60,584 nt of DNA from Oscillospiraceae bacterium. Lineage in GTDB: Bacteria; Bacillota; Clostridia; Oscillospirales; Oscillospiraceae. The notes beneath the pieces are model-generated. The model did no database searches, had not been told where the DNA came from, and was given only the letters and a program-made list of their open reading frames with translations. The stretch is from NCBI GenBank assembly GCA_902775355.1, contig CACYLY010000024.1:1-60584 (forward strand). Reading direction: 5' to 3'. Positions 1 to 60,584 of the stretch are shown here, piece by piece (the stretch's first letter is position 1; every line of letters starts with the position of its first letter). Made by a program: the position numbers and the translations under genes.

Positions 1-78
1 GAGCGTTTGAGCCATGCCGATGTTATGGCGAAAGCGCGTGCGTTTCTGAGCGGTGCGGAGGAGCAAAAGCGTGCATAA
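1..78 (+). CDS. Type II antitoxin, C-terminal fragment
   Basis: An open frame runs from the window edge to a TAA at 76-78 and ends ...SGAEEQKRA. Only 25 residues are visible. The following ParE-like toxin begins with a GTG at 71 inside this frame, and such short overlap is the usual layout of relBE/parDE-type operons, where the antitoxin comes first. I infer it is the antitoxin; its family cannot be told from this fragment. The start lies outside the window. Confidence 0.55.
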   Translation, partial: ERLSHADVMAKARAFLSGAEEQKRA

Positions 79-379
79 GATCGTTTATTTGCCGCTGGCG
101 GAGAGCGATTTGATGGACGCGCTGGGCTATATTGCCTACACACTGGACGCGCCCAAAGCCGCCCGCGATCTGCTGGCCGAGTTTGACGAGACGGTACAGC
201 GCATCGCAGAATTTCCTTACGCCCATGAGCTTTACCGAACAGACCGTCCGATGAAAGATGAGATCCGCAAGGTGCCGGTCAAAAACTATGTGCTCTATTA
301 CGCCGTCTTTCAAGACCGCGTGGAGATTCGCCGCTTTCTCTACGGCAAGAGAGACAGAAGCAGAATCCATGAAGAATAG
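71..379 (+). CDS. ParE/RelE-family toxin of a type II toxin-antitoxin pair
   Basis: The 102-residue product has the RelE/ParE layout: an N-terminal strand (KIVYLPLAESDL), two helices with the family-like run YIAYTLDAPKAARDLL, a middle FPYAHEL segment, and C-terminal strands ending VEIRRFLYGKRD. In the family, ParE poisons DNA gyrase and RelE cuts ribosome-bound mRNA; the sequence alone does not decide, but length and the RRFLYG end fit ParE/YoeB-like toxins. I chose the GTG at 71 because it overlaps the antitoxin stop (TAA at 76-78), implying translational coupling; an ATG-type start at 53 would overlap more. It is the first intact gene of the accessory region. Confidence 0.8.
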   Translation: MHKIVYLPLAESDLMDALGYIAYTLDAPKAARDLLAEFDETVQRIAEFPYAHELYRTDRPMKDEIRKVPVKNYVLYYAVFQDRVEIRRFLYGKRDRSRIHEE

Positions 380-1118
380 AACAACACAGACGATGATCTG
401 CCCACCGGCACAGTCCCGAAATGGGTAACCTCACCAAGGAGCAATTGAAAGCGAAAACTGAAAGGGTTTGGCAATGCTGCCTCCGGGCTTACAACGCCAG
501 CCGCTACCGTATTTGCCGAGCTTTGGGAGGAAGGCACGCAGAAACCTATACTTATGTCTCATCGTGAGACACTTTTCTAGGCAAAGAAGCGGAGGCGTTT
601 GCCCCCGCTTCTTTGCCTTAGCCTCAGCCAAGGTTCAAAATACCAATGTAATTATTTGGATCATACTCATACAGTTCGTTTGTCACGTCAATCTCCAATT
701 CCAATCCAGCCGCAAACACAGTATGCTCAAATCATAACAACAACATGGAGGGAATCATCATAAAGAAACTAATATCCTGCAAATTCACCATGTACACAAC
801 TTATGTTGAGCTAAAACATGAGTGCAGGACACTGAACTCAATTAACTGAATCGTTGACGAAAGCGACGCAGCTTTCAAGACGTACGAGGTCAGATCTGGA
901 CTATCTGGTCTACAACGATCCCCCCATGCGGATTTGATTCTAAGCGGCGAAGTAAAGGATTATTTATGGACTGTCATAGATTATCGGCCACTGTTTGGAG
1001 GATTATAGTGCACAATGACGCAGAACAAGTGTGTACAGTTAATGCGGTATGCTGCGCATTCCGATTGCAGCATACCATTTTCCATCTTGAAGTTAAACAA
1101 AGCAAAGAAATATACTAA
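380..1118. other. Long gene-poor stretch with decayed sequence
   Basis: No convincing gene is visible across about 740 bases. A 48-codon frame at 421-567 (MGNLTKEQLK...) has no clear ribosome-binding site. The 580-617 hairpin and a short frame with GGAGG near 748 are the only landmarks. The mixture of short in-frame islands (for example LILSGEVKDYLW near 930) suggests decayed coding remnants, but none can be named. Confidence 0.4.
580..617. repeat. Perfect 13-bp inverted repeat (hairpin)
   Basis: GGCAAAGAAGCGG pairs with CCGCTTCTTTGCC around a short loop. There is no T run on either side, so it is a weak terminator candidate; it may be a transcript end structure for the toxin-antitoxin region or a decayed repeat. 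Confidence 0.5.
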
Positions 1119-1433
1119 TTATACATCGCCCAGGTACGCCGCATAGCCAACGAAGCACTCATTCTCCGGCATTACAAGAACGCCGTCACATCGGCCGCGC
1201 TTTTGCACCAGCAGGCACTTCCACACTTCACCTTTGAAGCAATTCTTGAAGTTGTCCTCAATAAATTGTCGGTCAGCTACCATATCCGTAATAAAGTTTT
1301 CAAAGTCAATGGGACTTAATTTGATGGTCTTGGTCACCTCATAGGGGCGCTCTTGCTCCAACAAATGCGGTTTTCTCAAATCCTCAATGACTCTCGGCTT
1401 TTTCACAAAATAGGCATACCCTGTTTGCTGCAT
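1119..1433 (-). CDS. Small conserved mobile-element protein (DUF6329-like)
   Basis: A 104-residue soluble protein beginning MQQTGYAYFVKKP and containing RPYEV, DFENFITDM, DRQFIEDN and GVLVMPE. These blocks recall small proteins carried on integrative elements of gut Clostridia that I associate with DUF6329; this is recognition from memory, not a search. No catalytic motif or membrane segment is visible. The start has an AGAGAGGG ribosome site. It stands alone and faces away from the BlaI gene. Function unknown; its presence supports the view that this end of the window is accessory DNA. Confidence 0.55.
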   Translation of the reverse strand: MQQTGYAYFVKKPRVIEDLRKPHLLEQERPYEVTKTIKLSPIDFENFITDMVADRQFIEDNFKNCFKGEVWKCLLVQKRGRCDGVLVMPENECFVGYAAYLGDV

Positions 1434-1660
1434 GGAAATCCCTCTCTTTAATCATTTTATTAATTGCTTGACTTTTAGCGAGGTGTGTGCTATCATGCGT
1501 ATTAGTGATAAAAATATAATATATTCGCTTTATTTTTCTCATTTCTTATTAAAATCCGAACTTTTCTTTAACTTTTATTATACCATAGGCTTTGGCTATC
1601 TGCACAAAATCTTTTTTCCACCTTTAGATTCGCTCTTTTTCACTTCTCAAACATAACAAT

Positions 1661-1703
1661 GCCTTCTTCCTGCATTTTCACATGTAGAAAGAAGGCGTTT
1701 TTT
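1661..1703 (+). terminator. Hairpin with T run between the small protein and BlaI
   Basis: GCCTTCTT...AAGAAGGC with a loop of about 20 bases is followed by GTTTTTT. It lies about 20 bases upstream of the blaI promoter and would insulate it from upstream + strand transcription. Confidence 0.55.
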
Positions 1704-1724
1704 ACAAAAGAATCAAAAAAACTA

Positions 1725-1757
1725 TTGTCTTTATGGTTTCATTGATATATACTGGTA
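1725..1757 (+). promoter_or_regulatory. Promoter of the BlaI-M56 operon with possible operator
   Basis: TTGTCT (1725-1730), a 17-base spacer and TATACT (1748-1753) lie about 40 bases upstream of the BlaI start. The bases TACTGGTA at 1750-1757 overlap the -10 box and form an imperfect TACnnGTA palindrome, resembling the TACA/TGTA core bound by BlaI/MecI dimers. Autorepression is the family norm and is inferred here. Confidence 0.55.
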
Positions 1758-1794
1758 GCAATAATTGAATTGAATTTAAACTCGGGAGGAACAA

Positions 1795-2172
1795 ATGAAG
1801 CTCACGAAAAGCGAACTGGAGATCATGAACGTGCTGTGGAAGGCAGAACGCCCGCTCTCCCGCGGTGACATTCTTGAGCTATCCACGGAAAAGACTTGGA
1901 AGGACAATTCGATCCACATCCTTCTCAACGGTATGCTGAAAAAAGAAGCAATCAAGGAGGCTGGCTTTGCCCGCAGCGGAAAGGTCTGGGGGCGCTTATA
2001 CGCGCCGAATGTGTCCATTGATGAGTATTACAACGAAAACCTATTCTCGCAAACCAGCCAAAAGGAATTTCCGCTCTTGTTCTCGGCCATGGTCAACCGA
2101 GATGATATTACGCCGGAGCTGATCAATGAGCTGGAGGAGATTCTTCAAAAACGCAGACAAGAATTGAGCTGA
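1795..2172 (+). CDS. BlaI/MecI/CopY-family repressor
   Basis: The 125-residue product opens with LTKSELEIMNVLWKAERPLS, the typical winged-helix start of BlaI/MecI regulators, followed by the recognition helix region NSIHILLNGMLKKEAI and a C-terminal dimerisation helix with ELINELEEILQKRRQ. In the family the repressor binds its own promoter and is cleaved after the partner M56 metalloprotease senses a signal. The ribosome site CGGGAGGAAC precedes the ATG. The stop is six bases before the M56 peptidase start, so the two are co-transcribed. There is no beta-lactamase nearby, so the regulated target is probably not antibiotic resistance in the classical sense. Confidence 0.88.
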   Translation: MKLTKSELEIMNVLWKAERPLSRGDILELSTEKTWKDNSIHILLNGMLKKEAIKEAGFARSGKVWGRLYAPNVSIDEYYNENLFSQTSQKEFPLLFSAMVNRDDITPELINELEEILQKRRQELS

Positions 2173-2178
2173 TGAAAT

Positions 2179-3333
2179 ATGGGCATTACCGCCTACTCCG
2201 TCATCGTATCCGTCCTGCTTTACAACGTTTCTCTGCTTGCCGTTTATCTTCTGCGCCGCAGCGGGGCCGTTCGGGCCAAGCATACCTCCGCCCTGCTCCT
2301 CTTGCTGACCTTTCTGGCCGTTGCGCGCCTTTTGATGCCCTTTGACGTTCACGGATCCCATGTGATTCGCTCTTACAAGGTCTTACCTGCTATTGAACGG
2401 GTGCTGACCTTTCCACTGCTGGGGCCGTTCAGTCTGGGCGGAATTCTTTTGATCGTATGGGCCGTCGGAACGTTATTCTTTGTGCTGCGGGATCTATCCG
2501 CACAGCTTCGCTTTCTTCGGGCAAAAAAGGATCTTCCTTTGCGCGAAAACGAGCAGATTTCCCGCATCGCCGCCCAATATGGCAAAGGCTTTGCGTTGAA
2601 GATTTCCCCGGAGATTGACCTTCCCTTTGTGACGGGGCTTTTCAAGCCTGTGATTTACGTCCCGGATATCGAGCTGAGCGAGCAGGAGTGGCGGAACATC
2701 TTCCTCCACGAGACGCAGCACATCCGCTCCCGGGACGAGTGGAAGAAGCTGCTCTTCCGGGGGATCCGGGCGCTTTTCTGGTGGAACCCGCTGGCGCATG
2801 TGTCCGAGAAGGACATTGATCTTTTGATCGAGCTGCAGTGCGACAACAGGGTCGCAGGGAAAGGTGACCTGGACGAGCAGGATGCCTATCTGCGCACCAT
2901 GCTGACGCTGATGCGCTGCTGCACGGAAGCAAAGGCGCCCGTCCTCGCCGCCCGGATGATCGGGAAGGGCGAGGAGATGCAGATCCGCTTCGAGGCGCTC
3001 CTTGCGAAGGAGACCAAGTGCAGCCGTATCCTGAACCGGGTTCTTCCCGTCCTGATGGTGGCGGCCTTCTTCGCGTCCTATTTCGTGATCCTCCAACCGG
3101 CCAGCTTTCCGTCAGATGAAGAACTCGAGCAGTACGAGGGCGACATGGTCGCCTTCGACTATACGGAGGTCATGAACGGCGAAGCCTCCAAATACATCCT
3201 CATAGAGGACGGCGAATACCACCTGTACATAAACGGTGAATACTTCGGGACAATCTATGAGGATGCACTCTCTTATCCCCCATATCAGGGCATTCCCATT
3301 ATCAATAAAGATGCAGAAGGAGACGAAACATGA
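2179..3333 (+). CDS. M56-family (BlaR1/MecR1-like) membrane metallopeptidase
   Basis: A 384-residue membrane protein with several N-terminal hydrophobic segments, the zinc motif HETQH at residues 177-181 and a downstream glutamate near residue 218 (LIELQCDN) as likely third ligand. A further membrane helix near residue 290 (VLPVLMVAAFFASYFVIL) is followed by an extracellular tail of only about 80 residues. Classical BlaR1 has a 250-residue penicillin-binding sensor there; this one lacks it, so beta-lactam sensing is unlikely. The family cleaves the paired BlaI repressor on signal. The stop overlaps the next start by four bases (ATGA), so the small secreted product is translationally coupled to it. 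Confidence 0.85.
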   Translation: MGITAYSVIVSVLLYNVSLLAVYLLRRSGAVRAKHTSALLLLLTFLAVARLLMPFDVHGSHVIRSYKVLPAIERVLTFPLLGPFSLGGILLIVWAVGTLFFVLRDLSAQLRFLRAKKDLPLRENEQISRIAAQYGKGFALKISPEIDLPFVTGLFKPVIYVPDIELSEQEWRNIFLHETQHIRSRDEWKKLLFRGIRALFWWNPLAHVSEKDIDLLIELQCDNRVAGKGDLDEQDAYLRTMLTLMRCCTEAKAPVLAARMIGKGEEMQIRFEALLAKETKCSRILNRVLPVLMVAAFFASYFVILQPASFPSDEELEQYEGDMVAFDYTEVMNGEASKYILIEDGEYHLYINGEYFGTIYEDALSYPPYQGIPIINKDAEGDET

Positions 3334-3575
3334 AAAAGCTCATCAGTCTGATTCTTGCCCTGGTCCTTTGCTTCAGCCTGTCCGCCACTGCTTTTGCCGC
3401 CGCGGTCACCACGCCGGAGGCCCCCGTCCTCACCGAAGCCGGGGAGGAGCCCACCCGGGAAGAGGAGACCATGTGGTACACCCGCGTCACCGAAGACGGC
3501 CTGATCCAGATCCGCCTTTGGTCCATCACCTACGGCTACTGGAAGACCGATTGGATCACCGTCGGCCATACCTGA
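3330..3575 (+). CDS. Small secreted protein coupled to the M56 peptidase
   Basis: An 81-residue product with a clear Sec signal peptide (KKLISLILALVLCFSLSATAFA, cleavage expected after AFA) and a mature part of about 57 residues that is acidic, then aromatic (MWYTRV, IRLWSITYGYWKTDWI). It starts on the ATGA overlapping the M56 stop. No family is recognised. Its position suggests a ligand, inhibitor or reporter substrate of the M56 sensor, which is inference only. The mature part contains no cysteine, so disulfide-linked peptide toxins are unlikely. Confidence 0.7.
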   Translation: MKKLISLILALVLCFSLSATAFAAAVTTPEAPVLTEAGEEPTREEETMWYTRVTEDGLIQIRLWSITYGYWKTDWITVGHT

Positions 3576-3632
3576 GAAACCCGTCCGTTACCTGTTATCT
3601 GAGTAATGGGACACGCAAAAGCGGGTCCCATT

Positions 3633-3700
3633 CAGACTGTAGACAAAGTACCCATAGGAAGTGCTTTTGCACTCCCTATGGGTACTTTGTCCATAGTCTG
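3633..3700. repeat. 26-bp inverted repeat, large hairpin
   Basis: Arms 3633-3658 and 3675-3700 pair over 26 bases with only a small mismatch at the GTA/ATG step; the loop is about 16 bases. It is too long for a simple terminator and lacks a T run. Together with the next inverted repeat it fills the space after the BlaI operon. Confidence 0.75.
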
Positions 3701-3725
3701 AAAACGCCAGTTCCCCAGTGATTAT

Positions 3726-3783
3726 GATAGTTGCTTTGGACACATCCCTTGCAATGCTGGCAGATGTGTCCAAAGCAACTATC
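3726..3783. repeat. Perfect 21-bp inverted repeat
   Basis: GATAGTTGCTTTGGACACATC at 3726-3746 is the exact reverse complement of 3763-3783; the loop is 16 bases, the same loop length as the preceding hairpin. Two adjacent large hairpins of equal geometry suggest related palindromic intergenic elements. Confidence 0.8.
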
Positions 3784-4111
3784 TTTATTCTTCGGCAAAT
3801 CGGACATGCCGATCTGCCAAAACCAATTTCACACCTTGCTTCTAGCTTACCTAGCACATAATACGGCTTGCGTGCTATTCGTGGTCTCTGGAGATGCATC
3901 CGGGCAAAAGATGCTTTTGCCGTCTAAGCAAGATCCACTCTTGGCCAGCTAGGAAATCAAACGCGCAGTTTAGACGGATTCTTTCTCTAGTTATCGCATA
4001 GCTCTAGACCAATCAACGTTCCACCTTCGGCGGCCATCCACGCAAAACCGATCATAGTATTCGCCGTTGTAGATAGGGGATTAAATATAACACTTTTGGG
4101 GGTAACCGAAA
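3784..4111. other. Non-coding stretch
   Basis: No gene is visible. The only structure is a short hairpin at 3903-3921 (GGCAAAAG / CTTTTGCC). Composition drops towards AT on the right, where the AT-rich two-gene module begins. Confidence 0.4.
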
Positions 4112-4498
4112 TCATTCTTCAATGCCTGTAGCCATAACTAATGATTGCAGATTTCGTTGAAGATGAGATCCTTTCTTTGCCTTTTGGGGAATAATCATTA
4201 TCTTCCCAAGGGCTTTTGAATCTACAAACAGATGGCCGTTTTTTTCCAAAACATAGCCCGTGTCAAGAACACTCCTTTTCGGACCAATTATTTCCCCTCT
4301 GGGGCTAACAACTGTTTTATCAGAAGGTGTATACAACAACACCTTTTGGCCGTTGCTGATATGCTCCTCCGAAAATGCAACTCTTTTTATTGAAGCGGTA
4401 ATTAATTCTTTATTTGCACAGTCACAATTTGAAGAAGTCTTTCTTATTCGCATCTTGTAATGACCAGATTTCTTTGTCCTCGCTTTATTTATTGCCAT
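4112..4498 (-). CDS. Unknown protein, second gene of an AT-rich two-gene module
   Basis: A 128-residue basic protein (MAINKARTKKSGHYKMRIRK...) without membrane segments. The visible stretch LLYTPSDKTVVSPRGEIIGPKRSVLDTGYVLEKNGHLFV looks beta-rich. No family recognised. A GGAGG ribosome site lies eight bases before the ATG, inside the end of the upstream gene, and the two frames overlap by 14 bases, so they are co-translated. Codon use is much more AT-rich than in the chromosome half of the window, suggesting acquisition. Confidence 0.55.
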   Translation of the reverse strand: MAINKARTKKSGHYKMRIRKTSSNCDCANKELITASIKRVAFSEEHISNGQKVLLYTPSDKTVVSPRGEIIGPKRSVLDTGYVLEKNGHLFVDSKALGKIMIIPQKAKKGSHLQRNLQSLVMATGIEE

Positions 4499-5111
4499 TT
4501 TTGTTTGCCTCCATCATTTCATACGCAAGTTTTTGAACAGCTTCATTCTTTACCAAAAGCTTGATAAAAACATTATCAAGTATACTAGAATCTGTCGTCT
4601 TAATTACAGAAAACAAGTGCTCTCTTCCGTCTTTAACTGTACACTTTATAACCTCAACAGTTATATAACATTCCGGGTCTACATCAAGCACACGTCCACA
4701 GCATATTATTTTGTTATTCGTATTTCTGTAATAAATTGAGACGATAGTGTCTTCTGGAAGATATTCTGAATATTCAATGTAAAACAGATCTTTATCGCCT
4801 TCATGATCGTATGCTTTCACAGCAAACGACATTGACTCAGCAGCAGATTTTTTAATTAAGCAAATCTCCTCGTTTTTTGCATCAATTTCCTCGCTTTTCG
4901 ATCTTAATTCCTGGTTTTTCTTTCTAATTAGCCTAATGGCTGAAGTAACTATTGGAACAAGAACACATCCACTTGCAACAACACAGCGATACTCGATAGA
5001 AAGAGTAACAGAACCTTTAATAGCAAGAATTGCAACAAGCGCTGCTACCAAAGTAACATATGTAACAACGCTTTTTTGAGCGAGCGTGAGGTATTCTTTG
5101 ATATCCTTCAT
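4485..5111 (-). CDS. Membrane-anchored coiled-coil protein of unknown function
   Basis: A 208-residue protein with two predicted N-terminal membrane helices (about residues 15-33 and 40-62), a short coiled coil (RKKNQELRSKSEEIDAKNEEICLIKK, about 63-88) and a C-terminal beta-rich cytoplasmic domain (YIEYSEYLPEDTIVSIYYRN...). Start chosen at the ATG after GGAGAACCT. No family recognised. The pair of a two-TM protein and a small soluble partner in AT-rich accessory DNA resembles the layout of some phage-defence effectors, but nothing in the sequence proves that. Confidence 0.6.
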   Translation of the reverse strand: MKDIKEYLTLAQKSVVTYVTLVAALVAILAIKGSVTLSIEYRCVVASGCVLVPIVTSAIRLIRKKNQELRSKSEEIDAKNEEICLIKKSAAESMSFAVKAYDHEGDKDLFYIEYSEYLPEDTIVSIYYRNTNNKIICCGRVLDVDPECYITVEVIKCTVKDGREHLFSVIKTTDSSILDNVFIKLLVKNEAVQKLAYEMMEANKNGNK

Positions 5112-5353
5112 AGGTTCTCCTTTTCTTTCTCTTGTATTTCTTGGATTGTAGCGCTTAACCCATCCTATATTCCTTCATTCACTTTTTTATTATTTTATCA
5201 CAAAAATATAATAATAGCTATACTTCTAATCAGTTTTTCAATGAAAATCTGTTACTTGGTTTATGTGAAAAACATAGTGTTGTACACTACATAAGCAGGG
5301 GTGATCGAATTGTTTTGCATGAAAGGCTCAGGAGGACTTACATGATTCTATGC

Positions 5354-5401
5354 AAACGGGGGATGCTGCGCTTCGTTTTGAACGCAGCATCCCCCGTTTT
5401 T
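5354..5401. terminator. 17-bp perfect hairpin terminator
   Basis: AAACGGGGGATGCTGCG at 5354-5370 pairs exactly with 5383-5399, followed by TTTTT. It lies about 80 bases past the end of the minus-strand kinase operon. A related core, CGGGGGATGC/GCATCCCCCG, recurs in the terminator at 40161-40190. Confidence 0.7.
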
Positions 5402-5482
5402 ATTGGAAACCTTTATCTAATATGTAGCCCTATCCCCCATTTTAGCTCATTCAAAAGCGTTGTTCTCCTCGGATGTTTCATA

Positions 5483-5713
5483 TTACGCACCCTTTGTTTC
5501 TTCGGGAAGTACTGGTGCGAGGAGGCCAGCTGCTCCAGCGGCATAGGACGCGGCAAGCATTGCTAAAGCGCCGGTTACAAGAACGGCTGTTTGCAGGAGC
5601 CTGTCCAGTCGCAATCTGCTTTCACCTCTCGACAGATGCAGCACTTTGTCTGCCTCCAAAATATAGCGATTATCGATTTCTCCGAATGCATCGAACATTT
5701 TTTCAGTCTTCAT
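5483..5713 (-). CDS. Small single-TM protein in the LytTR/GHKL operon
   Basis: A 76-residue protein: a cytoplasmic N-terminus with KMFDAFGEIDNRYILEADK, a basic stretch (RGESRLRLDRLL) and one hydrophobic helix (about residues 42-68). The FDAFGEIDNRYILEA segment resembles the N-terminal tail of many Clostridial membrane proteins with an (A/G)xIDDxxIxEA motif, often anti-sigma-like. It is the third gene of the operon after the kinase. It does not look like an AgrD peptide precursor: no acidic C-terminal tail follows a cysteine or serine ring and no AgrB is present. A modulator of the kinase is possible. Confidence 0.6.
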   Translation of the reverse strand: MKTEKMFDAFGEIDNRYILEADKVLHLSRGESRLRLDRLLQTAVLVTGALAMLAASYAAGAAGLLAPVLPEETKGA

Positions 5714-5786
5714 GCAAGTTCCTCCTACAAAAAAACTATAATTTGTGACTGATTATTCTTAAAGTGTCCCCTTATTGTGTGAACCC

Positions 5787-7103
5787 TTATTCGCTCTTGT
5801 TTTCTATCGGGAACTGGATGACGCTGTGAAACATCTTTTGCCCTGCGTCGAAATATGAGGTTTGCGTACCTCCATATTTCTTTACAACTCTTTCAATACT
5901 CTTGGTTCCGTAACCGTGTTCGCCGTTTGTCTCTTTGCTGCTGATGAGATCTCCGTTTTCTTCAGTCAGAGGAGCAGCATCACAGGAGTTTACCACAGAA
6001 AGGATTGAAACAATGCCCCCAGAACTATTGCTCACGCTGATCTCCACAGTTTTTCCCTCAGACTTTACGGCCGCTTCCACTGCGTTGGAGAGAAGATTTC
6101 CAAATAGTGCCGTTGTATCTGTAGGCACCAGAAAGTCGATACTGTCCGCACGGATGTCACAGGAAAAGTTAATTCCATTAGCTGCGCAGTCTTCCGCATA
6201 CCGAATCAGGATCATGTTCAGGATGGGATCGGCACAGAACCTGCTCTTCTTTTGAAGTGCTGGCAGCTTTTCCAGTTCGCTGACATAGGCCGTGATAGCC
6301 TTGTCTCCATTCTCCGCCGCCATACTTGCGATCACGCCCAGATGATTTTTGATGTCATGGATCAACACCCGCTGGCTCTCATTCTGCTGCTGCAGCATCT
6401 CGTAATATTCTGCGTCAGCCTGTGCCCGCAGATCGCTGATCTGGCGGCTTATCCGCTCCTCGTCCTGCTGCTGGAAGCGATGATACAGTACCAGAACAAC
6501 GATAGTAATGAACAGCATGGCAAGGACGCTGACGGCCATAATACTGCGGCTTGCCCCATCAAACGCGCCAGAGTGCCCTACATATACGAAAAACAGCGCA
6601 ACGGCAGCAAAGAGGATCGGCAGCAAAGAAAGCAGTACAGCCATGCCGGAGATTCGACGGTTTACTCGCCGGGGGGCAAAGATCCGCACCGCAACCGTCA
6701 CAGTAAAAAAGAACAGAGTCTTGCTGGACGCCATCAGTGCTACGAGGGCATATACGTCTTCACGATAGGCCGCAAAATCCACATGGAACAAGCCGAGAAT
6801 GAGATCCGCAATCAGCTCCGTGAACATCATCATAATGGTCAAGATCGCGGTGTGCATCACTGCCCCTCGAAGCTTACAGGAATAATCCCAAAACAGGATC
6901 GCAAAGTTCACAGCGAAATAGCAGCTCATATTGACTGCCGGACTTTGGGCATGGGATGCTGCGAAAAGCATGGCATAGCCAAGTAAAAAGTGCAAAAAGC
7001 GCAGAGTCCCTCCCCGTTTGGCCGAATAGATTCTTCCATAATAATACGAGGCGATCAGAGCTTCCACCAGAAAGACCAGCGCGTAGCAGATTTCTCCATA
7101 CAT
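5787..7103 (-). CDS. AgrC-like sensor histidine kinase (GHKL type)
   Basis: A 438-residue kinase. About residues 1-210 form six or seven membrane helices; then comes a coiled linker with QQQDEERISRQISDLRAQAD and a cytoplasmic kinase with the phospho-acceptor site RVLIHDIKNHL, the N box LFGNLLSNAVEAA and the G box HGYGTKSIERVV. This is the HPK10/AgrC architecture, which senses peptides or envelope signals and phosphorylates a LytTR response regulator. Its ATG overlaps the stop of the regulator gene by one base. The gene opposite starts an ABC/lipoprotein operon, a likely target. Confidence 0.88.
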   Translation of the reverse strand: MYGEICYALVFLVEALIASYYYGRIYSAKRGGTLRFLHFLLGYAMLFAASHAQSPAVNMSCYFAVNFAILFWDYSCKLRGAVMHTAILTIMMMFTELIADLILGLFHVDFAAYREDVYALVALMASSKTLFFFTVTVAVRIFAPRRVNRRISGMAVLLSLLPILFAAVALFFVYVGHSGAFDGASRSIMAVSVLAMLFITIVVLVLYHRFQQQDEERISRQISDLRAQADAEYYEMLQQQNESQRVLIHDIKNHLGVIASMAAENGDKAITAYVSELEKLPALQKKSRFCADPILNMILIRYAEDCAANGINFSCDIRADSIDFLVPTDTTALFGNLLSNAVEAAVKSEGKTVEISVSNSSGGIVSILSVVNSCDAAPLTEENGDLISSKETNGEHGYGTKSIERVVKKYGGTQTSYFDAGQKMFHSVIQFPIENKSE

Positions 7104-7816
7104 TATCGAATACTCTCCAAATACAGCAGATAGGTATTTTTAAAGTCAGTGTATTTTCGTCTTGCCAAATAGGCCTCCTTGGTCTTATCGCCGTATCGCA
7201 AAACAATCGCATCCTTCTTCACCTGAAACACATAGCGCATATTGATGATAAAGCTGCGATAAGACGAATAAAAGCAAGGAAGCGAGAGTTCTTTTCTCCA
7301 ATGGTCAATACCGTCGAGAGTCTGCATTTCCTGCTCTCTGGTGCAGAGGAAGGTCTTACGGGAGAGAGTCTCCACGCAAACGATCTCATCTGCTGGAAGC
7401 ACCAGAATGCCATTCAATGTACGGATAGGAATCTCCTTGGTATCCATGCTGTACTGATACAGGGCATCCTTTAGGTTGCGGAACAACCGCGCCTTGTCGA
7501 TGGGCTTGGACAAATAGCGAAACACTTGAAAACGCATAGCCTCATCCAAATAATCAGGAAACGATGTAACAATAAAGATTTTGATTCTCGGGTTGCGCTC
7601 CTTTAGTTTCGAACCTACATAAATGCCGCTCTGTCCCGGCATCTCCACATCCAAAAAAGCGAGGTCTGCAGTTTTTTCCGCTTGCAGCAGTTCATCCCCG
7701 CTGGTATAAGCGGCAAATTCCGGGAGGCTCTGTCCGATGTTTTCAAAATAATCCCGCACATATCCTTGTAGCTGTTCCAAGATGATCGGTTCATCGTCGC
7801 AAAATAAGATACGCAT
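7103..7816 (-). CDS. LytTR-family response regulator
   Basis: A 237-residue regulator. The receiver domain has the acidic pair CDDE near the N-terminus, the phospho-acceptor in AFLDVEMPGQSG, and the conserved lysine in RYLSKPID. The C-terminal LytTR DNA-binding domain covers about residues 135-237 (IPIRTLNGILVLPADEIVCVE..., FYSSYRSFIINMRYV). It is the first gene of a minus-strand operon with the GHKL kinase. A TATAAT box reads on the minus strand at 7854-7859. LytTR proteins bind pairs of direct repeats; I did not find a confident pair in the divergent spacer. Confidence 0.9.
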   Translation of the reverse strand: MRILFCDDEPIILEQLQGYVRDYFENIGQSLPEFAAYTSGDELLQAEKTADLAFLDVEMPGQSGIYVGSKLKERNPRIKIFIVTSFPDYLDEAMRFQVFRYLSKPIDKARLFRNLKDALYQYSMDTKEIPIRTLNGILVLPADEIVCVETLSRKTFLCTREQEMQTLDGIDHWRKELSLPCFYSSYRSFIINMRYVFQVKKDAIVLRYGDKTKEAYLARRKYTDFKNTYLLYLESIR

Positions 7817-8072
7817 GGAGACCTCTCCTTTCCGTTTCTTCCTTCATGAGTGCATTATAACATACTTTTACTTAAAAAGACGATTGTTCCAGCCTATCCT
7901 GCAACCAAAACGACAGTGAAAATGTCTTTTCGCGCAGGGGCTATTGAAAAAGGTGTGTCACTTGCTAAGATCGATATCAGGAACGCATGGTCAGTAAGCC
8001 ACGTTCCTTTGCATTTGGAAAGCACTTCAAAACTAAATGCGACATTTTAGCAAGCAAGAAAGGAGAACCCCT
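7817..8072. promoter_or_regulatory. Divergent control region between regulator and lipoprotein operons
   Basis: On the minus strand TATAAT (7854-7859) is a good -10 box for the regulator operon. On the plus strand TTGAAA (7944-7949), 16 bases and TAAGAT (7966-7971) could drive the eight-gene operon. A 7-bp inverted repeat (AGGAACG/CGTTCCT) lies at 7979-8008. ACAGTGAAA near 7911 resembles one AgrA/LytTR half-site but no clear second copy is seen. The divergence suggests the LytTR regulator controls the operon; this is inference. Confidence 0.45.
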
Positions 8073-9689
8073 ATGAAAAGGGCAATCATCAGTTGTCTGC
8101 TTTTGGCTGGACTGCTGCTCAATCTCGCGGCTTGTCAAGCTGCCCCGGAAAAAGAAGTCGTTGTCAGCAAAAACGACGGAGCTTTTGAACAGGCTATCGG
8201 AACAGATGCCGGAGAAAACGGAGGTGTCTCGCTGTCCGACGGCTCCGCCGCCGTTGGAAACACCAGTGTCCATTACGAAGACAGCTTCACTAGCACCGAC
8301 GGAAAAGTCACCTACAACATCAACGCTCAGGTGGATGTACCGACCATAAACATGCCGATCATGCAGGTGCGCCCCATGGTCATCAACGGGCCAAAAGCCA
8401 GACAGATTGCTCAAGCTGTTTTTGGAAGCGTCCCTCTATACGAAAAAACCAACGAAAAGACCCGAGGTGAGCTTGAAGATATCATTATCCTGCTTTCCAA
8501 CTGGACCAGCGATGCTGCCATACGAAATGATTACGGTCAAGACATTGATGATACGACACTGGAAGACATCCGCGCCAACCGGCAGGCGATCCTCGATAAC
8601 TACAAGGCCGCCTACGCGCAAGCGCGGGACGTTGTGCCGAAGGAAGAATGCCAGTTCCGGTTCTATGAGCAATTTACTCGCTACTCCATCGATGGAACCG
8701 GCGCATACGGCGATGCGACCGGTTTTTATGACGAGATTCCATACGGCGAAAGCTACGACCTTCAAGCAAACGCGGAGATGGATGGAATTCCCTATATCTT
8801 TTGGGTCAACAATCGGGAAGCGGATGATTTTCGCAACCACAGCTTCTCCGTATTTGTCGATCTCGGCAATGTCACGCCGGAGGTAGAAAACGAATATAAG
8901 CGCTCCGTCGGTCTGTTTTCCGATACACCTGCAACGTCGGAGCAGCTTGCACAAATTGAGCAAAAAGCTGCTTCCATGATTGAAGGAATGGGGATCGGCC
9001 AATGGCAGATCCACGCGGAGGTGCAGCATTCCGGGGACAGCTTGCAGCAAGAGCAGGACAGTTGGGATTACTATGTTGTCGTCCGCTGCCTCCCCGTATA
9101 CGAGGGGATTACAGTCACCCACCAGGATCAGCTTTTCAATATGAAAAGCAAGAATGCCTTCGCCTCCAACTATTACTATGAAGAACTGACCATGATGTTC
9201 AGCAATGACGGTCGTCTTCTGGACATTCATTACGACGGCGCTTTGGAGCTTGTGCAGGTTGTGAACGCAAATGTGCCGGTTATGTCCACGGAGGAAATGC
9301 AGCAGAGGATCAGGGAACAACTCGCTCTTTCTGACCTGTCGGAATACTGGCAGTTTAACGAGCCCAATGCCTTTGAGAAATACTATCCAAATGTTTCGGG
9401 AAGCGTTTTGGAAGAGCGAAAGGCAACATTGACCGCCGTCCGTGCGGAAATTGAAATTGACCAGGTTGAAATCGGTCTTGCGCGCATCAAAATCAAGGAC
9501 AACAATTCGGACTTCTATCTGGTGCCCTCGGTGACGCTCCGCGGTCATATTAAGGTATATAACGCGGCAGGAACCGAACTTGTCTCGACCGAAAAGTATT
9601 GTTACCTTGACGATATTCCCGTCGAAACGATTCTCGGGCTGAACCTTGTTGACGGAACAGTTCTTGTTCTGAAAAACCCTGAGGAATAA
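8073..9689 (+). CDS. Large lipoprotein, DUF6034-like, first paralogue
   Basis: A 538-residue protein with a type II signal peptide and lipobox LAAC at about residues 17-20, then PEKEVVVSKNDGAFE. Start at the ATG after AAGGAGAACCCCT; an upstream in-frame start at 8037 lacks a ribosome site. The mature part is long, acidic and soluble. It is clearly paralogous to the next gene: both share CLLLA..LL.LAACQAAPEK, V(V/I)SKNDGAF, a central RAEALI/KAASMIEGM..GQWQI block and a C-terminal GL(A/T)R(I/V)(K/R)IKDN block. I associate the family with DUF6034. Surface-exposed; probably works with the co-transcribed ABC transporters. Substrate unknown. Confidence 0.8.
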   Translation: MKRAIISCLLLAGLLLNLAACQAAPEKEVVVSKNDGAFEQAIGTDAGENGGVSLSDGSAAVGNTSVHYEDSFTSTDGKVTYNINAQVDVPTINMPIMQVRPMVINGPKARQIAQAVFGSVPLYEKTNEKTRGELEDIIILLSNWTSDAAIRNDYGQDIDDTTLEDIRANRQAILDNYKAAYAQARDVVPKEECQFRFYEQFTRYSIDGTGAYGDATGFYDEIPYGESYDLQANAEMDGIPYIFWVNNREADDFRNHSFSVFVDLGNVTPEVENEYKRSVGLFSDTPATSEQLAQIEQKAASMIEGMGIGQWQIHAEVQHSGDSLQQEQDSWDYYVVVRCLPVYEGITVTHQDQLFNMKSKNAFASNYYYEELTMMFSNDGRLLDIHYDGALELVQVVNANVPVMSTEEMQQRIREQLALSDLSEYWQFNEPNAFEKYYPNVSGSVLEERKATLTAVRAEIEIDQVEIGLARIKIKDNNSDFYLVPSVTLRGHIKVYNAAGTELVSTEKYCYLDDIPVETILGLNLVDGTVLVLKNPEE

Positions 9690-9705
9690 CAAAGGAGAAG
9701 TTATT

Positions 9706-11148
9706 ATGAAACGAAACCTTATAAGTTGTCTGCTTTTGGCTGCAACGCTGCTCAGTCTCGCGGCCTGTCAGGCTGCCCCGGAAAAATCTGTTGTAATCAG
9801 CAAGAATGACGGCGCTTTTGATGCCGCCCTCTTGACCCCAAACGAATCTGACGGAAACGCCCTTGGTGGAAGCTATGTGGCCTATTCCTCGGATTTTTCC
9901 AGCACGGACGGATCTGTACAGTACCATATCCGTCTGGGAGAAGATCAACTGTTTGACGGCGCGCTGCCGGTCACTCAGGTTCGGCCTCATTTCTTTACCG
10001 TCGATGACGCAAAAAGAGTCTCTTCTCTTCTTTTTGGAGATGCAAATCTTTTTGCTTGGACAACCAATCGCCCACTTTCGAAACCGGAGATCGAAGAAAA
10101 ACTCCTGATTTGGCGTCAACTCAACACCGATGACTCTCTACGGGAAATTTTGGGCTCTGACCAGCAAGCCATTCAGGTCCATCGGGAAACGCTGGAAAAC
10201 ATGATCTCCCGATATAGCGATCCCTCACAGTATGCGGCAGCCCCGGAAACAGTAGAAAGGATGCCCATATCCTGGACATTCCGCAATGATGAAGAGGGCA
10301 ATTCGGATCTGGAGGCAGGGGCTTTTCTTGGAGATCGCTGCTACCACTATTGGGTCTTCAACCGGGATCAGAGTGATTACCGAGTGAATAACCTAAGTGC
10401 ATACATTATGAACGATACGGTGTCTGCAAACACGGAAAATTTTGCGTTTATGAGCAAGTATTACTATCAGGAGATGCCCACGCCGGAGCAGCTTTCGGAA
10501 GCGCAGGCAAGAGCGGAGGCTCTGATTTCTCAAATGCAGCTCGGTCAGTGGCAGATCGACTCCTGCAAGGCTTCGGCACAGTATATAAGCGAAGATAAAG
10601 AGGTTTACTATATCGAGGTCACTGCCGTCCCCGTATATAACGGCATTGCGGTTACCCGACTGCCGCAGGTGGGTAACCTGAAATCCCAGGATGCCTACGC
10701 CGAGAACTACTATTACAGCGATCTGAATCTACGCTTCCTGCCGGACGGATCGCTGCTTTCCCTGCAGCTGGTATCCCCTATGGATGTGGTACAGGTGATC
10801 AATGACAATGTAAATGTCATCGACTTTCCCGCCTTGATGGCTCAGGTGGAATCCCAGCTTGCGCTCGGCGATGTTCACAGCCTTTTCTTCATCGAATCTT
10901 CTGATCAGAGCTATTCGGCAGAAGTCGTCGTGGACGAAATTGATCTCGGCCTTACGAGAGTACGAATCAAGGACAATTCAACAGACTTTTATTATCTTCC
11001 CACGGTAACGGTAAAAGGCTTTTACCGCATTTACAACGCGGACGGTCAGGTGGTCTATGACCTGGAGGCGCAGGGTGGAGAAAAGAGAACTCTTCTGGTG
11101 CTGAACGCGGTAGACAGCAGCGTGGTAAATACCTCTGCCGGTTATTGA
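9706..11148 (+). CDS. Large lipoprotein, DUF6034-like, second paralogue
   Basis: A 480-residue lipoprotein (lipobox LAAC, residues about 17-20) starting 17 bases after the first paralogue with an AAAGGAGAAG ribosome site. It shares the N-terminal and C-terminal blocks with its neighbour but is about 60 residues shorter and diverged in the middle, pointing to an old tandem duplication. The mature protein has YYYQEMPTPEQLSEAQARAEALISQMQLGQWQI, matching the equivalent stretch of the first copy in spacing. Role presumed extracellular, anchored to the membrane beside the transporter encoded downstream. Confidence 0.8.
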   Translation: MKRNLISCLLLAATLLSLAACQAAPEKSVVISKNDGAFDAALLTPNESDGNALGGSYVAYSSDFSSTDGSVQYHIRLGEDQLFDGALPVTQVRPHFFTVDDAKRVSSLLFGDANLFAWTTNRPLSKPEIEEKLLIWRQLNTDDSLREILGSDQQAIQVHRETLENMISRYSDPSQYAAAPETVERMPISWTFRNDEEGNSDLEAGAFLGDRCYHYWVFNRDQSDYRVNNLSAYIMNDTVSANTENFAFMSKYYYQEMPTPEQLSEAQARAEALISQMQLGQWQIDSCKASAQYISEDKEVYYIEVTAVPVYNGIAVTRLPQVGNLKSQDAYAENYYYSDLNLRFLPDGSLLSLQLVSPMDVVQVINDNVNVIDFPALMAQVESQLALGDVHSLFFIESSDQSYSAEVVVDEIDLGLTRVRIKDNSTDFYYLPTVTVKGFYRIYNADGQVVYDLEAQGGEKRTLLVLNAVDSSVVNTSAGY

Positions 11149-11161
11149 ACATTCTTTTCCG

Positions 11162-11923
11162 ATGAAAAACTCTTTCCTATGCAGCGTGAGGCAAGGTATT
11201 CAATCTCCACGATTTTTCGTGTCTCTCGTAGCAGTGGCAGTTGTCATCTTTCTATCCTCCCTTCAACAACTGCTGGACGTCGCAAAAAACACGGATCAAT
11301 TGGCAACCGGATTTCATGCCACGTTCGTGATCCATGCTCTATCCCAAGACGGGCTGTTCTTCATCACGCCTATCGCAGCTGCAATCCCCTTGTCTGCGAT
11401 CTATGTGGAGGATTTGAAAAGCAACTATATCCGCCTGTTTCTCTTCCGCTGTTCCCGCAGGCAGTATGTAGTCGGTCGGATCGTGGGCTGCTACCTTTCA
11501 GGAGGGCTTGTACTCTTTCTGGGGATTCTTCTGGCGTATGGCGTTTCATTCCTGCTGTTTGCTCCGATGGAGGCTACGAAGCCCGATCTTGTACAGGAGC
11601 AGGGCATTCCGGAAGTGCTTCAGGCGGCGCTGCCCTTCTTTCTATCCGGTGGGTTCTGGGCCGTATTCGGTCTGGCAATATCCACCTGGATGGAGAGCCG
11701 GTATATCGCCTATGCCTCCCCCTTCATCGCTTTCTATGTTCTTGTGATCCTTCGGGAGCGATATTTCTACAAGTTCTATATTCTCTCCCCGAAGGAGTGG
11801 CTTTCTCCCTCTGAGAATTGGTTTTTGGGAAATTGGGGGCTCGTCATTTTCAGTCTGGAACTCAGTTTTCTTACCGCTTTGGTTTTTGCCCTGAGAGCTG
11901 GAAGGAGGCTGATGCAGTTATGA
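11162..11923 (+). CDS. ABC-2-type transporter permease, first subunit
   Basis: A 253-residue protein with about six hydrophobic helices (for example VSLVAVAVVIFLSSLQQLLD, FITPIAAAIPLSAIYVED, YLSGGLVLFLGILLAYGVSF). The segment LFRCSRRQYVVGRIVGCYLSGG between helices two and three is typical of ABC-2 permeases of the bacteriocin-immunity/export type. It begins 14 bases after the lipoprotein gene and its stop overlaps the next start (ATGA at 11920). With the next permease and the ATPase it forms one transporter. Confidence 0.72.
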   Translation: MKNSFLCSVRQGIQSPRFFVSLVAVAVVIFLSSLQQLLDVAKNTDQLATGFHATFVIHALSQDGLFFITPIAAAIPLSAIYVEDLKSNYIRLFLFRCSRRQYVVGRIVGCYLSGGLVLFLGILLAYGVSFLLFAPMEATKPDLVQEQGIPEVLQAALPFFLSGGFWAVFGLAISTWMESRYIAYASPFIAFYVLVILRERYFYKFYILSPKEWLSPSENWFLGNWGLVIFSLELSFLTALVFALRAGRRLMQL

Positions 11924-12816
11924 AACGGTGGAAACAGGCGCTTTCCGTCGCGGGCTATAACTTCCGGCAATGGCACAAGAATCCCCGCATCTTCGTGACC
12001 TTCGCGCTCGCCTTTATTCTCTGCTTCCTACTTTCGGACAAGGCCGTGCGCTTTGCGGTAGATCACAACACCGGCATGCAGGCCTTTGAGGCCTTTATCT
12101 GGACCTTTGGCGACAGCGATTCCATTTTGCTTTCCTCTCTGCTTCTGGTGCTGCTATTCGCGGATATGCCCTTTTTGTCCTCCGGGACGCCCTTTTTCCT
12201 TGTCCGTACTGACCGCCGTACCTGGATCATGGGTCAGATGCTTTATACCGCTGCGGCCACGGCGATCTATCTGCTGTTCATTTTGCTTTCCACAGCGCTG
12301 ATCTGCGAACGGCAGAGCTACCTTGCCAACATGTGGAGCCCAACCGCCGCGATCCTCGGCTATTCCGGCGCGGGGCAGAAGGTTGCGCTCCCCGCCCTAG
12401 TCAAGACGCTGGAAATGAGTTGGCCTTACCCGGTAACACTCACCATCTTTTTCCTCATGCTAGGCTATGCACTGACCTTGGTTCTCATTATGCTCTTCTT
12501 CAATCTGCGCTTCGGACAGGCGGCCGGGGTGATCAGCGTTTTTCTGTTCAGTGTCTATGGGTTCCTGCTCAGCCCGGACACCATCCAAAAGCTGTTCAAC
12601 CTCCCTGACCAAGCATACTATCTGGCCAATGTCGCCATTGGCTGGGCGTCCCCGCTCAATCACGCCACCTATCATATGCACAACTTCGGTTACGATCTGC
12701 TGCCCCGGCTCTGGCAATCCTTTGCAATCTTTGGCATACTGATCTGCCTTGGCTGGCTGGCATCTCTAAGAGCCATCAAAAACTACAACTTCAACTTTAC
12801 CGGAACGGAGGGATGA
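11920..12816 (+). CDS. ABC-2-type transporter permease, second subunit
   Basis: A 298-residue membrane protein. The ATG at 11920 is chosen because it overlaps the preceding stop as ATGA and follows GAAGGAGGCTG; an upstream in-frame start would run deep into the first permease. It has about six helices including FVTFALAFILCFLLS, MLYTAAATAIYLLFILLSTALI and FAIFGILICLGWLASLRAI. The loop FFLVRTDRRTWIMGQMLY resembles the same position of the partner subunit (LFRCSRRQYVVGRIV), so the two are distant relatives forming a heterodimeric pore. The stop overlaps the ATPase start by four bases. Confidence 0.72.
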   Translation: MKRWKQALSVAGYNFRQWHKNPRIFVTFALAFILCFLLSDKAVRFAVDHNTGMQAFEAFIWTFGDSDSILLSSLLLVLLFADMPFLSSGTPFFLVRTDRRTWIMGQMLYTAAATAIYLLFILLSTALICERQSYLANMWSPTAAILGYSGAGQKVALPALVKTLEMSWPYPVTLTIFFLMLGYALTLVLIMLFFNLRFGQAAGVISVFLFSVYGFLLSPDTIQKLFNLPDQAYYLANVAIGWASPLNHATYHMHNFGYDLLPRLWQSFAIFGILICLGWLASLRAIKNYNFNFTGTEG

Positions 12817-13463
12817 ACGTGGACGCAGTCATTGAGGTGCAGAACCTAAGTAAAAGCTTCGGAGAAGAACAGGTGCTCAAGGGCGTTTCCCGCGATTTTG
12901 AGATCGGAAAAATCCACGGCATCGTCGGCAACAACGGCAGTGGTAAGACGGTACTGATGAAGTGCATCTGTGGCTTTCTCAGGCCCAACGGCGGGCGTGT
13001 GCTCGTCAACGGCAAAGAGGTCGGTCGGGATATGGACTTCCCCGACGATCTCGGCATCATCATCGAGACGCCGGGCTTCCTGCCCAATCTCTCCGGTATG
13101 AAAAACCTGCAGATCCTCGCCTCGCTGAAAAAGCGAGCAAGTACGGATGTCATCCGCGAGGTGATCCGAAAGGTCGGGCTCGACCCAGACAGCAGAAAGC
13201 CCGTGGGGAAATACTCGCTGGGGATGCGGCAGCGCTTGGGGCTGGCCCAGGCGCTGATGGAAGACCCGAGTATTCTGATTTTGGATGAACCGTTAAACGG
13301 GCTGGACAAGCACGGCGTGGTACAGATCCGTGAGCTGATCAAATCCCTGCGCACAGAGGGAAAAACGATCCTTCTTGCCAGCCACAATCAGATGGATATT
13401 GACGAGCTCTGCGACACCGTATGCGAGATGGACGGCGGTGTGATGACGATGGTGAGAGAATGA
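12813..13463 (+). CDS. ABC transporter ATPase
   Basis: A 216-residue ATPase with all catalytic motifs: Walker A GNNGSGKT (about residues 35-42), Q-loop-like region DDLGIIIETPGF, signature YSLGMRQRL, Walker B SILILDEP and switch histidine in LLASHNQMD. It belongs with the two ABC-2 permeases that precede it in the operon, each joined by ATGA overlaps. By analogy with BcrA/NatA-type systems it powers export or expulsion of a hydrophobic peptide or drug; the substrate is not visible. Its stop overlaps the start of the degenerate ATPase that follows. Confidence 0.9.
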   Translation: MNVDAVIEVQNLSKSFGEEQVLKGVSRDFEIGKIHGIVGNNGSGKTVLMKCICGFLRPNGGRVLVNGKEVGRDMDFPDDLGIIIETPGFLPNLSGMKNLQILASLKKRASTDVIREVIRKVGLDPDSRKPVGKYSLGMRQRLGLAQALMEDPSILILDEPLNGLDKHGVVQIRELIKSLRTEGKTILLASHNQMDIDELCDTVCEMDGGVMTMVRE

Positions 13464-14098
13464 AAACGCTGCAAGTCTGCGACCTCTATTGCTTCCGTGA
13501 CGGCAGTTCCCGGCTGATTCACGGCTTTTCACTGGAGGCAGAAGCGGGAGACAGCATTCTCATTCAAGGCTCCGATCTTCAGCGAAAGGCGATGTTTGAG
13601 TGCTTAACCGGGCTTCGCAAGCTGGACAAAGGACAGGTTCTCGTCTGCGGGCAAGACCTTTCCAAGCTGTGCGAAAAGGAGTTGTCTCGGTTTCGCTGTC
13701 AGCATATCGGGGCGGCATATTCGGAGAACGGCTTTGTTCCTGAGTTCAGCATCATGGAGAATCTGTGTCTGCCGCTGATTGCATTGGGAAAGCGAGAAGC
13801 GGAGGCCAAAGATCACATTCGCTGGCTGACGCAAAAGGTGCTTTCAGTGGACATGCTGTACCGCAAGCCGCGGCATTTATCCCCCTTCCAACTCTCAGCC
13901 GCCGCATTACTGCGTGCAGTGAGCGTTGAGCCGGAGCTCTTGATTCTGGGTGACCTGTTCGGCGGGCTGGACGGGCGGGAGCGGGAGCGGCTATGGCAGC
14001 TTTTCTTTCTCCTGCGCCCGGAGCATAGCGCTCTTGTTTTGCTCTCCGGGAGCGGTATTCCCGATGCGCTCCATTGGACGAAAAAGATAGCTTTGTAA
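13460..14098 (+). CDS. Degenerate ABC ATPase homologue lacking catalytic motifs
   Basis: The 212-residue product follows the LolD/MacB-type ABC fold in order and length, but the key motifs are lost. The Walker A position reads IQGSDLQRKA instead of GxxGxGKS; the signature reads LSPFQLSAAALLRA instead of LSGGQ.QR.A.ARA; Walker B reads LLILGDLFGGLD, with the catalytic glutamate replaced; and the switch histidine region reads LVLLSGSG. The Q-loop area (AAYSENGFVPEFSIMENLCLPL) is well preserved. The frame is intact, has an ATGA overlap with the active ATPase and shows no stop codons, so it looks maintained rather than decaying. It likely partners with the FtsX-like permease downstream. Confidence 0.75.
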   Translation: MKTLQVCDLYCFRDGSSRLIHGFSLEAEAGDSILIQGSDLQRKAMFECLTGLRKLDKGQVLVCGQDLSKLCEKELSRFRCQHIGAAYSENGFVPEFSIMENLCLPLIALGKREAEAKDHIRWLTQKVLSVDMLYRKPRHLSPFQLSAAALLRAVSVEPELLILGDLFGGLDGRERERLWQLFFLLRPEHSALVLLSGSGIPDALHWTKKIAL

Positions 14099-14110
14099 GG
14101 AGGGCTGGTC

Positions 14111-15649
14111 ATGAAACGATGCCTCTCAATTGTTCTTATTATGCTTTTGATCCTGCCATATGGGCAGAAGGCCTGGGCCAAGGAACCGCCTGACGAGGGT
14201 GAAATTGTCATCGCAACAGAAACTCCCGATCCCGAGCAATCGCCCCCTCCTTCGGAGGAACCGGCTCCAACAGAGGCGCCAACTCCCACTGAGACGCCGG
14301 AGCCGACAACGACTCCGATGTTGCCGACCACTATAGAAATCGATACAGAAAACTGGTACTCAGGGATGGACTGTGCCTACAAAGACGGTTATCAGCCGAT
14401 GATCGACAACGAGGCCGTGACGATTGTGCTTCCGCTTCGAAGCACGGAGCGCCTTCTGGATGATAAAATAACCGTGACGCCGGATCTCAGCGCCACGGGA
14501 ACGACTTTTATCATCTCCAACTATCAAAAAACGGTTTATCTCTCGGAAGAGGAAATCAACGGGACGGAGGAAACGCGGGAAATCTTTTACGTGGATTTTT
14601 CCATTCCGCTGTCGTCCTCCCGCGTCAACGGGAGCTATCCCGTGCGACTTCAGGTAAAGGCCTACGATCTAAACTATACCCCCATTGAGACGGTCTTTAC
14701 CATCTACGTAAATATTACCGATGCGCCGCCGAAGCCTGCCAGCACAGGCGGCGGTGTGGAAGCCCCTACCGCGGAGCCGGTTGTGCTGATTGCTCACAGT
14801 GATATCACCCCGAAAATTGCCGTGGCCGGGGAGCCCTTTACAGTAAAGCTGAAGATTAGAAACTCCCTTGATACGAAATCCATCCGCAACATGCTCCTTC
14901 GGGTAGACACCGGAAATCTGCAGCTCAATCTGGATGAGGACAGCCGTGTGATCCAGTTGGATGGTCTGGATCGCGGCGGAGAACGAGAAATTGAGTTGCA
15001 TTTCAGCAGTGATCCCTCTATCCCCGCCGGGAAATATGTCATCAATTTTTCTTTTTCCTATGACAGCAACAAGACGCTTGGCTTGTCGTCCACTGGCTCC
15101 GTGATCGTGGAAATCATACAACCAGCCAATGTGGAGATGGTCATGCCCCGTATTCCGGGTGAAATGACGGCCGGCGAGACCTTTCCTCTTTCTTTTCAGG
15201 TAATGAACATGGGACGGGATCATCTGTATAATGTGCGTTGCGTGATTTCCGGGATCGGTCTCTTTCCCTCCAATACCGGCTACATCGGAACGATGGCTCC
15301 CGGTTCGTCCTCCAGCACGAGCATAGATCTGTTTGTCGGCTCCAAAACCATGTCCGACGATTATCGCGGCGAAGAAAAATACGGCGAGACCTCCGGCACT
15401 GTCACACTGATCTATGAGGATGCCAGCGGCAGAGAGTACACGGAGGAGCAATTCTTCCGCACCAAGATCAACGCTCCCGCTATTCTATCCGAAGCGCCGG
15501 AAACGCCGGTCGAGGTCAGCGCAGAGGATCGCGCAATGCAAAACCAGTGGTGGATCGTAGTCGGTGGATTGGGTATCATCACGCTCGGGCTTGCCACTGC
15601 GTTGATCGTCAAGCGGAGGAAGCAGGCCTATGAAAAAGCAAATCATTAA
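14111..15649 (+). CDS. Surface protein with CARDB/COG1361-like repeats and C-terminal TM
   Basis: A 512-residue protein: a signal peptide (CLSIVLIMLLILPYGQKAWA), a Pro/Thr/Glu-rich linker (about residues 30-75), beta-rich extracellular domains (about 80-480, including IKVAGEPFTVKLKIRNSL-type and MTAGETFPLSFQVMNMG-type strands typical of CARDB/NEW3-like folds), one membrane helix (WWIVVGGLGIITLGLATALIV) and a short basic tail (KRRKQAYEKANH). The ribosome site AAGGAGGGCTGGTC precedes the ATG. COG1361-like proteins often sit beside MacB/FtsX permeases as the large periplasmic or surface part. Its end overlaps the next start by 20 bases. Confidence 0.75.
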   Translation: MKRCLSIVLIMLLILPYGQKAWAKEPPDEGEIVIATETPDPEQSPPPSEEPAPTEAPTPTETPEPTTTPMLPTTIEIDTENWYSGMDCAYKDGYQPMIDNEAVTIVLPLRSTERLLDDKITVTPDLSATGTTFIISNYQKTVYLSEEEINGTEETREIFYVDFSIPLSSSRVNGSYPVRLQVKAYDLNYTPIETVFTIYVNITDAPPKPASTGGGVEAPTAEPVVLIAHSDITPKIAVAGEPFTVKLKIRNSLDTKSIRNMLLRVDTGNLQLNLDEDSRVIQLDGLDRGGEREIELHFSSDPSIPAGKYVINFSFSYDSNKTLGLSSTGSVIVEIIQPANVEMVMPRIPGEMTAGETFPLSFQVMNMGRDHLYNVRCVISGIGLFPSNTGYIGTMAPGSSSSTSIDLFVGSKTMSDDYRGEEKYGETSGTVTLIYEDASGREYTEEQFFRTKINAPAILSEAPETPVEVSAEDRAMQNQWWIVVGGLGIITLGLATALIVKRRKQAYEKANH

Positions 15650-16559
15650 GCTTGCCATCCGCACGATCCCGAGAATGGGGCTTGCGACGATCCTGTTTCT
15701 GTTCCTGGGAATCTATCTGATCTTCCCCACTGCGAGGTTATATGTAGATATGAAGCAGGGAGACGCCGTTCCTTGTGAGTTGGTGGTAAGTACCGATGGT
15801 GCCTTTGATGAGGCAAAACTTTGGGAGCTGCAGGGTGTCCAATCCGTCACACCGATCCTGCGCTTCAACGCTACACTGTCCACGAAAGAAGCCTCCTGTA
15901 CCCTCACGGTAGAGGCCGTACGAAGCGGAGCTTTGAAGCAGGATCAAATCTCCGGCAGCGTCTTTCCCGAAGAATCCAACATGCCGTATCTTGTATTGAA
16001 CACAGCCGCGGTAAAAGCGTTTCGTGATGAGGCCGGAAGAAAAACGGACAGCCTCGATCTCGACGGGAGCTTTGTCCTGTCGGCAGATCGAGAGCTGCCC
16101 GCGAAGGTCTGCGGTGTATGCGAAGATGGAAAGGCGGAGCCGATGGCGTACATGAGCTATACCACCGCACACGCGCTTTTTGACACCAGTGGGCAGCAAG
16201 GCGTTACCCTGCGCTTCACACTGGACAATGCTGGCTCGGAGCCCAGCGTCGTGAGCAAGCTGCAGGAGTTTGGCTTTATGGCTGAGGCGGACGAAACCCG
16301 TGCTATCCAATGGAACGCACTTCAAGAGCAACTGAAAAGCTCCGTCCTTCTCTGCCTTGGCATTCTCACCAGCGCCGCTGTGCTGCTGCGTCAGGGTTGG
16401 AAACTGGAAATGGTTCAGTATGCCGAGAGCTATCAGGCGCTGAAATACGCTGGATTCCCTCAAAAGGGCATCCGAAAAGCAGTTACGATTCGTACTGTTT
16501 TTCTTATCCTTATACTATCTTTGCTTGTTTCCCTTATTTCTGCAATTGTATGTGGATAA
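15630..16559 (+). CDS. FtsX/MacB-like permease half-protein
   Basis: A 309-residue protein with one N-terminal membrane helix (GLATILFLFLGIYLIFPTA), a large extracellular domain of about 190 residues beginning VPCELVVSTDGAFDEAKLWEL (a MacB periplasmic-core-like pattern in which a residue pair is followed by the strand Q.VQSVTPIL), then two more helices (SVLLCLGILTSAAVLL and TVFLILILSLLVSLISAIV). Typical FtsX-domain permeases have four helices; this one has about three, so it is a reduced or divergent member. The linker QALKYAGFPQKGIRKAVTIRT resembles the coupling region seen between helices of FtsX proteins. It is the last gene of the eight-gene operon. Confidence 0.6.
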   Translation: MKKQIIKLAIRTIPRMGLATILFLFLGIYLIFPTARLYVDMKQGDAVPCELVVSTDGAFDEAKLWELQGVQSVTPILRFNATLSTKEASCTLTVEAVRSGALKQDQISGSVFPEESNMPYLVLNTAAVKAFRDEAGRKTDSLDLDGSFVLSADRELPAKVCGVCEDGKAEPMAYMSYTTAHALFDTSGQQGVTLRFTLDNAGSEPSVVSKLQEFGFMAEADETRAIQWNALQEQLKSSVLLCLGILTSAAVLLRQGWKLEMVQYAESYQALKYAGFPQKGIRKAVTIRTVFLILILSLLVSLISAIVCG

Positions 16560-16661
16560 TAGCATTGATCTGCTTTGTGGAAGCAGCTTTGTATCTCGTT
16601 CGTTAAAACAGCTCTGCCAAAAGAAGACTAACGAATCTACATATTTTTGTTGTTTCAGTTA

Positions 16662-17852
16662 TTAATCTAAACAAATGCCCAAATCCATCAGGATGTCTCT
16701 TGTAAGTTTTGATAGTGGTCTCTTGCCAAGGTCTTTCTTGCGAAGATAATTCCCATACAAGATTTGCCTCATTTCCTCTTTATCTGCGAATAATTCCTTA
16801 AAGAGTTCAAGATATTCCTGCATCTTCTTATCACTATATATTTTCGCCTTTCGTATTAATTCCTCGATGTAATCTTCATGCGCAGAATCATATATAGTTT
16901 CTAAGCAGAATGTATCAATTGAATTTCGAACTTCCTCGTTATCGGTGTGTTCTAAGTAAACAGCAGGCTTTTCGTCCCTCGCGACTAACGCCTCAACATT
17001 TTTTATGCGAAATCTTGCGCTATCGTCAAATCCTCGCTTATGAGGGTTTATATGAGGAGTTTGAAAAAAATCACTTGTTCCTTTTAGGCTAGAGTTACAA
17101 ATCGAGCATGAGGGAACGATATTATATAAAGAGAGCGCCAAAAACGGATACCGGTTTTTACTGAAATAGTGGTCGATGGCGGCACTTGTATACTGTTTTC
17201 CATTCTTTCTGTATGGCGTAATATATTGACGATTACAGTATGGGCAAACGCTGACATGCATTGCAGAAAGGACTTTTGCGCGATGTTTTAAAGCGAATTT
17301 TTCATAATCAAACACCTTTCTGCACGCATCCAGTACCGTATCAATCTTTGCAGTTTCAGTAATTCGTAAATAGTTTATTCTCTGCTTGTTTGAGAACAAC
17401 GTCCCTTGTTTTTTTGTTTGGTCCAGATCTTCTGCAAGAATTGTTTTTCCCTGCATAGAAAACATGATTGCCGACTTATCATTAACTAAAGGAGATAGTA
17501 TTTTAATTCTTTCTTGTATATCTGAAGCTTTTGCAGCTCGTTTTGATGCCTCTTCCCACATCAAATAAGAGTTTGCCAGTTCTTTATCATTCCATATTGT
17601 CTCGCAAATAACTTCTGCAAACTCCACGATGTATCTTGCTGGTTCTGGATCCATCAAGAAGGACGATATTCTCGACTTGCTCACTTGTCCATTTTCATAA
17701 AACCAGTTATGAAACAAGGCGATAACAATAGGATCATTTTCATTGACTTTTTTAATGATGCTTTGCCTTATAGTTTCTATTTCTTTGCTGTCCTCTCCAT
17801 AGATTTTTAATAACTCATTCTTATCAAATAAAGAATTATCTATCTTTATCAT
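16662..17852 (-). CDS. HNH endonuclease, PtuB-like partner of an AAA ATPase
   Basis: A 396-residue protein with a Cys-rich HNH nuclease core in its middle: CPYCNRQYI, then IDHYFSKNRYPFLALSLYN and the closing CSICNSSLKG. The DH, N and CxxC pairs fit a zinc-supported beta-beta-alpha-metal nuclease. The C-terminal 120 residues are helical. It is preceded with a four-base overlap by an AAA ATPase, the gene order of Septu (PtuA-PtuB) anti-phage systems, in which the ATPase controls the HNH nuclease and infection leads to DNA cleavage. Length is greater than many PtuB proteins. The AT-rich composition compared with neighbours points to transfer. The Septu assignment is inference from domain pair and order. 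Confidence 0.75.
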   Translation of the reverse strand: MIKIDNSLFDKNELLKIYGEDSKEIETIRQSIIKKVNENDPIVIALFHNWFYENGQVSKSRISSFLMDPEPARYIVEFAEVICETIWNDKELANSYLMWEEASKRAAKASDIQERIKILSPLVNDKSAIMFSMQGKTILAEDLDQTKKQGTLFSNKQRINYLRITETAKIDTVLDACRKVFDYEKFALKHRAKVLSAMHVSVCPYCNRQYITPYRKNGKQYTSAAIDHYFSKNRYPFLALSLYNIVPSCSICNSSLKGTSDFFQTPHINPHKRGFDDSARFRIKNVEALVARDEKPAVYLEHTDNEEVRNSIDTFCLETIYDSAHEDYIEELIRKAKIYSDKKMQEYLELFKELFADKEEMRQILYGNYLRKKDLGKRPLSKLTRDILMDLGICLD

Positions 17853-19936
17853 CGTCCGTCTTCCTCATTCAGCGCTTCTACCATGTTCTGCAATCTATCT
17901 TTGATTTGTATACGATCCTCGAAAGCAAGTTCTCCTATGGTCTCATAGCATTCTTGAAGTGTCTGTATCACTTGTGTAGCTGTATTAAAACCTTTGGGAT
18001 AACACTCATAATATAGAGTATTCAGTTTAAATTGAATCAAGGGATCCCCGATAATTCTTATTAGCTTTATATACTCCTTGCAGGTCTCTCTTAATTGACT
18101 ATCTGATGGATTTGATTTCAGCTTTTGCAGATTGCTCGAAATTCTTTTAATTGTTTGGTACGCGTATTCCCCCATGGTATTGTTTAGAAAAAAGGCGTCA
18201 TTTAATAAATCGTGCAAATTCGCCCCAAAAGTATTTCCACGCCTTTGATCGGTAACACTCATCGTGTTACCATCTGAAGGCTCTAGAAAAACACAGTTTT
18301 GGGTGGGAATATCCGAAAGGACAAGTGGTGAGTGGGTTGCAATCAATATCTGGATCTTTTTCCCGCTATACTGAACCTTTAATTGATCGAGGATCGTCTG
18401 AATGGCTAATCTCTGCCACTCGGGATGCAAATATAGATCAATTTCATCAATCATCAGAAGAACATCTTCCTGAATTGGAATATTCGTCTGGGATAGATAT
18501 TCATCGAAGTGTGGTGGTATTCTAAGCCACGAAAAGAGATTTTGAACAGCGCGTTCACCTGCGGACATTTTCAAATTCTTTATTGATAAGTATTTAAGAA
18601 CAACAGAATCCTGCGCTTGAGCAAAATCATCAATTGCCTTGCAGAATTCTTTGTATACCCTCTCGCTTTCAGAAGAAATGCGAATAAAGTGTTGATATGC
18701 TAAGTCGGATGGTGGGAGTGTATTGCATTGCTCTTGGCAATCTTCAAGTATTTGTGCAAGTCGTTTGATTTCATTTATCCCATTTTGATAATATCTAGCA
18801 GCTTCCCCAATTACATCATCTCTTCCAGAAGGCTCAGAAACCATGGATTCGAGTAAGTAAATGTATGCGTCCAAATTTTGAGGGGCTTGGTCTGGAAGTT
18901 TTAGCTTACAGGCAAAACACAGTTCAAAAAGGATGTTGTTACAAAGTGTATAAATTGGAGTTCCACTAAATAATTCACGGTGTGCTTTATACCACTTAAT
19001 GTAATCATTTACAAACTGTGCTAATTTGCTGTCGAACTCGCTCAACGGCTGAAATCGCTTAGGGGTTATGTCTTCATTTATGTATGCATATCGATCAAGT
19101 TTTTGAATTAAACTGATTGGGTCTGAAAATTGTACATCAAGTGTAGTGTTTTTCTTGCCTACATTGATGCTGTTTTCAGCTGGTAAACCTGATAGAAAAC
19201 GATAGTAGCAGATGTCGCAGATTTGCTGATAATCCTGAGTGCTTTTACTCAAACACAACAGATTTTGAAGGCAATAAAAATCACTTGGCGTGTATACTGC
19301 ATTGGGTTTATGTGTTTTTTTCCCGTAAAACTGACTTGCGATGGTACGCATTCCTTCCGGTGACAGTCCAATCCGGATTAATCTACTGTGAGAAAGATTA
19401 CCGGTCATGTCATCTGTATAGTTACTATTTGTAAAATAGATAACCGTCTGCTGCTCAAGCTTAGCCAGCGCCTCTCTAAGTTCATACTCATGAGTGCCAT
19501 CAGAAAGTTCATTTAGATCAATTGCACTATACTCGGTGTTATTTACAAATTGATCTGCCGGCAGATTGTGATAAATGCGAATAACGCCGTCATCTTCATA
19601 AACACGTAAGCCTCGGTTCTTATTTCGCTGTTCTTGCGCATAAGGCTTATAGTCTTCACGCTCTTCATCTACCTCTGGAAGCAGATCTTGTGAAAACAGA
19701 CTACGAAAGAATGTTGTTTTTCCTGTTCCGTTTGCACCAACAATCGCTGTGAGCCCAACAATATTATCATTTTTGAATAAGTCAATAGCATCAGGATTAG
19801 AGATGCAGGACAGTTCATATTTGCTGGTGTTTTCATCTACAGTGAGAGCAAATTGGTAATCAACAGACAAGTTAAAACCTTCTCTCTTAATAAAGCCGGT
19901 TCTCCCTTCGTTAATCCAAACATACAACAATTTCAT
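17849..19936 (-). CDS. AAA/SMC-type ATPase, PtuA-like
   Basis: A 695-residue soluble ATPase. The start (KLLYVWINEGRTGFIKREGFNLS) is typical of OLD/SMC-like ATPases of defence operons. Walker A is GANGTGKTTFF near residue 68; a long helical and coiled middle follows; the ABC-type signature KMSAGERAVQNL and Walker B DVLLMIDEIDLYLHPEWQR lie near residues 460-500, then the switch histidine in LIATHSPLVLSD. It precedes the HNH nuclease gene with an ATGA overlap. In Septu, PtuA forms ring-like oligomers, binds DNA or nucleotide and regulates PtuB. Start is at the ATG after GAGAGGGGTATCAT. No retron reverse transcriptase or tRNA-like component is seen, so the retron-linked variant is excluded here. 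Confidence 0.78.
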   Translation of the reverse strand: MKLLYVWINEGRTGFIKREGFNLSVDYQFALTVDENTSKYELSCISNPDAIDLFKNDNIVGLTAIVGANGTGKTTFFRSLFSQDLLPEVDEEREDYKPYAQEQRNKNRGLRVYEDDGVIRIYHNLPADQFVNNTEYSAIDLNELSDGTHEYELREALAKLEQQTVIYFTNSNYTDDMTGNLSHSRLIRIGLSPEGMRTIASQFYGKKTHKPNAVYTPSDFYCLQNLLCLSKSTQDYQQICDICYYRFLSGLPAENSINVGKKNTTLDVQFSDPISLIQKLDRYAYINEDITPKRFQPLSEFDSKLAQFVNDYIKWYKAHRELFSGTPIYTLCNNILFELCFACKLKLPDQAPQNLDAYIYLLESMVSEPSGRDDVIGEAARYYQNGINEIKRLAQILEDCQEQCNTLPPSDLAYQHFIRISSESERVYKEFCKAIDDFAQAQDSVVLKYLSIKNLKMSAGERAVQNLFSWLRIPPHFDEYLSQTNIPIQEDVLLMIDEIDLYLHPEWQRLAIQTILDQLKVQYSGKKIQILIATHSPLVLSDIPTQNCVFLEPSDGNTMSVTDQRRGNTFGANLHDLLNDAFFLNNTMGEYAYQTIKRISSNLQKLKSNPSDSQLRETCKEYIKLIRIIGDPLIQFKLNTLYYECYPKGFNTATQVIQTLQECYETIGELAFEDRIQIKDRLQNMVEALNEEDGR

Positions 19937-20095
19937 ATGATACCCCTCTCTTTTTAAGCGCTATTCCCATCCTATATAGTACACACAGCCACTATAGTAT
20001 TGAAATAAATGCGTTATGGTATCCATTAGGATTCGTTGTTGATTATCTCATGTTTTGCGTAAGTAAGCAACAGTCCGATACATTTCAGATAAAAC

Positions 20096-20110
20096 AATCA
20101 GAGGTTTTTC
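20096..20110. repeat. Candidate left attachment site (direct repeat copy 1)
   Basis: AATCAGAGGTTTTTC occurs here and again, in the same orientation, at 27736-27750 next to tRNA-Pro. The two copies bracket all genes of the integrase-bearing segment. Fifteen identical bases are suggestive but short; chance matching of a terminator arm is possible. Confidence 0.35.
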
Positions 20111-20269
20111 CCAAAGTGCCTTTCTCTTGTATGCAATTTCCTCTGCCTATCTGTGTTTATAGTCCTATTATGCGAACCGCGAAATAGTCAGTATCTGCTG
20201 GCATAGTACGCTGAATGCGCAGTGATCTTTCATAGTGTCTTGATTCTTACGCAGGTTGCCTTCATATGC

Positions 20270-20311
20270 AAATCCAGCCCTGGCTTCATCTCTGTAGTCA
20301 GGGCTGGATTT
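20270..20311. terminator. 13-bp hairpin past the RHH gene
   Basis: AAATCCAGCCCTG pairs with CAGGGCTGGATTT around a 16-base loop. It lies 25 bases beyond the stop of the minus-strand RHH gene and is a likely terminator for it, although T runs are weak on both sides. Confidence 0.6.
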
Positions 20312-20336
20312 GTGTTTTTATATCATTTAGCTTAAC

Positions 20337-20555
20337 TTATGATTCAGATTCCTTTTTCGCCAGATCCCGCTCCATGGTCTCGTGGATGGCCCGGCTGATA
20401 AACGCGACTGTGCTCTTATCTCCCATGGCCTGGGCGTGGGCCACAATGGCATCGTGCTCCTCGGGGAGCGTCCGGATTCGGATCTCCTTGAATTTCGAGA
20501 GGTATTTTTTGAGTGCTTGTTTCTGATATTCGGGCGTGGGCTTTTTCTCGGCCAT
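20337..20555 (-). CDS. Ribbon-helix-helix regulator/mobilisation protein
   Basis: A 72-residue basic protein: KKYLSKFKEIRIRTLPEEHDAIVAHAQAMGDKSTVAFISRAIHETMERDL. The strand FKEIRIRTLP followed by two helices is the ribbon-helix-helix fold used by Arc/MetJ repressors and by MobC-type relaxosome proteins. An AAAGGAGGGGAGGATC ribosome site precedes the ATG. It faces away from the integrase operon; a perfect 15-bp palindrome lies in the shared upstream region, and RHH dimers bind such sites, so autoregulation plus control of the divergent excisionase promoter is likely. Confidence 0.75.
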   Translation of the reverse strand: MAEKKPTPEYQKQALKKYLSKFKEIRIRTLPEEHDAIVAHAQAMGDKSTVAFISRAIHETMERDLAKKESES

Positions 20556-20593
20556 GATCCTCCCCTCCTTTTATGAACAATATGTAAAGGTTG

Positions 20594-20634
20594 CAATATG
20601 GGCACATATTTTTCTTGACTATGTGCCCATATTG
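20594..20634. promoter_or_regulatory. Palindromic operator of two 15-bp arms
   Basis: CAATATGGGCACATA (20594-20608) is exactly inverted at 20620-20634 around an 11-base centre. The right arm and centre cover the -35 box and spacer of the plus-strand promoter, so a bound dimer or tetramer would block RNA polymerase. The adjacent RHH gene is the obvious candidate for the binding protein. Confidence 0.75.
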
Positions 20635-20643
20635 TGGTATAAT
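20615..20643 (+). promoter_or_regulatory. Near-consensus promoter of the excisionase-integrase operon
   Basis: TTGACT (20615-20620), a 17-base spacer and TATAAT (20638-20643). It is one of the best sigma-70-type promoters in the window and is overlapped by the 15-bp palindromic operator. Transcription would start near 20650 and enter a structured leader that ends in a terminator. Confidence 0.85.
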
Positions 20644-20649
20644 ACAGGT

Positions 20650-20861
20650 ACAGTTAAAAAAGTAGCAGCACGCGAGAGCGGCAACTCCCGCGTGCCTGCG
20701 CAGGTGTGGTGGCACCAAGCACAGTAGTAAAACTACGCTACGAGAGCAGTATACCCGTTTTTTTCCCGTTTGGCAATAGCCCGGCGGGTCAATCGGAGTA
20801 CGGCTTTCCGGTTTTGTTTTGCGCTATGCGGGGTCCGACCTGCATAGCGCTTTTTTGCTGA
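20650..20861 (+). ncRNA. Attenuator-like leader RNA with a small overlapping frame
   Basis: The predicted transcript has a GCACGCG/CGCGTGC hairpin at 20668-20695 and ends in a strong terminator at 20821-20856, 32 bases before the excisionase start. A 51-codon frame (GTG at 20706 to TGA at 20859) runs through the whole terminator. If it is translated, ribosomes would melt the terminator stem, giving a simple attenuation switch. No known riboswitch class is recognised. Whether the RNA acts only in cis or also as a free small RNA cannot be told. Confidence 0.5.
20821..20856 (+). terminator. Strong intrinsic terminator upstream of the excisionase gene
   Basis: GCGCTATGC(G)GG pairs with CCTGCATAGCGC (20839-20850), followed directly by TTTTTT. 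Its position between promoter and first gene of an operon means that most transcripts should stop unless read-through is allowed. Confidence 0.85.
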
Positions 20862-20887
20862 ATTCAAAAACAGAAAGGAAATCCAGC

Positions 20888-21094
20888 ATGAAAAACAAAA
20901 CCACAGAAAGCATGTACCTCACCGTTAGCGATGTCAGCAGTTATCTGAACATCAGCAAATCCCAGGCCTACGAGCTGACCCACCACAAGGACTTCCCGTG
21001 CAGCCGCTTTGGCGGAGCCATCCGTGTTCCCCGCGATCTTTTTCTCAAATGGGTGCAGGCGCAGACCTATGTGCCTGCAGCTCTGGTGGCATAA
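20888..21094 (+). CDS. Excisionase-like helix-turn-helix protein
   Basis: A 68-residue protein with a MerR/Xis-type winged helix: MYLTVSDVSSYLNISKSQAYELTHHKDFPCSRFGGAIRVPRDLFLKWV. The start is the ATG after AAAGGAAATCCAGC; an earlier in-frame start at 20819 lies inside the terminator and is rejected. It sits 12 bases before a tyrosine integrase gene, the usual Xis-Int arrangement of integrative elements, where Xis bends DNA and steers Int towards excision. Confidence 0.85.
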   Translation: MKNKTTESMYLTVSDVSSYLNISKSQAYELTHHKDFPCSRFGGAIRVPRDLFLKWVQAQTYVPAALVA

Positions 21095-21106
21095 GGAGGT
21101 GGGACT

Positions 21107-22234
21107 ATGAGCAAAAGATTCAATGGTGAAGGAAACATTCGCAAGCTGGAAAACGGTACCTGGCGGGCGGAACTGATGGACGGCTACACCGCCGAGGGAA
21201 AACGCCGCATTGTTCGCTTCTCCGGCAAGACCCGAAAAGAGGTGCAGGACAAGGTTCGGGAATACCAGCGGCAGGCCGAAGCCAATGTTCGCATCGACAA
21301 AAAACTTACCTTCGGCGAGTTTGCCGCCCTCTGGTATGCGGACTACAAGAGTCAGGTGCAGCCTTCTACCTATTCCGGGTACAAGTACACTCTGGCGTTG
21401 TGGAAAAAACAGTTCGGCAGCACTCCAATCTGTGAGATCCTGCCCATGCACATCAACCGCTACACCGATGTGATCACGGCACAAGGATACTCCTCTTCCC
21501 AGATCCGCAAGTGCCGTGCGATGCTGATCCAGATCTTTACTGCAGCAGAGAATAACGGTTTGATCATGCGCAATCCCGCGCTCCATGCCAAGAAGGCAAG
21601 AAAAAAGCGGCAGATGGGAAAGGCGGAACCCGCGAAGAAGGACGCCTTCACGGAAGCAGAGGTGGAGCGTCTATACACCGATCTGCCTCAGGATCTGATC
21701 GGCCACGGCATCCGTGGGATGCTGGGAACCGGCCTGCGGGTGCAGGAGCTGATCGCCCTGACCGCGGAAGATATCGCGGAGGACGGCTCCTGGGTAGACG
21801 TCAACAAGGCGATTGAGATGGTAGACGGCAAGCCGCATCTCGACGTGACCAAGAGCGAGCTGAGCACGCGGATCGTACCCGTTCCGGAGTCTTACCGTCC
21901 GTCCTTCCTCTATCTTCGTGCAAATGGAGGTCGCGAGCGGATCTACCAGCCCGGAAACAACCCGCTCTACGGGGTGGGTTCATTCCGCCGGCGCTATTAC
22001 ACTGCCCTCAAGCAGGTGCCGGGTGTCCGCAAACTCTCGCCGCACTGTTGCCGCCATACCTATGCCACGCAGCTCGAAAAGCAGGGCGTTCCTCTCCAGG
22101 TTGTTGCCCGGCTGATGGGCCACGCCAGGGTGGAGACCACCGGCGTGTATCTCCATACGGGGCTGGATACACTCAACGACGCGGTCAATGTTCTCAGCGT
22201 GACCGGGAAGGAGGCCGCCCATGAGCAGGCGTAA
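21107..22234 (+). CDS. int: Tyrosine-family integrase
   Basis: A 375-residue site-specific recombinase. An N-terminal arm-binding strand region (GNIRKLENGTWRAELMDGY), a core-binding SAM-like domain (FGEFAALWYADYK..., about residues 65-150) and a catalytic domain with the full set: R211 in GTGLRVQEL, H313 and R316 in HCCRHTYAT, H339 in MGHA and Y348 in TGVYLH. It would integrate and excise the element; the nearest tRNA (Pro) at 27.75 kb is a possible target. A GGAGG site precedes the ATG, and its end overlaps the next gene by 14 bases. Confidence 0.95.
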   Translation: MSKRFNGEGNIRKLENGTWRAELMDGYTAEGKRRIVRFSGKTRKEVQDKVREYQRQAEANVRIDKKLTFGEFAALWYADYKSQVQPSTYSGYKYTLALWKKQFGSTPICEILPMHINRYTDVITAQGYSSSQIRKCRAMLIQIFTAAENNGLIMRNPALHAKKARKKRQMGKAEPAKKDAFTEAEVERLYTDLPQDLIGHGIRGMLGTGLRVQELIALTAEDIAEDGSWVDVNKAIEMVDGKPHLDVTKSELSTRIVPVPESYRPSFLYLRANGGRERIYQPGNNPLYGVGSFRRRYYTALKQVPGVRKLSPHCCRHTYATQLEKQGVPLQVVARLMGHARVETTGVYLHTGLDTLNDAVNVLSVTGKEAAHEQA

Positions 22235-22907
22235 AAAAGCGCATGCACAGCTTGCGGCGGAGAATGTAGTCGTCTTTCTGCGAATGCACCATGGGATGAC
22301 TCAGTTGGCCCTTGCCAATGCCTGCGGTCTTTCTCCAATGGACATCAGCAAGATTGAACGGAAGGATCACGGGATTCAACTTAGAAAGCTTCTGAAGCTG
22401 GCTTCCTACCTATCCGTCCCGCTTGACGCAATCATCCACGATCGGTTTGATCTCGTTCTGCCCACGCTTCACACCGCGCCCGTCCTTGACAAAGTAAAAA
22501 GGGGCTTCCTCAAGAAGGCGCAGGCCAAACGCTTGGATACCGGGCTTCGGGGTGAGGAGTTGGTTCTGGGTTGGGAACGAACGAAGCTTGCCGGGACAGT
22601 TTACGAAAACGCAGTCGATCCCAATTATGCGCTGGACCCTGCCTTTGGCTTTGACCTGCTTTCCTTCACTCCGGGCGGTCAGCTTTTGTTTGTTGAAGTG
22701 AAGGCTACGAGTGACAAGGATAACACGCCCTTTTATATGAGTGCCAATGAAAAAGCTTTTATGGAGCTGTGTTTAGCCACCGGGCGAAACTACGAACTGC
22801 ACCGGATCTATGACCTGGATGGCATTCCGCAGAGGATCATCTACACTCCGAAAGAGCTTTCCCATTTTCAGTTTATCCCCAATGATTATCTTGTAAAGGA
22901 GATTTGA
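22221..22907 (+). CDS. XRE-type HTH fused to a DUF3883-like nuclease domain
   Basis: A 228-residue protein. Residues about 13-75 form an XRE helix-turn-helix (FLRMHHGMTQLALANACGLSPMDISKIE). Residues about 105-225 resemble DUF3883 (NO VEIN C-terminal), a PD-(D/E)XK-like fold: GLRGEELVLGWERTKLAGT, then DPAFGFDLLSF with the conserved D, and LLFVEVKATSDKD with the E-x-K pair, followed by FYMSANEKAFME. DUF3883 domains occur in defence proteins such as DISARM and BREX-linked proteins. The fusion to an XRE repressor-like head is unusual. It is co-transcribed with the integrase, overlapping it by 14 bases. I see nuclease-like residues but not proof of activity. Confidence 0.72.
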   Translation: MSRRKKAHAQLAAENVVVFLRMHHGMTQLALANACGLSPMDISKIERKDHGIQLRKLLKLASYLSVPLDAIIHDRFDLVLPTLHTAPVLDKVKRGFLKKAQAKRLDTGLRGEELVLGWERTKLAGTVYENAVDPNYALDPAFGFDLLSFTPGGQLLFVEVKATSDKDNTPFYMSANEKAFMELCLATGRNYELHRIYDLDGIPQRIIYTPKELSHFQFIPNDYLVKEI

Positions 22908-22911
22908 TACA

Positions 22912-23370
22912 ATGAACGGTATTCGTTTTTATAGAAAGAAAAACAAGCTTGCAGTATATGAGCTGAGCGAAATGAGCCATGTTAATAAGGTCACGGTTCA
23001 CCGTCTGGAAGAGAAGATCAACCCCACGACCTCACTTTCCATCTATCTCCGCCTGGCGGACGCCCTAGGCGTCACGTTGGATGAGCTGTTGGAAGACCAT
23101 GACCCGGTACTGCTCCGGGACGGCGACCGTCACGCCTATGCCGGCGGCCCGAAAATCCTCCGCAATCCCATTGCCGTATACAGGCACGACGAGAACCTCT
23201 CCCTACAGCAGCTCGCCGGTCGCATGGGCGTCACTTCCCGTGAATGGGCTCGCCGGGTCTGCGATGAAGAAACCGCTTCTCCCAAGCTGTTGCATCGCCT
23301 GGCTGATTTTGAAAACATCAGTGAAGCGGAATTTCGGAGGCGCTATGCCGTAGGGGAGGCCTGCGCATGA
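22912..23370 (+). CDS. Protein with two tandem HTH-like domains
   Basis: A 152-residue protein. An XRE helix-turn-helix covers residues 1-60 (FYRKKNKLAVYELSEMSHVNKVTVHRLEEKIN... RLADALGVTLDELLE). A second, more diverged HTH-like unit covers about 82-145 (IAVYRHDENLSLQQLAGRMGVTSREWARRVC). The gene begins four bases after the HTH-DUF3883 gene and overlaps the next by four (ATGA). Likely a DNA-binding regulator of the element. Confidence 0.7.
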   Translation: MNGIRFYRKKNKLAVYELSEMSHVNKVTVHRLEEKINPTTSLSIYLRLADALGVTLDELLEDHDPVLLRDGDRHAYAGGPKILRNPIAVYRHDENLSLQQLAGRMGVTSREWARRVCDEETASPKLLHRLADFENISEAEFRRRYAVGEACA

Positions 23371-23747
23371 AGATCCATCTCATCTGGGACGGAGATCTGC
23401 TGCTCCTGCGCTTCCGGGTCTACCACCGGGCAAATATCCGCGCCATTCCATACATGGCGCGGATCACCGGTCCACATCCGAACTATCTGTTGGCGCGATC
23501 CTTCGTTGACCGTTCTCTCAAGACAAACTCCCGCTGGGACAGCATCGTCTGTCATGTGGATCAGGAAGGGATCTATGAGATCGTCATCAAGCGTCTTTTA
23601 GAGAATGGCACCTATCTTTCCCGGGAGCGGCGCTGGCTGGTAGTGGCTGACGGTCAGGCATATCTCTACGAAGACGAGGAGTTGAATGCACAGTATGTGC
23701 TGTACTGCGCCTGGCTGCTGGGCGGCTGTAAAGGGATGGCTGCATGA
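23367..23747 (+). CDS. Unknown small protein of the element
   Basis: A 126-residue protein without membrane helix or recognised motif. It is rich in Arg, Tyr and Leu (HLIWDGDLLLLRFRVYHRANIR, RERRWLVVADGQAYLYEDEEL), with an alternating strand-like pattern. It overlaps the genes on both sides by four bases (ATGA), so it is firmly part of the operon. Function unknown. Confidence 0.6.
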   Translation: MKIHLIWDGDLLLLRFRVYHRANIRAIPYMARITGPHPNYLLARSFVDRSLKTNSRWDSIVCHVDQEGIYEIVIKRLLENGTYLSRERRWLVVADGQAYLYEDEELNAQYVLYCAWLLGGCKGMAA

Positions 23748-23968
23748 ACTATCCAGTCATTGACCTCGAAGCCACCGGGCGGAACATTCGCCGCCTGCGG
23801 GAGGTCAAGAGTGTCTCCGTCCGGGAGCTGGCTCATTTCCTCGGGCTTTCGGATGTGCAGCCCATCTACAAGTGGCAGCGGGGCGTGACCCTGCCAAGCA
23901 TCGACAATCTGCTGGCGCTGAGCAAGTATCTGGATACGCCGATCGAGCAGATTCTATCGTATCACTGA
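23744..23968 (+). CDS. XRE-family HTH regulator
   Basis: A 74-residue single-domain Cro/CI-like protein: GRNIRRLREVKSVSVRELAHFLGLSDVQPIYKWQRGVTLPSIDNLLALSKYLDTPIEQIL. The VQPIYKWQRG variant of the recognition helix is common in small Clostridial regulators. It is the last gene of the integrase operon; 30 bases after its stop comes a new promoter with a 13-bp palindrome, a plausible site for it. Confidence 0.85.
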   Translation: MNYPVIDLEATGRNIRRLREVKSVSVRELAHFLGLSDVQPIYKWQRGVTLPSIDNLLALSKYLDTPIEQILSYH

Positions 23969-23997
23969 GTTGGAGCAATTCTTTTTATCTCAAACTA

Positions 23998-24026
23998 TTG
24001 ACAATCCCGTTTTTCAATTATACTAT
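23998..24026 (+). promoter_or_regulatory. Promoter of the recombinase-pair transcript
   Basis: TTGACA (23998-24003), a 17-base spacer and TACTAT (24021-24026; the bases just before read TTATAC). The predicted start near 24034 lies at the edge of a 13-bp palindrome. Confidence 0.75.
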
Positions 24027-24035
24027 AAGTTAGTA

Positions 24036-24064
24036 ATCAGACATGCTATGGTAGCATGTCTGAT
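24036..24064. promoter_or_regulatory. 13-bp palindrome at the transcript start
   Basis: ATCAGACATGCTA (24036-24048) is exactly inverted at 24052-24064 around TGG. It can be an operator just downstream of the promoter or the first hairpin of the leader RNA. The preceding XRE regulator is a candidate binder. Confidence 0.65.
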
Positions 24065-24089
24065 AGTATAGAAGTTTGATTGTTATGGA

Positions 24090-24125
24090 AGAGGCTATGC
24101 TGTAGGATGGCGTAGCCTCTTTTTG
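24090..24125 (+). terminator. First leader terminator
   Basis: AGAGGCTATGC pairs with GCGTAGCCTCT across a nine-base loop and is followed by TTTT. It would end a transcript of only about 90 bases from the promoter at 23998. Confidence 0.75.
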
Positions 24126-24145
24126 CAAGGCCCTGCCGTACCGAT

Positions 24146-24182
24146 GACATACCTTTCCGCAAGGAAAAGTATGTCTTTTTTT
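24146..24182 (+). terminator. Second leader terminator
   Basis: GACATACCTTTCC pairs with GGAAAAGTATGTC with a small mismatch, followed by seven T bases. Two intrinsic terminators in a row stand between this promoter and the recombinase genes. Confidence 0.75.
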
Positions 24183-24188
24183 ATCTGT

Positions 24189-24289
24189 CACCTGCCCTTA
24201 AAGGCAACTGTAAGAGACCTTTTCTTATTTTGAAAAACAGTAACAGCACGATGGTATGGCCGTGCTCTATCTCTTACAAAGGGCAGGTG
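24189..24289 (+). ncRNA. Structured 5' element masking the ribosome site of the recombinase pair
   Basis: Three nested stems are visible: 24189-24199 with 24279-24289 (CACCTGCCCTT, 11 bp), 24209-24217 with 24270-24278 (TGTAAGAGA, 9 bp), and an inner AGCACG/CGTGCT hairpin (24245-24266). The only ribosome-site-like bases for the ATG at 24296, GCAGGTG, are inside the outermost right arm, so folding would hide them. This is a translation switch candidate; no known riboswitch is recognised. Confidence 0.6.
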
Positions 24290-24295
24290 CCGTAT

Positions 24296-25894
24296 ATGAC
24301 GGAATTTATTCCCGTTTTGGGGGGAATGGTGAAATATACCCAAAAAGAAGAAAACGGTCACTATAAGCTGACCGCGGTTGCGGTAGACCCGGTTAATCAC
24401 CGCACAAACGGAAGAACGCCTAACCGCGTTATCGCTCGAAGCGAAGCTGAGCTTATCATTAAAAAGGACCAGGTGATTTCCCGTGCAAGAAAGGCTCTCT
24501 ATGACGAACAAAAACGTCCCAGATTTCGCAGTATGGCAAATACGTGTGACTCGAAGGAGGTTGGTCCAGTCAGGGAAGCCCTCTACAATTTGCGCCGAGA
24601 TGATCCTCGTCTTAAGCAATTCTGGTTCAAGGATTCCACCATAAAATCCGGATTTGGAGCATTTCAATATAAAATTCTTCCCTGTTTGGAGGCCCATGAT
24701 GGGAACTTGACACGAGCAGAGGTCGTGGAATTGTACGAGCAGCTTAAGGCCAAGGCCGGGCAAACGAAATGGAGTAAGACCAATGTCTCAAGCCACGAGA
24801 CCAACGCCGCTTGGGCCCTTCGGTCTGCGTTCGTCATCTATAACATTTTGCGGGAGGATCACCCGGAGTTTTCGTCCATCGACTTCTCTCCCGTCCGCCG
24901 AGGAAAGCGGATTCTCCTTGAGCAGGCAAAAGTGTTGCCCGAAACTGTGCGTCAAAACTTGGTGAAATATCTGGAAGATCATCTGGAGACGGAGCCTTGG
25001 TATGTCCGCGCGACAGTCCTCATGTTTGATGCCGCTGCACGCACAGCGGAAGCTGCGGCTATATATGCCGCATGCGTCCAAGACTTCGGTGATTTTGCCG
25101 TTGTTTTCATCCGATCACAACTGATTGGCGGAGAAATCAGGCCCTATTCAAAGAGTCGCGCAGGATACCGAGATATAACACTCTCCTTTTGGGGCAGGAC
25201 TATTGTATGTCGCTGCAATCAACTGATCGGAGATTATGATGCACCTAAGCCGGAGATCAAACATACAGCTGAGCTATCTGCTTGGATCAAAAAAGCGCTG
25301 AAGGAATGTGGCTTGGAAAAGGCTTTTGAGGAGGCTGCGGAGCGGCTCATGATTGAAGAGCCTGACTTCAATGATGATGGAACCAGATGCTATGACATTC
25401 ATGCGTATATCCTGCGGAGGGATCGGAGTGTTTGCTGGCTTAACATCTGCGGCATTAGTCCTGCAGATGTCGACTACTACCTGGGCCATGCAAACAATCT
25501 TTCCACACCTGAAGTTTCCAACTTCAAAACGCCGGAGTATCACCGTCACAACGCCCAGCTGTTGGAAAACTATGTATATGATCCTGCTATTACCAGTCAG
25601 CCTTTTCTCTGTCCTGCTCTCGTGAGCAAAGGATTGCCGGAGCTTTCTTTTCAGCCCGCAGTCGCGAATGCATTTTTGGTTCGGGGCGAGGGTTTGGTCG
25701 ATCTTTCACTTTCCGGAATCACCTCGGAAGTCGGTACTTCAACCGTCATAATCGTGCCCAAAGGGATAATTCCCCACATCATCACCTTTACGCCGCCTCG
25801 AGGGGCAATCGCGACAGGCCGCCCGGTGATCGGTCGGCAAGCTCTGCCGTATTGTATGGCAAAACTTAAGGAGGAAAAAGCCCATGAAGGATAA
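24296..25894 (+). CDS. Divergent tyrosine-recombinase-like protein, first of a pair
   Basis: A 532-residue protein. A middle segment (about 235-410) follows the tyrosine-recombinase catalytic fold: box I DAAARTAEAAAIYA with R249, a strand pair GYRDITLSFWGR, box II DIHAYILRRDRSVCWLN (H369, R374/R375, shifted relative to the classic HxLR), the YYLGHAN histidine motif and a later Y in LLENYVYD. The N-terminal 230 residues could bind DNA; the C-terminal 90 residues are beta-rich and have no parallel in simple integrases. I prefer the ATG at 24296, seven bases after GCAGGTG; TTG 24230 and ATG 24251 lie inside the leader stem. It overlaps the second recombinase-like gene by 11 bases. Confidence 0.65.
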   Translation: MTEFIPVLGGMVKYTQKEENGHYKLTAVAVDPVNHRTNGRTPNRVIARSEAELIIKKDQVISRARKALYDEQKRPRFRSMANTCDSKEVGPVREALYNLRRDDPRLKQFWFKDSTIKSGFGAFQYKILPCLEAHDGNLTRAEVVELYEQLKAKAGQTKWSKTNVSSHETNAAWALRSAFVIYNILREDHPEFSSIDFSPVRRGKRILLEQAKVLPETVRQNLVKYLEDHLETEPWYVRATVLMFDAAARTAEAAAIYAACVQDFGDFAVVFIRSQLIGGEIRPYSKSRAGYRDITLSFWGRTIVCRCNQLIGDYDAPKPEIKHTAELSAWIKKALKECGLEKAFEEAAERLMIEEPDFNDDGTRCYDIHAYILRRDRSVCWLNICGISPADVDYYLGHANNLSTPEVSNFKTPEYHRHNAQLLENYVYDPAITSQPFLCPALVSKGLPELSFQPAVANAFLVRGEGLVDLSLSGITSEVGTSTVIIVPKGIIPHIITFTPPRGAIATGRPVIGRQALPYCMAKLKEEKAHEG

Positions 25895-27419
25895 AAGATC
25901 TGCCCCTCTGTGCTCTGGCTTTCATGATTTGGAGAGCACAATAAATGACGGCCGTTTATTCTTCAACGGCTTTTATGCTCTGGATGGCGTCAAATTCGCC
26001 TTTCGGTGCAACGAAACCGGTTCGGGAGATCATCCCCTCCGCGGCAAACTCCGCATTATCTCCCGGGAAACCGGCTTCACGCTGATGACGCTGGGGGATC
26101 CTCCCAAAAAGATAGAATGCAGTATCTACCCCTCTCCGAGAGATCTCCATAACCGTTCTAATTGGCTCGACGCTGTCGAGGAGCGCGTCGCAGAGGCTGC
26201 TCTTACATTATTGGGAAAACACCTGACGGAAATCAAGCGAGATGCGGAATTGATCGTCACTCCTGAAACAGTCACGCCGCAGATGGCAGTTCTTCTATAT
26301 GCTGACAAGTTTTTCCGTGATTGTCACCGCAAGGCGTCGGACAAACTGCTCGACGATCATCGGAGCACCCTTCGATCCGTATTCAGCCGCTTTGACAACA
26401 AGCCGATGTCCACTTTTTCTCGGAAAGACGGAAAGGCTGTCATGGATGCGATCCAGCTAAACGCAAATAAAGCACGGCTCATCTGGAGTTTCTGGGACTA
26501 CTGCCTCGTATCAGGACTCTGCACAGGAACAAACCCGATTTCAAAGCCTCTCCCGAAGCGCCAAAGTGCGGCCGCTGCGCAAGCCAAAGCTGATCGCCTT
26601 GATATTTTGGATTTAGCAACGCAAGCGGCTTTGTACCTTCTTCTACTCGCGAAGCCTGATGCTCGCGCCTGCGGTGTCGCCCTGATGCTGTGGGGCGGAT
26701 TCAGCGCAGCCGAGGCTTGCAAATTTAGGTGGCGTGATTTGCTCATGCTCAGCAAAGACTTTGTTGCCGTCAAACACCATAAGTCCCAAAATGCCGGAGC
26801 GACCCACAATTACACGCGAGTGTTGTTTATCCAGGCTGCGCGAATTCTATTTCTTCGCTATCGTAAGCTTATGGAAACTTATACGCACAACCAAATTCTG
26901 GATCTTCCGATCGTTTCTCCTGTCCACGATGCCAAACGAGTATTAAAGCCCAATCTGCTGAATCAGTACGGCAGGGAACTTCTCACACAGTGCGGGGTCG
27001 ATCAACAGATTCTTCGTGCCTCTGAAGAATGGCACCAAGCTGTTGCGGCCAGGATCTTTATCAATACATACGCCAGCAATCTGATTCACTCCTGCGGTTT
27101 GGATCCCAACAGTGGATTGTACCGTTTCATGTGTGGGAAACCCCTGACTGGAATTGTAACGCAGGATCACTACAATTCTTTCTCTTATGACGGCGGTCTG
27201 GAAACCCAGTACGCTGCCGTCCGTCGTATGGCTCCCGAGGAAATAATAGAATCTGTTCCTGTAGACACCTCCCATGATGGCTACGACATTTATACACTGA
27301 CCCCGGAGACGACTCGGGATCATCTTGGGTTTTCTGTCGCTATTCCGGGCCTTCATGATGGTGATTTCGTCGGCATTGTGAATGAATACGGAACATTGCT
27401 TCAGGCAAAGGCACAATAA
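25884..27419 (+). CDS. Divergent tyrosine-recombinase-like protein, second of a pair
   Basis: A 511-residue protein that mirrors the first in layout. A catalytic-like domain lies at about 240-430: ALMLWGGFSAAEACKFRWRDLL matches box I but the arginine is replaced by serine; VAARIFINTYASNLIHSCG matches the box II helix without the HxLR; RFMCGKPLTG stands where LGH is expected, and HYNSF follows where the nucleophile helix would be. Catalytic residues are therefore mostly missing. An AAGGAGGAAAAAGCCC ribosome site sits inside the end of the first gene. The pair probably forms a hetero-complex in which the first protein is catalytic; this is inference. Confidence 0.6.
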   Translation: MKDKRSAPLCSGFHDLESTINDGRLFFNGFYALDGVKFAFRCNETGSGDHPLRGKLRIISRETGFTLMTLGDPPKKIECSIYPSPRDLHNRSNWLDAVEERVAEAALTLLGKHLTEIKRDAELIVTPETVTPQMAVLLYADKFFRDCHRKASDKLLDDHRSTLRSVFSRFDNKPMSTFSRKDGKAVMDAIQLNANKARLIWSFWDYCLVSGLCTGTNPISKPLPKRQSAAAAQAKADRLDILDLATQAALYLLLLAKPDARACGVALMLWGGFSAAEACKFRWRDLLMLSKDFVAVKHHKSQNAGATHNYTRVLFIQAARILFLRYRKLMETYTHNQILDLPIVSPVHDAKRVLKPNLLNQYGRELLTQCGVDQQILRASEEWHQAVAARIFINTYASNLIHSCGLDPNSGLYRFMCGKPLTGIVTQDHYNSFSYDGGLETQYAAVRRMAPEEIIESVPVDTSHDGYDIYTLTPETTRDHLGFSVAIPGLHDGDFVGIVNEYGTLLQAKAQ

Positions 27420-27444
27420 CACCTTTGGGAATCACACAATAGCA

Positions 27445-27491
27445 AAAAACTCATCGGATCAAGGAAAGCTCTCCTGGCCCGATGAGTTTTT
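27445..27491 (+). terminator. Terminator of the recombinase-pair operon
   Basis: AAAAACTCATCGG (27445-27457) pairs exactly with CCGATGAGTTTTT (27479-27491). The A and T runs on both sides let it work in both directions. Confidence 0.85.
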
Positions 27492-27540
27492 CTATTGTCT
27501 TGGGGCAGCGGCCATATCATCCGCCACACAGGGTAGGAAA

Positions 27541-27583
27541 ATCACACACTTTTTGCAGAATGATTTGACAAAAAGTGTGTGAT
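27541..27583. repeat. 14-bp inverted repeat with 15-bp centre
   Basis: ATCACACACTTTTT (27541-27554) is exactly inverted at 27570-27583. There is no gene around it. The layout of two inverted arms and an asymmetric centre resembles recombinase binding sites (compare dif or loxP, which have shorter centres). It lies 120 bases after the recombinase pair and 150 bases before the putative right end of the element. Confidence 0.7.
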
Positions 27584-27712
27584 GATTTTTCTTGGTTTTG
27601 TTCGTACTTTTCTCATCGGAGATGCGAAGTGAATATTTTCATCCAGCAAACCGTTCCGCTTTTATTCCGCATCGACGAAAAACCGCAATCGCAAAACTTA
27701 TCTAAAAGTGAT

Positions 27713-27750
27713 GAAAAACCTCTGATTTCTCTCGAAATCAGAGGTTTTTC
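27713..27750 (-). terminator. 17-bp perfect terminator of tRNA-Pro
   Basis: GAAAAACCTCTGATTTC (27713-27729) and its exact inverse at 27734-27750 enclose a four-base loop; on the minus strand the stem ends in TTTTTC directly after the tRNA CCA end. The right arm contains the 15-bp direct repeat shared with 20096-20110. Confidence 0.85.
27736..27750. repeat. Candidate right attachment site (direct repeat copy 2)
   Basis: The 15 bases AATCAGAGGTTTTTC recur here, one base from the 3' end of tRNA-Pro. Elements with tyrosine integrases often use tRNA 3' ends or adjoining sequence. The distance between copies is 7.64 kb. Confidence 0.35.
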
Positions 27751-27751
27751 T

Positions 27752-27827
27752 TGGTCCGAGTGACTGGATTTGAACCAGCGGCCTCTTGAACCCCATTCAA
27801 GCGCGCTACCATCTGCGCTACACCCGG
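27752..27827 (-). tRNA. tRNA-Pro (anticodon GGG)
   Basis: Read on the minus strand: acceptor CCGGGTG pairs with CACTCGG (one G-U), U8-A9 follow, the D arm is AGCGCAGATGGTAGCGC, the anticodon stem CTTGA/TCAAG holds loop ATGGGGT with anticodon GGG, the T arm is CTGG-TTCAAAT-CCAG, and the discriminator A plus an encoded CCA end the gene. All invariant positions fit. A strong terminator follows within two bases. Confidence 0.95.
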
Positions 27828-27976
27828 GTCTCCTCAGAGGAAGCTTTTGCAAGCCCCTCCTGTATCATAAAGCAAAGCCCTTGGCCTTGCCGCCCGATTA
27901 TATTAGCAAATGCCGACGCCGATGTCAAGCATTATTTTTTCTTTTTTGCGATTTTTTTCGCGGGCAGGTTTTAAGG

Positions 27977-28200
27977 GGAGTTAGGAGTTAGGTAAACGCT
28001 GATTAAATCGCCTTCGGCATCTTCCGGACAATCTGCGCCCTGATTTTGTCACTTTTTCTTGCAATACACAAAGTATTCCTGCGAAAAATTGCCTTCATCA
28101 GAACGCAGATTTTCTCGGAATCTTAGGAGTGAGACAGCGCCAACTCCTAACTCCTAACTCTTCCCCGTTCTCTGTTCACTGTTCACCGTTCTCTGTTCAC
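27977..28200. repeat. Intergenic element with inverted heptamer arms
   Basis: The left arm GGAGTTAGGAGTTAG (7-base period) at 27977-27991 is exactly inverted at 28146-28160 (CTAACTCCTAACTCC reading). The 150-base core has no gene. Just after it, 28165-28200 holds further heptamers of type GTTCACT/GTTCTCT. The same architecture recurs at 36178, 43277 and 52371. Confidence 0.65.
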
Positions 28201-28226
28201 TTGAAATGCCGGCCGCCCGTGTTTGC

Positions 28227-29084
28227 TCACTCCGTAAAGTGGATGTGGTTGTTGATGTGGTCCTGGCAGAAGCAGTGATAACCGACGCAGCGGGAGCAGT
28301 AACGGAACTCCAGCTCGGGATTCGACACGTCGGTCCTGCCGCAGACGGCGCATTTGTGCTTATAGAGCTCGTGCCGCTGCTCCCGGCGGATCCGGGCGCT
28401 CTCCCGCCGGAAGTTCACGGTCTGGGCGCTGGGTTTCTGGGGAAGGCGGCGCCAGAGCTCCGCCCCGAAGAAGACCAGATAGTTCAGTGTCGCCACCAGG
28501 GGGAGGAGGTTCACCGGGAAAGCGCTCCAGTTGACCACGATCTGGAACACAAACAGGGCGGCGTTGGCGATGGCCAGCCATTTCATTTTGACGGGGATGA
28601 TCATGAACAGGAGCACCTGGGTGTCCGGGAACAGGGTCGCCACCGCGAAGAACATGGACATATAGAGATAGAAACCGGTGATGCCGCTGCCCGGATTGCC
28701 GCTGATGAGATAGACCAGCAGGCCGAAGACCACCGTGAACAGCCAGCCCAGCAGCACGTAGATGTTGAGGTGGGGCGTGCCCCAGTACTGCTCCAGCAGA
28801 TCACCCATCCAGTAGTAGAAGTAGAAGGCCAGCAGAGCCAGCAGCGAGCGGCCGGAGATGGGGATGAACAGGAAGCTCACCAGACGCCAGAGCTGGCCGT
28901 GGAAGATGGCCTGGGCGTCAAAAGCCATCAGGCTCATCAGCCTGATCTGCACATCCGATTTCAGTACCAGGCACAGGAGCCAGACGATCACATTGCCGCC
29001 CACCAGATAGCGCATCAGATGCGGAATCCCGAAGCGGGGGTGCTGATAAGCGAAGCGCTCGACCAGGCGCATGGGGTCTTTCAT
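28227..29084 (-). CDS. Rhomboid-like membrane protein with C-terminal zinc-binding tail (probably inactive)
   Basis: A 285-residue protein with about six membrane helices in rhomboid order: the L1-like loop HGQLWRLVSFLFIP after helix one, then YYWMGDLLEQYWGT and GNPGSGITGFYLYM. In active rhomboid proteases this last motif is GxSG and a histidine in helix six completes the dyad; here it reads GITG and the helix six region ATLNYLVFFG has asparagine. Both catalytic residues are therefore missing. The C-terminus has CAVCGRTD...FRYCSRCVGYHCFCQDHINNH, a likely zinc site. The ATG at 29084 follows GAAAGGTGATTTC; the longer frame upstream is spurious antisense to rlmB. Possibly a membrane-protein-handling pseudoprotease. 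Confidence 0.75.
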   Translation of the reverse strand: MKDPMRLVERFAYQHPRFGIPHLMRYLVGGNVIVWLLCLVLKSDVQIRLMSLMAFDAQAIFHGQLWRLVSFLFIPISGRSLLALLAFYFYYWMGDLLEQYWGTPHLNIYVLLGWLFTVVFGLLVYLISGNPGSGITGFYLYMSMFFAVATLFPDTQVLLFMIIPVKMKWLAIANAALFVFQIVVNWSAFPVNLLPLVATLNYLVFFGAELWRRLPQKPSAQTVNFRRESARIRREQRHELYKHKCAVCGRTDVSNPELEFRYCSRCVGYHCFCQDHINNHIHFTE

Positions 29085-29255
29085 GAAATCACCTTTCTTT
29101 TCGGCGGTTCGAAGCCGATCGTCTCTTTTTTTGTATTGTACTCTGCCGCCGCGGCAAAGTCTATAAAATTTTGTAAATTTGTAAAGTAATGCTTCCTTTT
29201 TTCTATAAGCTGTGGTATGCTCTATCAGTAAAACTATATCTTGGAGTCGTATGCG

Positions 29256-30011
29256 ATGGAGAAGGAAAACGGGATCCAAAACGAGATCATCGAGGGCCGC
29301 AATGCGGTGATGGAAGCCCTGCGGGCGGGCCGTGCGATCGACAAGCTCTATATCAGCAAGGGCGAGGTGGACAAGACCCTGGGCCACATCGCCTCCACCG
29401 CCCGGGACAAGGGCATCGTGGTGGTGGAATGCGACCGGCGGAAGCTGGACTTCATGAGCCAGACCCACGCCCATCAGGGCGTCATCGCTCTGGCCGCCGT
29501 GCGGGACTACTGCAGCGTGGAGGACCTCTTCGCCATCGCGGCCGAGCGGGGCGAAGCGCCCTTCTTCATCGTCTGTGACGAGATCAGCGACGGGCACAAT
29601 CTGGGCGCCATCATCCGCTCGGCGGAGTGCGCGGGCGCTCACGGCGTCATCATCCCCAAGCGCCGCAGCGCCGGGCTCACCGCCGTGGTGGGCAAGGCCA
29701 GCGCCGGCGCCGCGGAGCACATGGCCGTCGCCCGGGTCCCCAACATCCCCGCCGCCCTCAAGGAGCTGAAGGAGCGGGGCGTCTGGGTCTACGGCACCGC
29801 TGCCGACGGGGCCAGCGATCTGTGGCACACGGACTTCTCCGGTCCCATCGCCCTGGTCATCGGCTCCGAGGGGGACGGGATGGGCCGTCTGGTGCGGGAA
29901 TGCTGCGATTTCATCGTGAGCCTGCCCATGAAGGGGCGGGTCAGCTCCCTGAACGCCAGCGCCGCCGCAGCCATCACCATGTACGAGATTCTCAGACAGC
30001 GCAGCCTGTAA
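29256..30011 (+). CDS. rlmB: 23S rRNA (guanosine-2'-O)-methyltransferase RlmB family
   Basis: A 251-residue SpoU/TrmH-family enzyme that methylates a 23S rRNA guanosine ribose using S-adenosylmethionine. The N-terminal substrate-binding domain begins IIEGRNAVMEALRAGRAIDKLYISKG. The knotted catalytic domain has motif 1 DEISDGHNLGAIIRSAECAG (with the catalytic N and R), motif 2 ALVIGSEGDGMGRLV and motif 3 VSLPMKGRVSSLNASAAAAI. Start at ATG 29256 with GGAG ten bases upstream; TTG 29241 is an alternative. Monocistronic; an inverted repeat follows at 30041. Confidence 0.93.
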   Translation: MEKENGIQNEIIEGRNAVMEALRAGRAIDKLYISKGEVDKTLGHIASTARDKGIVVVECDRRKLDFMSQTHAHQGVIALAAVRDYCSVEDLFAIAAERGEAPFFIVCDEISDGHNLGAIIRSAECAGAHGVIIPKRRSAGLTAVVGKASAGAAEHMAVARVPNIPAALKELKERGVWVYGTAADGASDLWHTDFSGPIALVIGSEGDGMGRLVRECCDFIVSLPMKGRVSSLNASAAAAITMYEILRQRSL

Positions 30012-30040
30012 ACAGGGTCGAAGAGCTGTCCGAAGGCTTT

Positions 30041-30101
30041 ATACTATCAACCAATAGAACCGCTTGAAATCTTTCCAAGCCGACTTATTGGTTAATAGTA
30101 T
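30041..30101. repeat. 16-bp inverted repeat upstream of the giant protein gene
   Basis: ATACTATCAACCAATA (30041-30056) and TATTGGTTAATAGTAT (30086-30101) pair with one mismatch; inside, CGCTTGAAA/TTTCCAAGC-like bases can extend the stem. A second 9-bp palindrome, TGATCTCCC-A-GGGAGATCA, lies at 30107-30125, between this repeat and the start codon. They may be operators or RNA structures controlling the next gene. Confidence 0.65.
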
Positions 30102-30144
30102 TAGTTTGATCTCCCAGGGAGATCAGGGAAGCAGAGGTTTGACT

Positions 30145-33100
30145 ATGAGTTGCTTGCCAAAAGAAGACGAATCGAAGAAGACGTCCCCGGATTACGACGT
30201 GAGGGATATCCTGGCGGAGTACTGGGACCAGGCCACCGGGGAGGAAGAGAGCGCCCCGGCGGTGCGGCGCAGCGCCTCCCGCGCCTCTCTGGCCGCCGCG
30301 CCGGAGGAGGAGCAGGCAGAGGCCGTGCGGATCTACCGGCCCCGGAAAGAGAAGGCCAAGGAGGGCGCCCGTCTGGCCGCCCGCTGGGGCGAAGCTCCCG
30401 CCGAAAAGCCGGAAGCACCCCGGGATGAGCCGGAGCGGCCCAGCATGGCAGAGCCGGAGCCGGAAGCGGAAGAGCCCGCCGAAGCCGCGGCTCGGGAAAA
30501 GCCCGATTTCCTCCGCAGCGCCAGGGAACTGGCCGCCGGATTCCTGAGTCGGATCCGGGGGGAGAAGGCCGCTGCCCCCGCTCGGGAGCTTCCCAGCTTT
30601 GATGAGCTGGTCTGGGGGAAGAAGGAGGAGCCGGTCCACATCGCGGAAGAGGAAGAGGAATCGCCTCTGCCGCAGCCGGAAAAGCCCCGCCGGGAAAAGG
30701 CGCCGGAGGCGCCCCCCATGGAGAGGACGCCGAAGCTTCCCCGCCGGCAGAAGCCGCAGGACGTGGAGGTCCACATCCCCGAGGAGGAGCTCACCGGTAT
30801 GTCCGTGAATGCCATTTTAGCGGAGTACTGGAGCGGGCTGGAGGATGAGCCTGTGCCGCCGCGGGAGGTCCGCATCGACCCCCGGGAGACCAGCGCCATC
30901 CTGCGCCTGGACGACGATCCCACCCAGCTGGGCCCCCTGCAGGAAGGCCCATCCCCGGAGCGCAGCGCTGTTCAGCCTCCCACGGAGAAGACCCGCCTCT
31001 ACCGGCGGCAGCCCCAGGCGAAGGAGAAGGCTCCCGGCAAGGAGAAGACCCGTCTCTTCCGTCTGCCCTTCGCAGCCCCGGAGAAGGCCTCGGAAGAGCC
31101 CGGCGCCGCGCCGCAGGAGAAGACCCGTCTTTTCAGCCGGCAGCCCCGGACCGAGGAAAAGACGCCCGGTAAGGAAAAGACCCGGATCTTCCGTCTGCCC
31201 TTCACCGCGCCGGAGAAGGAAAGCCTGGCGGAGCCGGAAGCCGCCCCCGCTCCCAAGGCGGAGACCGCGCCGAAGCCGCCCCGGCGGCCCGCCCCCGCCC
31301 CGAAACCGACGGCGGACGACGAAGCCGAGGTTTTGAACCTGTCGGTGGACGATATTTTGTCGGAATTCCGCGCCGGATCTGCCGAGCCGGAGGAGCCGCC
31401 CGCTCCCCCGGCCGGCGCACCACGCTCACGCCGGGAAGCCGCCCGGAGGAGAGAGGAGGAAGCCCCTGTCCCCCCTACCGGCGCGGCCCCCTCGGCCGCA
31501 GATAACAAGTTTGCCTCCCCGCGCCGCGAGAGCCGGCAGGAGGAGAAAAAGCGTCCCGCCCAGCAGACGGATCGAGCCTCCCACCCGGCCCGCAGCGCCG
31601 GCAAAGGCGCGGCGAGACCCGCCCGGCAGGAACGGCGTCCCGCCCGGCGCGAGAGCCGGCGGGAGGAACGCCGCGCCTCCCGGGGGGACAGCAGCGGGCA
31701 GGACCGTTCAGACGCGGATGACCGGAACCGCTGGGAGCGTCCCAACTCTACCGAACCCGTGGAAGAGGAGATCTCCTCTCCCCCGCCGCCCCCGCTGAAG
31801 CCGGAGGAGCCCGCCGCTCTGTTCGGTTTTCTGCGAAAAGATCGAAAAGACAAGCCGGAGCCCGCTCCGGCCGCCCCTCCCGCGCCGCCGAAGAAACGGC
31901 GGGAGGAAGTCCCCCGCACCGCAAGCCCCAGAGAGAAAACAGATGAGGATGTTGAGATCGGCGCCATGTCCGTGGATGAGATTTTAGCTGAGTACAACGA
32001 CATATTTGCCGCGCTGCCCGCCGCCGCGGAGGCCATCGGCGCCGAGCGGGACGCGGAAGCCGCGCGCAAAGCCCGGCCGGCCCGCGCCTCCGAAGAGCCA
32101 GAGGCGCCGGAAGAGCCTCGGTCCGCGCCGCAGCCCGCTCCGACCCCGGCGGAAAAGCCCCGCTCCGACCGAGGCAGAGTCTCCCGCATGGAAGAGGAGG
32201 CTCAGGACTTTCTCCAGCAGATGCGCAGCGAAAGCTTCGGCGCGCACCGGGAAGAGCCCCGGCCCCAGGGCGGCCTGCGCCGCTCCCGGCATGAGGCTCC
32301 GGCGGAGCCCGCCGCTCCCGCGCCCGAGAAAGAGCCGGAGCCGGCCGGGAACGCCCCGGCCCCCATGCCCAGCGTGGCCGACGCTGAGTGGAGCGCCAGT
32401 CTGCGCCGCCTGCTGGGCCAGGATCCCGCGCCTCCCCAGCCTGTGACCGAGCCCTCGAGCCAGGAGGGCGCCGAGCTGCAGCCAAGCCCCCGCCCCGCCA
32501 AGGGAGTCAGCATCCCCTCCGACGTGGTGGATCCCCGCTTCAACCTCAGCGGAGAGCGCCGGACCACCATGGTCTTCGGCGGCAGAGAGCTGGATACCAG
32601 CGCGGACGCGGATTACGTGCCCCCCAAGGCCAGCGACAAGGTGGGCTTCCACTGGGTCGCCGGCGAGGAGGAGCTGCCCGGCAAGCCGCTGCAGAAGCAG
32701 CCGCTGTTCCGCCGGCCCCGGAGGGAGAAGGAAGCTTCTCCCGAGGAGGAGAAAGAACATACCGAGGGCTATGACGACCGGAAAAAGCCGGAATACGCTC
32801 CCGACAAGGATTACGATGAGGACGACGAGGCCGACGATCCCGGCGCCTTCCCCAGCTTCGGGCAGTATCTGTCCGGCCTGATCTTCCGGGGTCTGGTCCG
32901 CCTCTTCGGCGCCAGAAGGACCGGGGCGGACGGCGCCGGTACCATGGAGGATGCCGACGAGGATCTGGGCCCGGAGGTCTCCCCCGCCGCCGCCTCCAAG
33001 TACTACGGTTCCTTCGTCCCCGGCCTGCGCAAGCGGGTCCGGATCGGGCTGATCCTGCTGGCGGTGATGGCCTGGATCACCCTGGGCCTGCCCGTCACCG

Positions 33101-34593
33101 GCGCGCTGCGCACGGTGCAGGTGGCCTCAGGCCTGGTGCTGGCCATGCAGCTGACCATGCTGCTGCTGGGGCTGGACGTGGTCACCGGCGCCGCGGTGAA
33201 TCTGGCCCGGGGCCGCTTCGGCGCGGACTCGCTGGCTGTTCTCTGCTGCGTCCTCACCAGTCTGGACGCGCTGTCCGTTGCCCTGGGCTTCATGGGCGCG
33301 CCCCACATGCCTCTGTGCCTCATCTCCAGCATCTCCCTGCTGGGCGTGATGCTCTCCTCCCTGGCCAGCGCCAGGGGGCTGCGCAAGGCCCTGCGGGTGC
33401 CGGCCATCGGCAAGCGCTGCTACGGCGTCACCGCCGAGGCGGAGGTCAAGGGCAGCGGCCTGACCCTGCTCAAGTCTCTGCGCCCGCCCAAGGGCTTCGT
33501 CCGCCGGGCCGAGGAGTCCGCGCCGGATGAGGACGCGTTCGCCCGCCTGGCCCCGCTGCTGGCTGTGCTGTGCCTGCTCTTTGCCCTTGTGGTGGCGCTG
33601 GCCAAGCACGCCTTTTCCGAGTTCCTGTACATTCTCACGGCGCTGCTCTGCCCCGCCGTGCCTTTAATGGCCCTGCTCTGCTTCGCCCTGCCCTATCTCT
33701 TCGGCTCCCTGCGGATCTTCCACAGCGGCGCCGCCATCGCCGGCTGGTCCGGCATCAGCGACATCGGCAGCAGCGAAAACCTGATCGTCACCGACCGGGA
33801 TCTGTTCCCCGAGGGCAGCGTGGAGATCGACACGGTCCGCATCTTCGCCGAGGTCCAGCCAGAGCTGGTGATCTCCTACGCCGGCACCATGGTCTGCGCC
33901 TCCGGCTCGGACCTGGCCCCCTGCTTCTCCCAGTTGATGGAGAAGAACAACTGCCCCATGCGCCGGGTGGAGGGCTTCGAGTATCTCCCCGGCGGCGGCA
34001 TGAAGGGCGTGATCGATGGCAGCGTGGTCCTCTGCGGCGGTCTGGATCTGATGCGGCTGATGACCGTGCGGGTCCCCTACCGGCTGGTGGGCAAGACCAC
34101 GGTGCTCCTGGCGGTGGACGGCATCCTCTGCGGCATTTTCAACATGAAGTACGAGGGGCAGCCCCAGGTGCGCAAGGCTCTGGTGGGCCTGATCCGCTCC
34201 AACCGCCACCCCATCTTCGCCATACGGGACTTTCTGGTGACGCCCGACATGCTGTCGGACTGCTTTGAGGTCGCCACCGACGGCTATGATTTCCCGCCCT
34301 ACGTGGACCGCTTCGCCATCTCCGAGGCCAAGCCCTCGGCGGACAGCAAGCTGGCCGCGGTGGTCTGCCGGGAAGGTCTGGGCCCCCTGGTCCACATGGC
34401 CGACACCGGACGGAGCATGTACCTGGCCGTGCGCCTGAATCTGCTGATCACGGCGCTGGCCGCGGTACTGGGCGTGTTCACCGTCTTTATCAAGCTCCTC
34501 TCCGCGGGCACCGTGACCATGATCTTCCTGCTGGTGTTCCTGCTGATCTGGGCCCTGCCCGTGCTCCTGATCAGCCTCTTCATGCGGCTGTAA
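30145..34593 (+). CDS. Giant disordered protein with a degenerate P-type-ATPase membrane domain
   Basis: A 1482-residue protein. Residues 1 to about 950 are low-complexity, rich in Pro, Glu, Arg and Ala, with four spaced copies of a short motif: DILAEYW (about 21), AILAEYW (223), DILSEF (403) and EILAEY (612). The C-terminal 530 residues have about eight membrane helices and the order of a P1B-type ATPase: CPAVPL near 1169 for the CPx motif, TDRDLFPEG (1216-1224) at the place of DKTGTLTEG, GGGMKGVIDGSVVLCGG for the nucleotide-binding loop, and VVCREGLGPLVHMADTGRSM for GDGxNDxPAL. All phosphorylation and hinge residues are replaced, so ATP-driven pumping is not expected. Start at ATG 30145 after AGAGG; upstream in-frame ATG 30064 lies inside the inverted repeat. 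Confidence 0.75.
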   Translation: MSCLPKEDESKKTSPDYDVRDILAEYWDQATGEEESAPAVRRSASRASLAAAPEEEQAEAVRIYRPRKEKAKEGARLAARWGEAPAEKPEAPRDEPERPSMAEPEPEAEEPAEAAAREKPDFLRSARELAAGFLSRIRGEKAAAPARELPSFDELVWGKKEEPVHIAEEEEESPLPQPEKPRREKAPEAPPMERTPKLPRRQKPQDVEVHIPEEELTGMSVNAILAEYWSGLEDEPVPPREVRIDPRETSAILRLDDDPTQLGPLQEGPSPERSAVQPPTEKTRLYRRQPQAKEKAPGKEKTRLFRLPFAAPEKASEEPGAAPQEKTRLFSRQPRTEEKTPGKEKTRIFRLPFTAPEKESLAEPEAAPAPKAETAPKPPRRPAPAPKPTADDEAEVLNLSVDDILSEFRAGSAEPEEPPAPPAGAPRSRREAARRREEEAPVPPTGAAPSAADNKFASPRRESRQEEKKRPAQQTDRASHPARSAGKGAARPARQERRPARRESRREERRASRGDSSGQDRSDADDRNRWERPNSTEPVEEEISSPPPPPLKPEEPAALFGFLRKDRKDKPEPAPAAPPAPPKKRREEVPRTASPREKTDEDVEIGAMSVDEILAEYNDIFAALPAAAEAIGAERDAEAARKARPARASEEPEAPEEPRSAPQPAPTPAEKPRSDRGRVSRMEEEAQDFLQQMRSESFGAHREEPRPQGGLRRSRHEAPAEPAAPAPEKEPEPAGNAPAPMPSVADAEWSASLRRLLGQDPAPPQPVTEPSSQEGAELQPSPRPAKGVSIPSDVVDPRFNLSGERRTTMVFGGRELDTSADADYVPPKASDKVGFHWVAGEEELPGKPLQKQPLFRRPRREKEASPEEEKEHTEGYDDRKKPEYAPDKDYDEDDEADDPGAFPSFGQYLSGLIFRGLVRLFGARRTGADGAGTMEDADEDLGPEVSPAAASKYYGSFVPGLRKRVRIGLILLAVMAWITLGLPVTGALRTVQVASGLVLAMQLTMLLLGLDVVTGAAVNLARGRFGADSLAVLCCVLTSLDALSVALGFMGAPHMPLCLISSISLLGVMLSSLASARGLRKALRVPAIGKRCYGVTAEAEVKGSGLTLLKSLRPPKGFVRRAEESAPDEDAFARLAPLLAVLCLLFALVVALAKHAFSEFLYILTALLCPAVPLMALLCFALPYLFGSLRIFHSGAAIAGWSGISDIGSSENLIVTDRDLFPEGSVEIDTVRIFAEVQPELVISYAGTMVCASGSDLAPCFSQLMEKNNCPMRRVEGFEYLPGGGMKGVIDGSVVLCGGLDLMRLMTVRVPYRLVGKTTVLLAVDGILCGIFNMKYEGQPQVRKALVGLIRSNRHPIFAIRDFLVTPDMLSDCFEVATDGYDFPPYVDRFAISEAKPSADSKLAAVVCREGLGPLVHMADTGRSMYLAVRLNLLITALAAVLGVFTVFIKLLSAGTVTMIFLLVFLLIWALPVLLISLFMRL

Positions 34594-34629
34594 TCATGCC
34601 CCTGACCCCAGCGCGGCAGTCGAAAAGAG

Positions 34630-34675
34630 AAGAAGCTGAGCTGCGTGTCTATCCTGCAGTTCAGCTTCTTTCTTT
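34630..34675 (+). terminator. Terminator after the giant protein gene
   Basis: AAGAAGCTGAGCTGC pairs with GCAGTTCAGCTTCTT (one mismatch) and is followed by TCTTTTTC. Confidence 0.85.
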
Positions 34676-34720
34676 TTCATTCCGACGTTCATTTTCCTGC
34701 CTGTGGAAGAGGTGAAAACA

Positions 34721-35263
34721 ATGTCCGAGAGAGATATGGAACGGAGCACCTGGACAAGAGTGCTCTCCAAAAAGCAGATCATCTGGGACTTTGCCCTGGG
34801 GGAGCGGCGGGGAAAGATCTCCCTGCTGAAGATCCTCGCGCTCACCGAGCCGATGATGCGAAGCTATGAGGGGCGGGAGATCGTCCTGGCCGACGCGGGA
34901 TACTGCTGGCTGCAGCTTGCCCTCGATCGCTCGCACGCCTGGTTTACCGTGATGTTCGACGAGCAGGGCCGTCTCATTCAGATCTACGTGGACGTGACCG
35001 ACGGGAACCGCGCGCTCATCGCCAATCCGCGCTTTGAGGACATGTATCTGGATTACGTGGTCCACGGCGCCCGGGTCTATGAGCTGGATCGGGACGAGCT
35101 GGATCGGGCCTTTTCCGCCGGTCTGATCTCCCGGGCGCAGTACGAAAGAGCCCTGGCAGAGGGAGAGAAGCTCTTTCGCGATCTCGTCGAACACAGGGAG
35201 GAGATCAAAGCCTTCTTCTCCGCGCGGTTTCGCGAGCTGCTGCCGGAGCTGGAGGAAGCCTGA
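34721..35263 (+). CDS. DUF402-family protein
   Basis: A 180-residue cytosolic protein. The core YCWLQLALDRSHAWFTVMFDEQGRLIQIYVDVTDGNR fits DUF402, a beta-barrel shared with the nucleotide diphosphatase FomD, and FEDMYLDYVVHG carries the acidic metal-binding residues of the fold. The C-terminal part has a helix with LDRDELDRAFSAGLISRAQYERAL, typical of the family. The ATG at 34721 follows GGAAGAGGTG; a GTG at 34703 is a weaker start. A phosphatase on nucleotides or related small substrates is likely from the family, not shown here. Confidence 0.8.
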   Translation: MSERDMERSTWTRVLSKKQIIWDFALGERRGKISLLKILALTEPMMRSYEGREIVLADAGYCWLQLALDRSHAWFTVMFDEQGRLIQIYVDVTDGNRALIANPRFEDMYLDYVVHGARVYELDRDELDRAFSAGLISRAQYERALAEGEKLFRDLVEHREEIKAFFSARFRELLPELEEA

Positions 35264-35279
35264 AACCAACTGCGAAAAC

Positions 35280-35313
35280 GAAAAAATCCATCGGCCGGGC
35301 CGGTGGATTTTTT
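35280..35313. terminator. Bidirectional terminator between convergent genes
   Basis: AAAAAATCCATCGG pairs with CCGGTGGATTTTTT. It serves the DUF402 gene from the left and the SGNH-like gene from the right. Confidence 0.9.
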
Positions 35314-35329
35314 CTGTTCCGGGAACGCC

Positions 35330-36160
35330 TTACACGGCGTGGGTCCGCAGGTACTCCAGCAGCTTCTGGAGGCCGGCGGTGTTCAGGGCCCTTCCGTTGA
35401 CGGCGGCATAGTCGGAATCCAGCCAGCCGGCCCGGTCGTTCACGGCGCTGGCGCTGTCACAGTAATAGACGCCGGTGTGCATGCAGACGATCTTGACCCA
35501 TTCGTTCACGGTCCGGATGGTGTTGGCGTTCACGCCGTCCACCCCGTTATAGCCGGTCGTGACGGAGCTCACCGAGCACACGATGATGACCGTGTTGGGA
35601 CTGGCCTCCTGGATGGAGCGGATCAGGGAGACATAGCCTTCCACAAAGCTGTCCTGATCCACGTTGTCCAGCCCGTCGGAGCCCAGGATGATGATCAGCC
35701 GGGAGGGCTGTGCCTTGGCCGCGGCCTCCGCCGGGGTGATCTCCACGCCCTCCGCCTGGTAGCGGATCAGGCACTGGGCGAAGGTGGAGGCGGGGATGTT
35801 GTCCGCGGTGCTGCCCCAGACCTGGTTAGTGGCCACGCCGCCGGAGAGCAGGGCGTAGTTCCTGAGGCCGATGGCGCTGCTGTCACACAAAAAGGTCAGC
35901 CCGTCGATATAGCCCTGGCCGGCATCGCTGCTTTCCGGCAGGGTGCGCAGCTCGCCCAGTATCTCTTCCTGCTTTTCTTCCGGCTGCTCCTCTTCCTCGG
36001 CGGCAAGCTGGTTGAGCTGCACGCCCGCCCGGTCGATGGGGCCGGAGTAGGGCAGCGCGGCCGCGATGATCAGCGCCACGAACAGCGTCAGCAGGCACAG
36101 GATGATGGCCAGCGCCCAGCCCATATTCTTGATGGTGGATAGGTTCAGTTTGCGTTTCAT
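35330..36160 (-). CDS. Membrane-anchored SGNH/GDSL-like hydrolase
   Basis: A 276-residue protein with one N-terminal membrane anchor (MGWALAIILCLLTLFVALIIAAAL) and an acidic linker (AAEEEEQPEEKQEEI). The extracellular domain has the SGNH order: FLCDSSAIGL for the nucleophile block, QPSRLIIILGSDGLDN for the block III strand (family GxND, here GSDGLDN), and TGVYYCDSASAVNDRAGW near the end where the catalytic D-x-x-H would be; the histidine is not obvious. Acyl or acetyl esterase activity on cell wall or glycan is the family role, but the catalytic set looks incomplete. The ATG at 36160 follows GGGTGATG; a second ATG lies two codons upstream. Confidence 0.65.
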   Translation of the reverse strand: MKRKLNLSTIKNMGWALAIILCLLTLFVALIIAAALPYSGPIDRAGVQLNQLAAEEEEQPEEKQEEILGELRTLPESSDAGQGYIDGLTFLCDSSAIGLRNYALLSGGVATNQVWGSTADNIPASTFAQCLIRYQAEGVEITPAEAAAKAQPSRLIIILGSDGLDNVDQDSFVEGYVSLIRSIQEASPNTVIIVCSVSSVTTGYNGVDGVNANTIRTVNEWVKIVCMHTGVYYCDSASAVNDRAGWLDSDYAAVNGRALNTAGLQKLLEYLRTHAV

Positions 36161-36177
36161 GGACATCACCCGAAAAA

Positions 36178-36335
36178 GTGAAAAGTGAACGGTGGACAGT
36201 GAACAGTGAACAGCGAAGTACGTGGGATCACTGCGCCGCCATGCCAGCAAGGACAGACTTCGGGGATTGATCCGCATATTGCCTCAGCGGGCAATTCTCA
36301 ATCTGTTCGCTGTTCTCTGTTATCTGTTCTCTCTT
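36178..36335. repeat. Intergenic element with inverted GTGAACA heptamers
   Basis: Heptamers of type GTGAACA (GTGGACAGTGAACAGTGAACAGCGAA-like, 36190-36217) on the left are matched by inverted ones (CTGTTCGCTGTTCTCTGTTATCTGTT-like, 36302-36330) on the right. The 80-base core is non-coding. Same construction as the elements at 27977 and 43277, with a different heptamer. Confidence 0.6.
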
Positions 36336-36385
36336 ATGCTGCACGGCGACCCGGGAACGAGCCGCCGTGTGATAGCGTTTCTTGC

Positions 36386-38316
36386 TTATTCGGCCTCAGC
36401 CAGAGCCTTGGCTTCCTCGATGACCTTCTGCTGCACGTTGCCGGGAGCTTCCTCGTAACGGATGAACTTGCAGGAGAAGATGCCGCGTCCCTGGGTCATG
36501 GACCGCAGGTCGATGGTGTAGGAGCTCATCTCGGCCATGGGAACCTCGGCCTCCACGGTCTGCATGCCGTCCTCGGCGGTCATGCCCAGCACGGTGCCGC
36601 GGCGCTTGGAGCTGATGTCGCTCATGATGTCGCCCAGGTTCTCATCGGGGATGGTGACCTTCAGCAGGCCGATGGGCCCACGGGGTGGTACTGGCCGTCG
36701 TACAGGGTGGCCTTCAGGCCGACCAGAGGATAGCCGGCGAGAACGCCCTTCTGCACGGCGTTGCGCAGGCCCTTTTCCACGGAGGGGAAGAAGTTCTTGG
36801 GCACGGAGCCGCCGAAGACTTCCTCGGCGAAGATCATCTCATCGGACTCCTCCTGGGGCTCGAAGCGGACCCAAACGTCGCCGAACTGGCCGGAACCGCC
36901 GGACTGCTTCTTGTGACGGCCGTGGGCCTCCACCTTGCCCTTGATCTTCTCGCGGTAGGCCACGCGGGCGGGCTTCAGCTCGGTGTCAACGCCGAAGCGG
37001 CTCTTCAGCTTGGCGCAGAGCACGTCCACCTGGATGTCGCCCTGGCCGGAGATGACCATCTGATGGGTCTCGGCGTTGTTGACCAGATTGAAGGAGATAT
37101 CCTCCTCGTTCAGGCGGGCAAGGCCGGTAGCGACCTTGTCGTCCTGGCCCTTGGTCTTGGGGGAGATGGCCATGGAGTAGCAGGGCTCGGGGATCTCGAC
37201 GGCGGGCAGCTCCTCGTCCAGCTTGGGATCGCAGACCGTGTCGCCGGTCTTCCAATCCATCTTGCCGACGGCAACGATATCGCCGCAGCAGCAGTCCTTC
37301 ACTTCGCTCATGGCCTTGCCGGTGGCGGTGTAGAGACGGCCCAGCTTGTCGGTGCTGGAGGCCCGGAGATTGCGCAGGCTCAGGTCGGAGGTGATGGCGC
37401 CCTTCATGACCTTCACAAAGCTGTACTTGCCGAACTGGTCGGACACGGTCTTGAACACGAAGCCCTGGACGGGGCCGTTGGGATCGATGCCCTCGACCTC
37501 GGAGGGATCGGGCACGTAGTCGGCGATGCCCTGCAGCAGGGCCTCGGTGCCGATATTCTGCATGGCGGCGCTGGCAAACACGGGAACCACGTCACGGGTG
37601 GCGACGCCCGCCTTGATACCGGCGATCATGTCCTCCTCGCTCAGCTCCATATCCTCGAAGAACTTCTCCATCAGCTCCTCGGTGGCGCCGGCGGCGGTCT
37701 CCATCAGCTCCATGCGCAGGTCCTCCACATGGGAGGCGTCGGCGGGGGGAACGGCGGCCTTGGCGGTCTTGCCGCCCTTGGTGATGTAAGCCACGTTTTT
37801 CACCAGGTCGATGACGCCGCTGCCGTCGGAGCAGGGGATGGTCACGGGGGCGACGATGCTGCCGTACTTCTCACGCAGCGCGTCCACCACGGCAAAGAAG
37901 TCGCCGTGCTCCTCATCGGTCTTGGAGATGACGAACAGGGTGGGCAGGTTGGCGGCCTTCAGGGTCTTCCACATGCGCTCGGCGCCGACGGAGATGCCGT
38001 CCTTGGCGGTGACCAGGATGGCGCCGGCTTCCACCGCGCGCAGGGCGCACAGGGTCTCACCCACAAAGTCGAAGTAGCCCGGGCAGTCCAGCACGTTGAT
38101 CTTCTTGCCGCCGAAGCTGATGGGAGCCAGGGAGGCGGCGATGGTGATCTGGCGCTTGATTTCCTCGGCGTCGTAGTCGCAGGCGGTGTTGCCGTCGGCC
38201 ACCTTGCCCTGACGGTCTCTCGCGCCGGTTACAAAGAGCATGCTCTCGGCCAGACTGGTCTTGCCGCTGTTGCCGTGGCCCAGGAGGGCGATGTTGCGAA
38301 TGTTTTTGGTTTCCAT
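36386..38316 (-). pseudogene. EF-G paralogue broken by an out-of-frame internal deletion
   Basis: Residues 1-545 read as an EF-G-like translational GTPase: G1 GHGNSGKT, the G3 region VLDCPGYFDF, ISKTDEEHGD at G4, then the domain II-IV order. The frame stops at 36661 just after TLYDGQYHPV. The rest of domain IV/V continues in another frame, GPIGLLKVTIPDENLGD and SDISSKRRGTVLGM, down to TAA at 36386. About 30 codons that normally lie between YHPVDSS and LLEPI are absent, so this is a deletion plus frameshift, not a simple base slip. The type is the second EF-G (FusA2-like) of Clostridia, not TetM. It might be an assembly error; if real the protein is truncated in domain IV. Confidence 0.8.
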
Positions 38317-38696
38317 GTGTTGCTTCCTCTCTAGAAACAGTCCAAATTATTATACACTAAAACCCACTCGGATGGCAAGCATTATTTTTTATAAATGTGC
38401 GGCGTCCGGGGAAAGGGAGAAGAATTCGGAATTTGGAATTCGGAATTCGGAATTCGGAGTTTGGAATTCGGAGTTCGGAGTTTGGAGTTCGGAATCTGGA
38501 GTTCGGAATTTGGAGTTCGGAATTTGGAGTTCGGAATTTGGAGTTCGGAGTTTGGGGGCCGGAGCGTTGTTGTTGGCCGCACTCCTCCTTTTGCCGCGGG
38601 ACGCCCTCCGGTATGGCGCGTTTTCCCGCCGGCACAAAAACGGGCGGCTGTCCGCCGCCCGTTTATCCGTATGTACTTCCTGTACTTCTCTGCTTT
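38317..38696. repeat. Tandem 7-bp repeat tract in a 380-base spacer
   Basis: From 38421 to 38556 about 19 tandem copies of a GGARTTY-type heptamer (GGAATTC, GGAGTTC, GGATTTG variants) follow one another. Because 7 is not a multiple of 3 and no unit combination gives a stop, all frames on both strands stay open and produce false ORFs with heptapeptide repeats (SEFGI / PNSKFRT types). The rest of the spacer shows no gene. The tract lies between the broken EF-G gene and the RCC1-like gene. Confidence 0.85.
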
Positions 38697-40052
38697 TCAG
38701 GGGTTCGGGCCGCACTGGCCGAAGCTGTTGTCCCCGGCGGCCAGCACACCGCCGTCCTCCCGCAGGGCCGCCAGATGCTGCCGCCCCAGGGAGATGGCGC
38801 TGACCTTGCTCCACTCGGAGGTGTCCGGCGCGGGGACCTCCGGATCCCAGGACCAGGTCAGCACCCGGCCGTCTCCGGTGAGAGCCGCGATCCAGCGCTC
38901 GTTGATCTGCAGATCCCGTACATTCTCCCAGGCGCTGACCTCCTTCAGCACCTCCGCGTCCTCAGGCGGGATCAGGACCCGTCCGTCCTCTGTCAGCCCG
39001 AAGACGCAGTTCCGGCTGTCGTCCGTCACGATCCGGACCACGCCGGTCCAGGAACTGGTGTCCGGCTTTGACTCGCCGGGGATATGGGTCTCGGCCAGCA
39101 CCTGTCCCTCCCGGGTGAGCCCCAGCACCACATGGTTCATGACCACCAGCTGCCGGATATCCTTCCACTCGTAGTAGGGGTTTGCCCAGCCGTAGCTGTC
39201 CAGGATCCGGTACAGGGAGGCGCCGGTGTGCACCGCGCCGTCCTCCGTCAGGTACATGGCGTAATCGGAACCCACCGCCACGTCCTGCAGGCCGGTCAGT
39301 CCCTCGGCGTCCCAGAGCATGCCCAGCACCTTCAGCAGCTTCACCCGGCCGTCCGATCTCACGGCCAGACTGTCGACCTGACCGGGGATGATGCTGACGA
39401 TGTCCTTCAGCCCGGAGGGATCGAAATTCAGGCTCGGCCCGGCGGCCAGCACCCGGCCATCGGCAGTCAGTCCCAGAAGATTGCCGGCGTCAAAAACCAG
39501 GGCCGTCACATCCGTCCAGCGGGCGGCCTCCTCGTAGCCGCCGACCTCGCCGGTGAGCCGGACCCTGCCGTCCTCCGTCAGTCCCGCCACAAAGTAGTCC
39601 GTGGCCACGACCTGCCGGATGTTCTGCCAGTCAAAGAGATCGAAGCCGAACTCCGGGGAGGCGGACTGCCCGGCGAGCTTCACCGAGCCGTCCCGGCAGA
39701 GGGCCAGGGTGTAGGTCGGCAGGGCGTAAACCTCCGCCGCGTCCTCAAAGAGCAGCGGCGTTTCGCCGGTGTTCTCCGTCGCGAGGGGCTCCGGCGCCGC
39801 TTTCGGCGTCTCCCCTTCTCCGGGCTCGGGCTCGTCGTAAGTCACCAGTTCCGCGGGCTGGCCCTCGTTCCCGAGGGGCAGCGCGCCGTTCAGGAGAAAG
39901 CGCCAGACCAGCAGGCCGCACAGGATCAGCGTCAGGATCACGATCACCGCGATGAGCCAGCCGTAGCCTTTTTTCTGTTTCAGCGGCGTGCCGCACAGGG
40001 CGCAGACCGCACGATTGTTGCGGCAGATCTGACCGCATTTGGGGCATTTCAT
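38697..40052 (-). CDS. Zinc-ribbon, single-TM protein with RCC1-like beta-propeller repeats
   Basis: A 451-residue protein. A zinc ribbon (MKCPKCGQICRNNRAVCALCG) is followed by a membrane helix (GYGWLIAVIVILTLILCGLLVW), an acidic linker and about eight RCC1-like repeats outside the cell, each with a core such as VAGLTEDGRVRLTGE, LLGLTADGRVLAAG, VFGLTEDGRVL or LAALREDGGVLAAGDNSFGQCG. RCC1-type propellers in gut Firmicutes are usually ligand or partner binding surfaces without enzymatic role. Start at ATG 40052 with GGGGGATCGCT upstream. Ends in a repeat-rich region. Confidence 0.82.
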   Translation of the reverse strand: MKCPKCGQICRNNRAVCALCGTPLKQKKGYGWLIAVIVILTLILCGLLVWRFLLNGALPLGNEGQPAELVTYDEPEPGEGETPKAAPEPLATENTGETPLLFEDAAEVYALPTYTLALCRDGSVKLAGQSASPEFGFDLFDWQNIRQVVATDYFVAGLTEDGRVRLTGEVGGYEEAARWTDVTALVFDAGNLLGLTADGRVLAAGPSLNFDPSGLKDIVSIIPGQVDSLAVRSDGRVKLLKVLGMLWDAEGLTGLQDVAVGSDYAMYLTEDGAVHTGASLYRILDSYGWANPYYEWKDIRQLVVMNHVVLGLTREGQVLAETHIPGESKPDTSSWTGVVRIVTDDSRNCVFGLTEDGRVLIPPEDAEVLKEVSAWENVRDLQINERWIAALTGDGRVLTWSWDPEVPAPDTSEWSKVSAISLGRQHLAALREDGGVLAAGDNSFGQCGPNP

Positions 40053-40160
40053 AGCGATCCCCCTTTCTTGAAACCCGCTTGTAGACATTTCGTCATTGCA
40101 TTGTAACATATTCCGCGTTTTTTTGCAAGAGGCGCTTTCCGCCTGCCCAAAGCGCGGAAA

Positions 40161-40190
40161 ACACGGGGGATGCGGCTGCATCCCCCGTGT
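40161..40190 (-). terminator. Terminator of the pyrimidine phosphorylase gene
   Basis: ACACGGGGGATGC (40161-40173) pairs exactly with GCATCCCCCGTGT (40178-40190), 28 bases past the stop codon. On the minus strand a TTTTCC tract follows. It shares its CGGGGGATGC core with the hairpin at 5354. Confidence 0.8.
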
Positions 40191-40217
40191 TCTAAAGTTC
40201 AAACCTGCACTCCGCGT

Positions 40218-41522
40218 TCAGCGGATGATGTCCTTGATGAAGGCCGGGCGCTCCACCGGCGTGTCGGACAGCTCGAAGCAGTCCCGCAGCAGGATCGCCG
40301 CCTGGGCCGCCTTTTCCGGATCGGAAGCGTGGATGGTGCCCAGGCTCTCGCCGGGCTCCACCTTGTCCCCCACCTTCTTGTTGAGCACCACGCCCACGGC
40401 CAGATCGATGTCGCTCTCCTTGGTGGCGCGGCCGCCGCCAAGGTGCATGCTCACCAGGCCCACCCGCTCGGCCTGGATGCGCTTGACATAGCCGCCCTCC
40501 GCCGCCGGAGCCGGGATCTTGATCTTCGCGTCGGGCAGGATCGAGGTGTCGTAGACCGCAGCCGGGTCGCCGCCCTGGGCCTGGACCATCTCGGCCAGCT
40601 TCTTCAGGGCGCTGCCGTCGGCGATGGTCTTCAGCATCCGCTCCCGGGCCGCCTCGATGCTGGGCTCGTAGCCGGCCTCGGCCAGCATGCAGCCGCCCAG
40701 GGTCAGGCAGAGCTCCAACAGGTCGCCCTGCTGCTCGCCCTTCAGTACCGCGATGGCCTCCTTGACCTCCACGGCGTTGCCCACGGCCCAGCCCAGAGGC
40801 TGGTCCATGTCGGTGATGACGGCGGCGCACTTGCGCCCTGCCAGGCGGCCGATGCGGGTCAGGCCCCGGGCCAGGGTGCGGGCGTCGTCCTCGGTCTTCA
40901 TAAAGGCCCCGTCGCCGCACTTCACGTCCAGCACGATCACGTCCGCGCCGGAGGCCAGCTTCTTGGACATGATGGAGGACACGATCAGGGGGATGGAGGG
41001 CACGGTGCCGGTCACGTCCCGCAGGGCGTAGATCTTTTTGTCCGCCGGCACCAGATCGGCGGTCTGGCCCATGATGGCGATGCCGATGCGGTTGACGTTT
41101 TCAAAGAAGGTCTCCTCGCTGATGGCGGTGGAGAAGCCGGGGAAGCTCTCCAGCTTGTCGATGGTGCCGCCGGTGTGGCCTAGGCCCCGGCCGGACATCT
41201 TGGCCACCTTCAGGCCCGCCGCGGCCACCATGGGGCAGAGCACCAGGCTGGTCTTGTCTCCCACGCCGCCGGTGGAGTGCTTGTCCGCCTTCACGCCCTG
41301 GATGGGGCTCAGGTCCAGCACCTCGCCGGAGTGCATCATGGCCATGGTCATGTCCAGGGTCTCCCGGTCGTCCATGCCTCGCAGGAGGATCGCCATGCAC
41401 ATGGCCGACATCTGGTAGTCCGGGATGCTCCCCTTGGTATAGCCCTGGATCATGAATTCGATCTCTTCGGTGGACAGGACGCCGCCGTCTCTCTTCTTGG
41501 CGATCAGATCGGTCATTTGCAT
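40218..41522 (-). CDS. pdp: Pyrimidine-nucleoside phosphorylase
   Basis: A 434-residue enzyme of the DeoA/Pdp family that splits uridine or thymidine with phosphate into base and (deoxy)ribose-1-phosphate. Visible: the N-terminal helical domain (DLIAKKRDGGVLSTEEIEFMIQGYTKGSIPDYQMSAM), phosphate-binding KHSTGGVGDKTSL, the loop SGRGLGHTGGTIDKLES, base-binding YALRDVTGTVPSIPLI and VLDVKCGDGAFMK, and the C-terminal domain. Full length. Start at ATG after AAGGAGATTTCAAC. Monocistronic, flanked by repeats upstream. Confidence 0.95.
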   Translation of the reverse strand: MQMTDLIAKKRDGGVLSTEEIEFMIQGYTKGSIPDYQMSAMCMAILLRGMDDRETLDMTMAMMHSGEVLDLSPIQGVKADKHSTGGVGDKTSLVLCPMVAAAGLKVAKMSGRGLGHTGGTIDKLESFPGFSTAISEETFFENVNRIGIAIMGQTADLVPADKKIYALRDVTGTVPSIPLIVSSIMSKKLASGADVIVLDVKCGDGAFMKTEDDARTLARGLTRIGRLAGRKCAAVITDMDQPLGWAVGNAVEVKEAIAVLKGEQQGDLLELCLTLGGCMLAEAGYEPSIEAARERMLKTIADGSALKKLAEMVQAQGGDPAAVYDTSILPDAKIKIPAPAAEGGYVKRIQAERVGLVSMHLGGGRATKESDIDLAVGVVLNKKVGDKVEPGESLGTIHASDPEKAAQAAILLRDCFELSDTPVERPAFIKDIIR

Positions 41523-41542
41523 GTTGAAATCTCCTTTCTATG

Positions 41543-41830
41543 TTGCCTTCCCCCTCCGGGGGAAGGGGGACCGCGGAGCGGTGGATGAGGGCGCCGCCCA
41601 GCGGCCTTTCTATATAGGCTCCCCCTTCGGGGGAGCTGTCAGCCGGCAGGCTGACTGAGGGGGTGTCGGTCTCGCAGAAATCTTATAGGCTCCCCCTTCG
41701 GGGGAGCTGTCAGCCGGCGTCTCACGCAATCCGGCTGACTGAGGGGGTAAGGGTTGTGGGAAATGAAAAATGAAGAATGAAGAATTGTGGTGTCGCCTGC
41801 GGCGACGGATTGGAAAAGGACGGGGGCGCC
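41543..41830. repeat. Cluster of CTCCCCC/GGGGGAG palindromic repeats
   Basis: Three units are visible. Two near-identical ones begin GGCTCCCCCTTCGGGGGAGC at 41628 and 41690 and continue with TGTCAGCCGG...GGCTGACTGAGGGGG; a related shorter one starts near 41546 (CTTCCCCCTCCGGGGGAAG). They are followed by AATGAAGAATGAAG heptamers and a GTCGCCTGCGGCGAC hairpin (41757-41815). Related units recur at 42690 and 44370. Confidence 0.8.
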
Positions 41831-41879
41831 GCGCGAAGAAAAATAACAGAGTAATTATACACCCCCTTCCCTGCCCATT

Positions 41880-42521
41880 TCAATACCGAAACACCAGATA
41901 ATCCCGTCCGTCCACGGAAATTTTTCGCGCCGCCGCCGGGAGCTCTCCCCCCGCCCAGGGCAGGGCCAGCAGCCGCCGGGCCGGATCGCGGAGCGAACCG
42001 TCGGAGAGGCGGAGCCAGGAGAATTCGGAATGCGGAGTTCGGAATGCGGAATGCGGCGGAAGGCCTGCCGTTTTCGCCCCAGGGGCCGCCGTCTCGGCAA
42101 ACGCAGAAGCGGCAGATTCTGTCATTGCGAGACAGTGCGCACACTGTCGTGGCAATCCGTTCTCTTCTTCTCCGGGCAGGGAAAGCGGATCGCCGCACCT
42201 GGCTCGTCGGTCACCGGTTCGCAATGACAGAGTTGGGCTTGCCGACGGACGCTCCTCCGCGGGGAGGACCAGGGCCGTCCAGGGCCGGAGCGGCAGCTTT
42301 TGCCGCTCCAGCCGGGAAAGCCTGCGGCGGAGAAAGCGCCCCCCTGTCCGGGGCTCCAGCAGGCCCAGGGAGGCGGCGCCTCCCCCCTCGCCCCGGAGCC
42401 ACAGGCGGCTCAGGCCCGTCCCCGCCCCCGCGACCCGCGCCTCGAACAGCATATAGAGCCCCTGGACGGAGACGGAGAGCGTCCCGGCAAGGCTCTCGCC
42501 CTCAAAAATCTGCAGTTCCAT
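41880..42521 (-). CDS. Unknown small protein interrupted in frame by repetitive DNA
   Basis: A 213-residue protein. The N-terminal part (MELQIFEGESLAGTLSVSVQGLYMLFEARV..., about 1-95) looks like a compact beta domain with GLLEPRTGGRFLRRRLSR. A C-terminal part (WLRLSDGSLRDPARRLLALPWAGG... DGRDYLVFRY) resembles its closing strands. Between them about 65 residues come from intergenic-type repeats: the 110-bp palindromic element at 42120-42229 and a heptamer tract at 42021-42056 (SAFRTPHSEF). The frame stays open throughout. Start at ATG 42521 after GGGGTGTGC. Function unknown. Confidence 0.6.
   Translation of the reverse strand: MELQIFEGESLAGTLSVSVQGLYMLFEARVAGAGTGLSRLWLRGEGGGAASLGLLEPRTGGRFLRRRLSRLERQKLPLRPWTALVLPAEERPSASPTLSLRTGDRRARCGDPLSLPGEEENGLPRQCAHCLAMTESAASAFAETAAPGAKTAGLPPHSAFRTPHSEFSWLRLSDGSLRDPARRLLALPWAGGELPAAARKISVDGRDYLVFRY
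42120..42229. mobile_element. 110-bp palindrome-ended element inside a gene
   Basis: It begins TGTCATTGCGA and ends TCGCAATGACA, an exact 11-bp terminal inverted repeat. Inside are GACAGTGCGC-ACACTGTC and CGTGGCAATCC, the pattern of the widespread TGTCATTGCGAG...GTGGCAATC repeats of many bacteria. No protein is encoded, so movement would need a transposase from elsewhere. Confidence 0.75.
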
Positions 42522-42535
42522 GCACACCCCCCAAA

Positions 42536-42790
42536 AAAATGAAGCTCGGCTGCGCCTAATGAAGGAATGAAGACGCTGCGCGAATGAAGAAAATGAAGTG
42601 TCGCTGCGCGACGGATTGAAATACCCCCTATTCCCCAGTGTGCGCACTGGGGACTTCCCCACAAGGGGGAAGCAAGGCCGCCTCTTGGCTCCCCCTCCGG
42701 GGGAGCTGTCGAACGAGCGAAGCGAGCGAGACTGAAGGGGTTATCATTCCTTCATTCCTTCATTCCTTCATTCCTTCATTCCTTCATTCC
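42536..42790. repeat. Composite repeat block, copy A of a dispersed duplication
   Basis: AATGAAG-type arms on the left, a GTCGCTGCGCGAC hairpin, CCCCAGTGTGCGCACTGGGG palindrome, a CTCCCCC/GGGGGAG unit with GAACGAGCGAAGCGAGCGAG, and inverted CATTCCTT units on the right. The order and sequence match copy B at 44172-44487, in the same orientation. Confidence 0.85.
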
Positions 42791-42795
42791 ATAAA

Positions 42796-42831
42796 AACGC
42801 CCTGCCTCAGTATATGAGGCAGAGCGTTCCG
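42796..42831 (-). terminator. Terminator of mazF
   Basis: AACGCCCTGCCTCA pairs with TGAGGCAGAGCGTT (one mismatch), 2 bases from the mazF stop; on the minus strand TTTTTATGG follows. Confidence 0.85.
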
Positions 42832-42832
42832 A

Positions 42833-43186
42833 TTATCGTTCATTTTGCGGCAGCCCGAAGCTCACCGCCAGGGCGCTGTCCACCGCATTCATGGCCTCCT
42901 GGCCCAGGTGGCCCATGCGCTCCCGCAGGCGGGATTTGTCCAGGGTGCGGATCTGCTCCAGCAGGATCACGCTGTCCCGGTTCAGGCCCACGCTGGGGCC
43001 GGACAGGTAGATGTGGGTGGGCAGGCGGGCCTTTCCGGTCTGGCTGGTAATGGCGGCGGCGATAACCGTGGGGCTGTGGCGGTTGCCGGTGTCGTTCTGG
43101 ACGATCAGCACCGGGCGCATGCCCCCCTGCTCGCTGCCCACCACCGGGCTCAGGTCCGCAAAATAGATATCTCCTCGTTTAACCAT
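42833..43186 (-). CDS. mazF: MazF/PemK-type mRNA interferase
   Basis: A 117-residue toxin of the MazF/NdoA family, which cuts single-stranded mRNA at short motifs. Visible: [32 protein letters not shown] with the catalytic arginine in GMRP, the [13 protein letters not shown] loop with the conserved Thr, and the closing [16 protein letters not shown]. Length and order match B. subtilis NdoA. No antitoxin is encoded next to it; in many Clostridia the gene stands alone or downstream of alr. An antitoxin may be encoded elsewhere. Confidence 0.93.
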
Positions 43187-43276
43187 GTTTCTTCACGCTC
43201 CGGAAAACCAGTCGCCCCGTACCATTCTATGTAAGGGGCCCGCATTTAGTCTCCCACGCGCGGGAAGAATTTATAC

Positions 43277-43400
43277 CAATGAATAGTGAATAGTGAAGAA
43301 TGAAAAATTGTGGCATCACGCCTGCGGCGTGATGGATGATAATCCGTCGCGCTTCGCGCGACACCATAATGATTCATTATTCATTTTTCATTCTTCATTT
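43277..43400. repeat. Intergenic element with inverted arms and GC hairpins
   Basis: Left arm GAATAGTGAATAGTGAAGAA (43278-43297) is matched by an inverted arm ATTCATTATTCATTTTTCAT (43373-43392). The core has two hairpins: CATCACGCCTGCGGCGTGATG and GTCGCGCTTCGCGCGAC. It abuts the stop codon of the SDR gene and may act as its terminator. Confidence 0.75.
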
Positions 43401-44133
43401 ACACCAAAAAGCCTCCGTCCACGGTGACCACCTGTCCCGTGATATAGGGGTTCTCCGCCAGGTACAGCACGGTCTGGGCGATCTCCTGCGGCCTGCCCAG
43501 CCTGCCCAGGGGGATCTCCCGGGCCAGCTGCTCCAGCGTGTCCTGTCCCAGGACCTGGACCATGTCCGTGTCGATGACGCCGGGGGCCACGCAGTTGACC
43601 CGGATGCCGGAAAGGGCCAGCTCCGCCGACAGGGAGCGGGAGAGGCCGATGATGGCGTGCTTGGTGGCGGAATAGGCTGCCTCGCAGCTGGCGCCGTGCT
43701 GGCCCCAGATGGAGGAGACGAAGATCATGCAGCCGGCGTGCTCATGGAGCATATGGGGCAGCACTGCCTGGGCGCTGTGGAAGGCGCCGTTCACGTTCAC
43801 GGCAAAAAGCCGCTGCCAGAATTCCGGCGTGATGTCCTGAAACTGGTGTTGCTCGGCAATGCCCGCGTTGGACACCAGCAGGCTCACCGGCCCCAGCTCC
43901 CGCTCGGTCCGGCGCACCATGGCAAAGACCGCCTCCCGATCCGCCACGTCGGCCTGCTGGGTGATGCAGCGCCCGCCCTTGGCCCGCAGCTTCGCCGCCA
44001 GCTCCTCGGCCTTGTCCTCCCGTTCGATGTAATTGATGCACACGGCCCAGCCCGCGTCGCTGAGGGCCTCGGCCACCGCCGCCCCGATCCCCCGGCTGGA
44101 GCCGGTGACCAGAGCCACTTTACTGGTTGACAT
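43399..44133 (-). CDS. FabG-like short-chain dehydrogenase/reductase
   Basis: A 244-residue SDR enzyme. Cofactor site VTGSSRGIGAAVAEAL, the adenine site ADVAD, NAG motif SNAGIAEQ, the catalytic Ser in FVSSIWG and the YSATKHAI tyrosine-lysine pair, then PGVIDTDM and the C-terminal TGQVVTVDGGFLV typical of 3-oxoacyl-ACP reductases. It uses NAD(P)H on a keto substrate; a FabG-type role in fatty acid synthesis is possible but no other fab gene lies here. Start at ATG 44133 after CGAGGAGGAACAAGTT. A longer upstream start is rejected. Confidence 0.9.
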   Translation of the reverse strand: MSTSKVALVTGSSRGIGAAVAEALSDAGWAVCINYIEREDKAEELAAKLRAKGGRCITQQADVADREAVFAMVRRTERELGPVSLLVSNAGIAEQHQFQDITPEFWQRLFAVNVNGAFHSAQAVLPHMLHEHAGCMIFVSSIWGQHGASCEAAYSATKHAIIGLSRSLSAELALSGIRVNCVAPGVIDTDMVQVLGQDTLEQLAREIPLGRLGRPQEIAQTVLYLAENPYITGQVVTVDGGFLV

Positions 44134-44171
44134 AACTTGTTCCTCCTCGGGAGAAAATGAAGTCGCTTTGT

Positions 44172-44487
44172 TCATGAAGAAATGAAGCTCGGCTACGCCT
44201 AATGAAGGAATGAAGACGCTGCGCTAGTGAAGAAATGAAGAAATTGTGGTGTCGCTGCGCGACGGATTGAAATACCCCCTATTCCCCAGTGTGCGCACTG
44301 GGGACTTCCCCCAAAGGGGGAAGCAAGGCCGCCTCTTCCCTCCCCCACATGGGAAGCAAGGCCGCATCTTGGCTCCCCCTCCGGGGGAGCTGTCGAACGA
44401 GCGAAGCGAGCGAGACTGAAGGGGGTCTTCATTCCTTCATTCCTTCATTCCTTCATTCCTTCATTCCTTCATTCCTTCATTCCTTCA
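44172..44487. repeat. Composite repeat block, copy B of a dispersed duplication
   Basis: Matches copy A (42536-42790) across the AATGAAG arm, the GTCGCTGCGCGAC hairpin, CCCCAGTGTGCGCACTGGGG, and the CTCCCCC unit with GAACGAGCGAAGCGAGCGAG. It carries an additional internal copy of GGGGGAAGCAAGGCCGC-type sequence (44315-44370) and a longer CATTCCTT tail of about eight units that runs into the plsC stop. Confidence 0.85.
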
Positions 44488-45274
44488 AAACTTCCAGCAT
44501 CAGCGCCTTGCTGTGCTCCGCCAGCTCGTGGGTGCTGCTGGCCTTCACCTTCTCGGCGGGGATCACCTCCAGGATGTCCAAATACACCTTGGTGGGCCGC
44601 AGGAAGAGCCGGCGGGCTGCCTTGTCCGTATTGCGCACGCAGGCCACCACCACCGGGGCGTTGGCCCGCTGGGCGATCTTGAAGGAGCCGGCGTGAAATT
44701 CCTGGAGCTTGCCCGTGCGGGTGCGGGTGCCCTCGGGGAAGATAGCCATGCTGCACAGGCCCTTTTTCAGGTAGCCCGCGGCGGCCAGGATGGTCTTCAG
44801 GGCCTCCCGGTCATTCTCCCGGTCGATGGGCAGAAAACCGGCGGCATAGGCCAGGTCCCCGATCATGGGGATGGCCATGTTGGAGGGCTTGGAGACGAAG
44901 GCGATGTTCTCCTGCTTCAGGTAGAGCAGGATCATCAGCGGGTCATACATGGAGCGGTGGTTGCACACCAGCAGATAGGGCGTTTTCGGCAGCTTCTCCG
45001 CCCCGCTGATGCGGGGGATCAGGCCGCCGTAGGCGCAGAGCAGGCTGTCGATCCGCAGCACGCCCGCTCTGCCCGCGGGCATCTGCTCCTCCAGGGGCCT
45101 GGAGCGGTCCACCTTCCGGATAGGCAGCCAGTTCAGGGTGACGAACAGGGCGTGGCACAGCAGCTCCGTCCCGATGAAGATCGGGATCCCCCACCAGAGG
45201 GAAAAGCCGCACAGCAGGGGCAGGCCGAGGGCCGCCGCCAGGGACAGGACAAAGAAACCGATGGCGTATATCAC
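44477..45274 (-). CDS. plsC: 1-acyl-sn-glycerol-3-phosphate acyltransferase
   Basis: A 265-residue membrane-associated acyltransferase. N-terminal helices (IYAIGFFVLSLAAALGLPLLCGFSLWWGIPIF), acceptor motif NHRSMYDPL (HX4D type), block II GFLPIDREND, and block III FPEGTRTRTGKLQEFHAG, then block IV APVVVACV. It adds the second acyl chain of phosphatidic acid. I chose GTG 45274 after AAAGGTGGGATACCT; the frame upstream has no membrane logic or ribosome site. The last codons overlap the CATTCCTT repeat tail, so the C-terminus may be repeat-derived. Next to the glycerol-1-phosphate dehydrogenase gene but divergent. Confidence 0.9.
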   Translation of the reverse strand: MIYAIGFFVLSLAAALGLPLLCGFSLWWGIPIFIGTELLCHALFVTLNWLPIRKVDRSRPLEEQMPAGRAGVLRIDSLLCAYGGLIPRISGAEKLPKTPYLLVCNHRSMYDPLMILLYLKQENIAFVSKPSNMAIPMIGDLAYAAGFLPIDRENDREALKTILAAAGYLKKGLCSMAIFPEGTRTRTGKLQEFHAGSFKIAQRANAPVVVACVRNTDKAARRLFLRPTKVYLDILEVIPAEKVKASSTHELAEHSKALMLEVLKE

Positions 45275-45386
45275 AGGTATCCCACCTTTATGTTTTTTGC
45301 GGGAAAAGGCTGCCTGTATTATATCACAGTCCTTCAAAAATGGGAAGGACCCAATCGTCCCGCTCCGGCCGGAGGGCATCATTTCC

Positions 45387-45415
45387 TTGACAAGAAGGGC
45401 GGGAAAGATTACATT
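45387..45415 (+). promoter_or_regulatory. Promoter of the glycerol-1-phosphate dehydrogenase gene
   Basis: TTGACA (45387-45392), a 17-base spacer and TACATT (45410-45415), with TATACT just after. About 57 bases upstream of the start codon. Confidence 0.6.
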
Positions 45416-45471
45416 ATACTTAGATTAATATACACTGCAACACAAAACAATTTATAACGGAGGACGTCATC

Positions 45472-46659
45472 ATGATCCTGAACACCAAGCAGTATCTCGG
45501 CCCCTGCCCCTGCGGGCGCGACCACGAGCTGCGCACCAAGCTGGTGGTGTGCGAGTACGGCGCGCTGGAGCACTTCGAGCAGTACATGGCGGACTGCGGC
45601 CTCAGCGGCCACCGCATCGTGATCTACGACACCAATACCTACAATCTGCCCGGCATGGTCCACGTGCAGGCGGATCAGGAGATCGTGCTGGAGGCCAAGG
45701 GCCTGCACAGCGAAAAGGGCCTGATCGAGGACTGCATGACCCGCTTCGAGAAGACGCCGGACTATGTGGTCGTGGTCGGCGGCGGCACCCTGATGGACTT
45801 CGGCCGCTACAGCGCCTGGCGTCTGGGCATCCCCTTCGTGGCCATTCCCACCATCGTGTCCTCTGACGGCTTCACCGCCGACATCTGCTCCATCATCATC
45901 GACGGTCAGAAGAAGTCCATCCCCATGCAGGCGGCGGACGCGGTGATCTGCGACATGAACATCATCGCCGGCGCCCCCATCGCCGACTGGAAGATCGCGC
46001 ACATCGTATCCGGCGAGTATTTCTGCCAGCGGGTCTGCGACATGGCCCAGGAGGCGCTGGACATCATGGTTCGCTGCGCCAATGAGCTGCGGGACGGCAA
46101 AAAGCCGGACCTGGAGGCCATGGCCTACACTCAGATGCTCTCGGGCCTGACCATGCAGATCCTCTCCAACTCCCGGGCGGCCTCCGGCGCGGAGCACCTG
46201 GTGGCCCATCTGGTGGAGATGAAGCCCAAGTACTTCGAGAACGCCCACGGCCTCCACGGCGAGTGCGTCGGCGTGGGAACTCTCATGTGCGCCAAGGCCT
46301 ACCACAAGCTGGCGCAGCGGGAGAGCATCGAAGTCAAGCCCTTTGAGCCCATCGATCCGGCCTGGGTGCGGGAGATCTTCGGGCCTCTGGCGGACGGGAT
46401 CCTGAAGGAGAACGAGAACGACGTGCTGAAGACCTTCCCGCCGGAAGCCATCGCTGAGCACTGGCAGGAGATCCGGGACGTCATCGCGAAGATCCCCAGC
46501 TACGAGGATCTGGACGCGCTCTACGCCGCCATCGGCGCCAAGCACACCCTGGAGGAACTGGGCATCGACCCCGCCGTGGAAGACAGCTTCCTGGACATCT
46601 CCTCCGCCATCCGCAACCGCCTGACCCTGGCCAGGATGACAAGACTCATCAAGAAGTAA
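45472..46659 (+). CDS. egsA: sn-Glycerol-1-phosphate dehydrogenase (AraM/EgsA family)
   Basis: A 395-residue iron-alcohol-dehydrogenase-fold enzyme. NAD(P)-binding VVVVGGGTLMDFGRYSAWRLGIPFVAIPTIVSSDGFTAD, and the metal site built from CDMNIIAGAPIADW, GAEHLVAHLVE and HGLHGECVGVGT histidines and aspartate. AraM reduces dihydroxyacetone phosphate to sn-glycerol-1-phosphate, the archaeal-type phosphoglycerol enantiomer; in B. subtilis it leads to heptaprenylglyceryl phosphate. The start follows AACGGAGGACGTCATC. Divergent plsC lies on one side and a PocR-AraC regulator on the other. Which lipid uses the G1P here cannot be told. Confidence 0.9.
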   Translation: MILNTKQYLGPCPCGRDHELRTKLVVCEYGALEHFEQYMADCGLSGHRIVIYDTNTYNLPGMVHVQADQEIVLEAKGLHSEKGLIEDCMTRFEKTPDYVVVVGGGTLMDFGRYSAWRLGIPFVAIPTIVSSDGFTADICSIIIDGQKKSIPMQAADAVICDMNIIAGAPIADWKIAHIVSGEYFCQRVCDMAQEALDIMVRCANELRDGKKPDLEAMAYTQMLSGLTMQILSNSRAASGAEHLVAHLVEMKPKYFENAHGLHGECVGVGTLMCAKAYHKLAQRESIEVKPFEPIDPAWVREIFGPLADGILKENENDVLKTFPPEAIAEHWQEIRDVIAKIPSYEDLDALYAAIGAKHTLEELGIDPAVEDSFLDISSAIRNRLTLARMTRLIKK

Positions 46660-46678
46660 GGATACTCCCCTGTTTTCA

Positions 46679-46717
46679 AACGCGGCCGCACGCCCTAAGG
46701 GTGCGGCCGCGTTTTTA
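46679..46717. terminator. Terminator between egsA and the AraC regulator
   Basis: ACGCGGCCGCAC and GTGCGGCCGCGT pair exactly around GCCCTAAGG, followed by TTTTT. It lies between two convergent genes and likely serves both. Confidence 0.9.
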
Positions 46718-46727
46718 CTGGCGCGTT

Positions 46728-47720
46728 CTATGTAAAGTACTTTTCCTGCCGGTAGGCCAAAGGCGTGATGCCTTCAAAGGTCTTGAACACCTTGATGAAG
46801 TAACTGCTGTCCAGGAAACCCAGCTCCGTGCTGATCTCTCCGACGCTTTTGTCGGTCTTCCGCAGCATTTCCTTTGCCCACGAAACCTTCTGGCGTTTCA
46901 TGTATTCTGTGTAGTTTTCTCCCAGTTCGCGAAGAAAAAGCTTGGAGAAATAACTGGGGCTCAGGTGGCAGAGCTCCGCCATCTGGCTCATCCGCAGCAT
47001 CTCACTCCGGTGTCCCTCCATGTAAGACAGGGCGGGGTAGATCGGGCTGTCCTCCGGAATAGAGCTTTTGCCGCTCTCATGCGGCTGGTCCCCCTCGCTG
47101 TCCCGCCAGTCCAGACTCGGCGGCAATCCACTGCGCAGGACCCACTCATAGGCCATGCGGTCGCTGCGGTTCTGGACGGCCCTGCCGACAATGTATCTCA
47201 CCACGGAATTGATCAATGCCGCGACCTCCACGATCCGGCTGTACTCCATTTCGGGAAGCTGCCTGTATTTTTCCATCAGCTCCTCACGGGAATCCTGCTC
47301 CTCAGGTCGGAAGTAGCTGATCTCGTTGACCAAGCGGCGGACCTGGCCGTCCCTGTCCCCGTCCGGCAGGCGGACCTGGCCGAACATCACGGCTCCCAGA
47401 TACTGGTTGCCCACTACAACCGGGACCGCCACGTCCACGATGCCGCAGTGGCAGAGATAGATGAAGGGTTCGCTTCGGCGCACAGCCTCCAGCCCAGCCA
47501 AGGCGTCGCAGCGATAGCAGCGCTTGCACGTGACCGGATTCTCGCGGATGACGGTGCAGAAAGCAGTCCGCCCGCTGTGCTTGGATATCGGATTTCCTTT
47601 GTAGTCGATGGTGATGATCGCCGTGCGGGTGATGGACGCCAGCTGGTCCTGCACGTCCTCCCATCGGGCCACATCCAGGAGGGTCTTCAGATCGTATTCG
47701 GAGCCTGCCACAGCGCTCAC
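46728..47720 (-). CDS. PocR-sensor AraC-family transcriptional regulator
   Basis: A 330-residue regulator. Residues 5-165 form a PocR-type ligand domain (DLKTLLDVARWEDVQDQLA, with CKRCYRCDALAGLEAV and YLCHCGIVDVAVPVVVGNQYLGAVMFGQV cysteine-rich segments). Residues about 225-330 are an AraC double HTH (MSQMAELCHLSPSYFSKLFLRELGENYTEYM and VGEISTELGFLDSSYFIKVFKTFEGITPLAY). PocR domains respond to small polyols such as 1,2-propanediol or 1,3-propanediol. Its neighbours EgsA and GlpK fit glycerol-linked control. The start is GTG 47720 with a short TGAGGA upstream. Confidence 0.88.
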   Translation of the reverse strand: MSAVAGSEYDLKTLLDVARWEDVQDQLASITRTAIITIDYKGNPISKHSGRTAFCTVIRENPVTCKRCYRCDALAGLEAVRRSEPFIYLCHCGIVDVAVPVVVGNQYLGAVMFGQVRLPDGDRDGQVRRLVNEISYFRPEEQDSREELMEKYRQLPEMEYSRIVEVAALINSVVRYIVGRAVQNRSDRMAYEWVLRSGLPPSLDWRDSEGDQPHESGKSSIPEDSPIYPALSYMEGHRSEMLRMSQMAELCHLSPSYFSKLFLRELGENYTEYMKRQKVSWAKEMLRKTDKSVGEISTELGFLDSSYFIKVFKTFEGITPLAYRQEKYFT

Positions 47721-47740
47721 ATCCTCATTGCCGAATTTAT

Positions 47741-47782
47741 ATCTATCCGAATATACTTCTATTCATCAGGATAGATCGTCAA
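47741..47782 (-). promoter_or_regulatory. Inverted repeat and -35 box upstream of the AraC gene
   Basis: ATCTATCC (47741-47748) is inverted at 47769-47776 over a 20-base spacing. On the minus strand TTGACG (47777-47782) abuts the repeat, so the repeat sits where the -10 and spacer would be. Likely an operator; the -10 box is not clear. Confidence 0.45.
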
Positions 47783-47860
47783 TATTCTCCTGTCAACAGT
47801 TTTTTTACACAAAAGAATCCTATTTTTTCTGACAATTGTCCCAAAGGCCCATCTCTCATC

Positions 47861-47879
47861 TTGACACTTGTGGTATACT
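47861..47879 (+). promoter_or_regulatory. Extended -10 promoter of the MarR gene
   Basis: TGG-TATACT (47871-47879) is an extended -10 box. A TTGACA at 47861 is too close to act as its -35. The region from 47880 to 48027 is an untranslated leader of about 140 bases with one GCAGAGCC/GGCTCTGC hairpin. Confidence 0.45.
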
Positions 47880-48027
47880 GAAGATAAGATGGTGTAGATT
47901 CGTAAGGCAGAGCCCGGACGCTTCGCGGCAGAGGCTCTGCGAGAAGGTGCAGGCAAGGCGCCGTATTCCGGCAGCCTGCTGGGATTCTTGGAATTCAGCA
48001 CGATTATGCAGATTGGCAGGTGGACAC

Positions 48028-48534
48028 ATGAGAGTAGAATGGATGGGGCGCTACCGCGAGCTGGTTGCCGTGCTCGTTCAGCACTCCAATATCACCGCCC
48101 GCGCGGCCGCGCAGCCTCAGGAGTTGGCGGAAGGCGTGCGAATGAACAGCGTAACCTGGCAGGTGCTGGAGTATTTGATCGAACATGAGAACGATGACGC
48201 CTGTATGATCCACATCTCTGACACTCTGGGAATCCCCCAGAGCAGTTTCTCCCGGATCGCCCGGCAGCTGACCGAGTTGGGACTGGTTGCGCGCTATCGC
48301 ACTACCGTCAATCGGAAGAACGTGATCCTCAAGCCTACGGAAAAAGCTTTGCAGGTATATGCTTCCGTCAGTCCGATCCTCTTTGAACGTGACTTCCGAG
48401 AATTCTTTGAAAGTCTCGATTCTCTGGACGATGAAGCCATTGCCGCCTTTACCTCCGCCCTCCGTGGGCTGAACGCACGGCTGACCCGTCTTCACGTGCC
48501 TCAGGAGCCTGTCAAGCTTGTAAAGCAGGATTGA
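48028..48534 (+). CDS. MarR-family transcriptional regulator
   Basis: A 168-residue winged-helix regulator: MNSVTWQVLEYLIEHENDDACMIHISDTLGIPQSSFSRIARQLTELGLVARYRTTVNRKNVILKPTEKALQVYA is the canonical MarR recognition helix and wing. The start is ATG 48028 with GGCAGGTGG upstream; the frame extends further up but without codon logic. It precedes an alpha/beta hydrolase gene by 300 bases with its own promoter, which it probably controls. Confidence 0.88.
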   Translation: MRVEWMGRYRELVAVLVQHSNITARAAAQPQELAEGVRMNSVTWQVLEYLIEHENDDACMIHISDTLGIPQSSFSRIARQLTELGLVARYRTTVNRKNVILKPTEKALQVYASVSPILFERDFREFFESLDSLDDEAIAAFTSALRGLNARLTRLHVPQEPVKLVKQD

Positions 48535-48560
48535 ACAAAAATACGGCAAGCGCTTGTCCG

Positions 48561-48600
48561 AGCTGCGCAAATCTCCGAAGAGGGATTTGCGCAGCTTTTC
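48561..48600 (+). terminator. Terminator of the MarR gene
   Basis: AGCTGCGCAAATC pairs exactly with GATTTGCGCAGCT and is followed by TTTCTATT. Confidence 0.85.
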
Positions 48601-48673
48601 TATTATCCGCTCCCGGGGAAAACCGGGTATATGTCAAGGCTTTACCGCAAAAGAATTCCAAATCGAAAAAAAG

Positions 48674-48709
48674 TTGTCAAATGACGTTCCTCCCTCTCTC
48701 TTGTATAAT
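48674..48709 (+). promoter_or_regulatory. Promoter of the membrane hydrolase gene
   Basis: TATAAT (48704-48709) with two possible -35 boxes: TGACGT (48682-48687, 16-base spacer) or TTGTCA (48674, too far). The bases GTCAAATGAC (48676-48685) form a small palindrome at the -35, a possible MarR operator. The untranslated leader is about 115 bases. Confidence 0.5.
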
Positions 48710-48830
48710 GTGAACAGGATGAGCAAGTTCTTCCCATATTTTCCCGCTCATTTTCAGCAAAATCGCCAAGACGAAGGAGTTCTTCCGTCGCCGCGACGAA
48801 AAGGAAAGAGAGAACAGAAAGGAGAACCGT

Positions 48831-50642
48831 ATGAAAAAACTATCCAAAAACAAGATCGTGTTGATCATTGCAGTGCTGTTGATGCTGATTAGCATGATCG
48901 GGGCGTCCTCCGTGCAAAGCTCCGGCGGACGTGTCCATGTGACAGACGTCAAATGGATCAACAGCTCCGGCAAGGCAATGACCGGTATCCTCCTTGTCCC
49001 CGAAAACGCTACGGCTGAGACACCGGCTCCTGCCATCGTAACCGTCCATGGTTTTCTGAACAACAAGGAGATGCAGGACCTGAACTTCGTGGAGCTCGCC
49101 CGCCGCGGCTATGTTGTCTTGGCCGCTGATATGCCCTCCCACGGCGGCTCTGACATCGGCAGCTCCGCCGGCGATATGATGAACTCCACTTATGAGGCTG
49201 TGATGTTCCTGTGCAACATCAACTATGTGGACAACACCAAGATCGGCGTCACCGGCCACTCCTTCGGCAGTTTTAGCTGCAACTTCGCCGCGCAGGCAGA
49301 CAACATGAACGATCCCCAGCACATTGCCGCCGTCCTTGTCAACAGCATGAATCCTCTCTATGCCGGGCAAGCCGGTTATGAGAATGTTTACGGCGCGCGC
49401 CATGTAGGCGTCATCGCCGGCCAGTATGATGAATTTGCCTTCAACGAGACGGACAAGGCAGGCAATCCCCTTCCCAAGCCCGACTATATCCATTCGCCCA
49501 ACGCCCAGTCCTTCCTGTATTACGGCACAGATCCGGAAGGCAAAGAGGAACGCCTGCCCAACACCGTCTACAAGGACGCGGTAGACGGAACCCCGGCCAT
49601 GCGTGTCATCTACACGCCTGAGATCACTCACCCCTGGTCTCACTTCTCCGCTCGCTCCACTTACGCAACTCTGAGCTTCTTCCAGGAGGCCATCCCCGCG
49701 CCGAATCCCATTGACGCAGGCAATCAGGTCTGGCAGTGGAAGGTCTTCTTCAACGTGCTCGGCCTTCTGGGCATGGCGCTCTTCATCGTTTCTGCCACCA
49801 TCGCCTTGGTGAACACGCCCAGCTTTGAGATCCTGCGAGCCGACGAGGAGCCTCAGCCTTTGCCCGCTCCCAAGGGCAAGAGCCTGGCCTGGTTCTGGAT
49901 CAGTCTTGCCATCGGGGCAATCTTTGGCGCAGTATTCTATCTGCCCATAATGAAGCTGGCCAATTCCGCCAACTTCTCCCCCACTCTTCTTGGTCAGTCA
50001 GCTGTCTTCGGCATCTCGATGTGGGCCATCTGCTGCGCATTGGTCAGCATCCTCTGCATGCTGATCGGTAAAAAGCTTGCCGGCGGCAAGAACGAATTGG
50101 CCCCGTGCCTGCGTCTCGGCGGCAAAAAGCTGTTCAAGACCCTTGTCCTGGCCGTTCTCGTTGCCGGCTTGACCTACCTGTGGGTCTTTGTCGCCACTTG
50201 GCTTTTCCATGTTGATTTCCGGATCTGGACCCTGGCTGCCAAGCCCTTCAATGCTACGATCTTCAAGATTTCCATCCCCTATATGCTTCTCTTGTCTGTG
50301 TTTTATGTCACGAACTCCGTTGCGGTCAACTGCTTCAACTTCAACACCATCGGCAAAAAGTGGGGCAATATTCTGATCCTCGCTCTGGCCAACGTTCTGC
50401 CGGCAGTCATCGTTGTCGTCCTGCAGTACACCACCTTCAAGGCCACCGGCTTCCTGCGCTGGAGCGCCGATCAGACGCACCTGATGGTCGTCTGGCTCTA
50501 CCCGCTGTTTGTGATGCTGCCTGCCTCCGCCATCATCTCCCGCGCGATCTTCAAGGCTACAAAGAATCCCTATCTTCCCGGTATCATCAACGCAATTATC
50601 ATTGCGCTGATGAGCTGCGCCAACACCTGCACGTTCAAATAA
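48831..50642 (+). CDS. Alpha/beta hydrolase with C-terminal multi-TM domain
   Basis: A 603-residue membrane protein. N-terminal anchor (IVLIIAVLLMLISMIGASS), an extracellular alpha/beta hydrolase domain (about 35-300) with oxyanion VTVHGFLNN, the nucleophile elbow GVTGHSFGSFS, the acidic residue region GQYDEFAFNE and a late His in ITHPWSHFS, then about eight membrane helices (about 300-600). Fusion of a secreted hydrolase to a polytopic membrane domain is found in Clostridial proteins of unknown role; an ester or lipid substrate at the membrane is likely. Start after AAAGGAGAACCGT. Probably under control of the upstream MarR. Confidence 0.85.
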   Translation: MKKLSKNKIVLIIAVLLMLISMIGASSVQSSGGRVHVTDVKWINSSGKAMTGILLVPENATAETPAPAIVTVHGFLNNKEMQDLNFVELARRGYVVLAADMPSHGGSDIGSSAGDMMNSTYEAVMFLCNINYVDNTKIGVTGHSFGSFSCNFAAQADNMNDPQHIAAVLVNSMNPLYAGQAGYENVYGARHVGVIAGQYDEFAFNETDKAGNPLPKPDYIHSPNAQSFLYYGTDPEGKEERLPNTVYKDAVDGTPAMRVIYTPEITHPWSHFSARSTYATLSFFQEAIPAPNPIDAGNQVWQWKVFFNVLGLLGMALFIVSATIALVNTPSFEILRADEEPQPLPAPKGKSLAWFWISLAIGAIFGAVFYLPIMKLANSANFSPTLLGQSAVFGISMWAICCALVSILCMLIGKKLAGGKNELAPCLRLGGKKLFKTLVLAVLVAGLTYLWVFVATWLFHVDFRIWTLAAKPFNATIFKISIPYMLLLSVFYVTNSVAVNCFNFNTIGKKWGNILILALANVLPAVIVVVLQYTTFKATGFLRWSADQTHLMVVWLYPLFVMLPASAIISRAIFKATKNPYLPGIINAIIIALMSCANTCTFK

Positions 50643-50730
50643 GTGTCTCTCTGTGTCAGCTTTCACCGAGGAAAACATAAACCGGCAGATCCATGATGCT
50701 ATTCATGGTTTTCACTCCTCCCTTTTCCCA

Positions 50731-50761
50731 GGGCCGCCGCATCCGCGGCGGCCCGCGTTTT
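50731..50761 (+). terminator. Terminator of the membrane hydrolase gene
   Basis: GGGCCGCCGC pairs exactly with GCGGCGGCCC around ATCC, then GCGTTTT. Confidence 0.85.
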
Positions 50762-50779
50762 ATCCGGCGCAACAAACCG

Positions 50780-52352
<1,573 letters not shown>

Positions 52353-52370
52353 GGGCAAAGCCCTTATTCC

Positions 52371-52499
52371 TCAATGAAAAATGAATAATGAAGAATGAAG
52401 AATTGCGGTGTCGCCTTCGGCGACGTATTTCAATCCGTACCTCGCAGCGGCACACCATGATTCTTCACGATTCATGATTCACGATTCATTTATGATACA
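52371..52499. repeat. Intergenic element with inverted AATGAA arms
   Basis: AATGAAAAATGAATAATGAA-type left arm and CATGATTCTTCACGATTCAT-type right arm are inverted; the core has the GTGTCGCCTTCGGCGAC hairpin. Same construction as at 43277. It separates glpK from the HAD gene. Confidence 0.7.
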
Positions 52500-52511
52500 G
52501 GAGAAACAGAC

Positions 52512-53333
52512 ATGACCAACATCGACAAGCTGAGAAACTGCGAGCTCTTCCTCTTCGACATGGACGGCACCCTCTATCTGGGGGACGACGTGTACGAGGG
52601 CGCCATCGCCCTGATGGAGGATCTGCCCCGCCTGGGTAAAAAGTATATCTATCTCACCAACAACTCCTCCCGGGCCGGGGTGGACTATATCACCCGCCTG
52701 CGCCGCCTGGGCTTCCCCTGCGAGGCGGAGAACGTCTTCACCTCCGGCATGGCCACGGGGCTCTATCTCAACCAGCACTTCCCCGGCGCCAAGGTCTACC
52801 TGGCCGGCACCAAGGCCTTCTACCGGGAGCTGAAGAGCTACGGCATCGACCTGGTGAACGACGAGCAGGGCCACACGGACGTCTTCGACGTGGATGTGGT
52901 GGTCCAGGGCTTCGACACCGAGCTGGTGTATGAGAAGCTGGACAAGGCGGTGCACTTCCTGCGCCGGGGGGCGAAGTTCATCGCCGCCAACCCGGACTGG
53001 GTCTGCCCCATGCCCGCCGGCGAGGTCCTGCCGGACTGCGGCAGCATCTGCGCCCTGCTGACGGCCTCCTCCGGCGTCAAGCCCGAGTTCATCGGCAAGC
53101 CCAACCGGAACATGATCGACGTGATCGCCGCCAGCACCGGCATCCCCAATGAGAAGATCTGCGCCGTGGGCGACCGGCTCTATACCGACATCGCCGTGGC
53201 CCAGAACGCGGGCAGCGTCTCCGTTCTGGTGCTCTCCGGCGAGACCAACCAGATGATGGTGGACGAGGCCGCCCGCAAGCCCGACCTGGTGCTCCCCTCG
53301 GTGAAGGAGCTCCACGAGCTGCTGCGGGGCTGA
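52512..53333 (+). CDS. HAD-IIA family phosphatase (NagD/AraL-like)
   Basis: A 273-residue hydrolase. Motif I FLFDMDGTLYLGDDVYEGA, motif II YLTNNSS, the C2A-type cap (about 80-200) with FVVQGFDTELVYEKLDKA-like and the family segment FIAANPDWVCPM, motif III GKPNRNMI lysine and motif IV VGDRLYTDIAVAQNAG. HAD-IIA enzymes dephosphorylate sugar or glycerol phosphates and pNPP. Beside GlpK and within 6 kb of EgsA, a glycerol phosphate phosphatase role is plausible (AraL neighbours AraM in B. subtilis). Start after ACAGGAGAAACAGAC. Confidence 0.88.
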   Translation: MTNIDKLRNCELFLFDMDGTLYLGDDVYEGAIALMEDLPRLGKKYIYLTNNSSRAGVDYITRLRRLGFPCEAENVFTSGMATGLYLNQHFPGAKVYLAGTKAFYRELKSYGIDLVNDEQGHTDVFDVDVVVQGFDTELVYEKLDKAVHFLRRGAKFIAANPDWVCPMPAGEVLPDCGSICALLTASSGVKPEFIGKPNRNMIDVIAASTGIPNEKICAVGDRLYTDIAVAQNAGSVSVLVLSGETNQMMVDEAARKPDLVLPSVKELHELLRG

Positions 53334-53346
53334 AGTTTTCCACTCC

Positions 53347-53369
53347 GGGAGCGGCGGTCCGCCGCTCCC
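53347..53369 (+). terminator. GC hairpin after the HAD gene
   Basis: GGGAGCGGCGG pairs with CCGCCGCTCCC almost without loop; no T run follows, so termination would be weak. Confidence 0.5.
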
Positions 53370-53397
53370 GCATCCGTCATCCGACACACATTGACTT

Positions 53398-55236
53398 ATG
53401 AAACTATTGACTTATCTGTTCCCACTCCTGACGGTGCTTCTGCTGCTGGTCCTGTTTCTGACGCTTCCGGACCTCCGCAGCTGCCTGCGCCCCATGGACA
53501 CGCCCCCGCTCCCCACGGGGGGCCGGAAGCCCCGCCTGCTCCGGGAGGACCGGGCCCGTTCCCTCTCCCGGGCAGACCTGCTGCCGATGCTGCTGATCAC
53601 CCTGGTCTATGCCCTCACGGCCTTTTTCCGCCTGGGCAGCACCACCGATCCCCAGACCTTCGTCCCCATGGAGAGGACGGAGGCGCTGATCACCCTGCCC
53701 GAGGGCCAGCTGCCCAGTCAGCTGGTACTGTACCCCGGCGTGGGCATGGGCGCTTACGATATCGCCTATTCCGAGGACGGGGAGTATTACGAGCAGGTCT
53801 ATTCCTTCACCCAGGACCATATCGCGGTGCTCAAGTGGACCCGCATCACGCCGGAGACCACGCTGCGCCCCCGCTATATCCGCATCTCCTGCAGCTACGG
53901 CTCGCCCTGGCTGGGGGAGCTGCTGGTGCTGGACGGGGACGGGCAGCCGGTGGACTACGCCTGCAGCCTGCCCGAGCTCTGCGACGAGCAGGAGACCATG
54001 CCCCGCTCCTTCGGCTTCCAGAATTCCAGCTATTTTGACGAAATCTATCATGCCCGCACCGCCTGGGAGCATCTGAATCGGGTCAGCCCCTACGAGACCA
54101 CCCATCCGCCCCTGGGCAAGGAGATCATCGGGCTCGGGATCCTCTTCTTCGGCATGACGCCCTTCGGCTGGCGCTTTTCCGGCACCCTCTTCGGCGTGCT
54201 GATGCTGCCGCTGCTGTACGTGCTGCTGAAAAAGCTCTTCGGCGGCCGGCTGATCCCCGCTCTGGGCACAGTGATCTTCGCCGCGGACTTCATGCATTAT
54301 GTGCAGACCCGCATCTCCACCATCGACACCTATTCGGTCTTCTTCATTCTGCTGATGTACCTGTTCATGTACCTGTGGCTCACGGAGGACCGGCTCTGGG
54401 CCCTGGCCCTGTGCGGCGTCAGCTTCGGCCTGGGCGCCGCCGCCAAGTGGACCAGCATCTACGCCGGCGGGGGCCTGGCTCTGCTGTGGCTGGTGCACTG
54501 GATCGGCCGCTTCCGCCGCGTCCGCCGGGAGCGCACGGATCCGGAGAAGGAAGACGCCGTGCTCCCGGCTTTTCTGGGGAACGTGCTGTTCTGCCTGGTG
54601 TTCTTCATCGCCGTGCCCGGTCTCATCTACCTGCTGAGCTATATCCCCTACGCCCTGGCCAGAGGGACGAAGCTCTTCTCCAAGGACTATCTGGTGCTGG
54701 TGTACAACAACCAGTGTTATATGTTCACCTACCATTCCAAGTCCGTGCTGGGCGCCACCCACCCCTACTCCTCCAGCTGGTATCAGTGGCTGATCGACTA
54801 CCGTCCCATCCTGTACGTGATGGAATATCCCACGGCTGACACCCGCATCAGCATCGCCGCCTGGCTGAACCCGGTGCTCTGCTGGGGCGGACTGATGAGT
54901 CTGCCGGTGCTGGGCTGGATGGCCATCGTCCGGCGGGACCGCCGCGCGGCCTTTATCCTGGTGGGCTATCTGAGCCAGCTGCTGCCCTGGGTCCCGATTT
55001 CCAGGCTGACCTTCGCCTATCACTACTTCCCCTCGGCCCTGTTCCTGGTGCTCTCGCTGAGCTATGTGATGGCCCTGCTGCGGGAGAACCGGCCCAACTG
55101 GCGCGTCCCCGCCCTTTTGCTGACGGGGGGCTGTGCCGCGGTGTTCCTGCTCTTCTTCCCCGTTCTGAACGGTCTGCCCATGGCCGCGGAGCTGGCCTCC
55201 GCCCTGTACCGCTGGCTCCCCAGCTGGCCCTTGTAG
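53398..55236 (+). CDS. PMT/GT39-like membrane glycosyltransferase
   Basis: A 612-residue polytopic protein. After the first two helices comes an extracellular insert (about 80-180) that looks like a discoidin-type beta domain (ITLPEGQLPSQLVLYPGVGMGAYDIAYSEDGEYYEQV... RPRYIRISCSYGSPWLGELLVLDGDG). Then the catalytic loop of protein-mannosyltransferases, SSYFDEIYHARTAWEHL and YETTHPPLGKEIIGLG, followed by about ten helices (FLYVLLKKLFGG..., FAADFMHYVQTRISTIDTYSVFF). The family moves mannose or another sugar from a polyprenyl phosphate to proteins or glycans outside the cell. The start ATG 53398 has only a weak ribosome site. Confidence 0.85.
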   Translation: MKLLTYLFPLLTVLLLLVLFLTLPDLRSCLRPMDTPPLPTGGRKPRLLREDRARSLSRADLLPMLLITLVYALTAFFRLGSTTDPQTFVPMERTEALITLPEGQLPSQLVLYPGVGMGAYDIAYSEDGEYYEQVYSFTQDHIAVLKWTRITPETTLRPRYIRISCSYGSPWLGELLVLDGDGQPVDYACSLPELCDEQETMPRSFGFQNSSYFDEIYHARTAWEHLNRVSPYETTHPPLGKEIIGLGILFFGMTPFGWRFSGTLFGVLMLPLLYVLLKKLFGGRLIPALGTVIFAADFMHYVQTRISTIDTYSVFFILLMYLFMYLWLTEDRLWALALCGVSFGLGAAAKWTSIYAGGGLALLWLVHWIGRFRRVRRERTDPEKEDAVLPAFLGNVLFCLVFFIAVPGLIYLLSYIPYALARGTKLFSKDYLVLVYNNQCYMFTYHSKSVLGATHPYSSSWYQWLIDYRPILYVMEYPTADTRISIAAWLNPVLCWGGLMSLPVLGWMAIVRRDRRAAFILVGYLSQLLPWVPISRLTFAYHYFPSALFLVLSLSYVMALLRENRPNWRVPALLLTGGCAAVFLLFFPVLNGLPMAAELASALYRWLPSWPL

Positions 55237-55258
55237 CGCGGGGAGTTGGATCTACTGG

Positions 55259-55400
55259 CTAGTGGTTAGTTAGGAGTGAGGATTTAGTGGCTGGATACCG
55301 CAACTGTTCACTATTCACTGTTATCTGTTCACTGTTCACTGTTATCTGTTCACTTTTTCCGCTGGTGACTGGTGAGTGAAGAGTTGGGAGCGAGGAGCTG
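55259..55400. repeat. GTTCACT heptamer tract and related repeats
   Basis: GTTCACT, GTTATCT and ATTCACT heptamers run from about 55307 to 55356, preceded by TAGTTAGGAGTGAGGA and followed by GTGACTGGTGAGTGAAG. No gene is visible between the glycosyltransferase and the next operon. Confidence 0.65.
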
Positions 55401-55492
55401 GGGCGCGACCGCAGGGGAAAACGGGAACCTTTTCCTTTTCTCAGCGTCCTAACGACAGACATCTTTATTTCCCACCAAAGGAGGCGTCTGCC

Positions 55493-55999
55493 ATGCTGGG
55501 CAAACAGAAATGCAAGATCCTCAAGGAGATCCGCCAGAAGATCGCCGATGAAAACGATATCCCCTACGTGACGAGAGAATGCACCCACAAGGGCGACTGC
55601 AAGGGCACCTGCCCCAAATGCGAAGCGGAGCTGCGCTATCTGGAGCAGCAACTGGCGAAGCGGCAGAGTCTGGGCAAGCGGGTGGCGGTGGCCGCCCTGT
55701 GCACGGGCCTGGCCTTCGGCAGCGCCGGCTGCACCTCTCCTGCGGACGCTTTTCGGGAAATTTTCCAGCCCAAGGGCGGCGAGGAGGACATCGCCGGCAT
55801 GATCGAAGAGTTTCCTACCCCCACGTCGGAGGTTGAGGTGCTCGACGGTGAGATCGAATGGGACGAGCCTCTGGAGGGCGAACCCGCCGTGGAGCCGACG
55901 CCGGATATCATCCCCGGAGAACTGCCCGACGACGAGTGGGAGCTGGAGGGCGACGTGGCCTACATTCCCGAGGAGCCCGCCGAGAACGGCGGCAACTGA
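55493..55999 (+). CDS. Cysteine-motif protein with TM/lipobox-like segment, first paralogue
   Basis: A 168-residue protein. Residues 6-55 hold a distinct domain: CKILKEIRQKIADENDIPY, VTREC, then a cysteine cluster CTHKGDCKGTCPKC (C-x5-C-x3-C-x2-C) and EAELRYLEQQLAKR. A hydrophobic helix (KRVAVAALCTGLAFGSAGC, about 61-80) ends in a lipobox-like GSAGC, and an acidic Pro-rich tail follows (to 168). The cysteine spacing suggests a metal or Fe-S site. A second copy of the domain is encoded by the next gene, and a radical SAM enzyme follows. I recall this domain in Firmicutes and Bacteroidetes proteins without assigned function. Start after AAAGGAGGCGTCTGCC. Confidence 0.75.
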   Translation: MLGKQKCKILKEIRQKIADENDIPYVTRECTHKGDCKGTCPKCEAELRYLEQQLAKRQSLGKRVAVAALCTGLAFGSAGCTSPADAFREIFQPKGGEEDIAGMIEEFPTPTSEVEVLDGEIEWDEPLEGEPAVEPTPDIIPGELPDDEWELEGDVAYIPEEPAENGGN

Positions 56000-56081
56000 G
56001 TCCCTTCCCGCCGCCGGTATACCGCCGGCAAACGCCTCCCGGGACTCTTTTCTGATCCAAACTGTGAAAGCCGGTGAAGAT

Positions 56082-56570
56082 GTGAAGTGCGCCAATTGCG
56101 GAGACGAGCTGCCCAACAAGGCGCTCTGCTGCCCCAGCCGCGGCACTCCGCTGGATACAGGCCGGCAAAAATGCCGGATCCTCAAGCAGATCCGCCAGCG
56201 GATCGCCGATGAAAACGACATTCCCTATGTGACGCGGGACTGTCGCTTTCGGGGCGAATGCACGGGCACCTGCCCCAAGTGCGAGGCGGAGCTGCGCTAT
56301 CTGGAGCAGGAGCTGGAGAAGCAAGGGCTCGCAGGGAAAGAGCCCAGAGTGGCCGGCCTGTATCCCGACCCTCTCTTCGGCAAGGTTCCTCAAGCGGCCG
56401 GGGACGATATGCCCGGCGGCCCCGATCCCGGCAGAGAAGAAAAGCCGGGACCAGCTTCCAGTCTTCGCTCCCCCGAGCTTGCGGGAGTTCCGGCCAGGCA
56501 CCCGCAGATTTCCCTGCTGAGACGGCTTTGGTCACGGATGCCCTGGTCGAAGGAGCGCGGCCATGACTGA
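56082..56570 (+). CDS. Zinc-ribbon plus cysteine-motif protein, second paralogue
   Basis: A 162-residue protein. A zinc ribbon (KCANCGDELPNKALCCPSRG, with the last pair altered) precedes the same domain as in the neighbour: CRILKQIRQRIADENDIPY, VTRDC, CRFRGECTGTCPKC and EAELRYLEQELEKQ. The C-terminal 75 residues are Pro/Gly-rich and disordered. The start is GTG 56082 with GGTGAAGAT upstream; the longer frame overlaps the first paralogue and is rejected. It overlaps the radical SAM gene by eight bases. The duplication of the domain in adjacent genes, one membrane-linked and one soluble, suggests partner or substrate roles. Confidence 0.7.
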   Translation: MKCANCGDELPNKALCCPSRGTPLDTGRQKCRILKQIRQRIADENDIPYVTRDCRFRGECTGTCPKCEAELRYLEQELEKQGLAGKEPRVAGLYPDPLFGKVPQAAGDDMPGGPDPGREEKPGPASSLRSPELAGVPARHPQISLLRRLWSRMPWSKERGHD

Positions 56571-57213
56571 GCCGCGCTATCCGCTGCTGAGCCTGTCCCG
56601 GCTCCGCATGGGCACCGACGGGGCCGGGGTCACCACCCTGATCGCCGGCGCCGGCTGCCCCCTCTCCTGCCGCTGGTGCATCAACAAGCAGCTCCTGCGG
56701 GAGGGCAGGGCCACGCCGGTGACGGCGGCGGAGCTGGTGGAGAAGCTCCGGATCGACGATCTGTATTTCCGGGCCACCGGCGGCGGCGTCTGCTTCGGCG
56801 GCGGGGAATCCCTGCTCCACGCCCCCTTTCTGCGTGCCTTTCGCGCCGCCGCTCCGGCGGACTGGCGCGTCACCCTGGAGACCAGTCTGGCCGTCCCGGA
56901 GGAATCCGTCCGCCTGGGCGCGGAGAACGCGGACTTCTTCATTGTGGACTGCAAGGACATGGACCCGTCGGTCTACCGGCGCTACACCGGGGGCGACGGG
57001 GCTTTGATGGAGGCGAACCTCCGTCTGCTGCTGCGTCTGGTCGGCCGGTCCCGCATCCGCGTCCGCGTCCCGCTGATCCCGGGATTCAACAGCCCCGAAG
57101 GCCAGGCGGCCAGCGCCCGGGCCCTGCTTGCCATGGGTTTTTCCCAGCAGGAGCTGGATCTGTTTTCCTATGTGATCCGCGAGGATCCTTCCCATTCTAC
57201 AGAAAGCCGGTGA
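56563..57213 (+). CDS. Radical SAM enzyme (PflA-like activase family)
   Basis: A 216-residue radical SAM protein. The cluster motif GCPLSCRWCINKQ is C-x3-C-x2-C with an aromatic before the last cysteine, GGGVCFGGGESLLH is the SAM-binding GGE-type motif, LETSLAVP is the ribose motif, DCKDMD matches the glycyl-radical-activase DxK segment, and RVPLIPGFN is the closing motif. Length and motifs fit the pyruvate-formate-lyase activase superfamily. No glycyl radical enzyme is in the window; its closest partners are the two cysteine-motif proteins, which it overlaps by eight bases. It may modify or load them. Ends four bases before the next gene. Confidence 0.85.
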   Translation: MTEPRYPLLSLSRLRMGTDGAGVTTLIAGAGCPLSCRWCINKQLLREGRATPVTAAELVEKLRIDDLYFRATGGGVCFGGGESLLHAPFLRAFRAAAPADWRVTLETSLAVPEESVRLGAENADFFIVDCKDMDPSVYRRYTGGDGALMEANLRLLLRLVGRSRIRVRVPLIPGFNSPEGQAASARALLAMGFSQQELDLFSYVIREDPSHSTESR

Positions 57214-57217
57214 GATT

Positions 57218-58561
57218 ATGTTCTGTCCCAACTGCGGAAGCCAGCTGCCCGACAAGGCCAAATTCTGTCTGAACTGCGGCCAGTCCATCTCCGGGAATCC
57301 CTCCTCCGGGGGATCCTACGTTCAGGAGGACTACATCGAGGAGGACTATGCCGAGATGGCGGCCCCGCGGCGCCCCATCTGGCCCTGGGTCGTCCTGGGC
57401 ACCATCAGCGCCATCGCCATCGGCGTGCTGCTCTTCCTGCTGCTCGGCGGCGGGCTTGGCGGCACGGCCGCCCCGACCCCCGCGCCCCTTGTGCTGAGCC
57501 CCACCCCGGCCCAGCAGGAGCCCACGCCGGTCCCCGCCGTGGAGATCACCACCCCCAGCCCCGCGCCGACCACGGAGATCATCGTCATCACCCCGGTGCC
57601 GGCCACGACGGCACCCGTCTCCCCCACTCCCGCCGTGCCGAACGCGGTGAAGGTCTTTTACATGACCAAGGAGCTGGACGAGTTTACCGAGGCCGAGGGC
57701 AATTCCATCATGCTGAACGCCCAGGCCTATCCCATTGAGGACTTTACCAACGCCAGCTTCCAGTGGACCGTCAGCGATCCCAGCGTGCTCAAGCTGGAGC
57801 CCGACGCCTACGGCAGGACCTGCACCATCACCGTTCTCAAGGTCCACAGCGGCCCTGTCACGCTGACGGTGAGCTGCTGCGGCGCCAAGAAGGACGTGAA
57901 GGTCTACACCAAGAGCGCCTCTGCGCCCTCGCCCAAGCCCGGCCCCGTGCCCCTGGACAAGGACACCCAGTACCGCATCAACATCTTCCTGTCCAACTTC
58001 TCGGAGCAGTTTGCGCTGAGCTTCACCAGCGCCACCTGTGCGGACGACTATCTGCTGCGGGTGGTGGAGATCTATTGCAAGATCAACCACCCCGGTCTGA
58101 TCAGCTACTCCAGCGGCGACGAGTGCCTGGGCCTGAAGGACGCCAACACCTATATGGAGCGCTTCTTCGGCCGGACGGTGAATCCTCCCGAGGGCGCCAC
58201 CTACCTGCTTGACGCCTCCCACACCTTCCGCTTCTCCGGCGGCTATTTCCGCTTCCCCGCGGCGGACGGCGCCAATTACAACCGCTTCACCGTGGTCCGC
58301 GACATGACCGCCAATACTGACGGCAGCTACACCGTGGAGTTCACGGTCTATGAGATCAGCCTGGAGCAGTACTGGAACACCCCCGGCGTGGACAATTCCC
58401 TCTACTGGCTCAACGACTCCCAGGTTGCCAACAAGGTGTGGAATCACGAGGCCCTGCCGGTGCAGAACGGCACCGCCATCGTGAAGGACTACAGCTTCAA
58501 CGGCAAGCCCACCTACCAGATCCTCAAGTACGAAGTCTGGGACATCGAGTTCTCCTACTGA
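57218..58561 (+). CDS. Zinc-ribbon, single-TM protein with Thr/Pro linker and surface domain
   Basis: A 447-residue protein. A zinc ribbon (FCPNCGSQLPDKAKFCLNCG), an acidic linker, a membrane helix (IWPWVVLGTISAIAIGVLLFLLLGGG, about 55-80), a Thr/Pro-rich wall-spanning stretch (about 88-145), a Big_2-like or similar beta domain (FYMTKELDEFTEAEGNSIMLNAQAYPI... GPVTLTVSCCGAKKDVKVYT) and a C-terminal domain of about 190 residues without known family. Architecture matches the RCC1-like protein at 38697 at its N-terminus. It follows the radical SAM gene by four bases, so it is probably co-transcribed. Confidence 0.78.
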   Translation: MFCPNCGSQLPDKAKFCLNCGQSISGNPSSGGSYVQEDYIEEDYAEMAAPRRPIWPWVVLGTISAIAIGVLLFLLLGGGLGGTAAPTPAPLVLSPTPAQQEPTPVPAVEITTPSPAPTTEIIVITPVPATTAPVSPTPAVPNAVKVFYMTKELDEFTEAEGNSIMLNAQAYPIEDFTNASFQWTVSDPSVLKLEPDAYGRTCTITVLKVHSGPVTLTVSCCGAKKDVKVYTKSASAPSPKPGPVPLDKDTQYRINIFLSNFSEQFALSFTSATCADDYLLRVVEIYCKINHPGLISYSSGDECLGLKDANTYMERFFGRTVNPPEGATYLLDASHTFRFSGGYFRFPAADGANYNRFTVVRDMTANTDGSYTVEFTVYEISLEQYWNTPGVDNSLYWLNDSQVANKVWNHEALPVQNGTAIVKDYSFNGKPTYQILKYEVWDIEFSY

Positions 58562-58583
58562 TCGCCCGGAAAAACGCAGAAAT

Positions 58584-58622
58584 GACGCGCAGCCTTCCCT
58601 GAGAAGACTGCGCGTCTTTTCG
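58584..58622 (+). terminator. Terminator of the radical SAM operon
   Basis: GACGCGCAG pairs with CTGCGCGTC across an internal TTCC/GAA stem, followed by TTTTCGTTT. Confidence 0.85.
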
Positions 58623-58719
58623 TTTGTATGCTCCGGCGTTTCGCGCCGACGCCCGTCCACCGACGTAGGGGAGGTGCTTGCCCCTCCCGCCGTTCAGCGC
58701 CGACGCTCTGCTGGGTCCT

Positions 58720-59658
58720 TTATATCCGGATATCCTCGGTTTTGACCTTTTTCCAGTCGAAGTCCGCCAGCAGCTCCCGGGCAGCGGTCGGCTCCTCCCG
58801 GTCCCGCAGGCCGCTGAGGAAGGCCAGCCTCCCCAGCAGCGCCTCCGGCCTCGTCTCCCGCCGCAGGACCTGGGTGGACAGGCTCCCCAGCCGCTTGGAG
58901 AGCTTGCCGCTCCCGTCCGTGATCAAAGGCGTGTGGCAGTAGCTGGGCGCCGTGCCCCCCAGGCTTTGGATCAGCCAGCTCTGCCGGGGCGCGGAGTCCA
59001 GCAGGTCCCGGCCCCGCACCACCCGGGTGACGCCCATCTCCATGTCGTCCACGCTGACGGCCAGCTGGTAGGCGAAGACCCCGTCGCTGCGGCGGATCAC
59101 AAAATCGCCGCCCTCCCGGGCGGGATTCTGGCGGATCGGCCCGTAGTGCCCGTCCGTCAGGCAGATCTCCCGGTCCGGCGCCCGGAGCTTCCAGGCGGGC
59201 CGCCGAGCGCCCGCCCACAGCGTCTCCCGCTCTGCCTCGGACAAGCGGGCGCAGCGGCAGCCCGGATCGAACTGCTCCTCCCCCGGCGCGGGGGCCGAGG
59301 CGGCGGCCAGGCGCTCCGCCCTGCTGCACCAGCAGGGATAGCAGAGCCCCCGCTCCCGCAGGAGCTGAAAGGCGGCCTCGTAGCGCTCTGTCCGGGCGCT
59401 CTGGGCGTAGGCGGGATCCGGCCAGCCCTCGTCCCAGTCCAGGCCCAGCCAGCGCAGATCCCCGGCCAGGGCCTCGATGTATTCCCGCTTGGAGCGCGCC
59501 GGGTCCAGATCCTCCAGCCGGAAGATCAGCTTCCCGTTTTGGGCGCGGCAATCCAGCCATGCCAAAAGCATGGCCAGGAGGTTTCCCAGATGCAGATAGC
59601 CCGAGGGGCTGGGGGCGAAGCGCCCCACCGTTTGCTTTTCGTCCATGGCGTCACGCAT
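58720..59658 (-). CDS. gluQ: Glutamyl-Q tRNA(Asp) synthetase
   Basis: A 312-residue enzyme homologous to the catalytic half of glutamyl-tRNA synthetase. It lacks the anticodon-binding domain and loads glutamate on queuosine of tRNA-Asp. Visible: RFAPSPSGYLHLGNLLAML (HIGH), LRLEDLDPARSK, the zinc-binding region with CYPCWCSR and DPGCRCARL, and KLSKRLGS (KMSKS). I prefer ATG 59658, which overlaps the stop of a small upstream frame as ATGCGTGA; ATG 59646 is an alternative. It ends near the TATATCC of a repeat-free spacer. Confidence 0.92.
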   Translation of the reverse strand: MRDAMDEKQTVGRFAPSPSGYLHLGNLLAMLLAWLDCRAQNGKLIFRLEDLDPARSKREYIEALAGDLRWLGLDWDEGWPDPAYAQSARTERYEAAFQLLRERGLCYPCWCSRAERLAAASAPAPGEEQFDPGCRCARLSEAERETLWAGARRPAWKLRAPDREICLTDGHYGPIRQNPAREGGDFVIRRSDGVFAYQLAVSVDDMEMGVTRVVRGRDLLDSAPRQSWLIQSLGGTAPSYCHTPLITDGSGKLSKRLGSLSTQVLRRETRPEALLGRLAFLSGLRDREEPTAARELLADFDWKKVKTEDIRI

Positions 59659-59791
59659 AGGGCCTCGCGGGAGGCCAGAAGGTCCTCTTTCCGTCGTTTT
59701 GGGGCTTCGTGGCCGGAGCCACGCTCTGCTTCACAAAGAGCCGGGGATCGGCGGTCGGCCGGGCAGGAGCGCCGGGCTCGGTGCGTTTCAC
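59651..59791 (-). CDS. Possible small protein coupled to gluQ
   Basis: A 46-codon frame from GTG 59791, preceded by GGAGAAGCT, to the TGA overlapping the gluQ start by eight bases. The product is basic and Pro-rich (MKRTEPGAPARPTADPRLF...TFWPPARPYA). It may be a leader peptide that feeds ribosomes to gluQ. No family recognised. Confidence 0.35.
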   Translation of the reverse strand: MKRTEPGAPARPTADPRLFVKQSVAPATKPQNDGKRTFWPPARPYA

Positions 59792-59839
59792 AGCTTCTCC
59801 GGTCGCAGCGCTCCCTCCCGCGCCTCTGTGTTCCCTCTG

Positions 59840-59868
59840 ATTATACCATCCTCCACCGGAGGGAGCAA
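59840..59868 (-). promoter_or_regulatory. Promoter of the gluQ transcript
   Basis: On the minus strand TTGCTC (59863-59868), a 17-base spacer and TATAAT (59840-59845). Leader of about 180 bases before gluQ; no T-box features were seen. Confidence 0.65.
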
Positions 59869-60009
59869 CCAAAACCTTAGCGGGAAAAGGACGCGGAAAC
59901 AGCTCCTGGGCGTCTCACAACGGGGCGCGTCCGAAAACGAGAGACGCGCATCGCCGCGCCGGGAGCCGAAGCGTTCCGGGCGGCGCAAAGCCGGCTTTTC
60001 TACAACAGA

Positions 60010-60180
60010 AATACCCACCCCAAGGGGGCAGGTATCAAGGTGTAGACAAACCCAAAAGATTGTCATCTTGAGCGGAGGCGAAGCCGGAGTCGAAAGATCT
60101 AAAGTCTTGAAAACACGGGCTTTTTAGATCCTTCGACTTCGCTGCGCTTCGCATACCCGCCCCAAAAGGGCGGGTATTTA
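60010..60180. repeat. Palindromic intergenic repeat cluster
   Basis: AGCGGAGGCGAAG...AGTCGAAAGATCT (60071-60100) is inverted in AGATCCTTCGACTTCGCT (60126-60143), a pattern of the common CTGAGCGGAGTCGAAGGATC repeat type. It is flanked by ATACCCACCCC/GGGGGCAGGTAT and ATACCCGCCC/GGGCGGGTAT hairpins. Confidence 0.75.
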
Positions 60181-60244
60181 TGTTGGATTTGTAACAGCCG
60201 CTGTCCCGGTAAGGCGGTCCTTCGCGGGACGAGGGCCGACGGGT

Positions 60245-60584
60245 TCAGCGATTCAGGCTGTTCTGCACGGCCACGGCCACAGCCACGGTGGCGCCGACCA
60301 TGGGGTTGTTGCCCATGCCCAGGAAGCCCATCATCTCCACGTGGGCGGGGACGGAGGAGGAGCCGGCGAACTGGGCGTCGGAGTGCATGCGGCCCATGGT
60401 GTCGGTCATGCCGTAGGAGGCGGGGCCGGCGGCCATGTTGTCCGGATGCAGGGTGCGGCCGGTGCCGCCGCCGGAGGCCACGGAAAAGTACTTCTTGCCC
60501 TGCTCCACGCACTCCTTCTTGTAGGTGCCCGCCACAGGATGCTGGAAGCGGGTGGGGTTGGTGGAGTTGCCGGTGATGGACACG
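60245..60584 (-). CDS. GGGtGRT-motif protein, C-terminal part
   Basis: The last 113 codons of a gene running off the window. It contains the eponymous FSVASGGGTGRTLHPDNMAAG motif, followed by YGMTDTMGRMHSDAQFAGSSSVPAHVEMMGFLGMGNNPMVGATVAVAVAV. The family is a conserved protein of anaerobic Firmicutes and others, thought to resemble a metal-cluster enzyme in its Gly-rich folds, with no settled function. The rest of the gene lies outside the window. Stop at 60245. Confidence 0.85.
   Translation of the reverse strand, partial: VSITGNSTNPTRFQHPVAGTYKKECVEQGKKYFSVASGGGTGRTLHPDNMAAGPASYGMTDTMGRMHSDAQFAGSSSVPAHVEMMGFLGMGNNPMVGATVAVAVAVQNSLNR

Follow-up and report, generated by a model that had tools for sequence, protein, structure and literature searches.

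A pseudo-P1B-ATPase family with a disordered head and a peptide motif shared with envelope proteins

The gene, its distribution and its conserved neighbour

The window, by which we mean the whole 60,584-nucleotide stretch of DNA analysed here, belongs to a draft assembly of 92 contigs that is 87.5% complete. On its plus strand, positions 30145..34593 form a single open frame of 1482 amino acids, in agreement with a preliminary description of the sequence that had called it one intact 4.4-kb frame. The predicted product, which we refer to as a pseudo-P1B-ATPase, begins with a disorder-prone head of about 908 residues (30145..32868, +) and ends with a domain that combines eight predicted membrane helices with degenerate A, P and N domains (32941..34590, +). 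Its ATG lies 133 bases past the end of an rlmB-like gene for a SpoU rRNA methyltransferase (29241..30011, +; Pfam SpoU_methylase, E 3.7e-40, and SpoU_sub_bind, E 3.4e-19). A promoter and terminator scan of the gap between the two genes returned no plus-strand site.

Within its order, the family is nearly ubiquitous: at E <= 1e-45 it was found in 112 of 117 sampled genomes, the source genome included, and in 68 of 71 genera, leaving five genomes without a match at this threshold. Each genome contributed one match except G416, where two matches on two contigs overlap in the profile (positions 8-527 and 360-566) and may represent a second copy. In a class-wide sample of 293 genomes, 14 of the 15 genomes from the order matched nearly the whole profile with at least 277.7 bits. 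Outside the order, the best match in this sample reached 136.5 bits, was confined to the P/N region (profile positions 205-477), as expected of ordinary pumps, and none was full-length. In a phylum-wide sample of 299 genomes, only the four genomes of the order matched at E <= 1e-45. The two wider samples overlap in part, at most four candidates per genome were scored, and the outside-order totals of 278 and 295 genomes assume that unlisted genomes without a match fall outside the order. This sequence distribution is that of an apparently old gene of one order.

The rlmB gene is a conserved companion. We compared 60 loci, 30 from the same genus (out of about 50 strong same-genus matches) and 30 from other families, and all but one have rlmB upstream in the same orientation (59 of 60); in 58 of the 60 it is no more than 210 bases away from the open frame or runs into the frame's upstream part. 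The gap of 1109 bases at L059 is explained by the broken family member there, and L033 is the sole locus lacking an upstream rlmB. Among the 30 distant loci, 29 have rlmB as a neighbour and any other gene recurs in at most six (ORFs of at least 90 aa, greedy calling).

The gene is also kept under constraint. NG86 dN/dS values, rough at such divergence, ranged from 0.17 to 0.51 for the C-terminal domain in all seven pairs compared and from 0.35 to 0.63 for the head in six of the seven, with one undefined. The C-terminal domain is thus under purifying selection and the head under weaker purifying selection, in line with the preliminary suggestion that the motif losses described below are selected. 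An assembly artefact or a decaying pseudogene might be suspected in a genome of 92 contigs; we give this practically no weight, since the gene is intact in relatives 84-85% identical over the C-terminal domain, recurs across the order and shows dN/dS below 1.

P1B descent and the altered catalytic motifs

What kind of protein is the C-terminal domain? Library models gave little guidance. TIGR01525, the P1B model, scored the window protein and its C-terminal piece at 22-27 bits, the domain reaching 26.6 bits against a cut-off of 346.25. Pfam returned no match for the full 1482-residue protein and matched no P-type ATPase family over 60 family members. An IS4 N-terminal match of the C-terminal piece (E 0.14) fell under its cut-off and was discarded, as were weak, unrelated matches to DUF4079 (2/60 members) and CAAD (1/60). 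That the family stays under every library cut-off tried is probably a matter of drift, its sequence having moved too far from the ancestral one to be named.

A profile built from the alignment of 60 C-terminal domains was far more informative, matching the copper ATPase 3rfu, the CopA of Legionella, with an E value of 4e-33, plant HMA4 with 8e-24 and CopA 3j09 with 8e-21. The AlphaFold2 model of the C-terminal 550 residues (pLDDT 89.8, pTM 0.85) contains eight long membrane-compatible helices, and the strands of its P and N domains are ordered as in P-type ATPases. Foldseek placed CopA 4bbj (E 1.5e-17) and 3rfu at the head of the solved structures, followed by HMA4 and ATP7B. Over the 20 top-ranked rows, the TM-scores normalised to the query length lay at 0.41-0.61 apart from a single 0.33; such modest values are expected from missing parts and different conformational states. 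Model, fold comparison and profile thus agree on a P-type fold with eight membrane helices, and on these sequence and model data we consider the domain a P-type ATPase by descent. The pump-derived fold proposed in the preliminary description was borne out by structure prediction, by comparison with CopA and by the profile search. Its statement that helix order and domain spacing are both preserved was half right: the eight-helix P-type order is present in the model, but the A domain and the stretch around GDGxND are shortened.

The motifs were counted in a set of 61 family members, in which the broken member at L059 was entered as its open piece only. Neither DKTG nor GDGxxD occurs in any of them, so the loss seen in the window extends throughout the clade. 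The phosphorylation site reads VTDRDLF in the window (33787..33807, +; alignment of the family) and VTDRDLFP or a near variant in members of the genus. That the DKTGTLT site is changed was therefore correctly noted beforehand, but its Asp is kept in 54 of 61 members; a second Asp two residues on is present in 48, and both, forming DxD, in 47. The TGD motif, previously reported absent, is indeed missing: the aligned site reads IRDFLV (34222..34239, +), usually xRDFN in the family, with the Asp in 60 of 61 sequences and a preceding Gly in none. The letters TGD do appear elsewhere in six of the 61 sequences, never at the aligned site. Where pumps carry the CPC metal motif, the window protein reads LLCPAVPL (33643..33666, +); the Pro is retained in 54 of 61 members and the flanking Cys are lost, a Cys adjoining this Pro in one of 61; residues nearby vary. 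In the N domain, the Gly-rich motif (LPGGGMKG, 33985..34008, +) keeps one Gly of GxG in 60 of 61 members, and the Gly of the following VLCG is invariant (61/61). Both of these glycines, together with the Asp residues at the DKTGT and TGD sites, rank with the most highly conserved positions in the aligned domains. The claim that every catalytic motif is changed thus went too far.

Two stretches of the pump are, by the alignments, largely deleted, namely the A domain and the segment carrying GDGxND. In the profile alignment, residues 218-334 of CopA 3rfu (117 residues), presumably its A domain, face 40 profile positions, and residues 612-656 (45 residues) face 13. What remains of the A domain (33367..33555, +; delimited by profile alignment and family lengths) measures 62-76 residues, depending on the member. 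Seven of the 61, all of the same genus, contain the letters TGE[ST], inside this remnant where shown; they may be a vestige or due to chance. For GDGxND, the preliminary description had given the reading CREGLGPLVHMAD. We find that this pairing is a misalignment: in HMA4, the counterpart of CREGLGPLVHMAD is ADIVLMRSSLEDVITAIDLSRK, located further along, in a third, weak segment (2.9-3.5 bits) whose order is correct. Correspondingly, VVCREGL (34360..34380, +) pairs weakly with ADVVLM, a segment located after GDGxND in pumps, and GDGxND itself is absent. The argument rests on length: from the TGD-site Asp to CREGL, all 61 members span 44-50 residues, whereas the comparable stretch in the pumps of relatives, which includes GDGxND, spans 74-80 residues in the six measured (in a seventh, the count broke off prematurely at 67, at an ADVAI string, and the remaining two of the nine pumps gave no value), with end points that differ by about three residues between family and pumps.

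Weaker matches in genomes of relatives were read at 11 loci besides L244, ten with a readable frame and one, L245, without. They were considered as paralogues of the family and rejected, because nine of the ten have DKTGT, TGD, GDGxND and TGE all together, which marks them as ordinary P1B pumps; in the match at L247, DKTGT is present and TGE absent. Since pumps with complete motifs coexist in the relatives' genomes, the loss is specific to the pseudo-ATPase family. Both points on which the preliminary reading depended most, a P-type fold and close homologues that likewise lack complete DKTGT motifs, came out in its favour. From its sequences, the family would be catalytically dead and no working pump, and we regard its status as a pseudo-pump as near certain.

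The residues that survive nonetheless invite other readings of the domain. The kept glycines of GxG and VLCG mean that the family may still bind nucleotide. The domain could then be a ligand sensor that binds a nucleotide or an ion and, by changing its conformation, relays a signal to the head, whose motif would couple it to envelope enzymes. The two glycines and the two Asp residues, all in top conserved columns, speak for such a sensor (60/61 and 61/61; 54/61 and 60/61), the disappearance of GDGxND, of most of the A domain and of the CPC cysteines against it; we hold it to be doubtful, if to be reckoned with. That the membrane half still transports, as a channel or carrier uncoupled from ATP, fits the eight confidently modelled helices and the retention of the CPC-helix Pro by 54 of 61 members; given that the metal-binding Cys pair is lost and its neighbours vary, we find this quite improbable. 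We think still less of a remodelled HAD-type phosphatase working through DxD at motif I: DxD (47/61) and the TGD-site Asp (60/61) would suit it, but DxD is missing from 14 members and GDGxxD from all 61.

The disordered head and a tag on unrelated envelope proteins

The head had been described as disordered, and its composition agrees: A, E, K, P, R, S, Q, G and D make up 80% of residues 1-902. In the AlphaFold2 model of a 777-residue homologue (L067), pLDDT stays below 50 over most of the 240-residue head. Two helices are modelled there, a lone short helix at the homologue's tag motif (residues 17-22; block means of 51 and 44, low to middling) and a near-membrane helix at residues 204-220 (block values of 73 and 64). 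Through family alignments, we infer that the latter corresponds to the juxtamembrane segment of the window protein, whose core, LSGLIFRGLV (32869..32898, +), is probably helical. Head length varies widely, with open frames ranging from 553 aa (434 in the broken member) to the 1482 aa of the window protein.

Four spaced ILAEY-like motifs had been noted in the head, and they prove to be real. They read DVRDILAEY (residues 18-26; 30196..30222, +), SVNAILAEY (residues 220-228; 30802..30828, +), SVDDILSEF (residues 400-408; 31342..31368, +) and SVDEILAEY (residues 609-617; 31969..31995, +). The consensus of this tag is roughly [FYM][SDN][LIV][DE]DILxE[FY], acidic and probably helical. Among the heads scored, 24 of 31 in the genus (36 copies) and five of 27 elsewhere in the order have its strict form; for its loose form, the figures are 25 of 31 and 16 of 27. 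These totals leave out three distant members that offered no head to score. Because heads were counted as open frames, a few genomes contribute a motif located before the first ATG. Shuffling the residues of the 31 genus heads 200 times never produced the strict motif, and the loose form turned up in a mean of 0.06 heads. Some relatives carry two or three strict copies, the window protein four.

The same peptide recurs on other proteins, as a search for it elsewhere in the genome, proposed at the outset, had been meant to reveal. In the source genome, [DE][DE]I[LF]xE[FY] gives six matches and none in a backward-read control: two lie in the window gene, one at the end of signal peptidase II (LspA), one in the N-terminal part of a one-helix protein, and two are likely chance. 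This LspA has a long C-terminal tail, prone to disorder, and the tag makes up its last residues. A slightly stricter codon pattern applied to 61 genomes of the genus yielded 110 matches in 58 genomes, as against four in the backward control. From 70 loci we examined 68 distinct motif places, 40 of them hand-picked with most pseudo-ATPase places omitted, so that the latter class is under-counted. Thirty are C-termini of LspA and five more are similar C-terminal ends for which no match lay in reach; 14 are N-termini of NAGPA phosphodiester-glycosidases, three are N-termini of VanW/PG_binding_4-like proteins, seven lie in pseudo-ATPase heads, two in one-helix proteins (L205 and L208), and seven look like chance. 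The 16 places without a reference match comprise those five C-terminal ends, two places in the pseudo-ATPase head at L147, L205, L208 and the seven chance-like ones. Pfam assigned tagged examples to Peptidase_A8 (E 4e-24 and 2e-38), VanW (3e-37 and 3e-36) and NAGPA (7e-20 and 2e-12).

Beyond the genus, the enrichment is lower. Across the order, the codon pattern gave 57 matches as against 13 in the control, and 72 of 117 genomes had none. Inspection of 30 loci separated 19 tag proteins from 11 chance-like matches, the former consisting of 13 pseudo-ATPase heads (the window and two contig-end fragments included), four VanW proteins (L214-L217), one LspA (L236, from another genus of the same family) and L238, which is the same locus as L244. 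We also searched for LspA in other genera of the order, where 36 of 44 genomes matched and 30 loci were taken. With the source genome set aside, none of the 29 LspA of other genera carries the tag in its last 60 residues; their open frames measure 159-267 aa, mostly below 195. Although L236 has it, the tag therefore looks like an addition to LspA made in this part of the bacterial family.

One motif is thus found in the disordered ends of unrelated membrane proteins. It could be a turnover or localisation tag, read by a protease adaptor, an insertion factor or a pole or septum marker, with the pseudo-ATPase as one client that has a separate job of its own. Its position at either end of unrelated proteins is in keeping with this, as are the family members without it; because such members occur in many bacterial families, the domain does not depend on the motif. 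A tag would need no more than one copy, yet the window protein has four strict ones and certain relatives have two or three; we judge this explanation rather unlikely. The sharing suggests an unrecognised system that gathers envelope enzymes.

A possible scaffold and its place among known systems

We lean towards the view, with a little less than even confidence, that the window protein is a P1B-type ATPase that has lost catalysis and been retained as a membrane scaffold, with a docking peptide that it has in common with envelope enzymes. In such a scaffold, the eight membrane helices and the P/N remnant would anchor the protein, and the disordered head would display one to several copies of the tag. 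A hypothetical cytosolic receptor would bind the tag on the pseudo-ATPase, LspA, NAGPA, VanW-type proteins and at least one further P-type ATPase-like protein, that of L244. The tagged ends of LspA, NAGPA and the VanW-type proteins are presumably cytosolic, judging by the topology we assume for these families, and all tagged proteins would for this reason be able to dock on one receptor. A single receptor of this kind is the simplest explanation for one tag on at least four unrelated membrane-protein families. By virtue of its several copies, the pseudo-ATPase would cluster the receptor and thereby the envelope enzymes at the membrane, and the benefit could be a local concentration of lipoprotein- and wall-processing enzymes.

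Two observations sit uneasily with the scaffold. The strict tag is far from universal in the family, and the main weakness of this reading is how much more strongly the C-terminal domain is conserved than the tag, which in many bacterial families is loose or missing. The domain therefore probably serves a function independent of the tag, which may be ligand sensing. In addition, the linkage to rlmB has no place in the scaffold model. A broader and more tentative version, which we rate well short of even, would make the pseudo-pump the core of an order-specific membrane-organising system with a cytosolic hub, the tag having been acquired convergently by LspA, the glycosidases and the VanW proteins. 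If it were true, one cytosolic receptor would gather enzymes that process lipoproteins and the cell wall.

In the parts of the open-access literature that we consulted, we found no description of the family, of the motif or of a bacterial pseudo-P-type ATPase; two passages of a review (PMC10654040) concern neither the family nor the tag. A gene present in 112 of 117 sampled genomes of an order, and without a full-length match in the class and phylum samples outside it, falls short of the family cut-offs in all libraries tried.

Finally, we would place the family beside the systems that it resembles. With the P1B ATPases (CopA 3rfu and 4bbj, TIGR01525), it has in common the fold, the eight-helix order, P/N-domain sequence, the Asp residues of the DKTGT and TGD sites, the N-domain Gly and the Pro of CPC; it differs from them in lacking DKTGT, GDGxND and CPC, in its reduced A domain and in its long disordered head. 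A related case is offered by the P1B-like protein of L244 (G367:C9), from another genus of the same family, at a locus distinct from that of the order-wide family member in the same genome (C4). It carries the N-terminal tag ESYDLDDILREY as the pseudo-ATPase does, and its phosphorylation motif is altered, with NKTGT in place of DKTGT. Unlike the pseudo-ATPase, it has kept TGD and is recognised as a HAD hydrolase by Pfam (E 2.2e-12). A wider parallel lies in the pseudokinases and bacterial pseudo-receivers, which are described as pseudoenzymes that keep their fold without key catalytic residues (PMC7586955, PMC12632262). In the family described here, an enzyme fold has likewise been kept after the loss of key catalytic residues, and the fold in question is that of a P-type ATPase.

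The DILAEY-like motif on envelope proteins

Signal peptidase II (LspA) accounts for 30 matched places of the acidic DILAEY-like motif among the 68 read in the genus genomes; in the window's own genome the motif-bearing LspA is L115 (contig C32). Frequently, the LspA of this genus carries a long, disorder-prone C-terminal tail, which ends in a motif like EFSLDDILAEFK. Among LspA genes of the order's other genera, 29 were inspected and none has such a motif in its last 60 residues; a further LspA, L236 from another genus of the same family, does have it.

The same motif is found at the N terminus of VanW / PG_binding_4-like proteins from two families of the order (L214-L217, L142, L149, L159 and L178), and likewise of NAGPA-type phosphodiester glycosidases (L213, L176, L145, L156, L184, L190 and L192, among others).

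Upstream of the pseudo-P1B-ATPase gene

Positions 28230-29075 of the minus strand encode a membrane protein with several helices. Visual inspection suggests a rhomboid-like protein, and Pfam gives no match; the longer open frame at this position is found again in 24 of the 30 loci from the same genus. Directly upstream of the pseudo-P1B-ATPase locus, the G+C content shifts abruptly, from 0.39-0.55 (window positions 1-28000) to 0.55-0.70 (28000-60584), possibly marking an integrated element.

Altered P1B-type ATPases

One pseudo-P1B-ATPase family member, L059 (G081:C38), contains a single in-frame TGA, which could reflect a pseudogene or a sequencing error. Outside the family, the P1B-like ATPase L247 (G041:C10:98500-101500) keeps the DKTGT and GDGxxD motifs of ordinary pumps, and TGE was not seen in it. 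In L244 (G367:C9:38500-42500), a P1B-like ATPase bearing the DILAEY-like motif N-terminally, NKTGT replaces DKTGT at the phosphorylation site; L244 is probably a second inactive pump.
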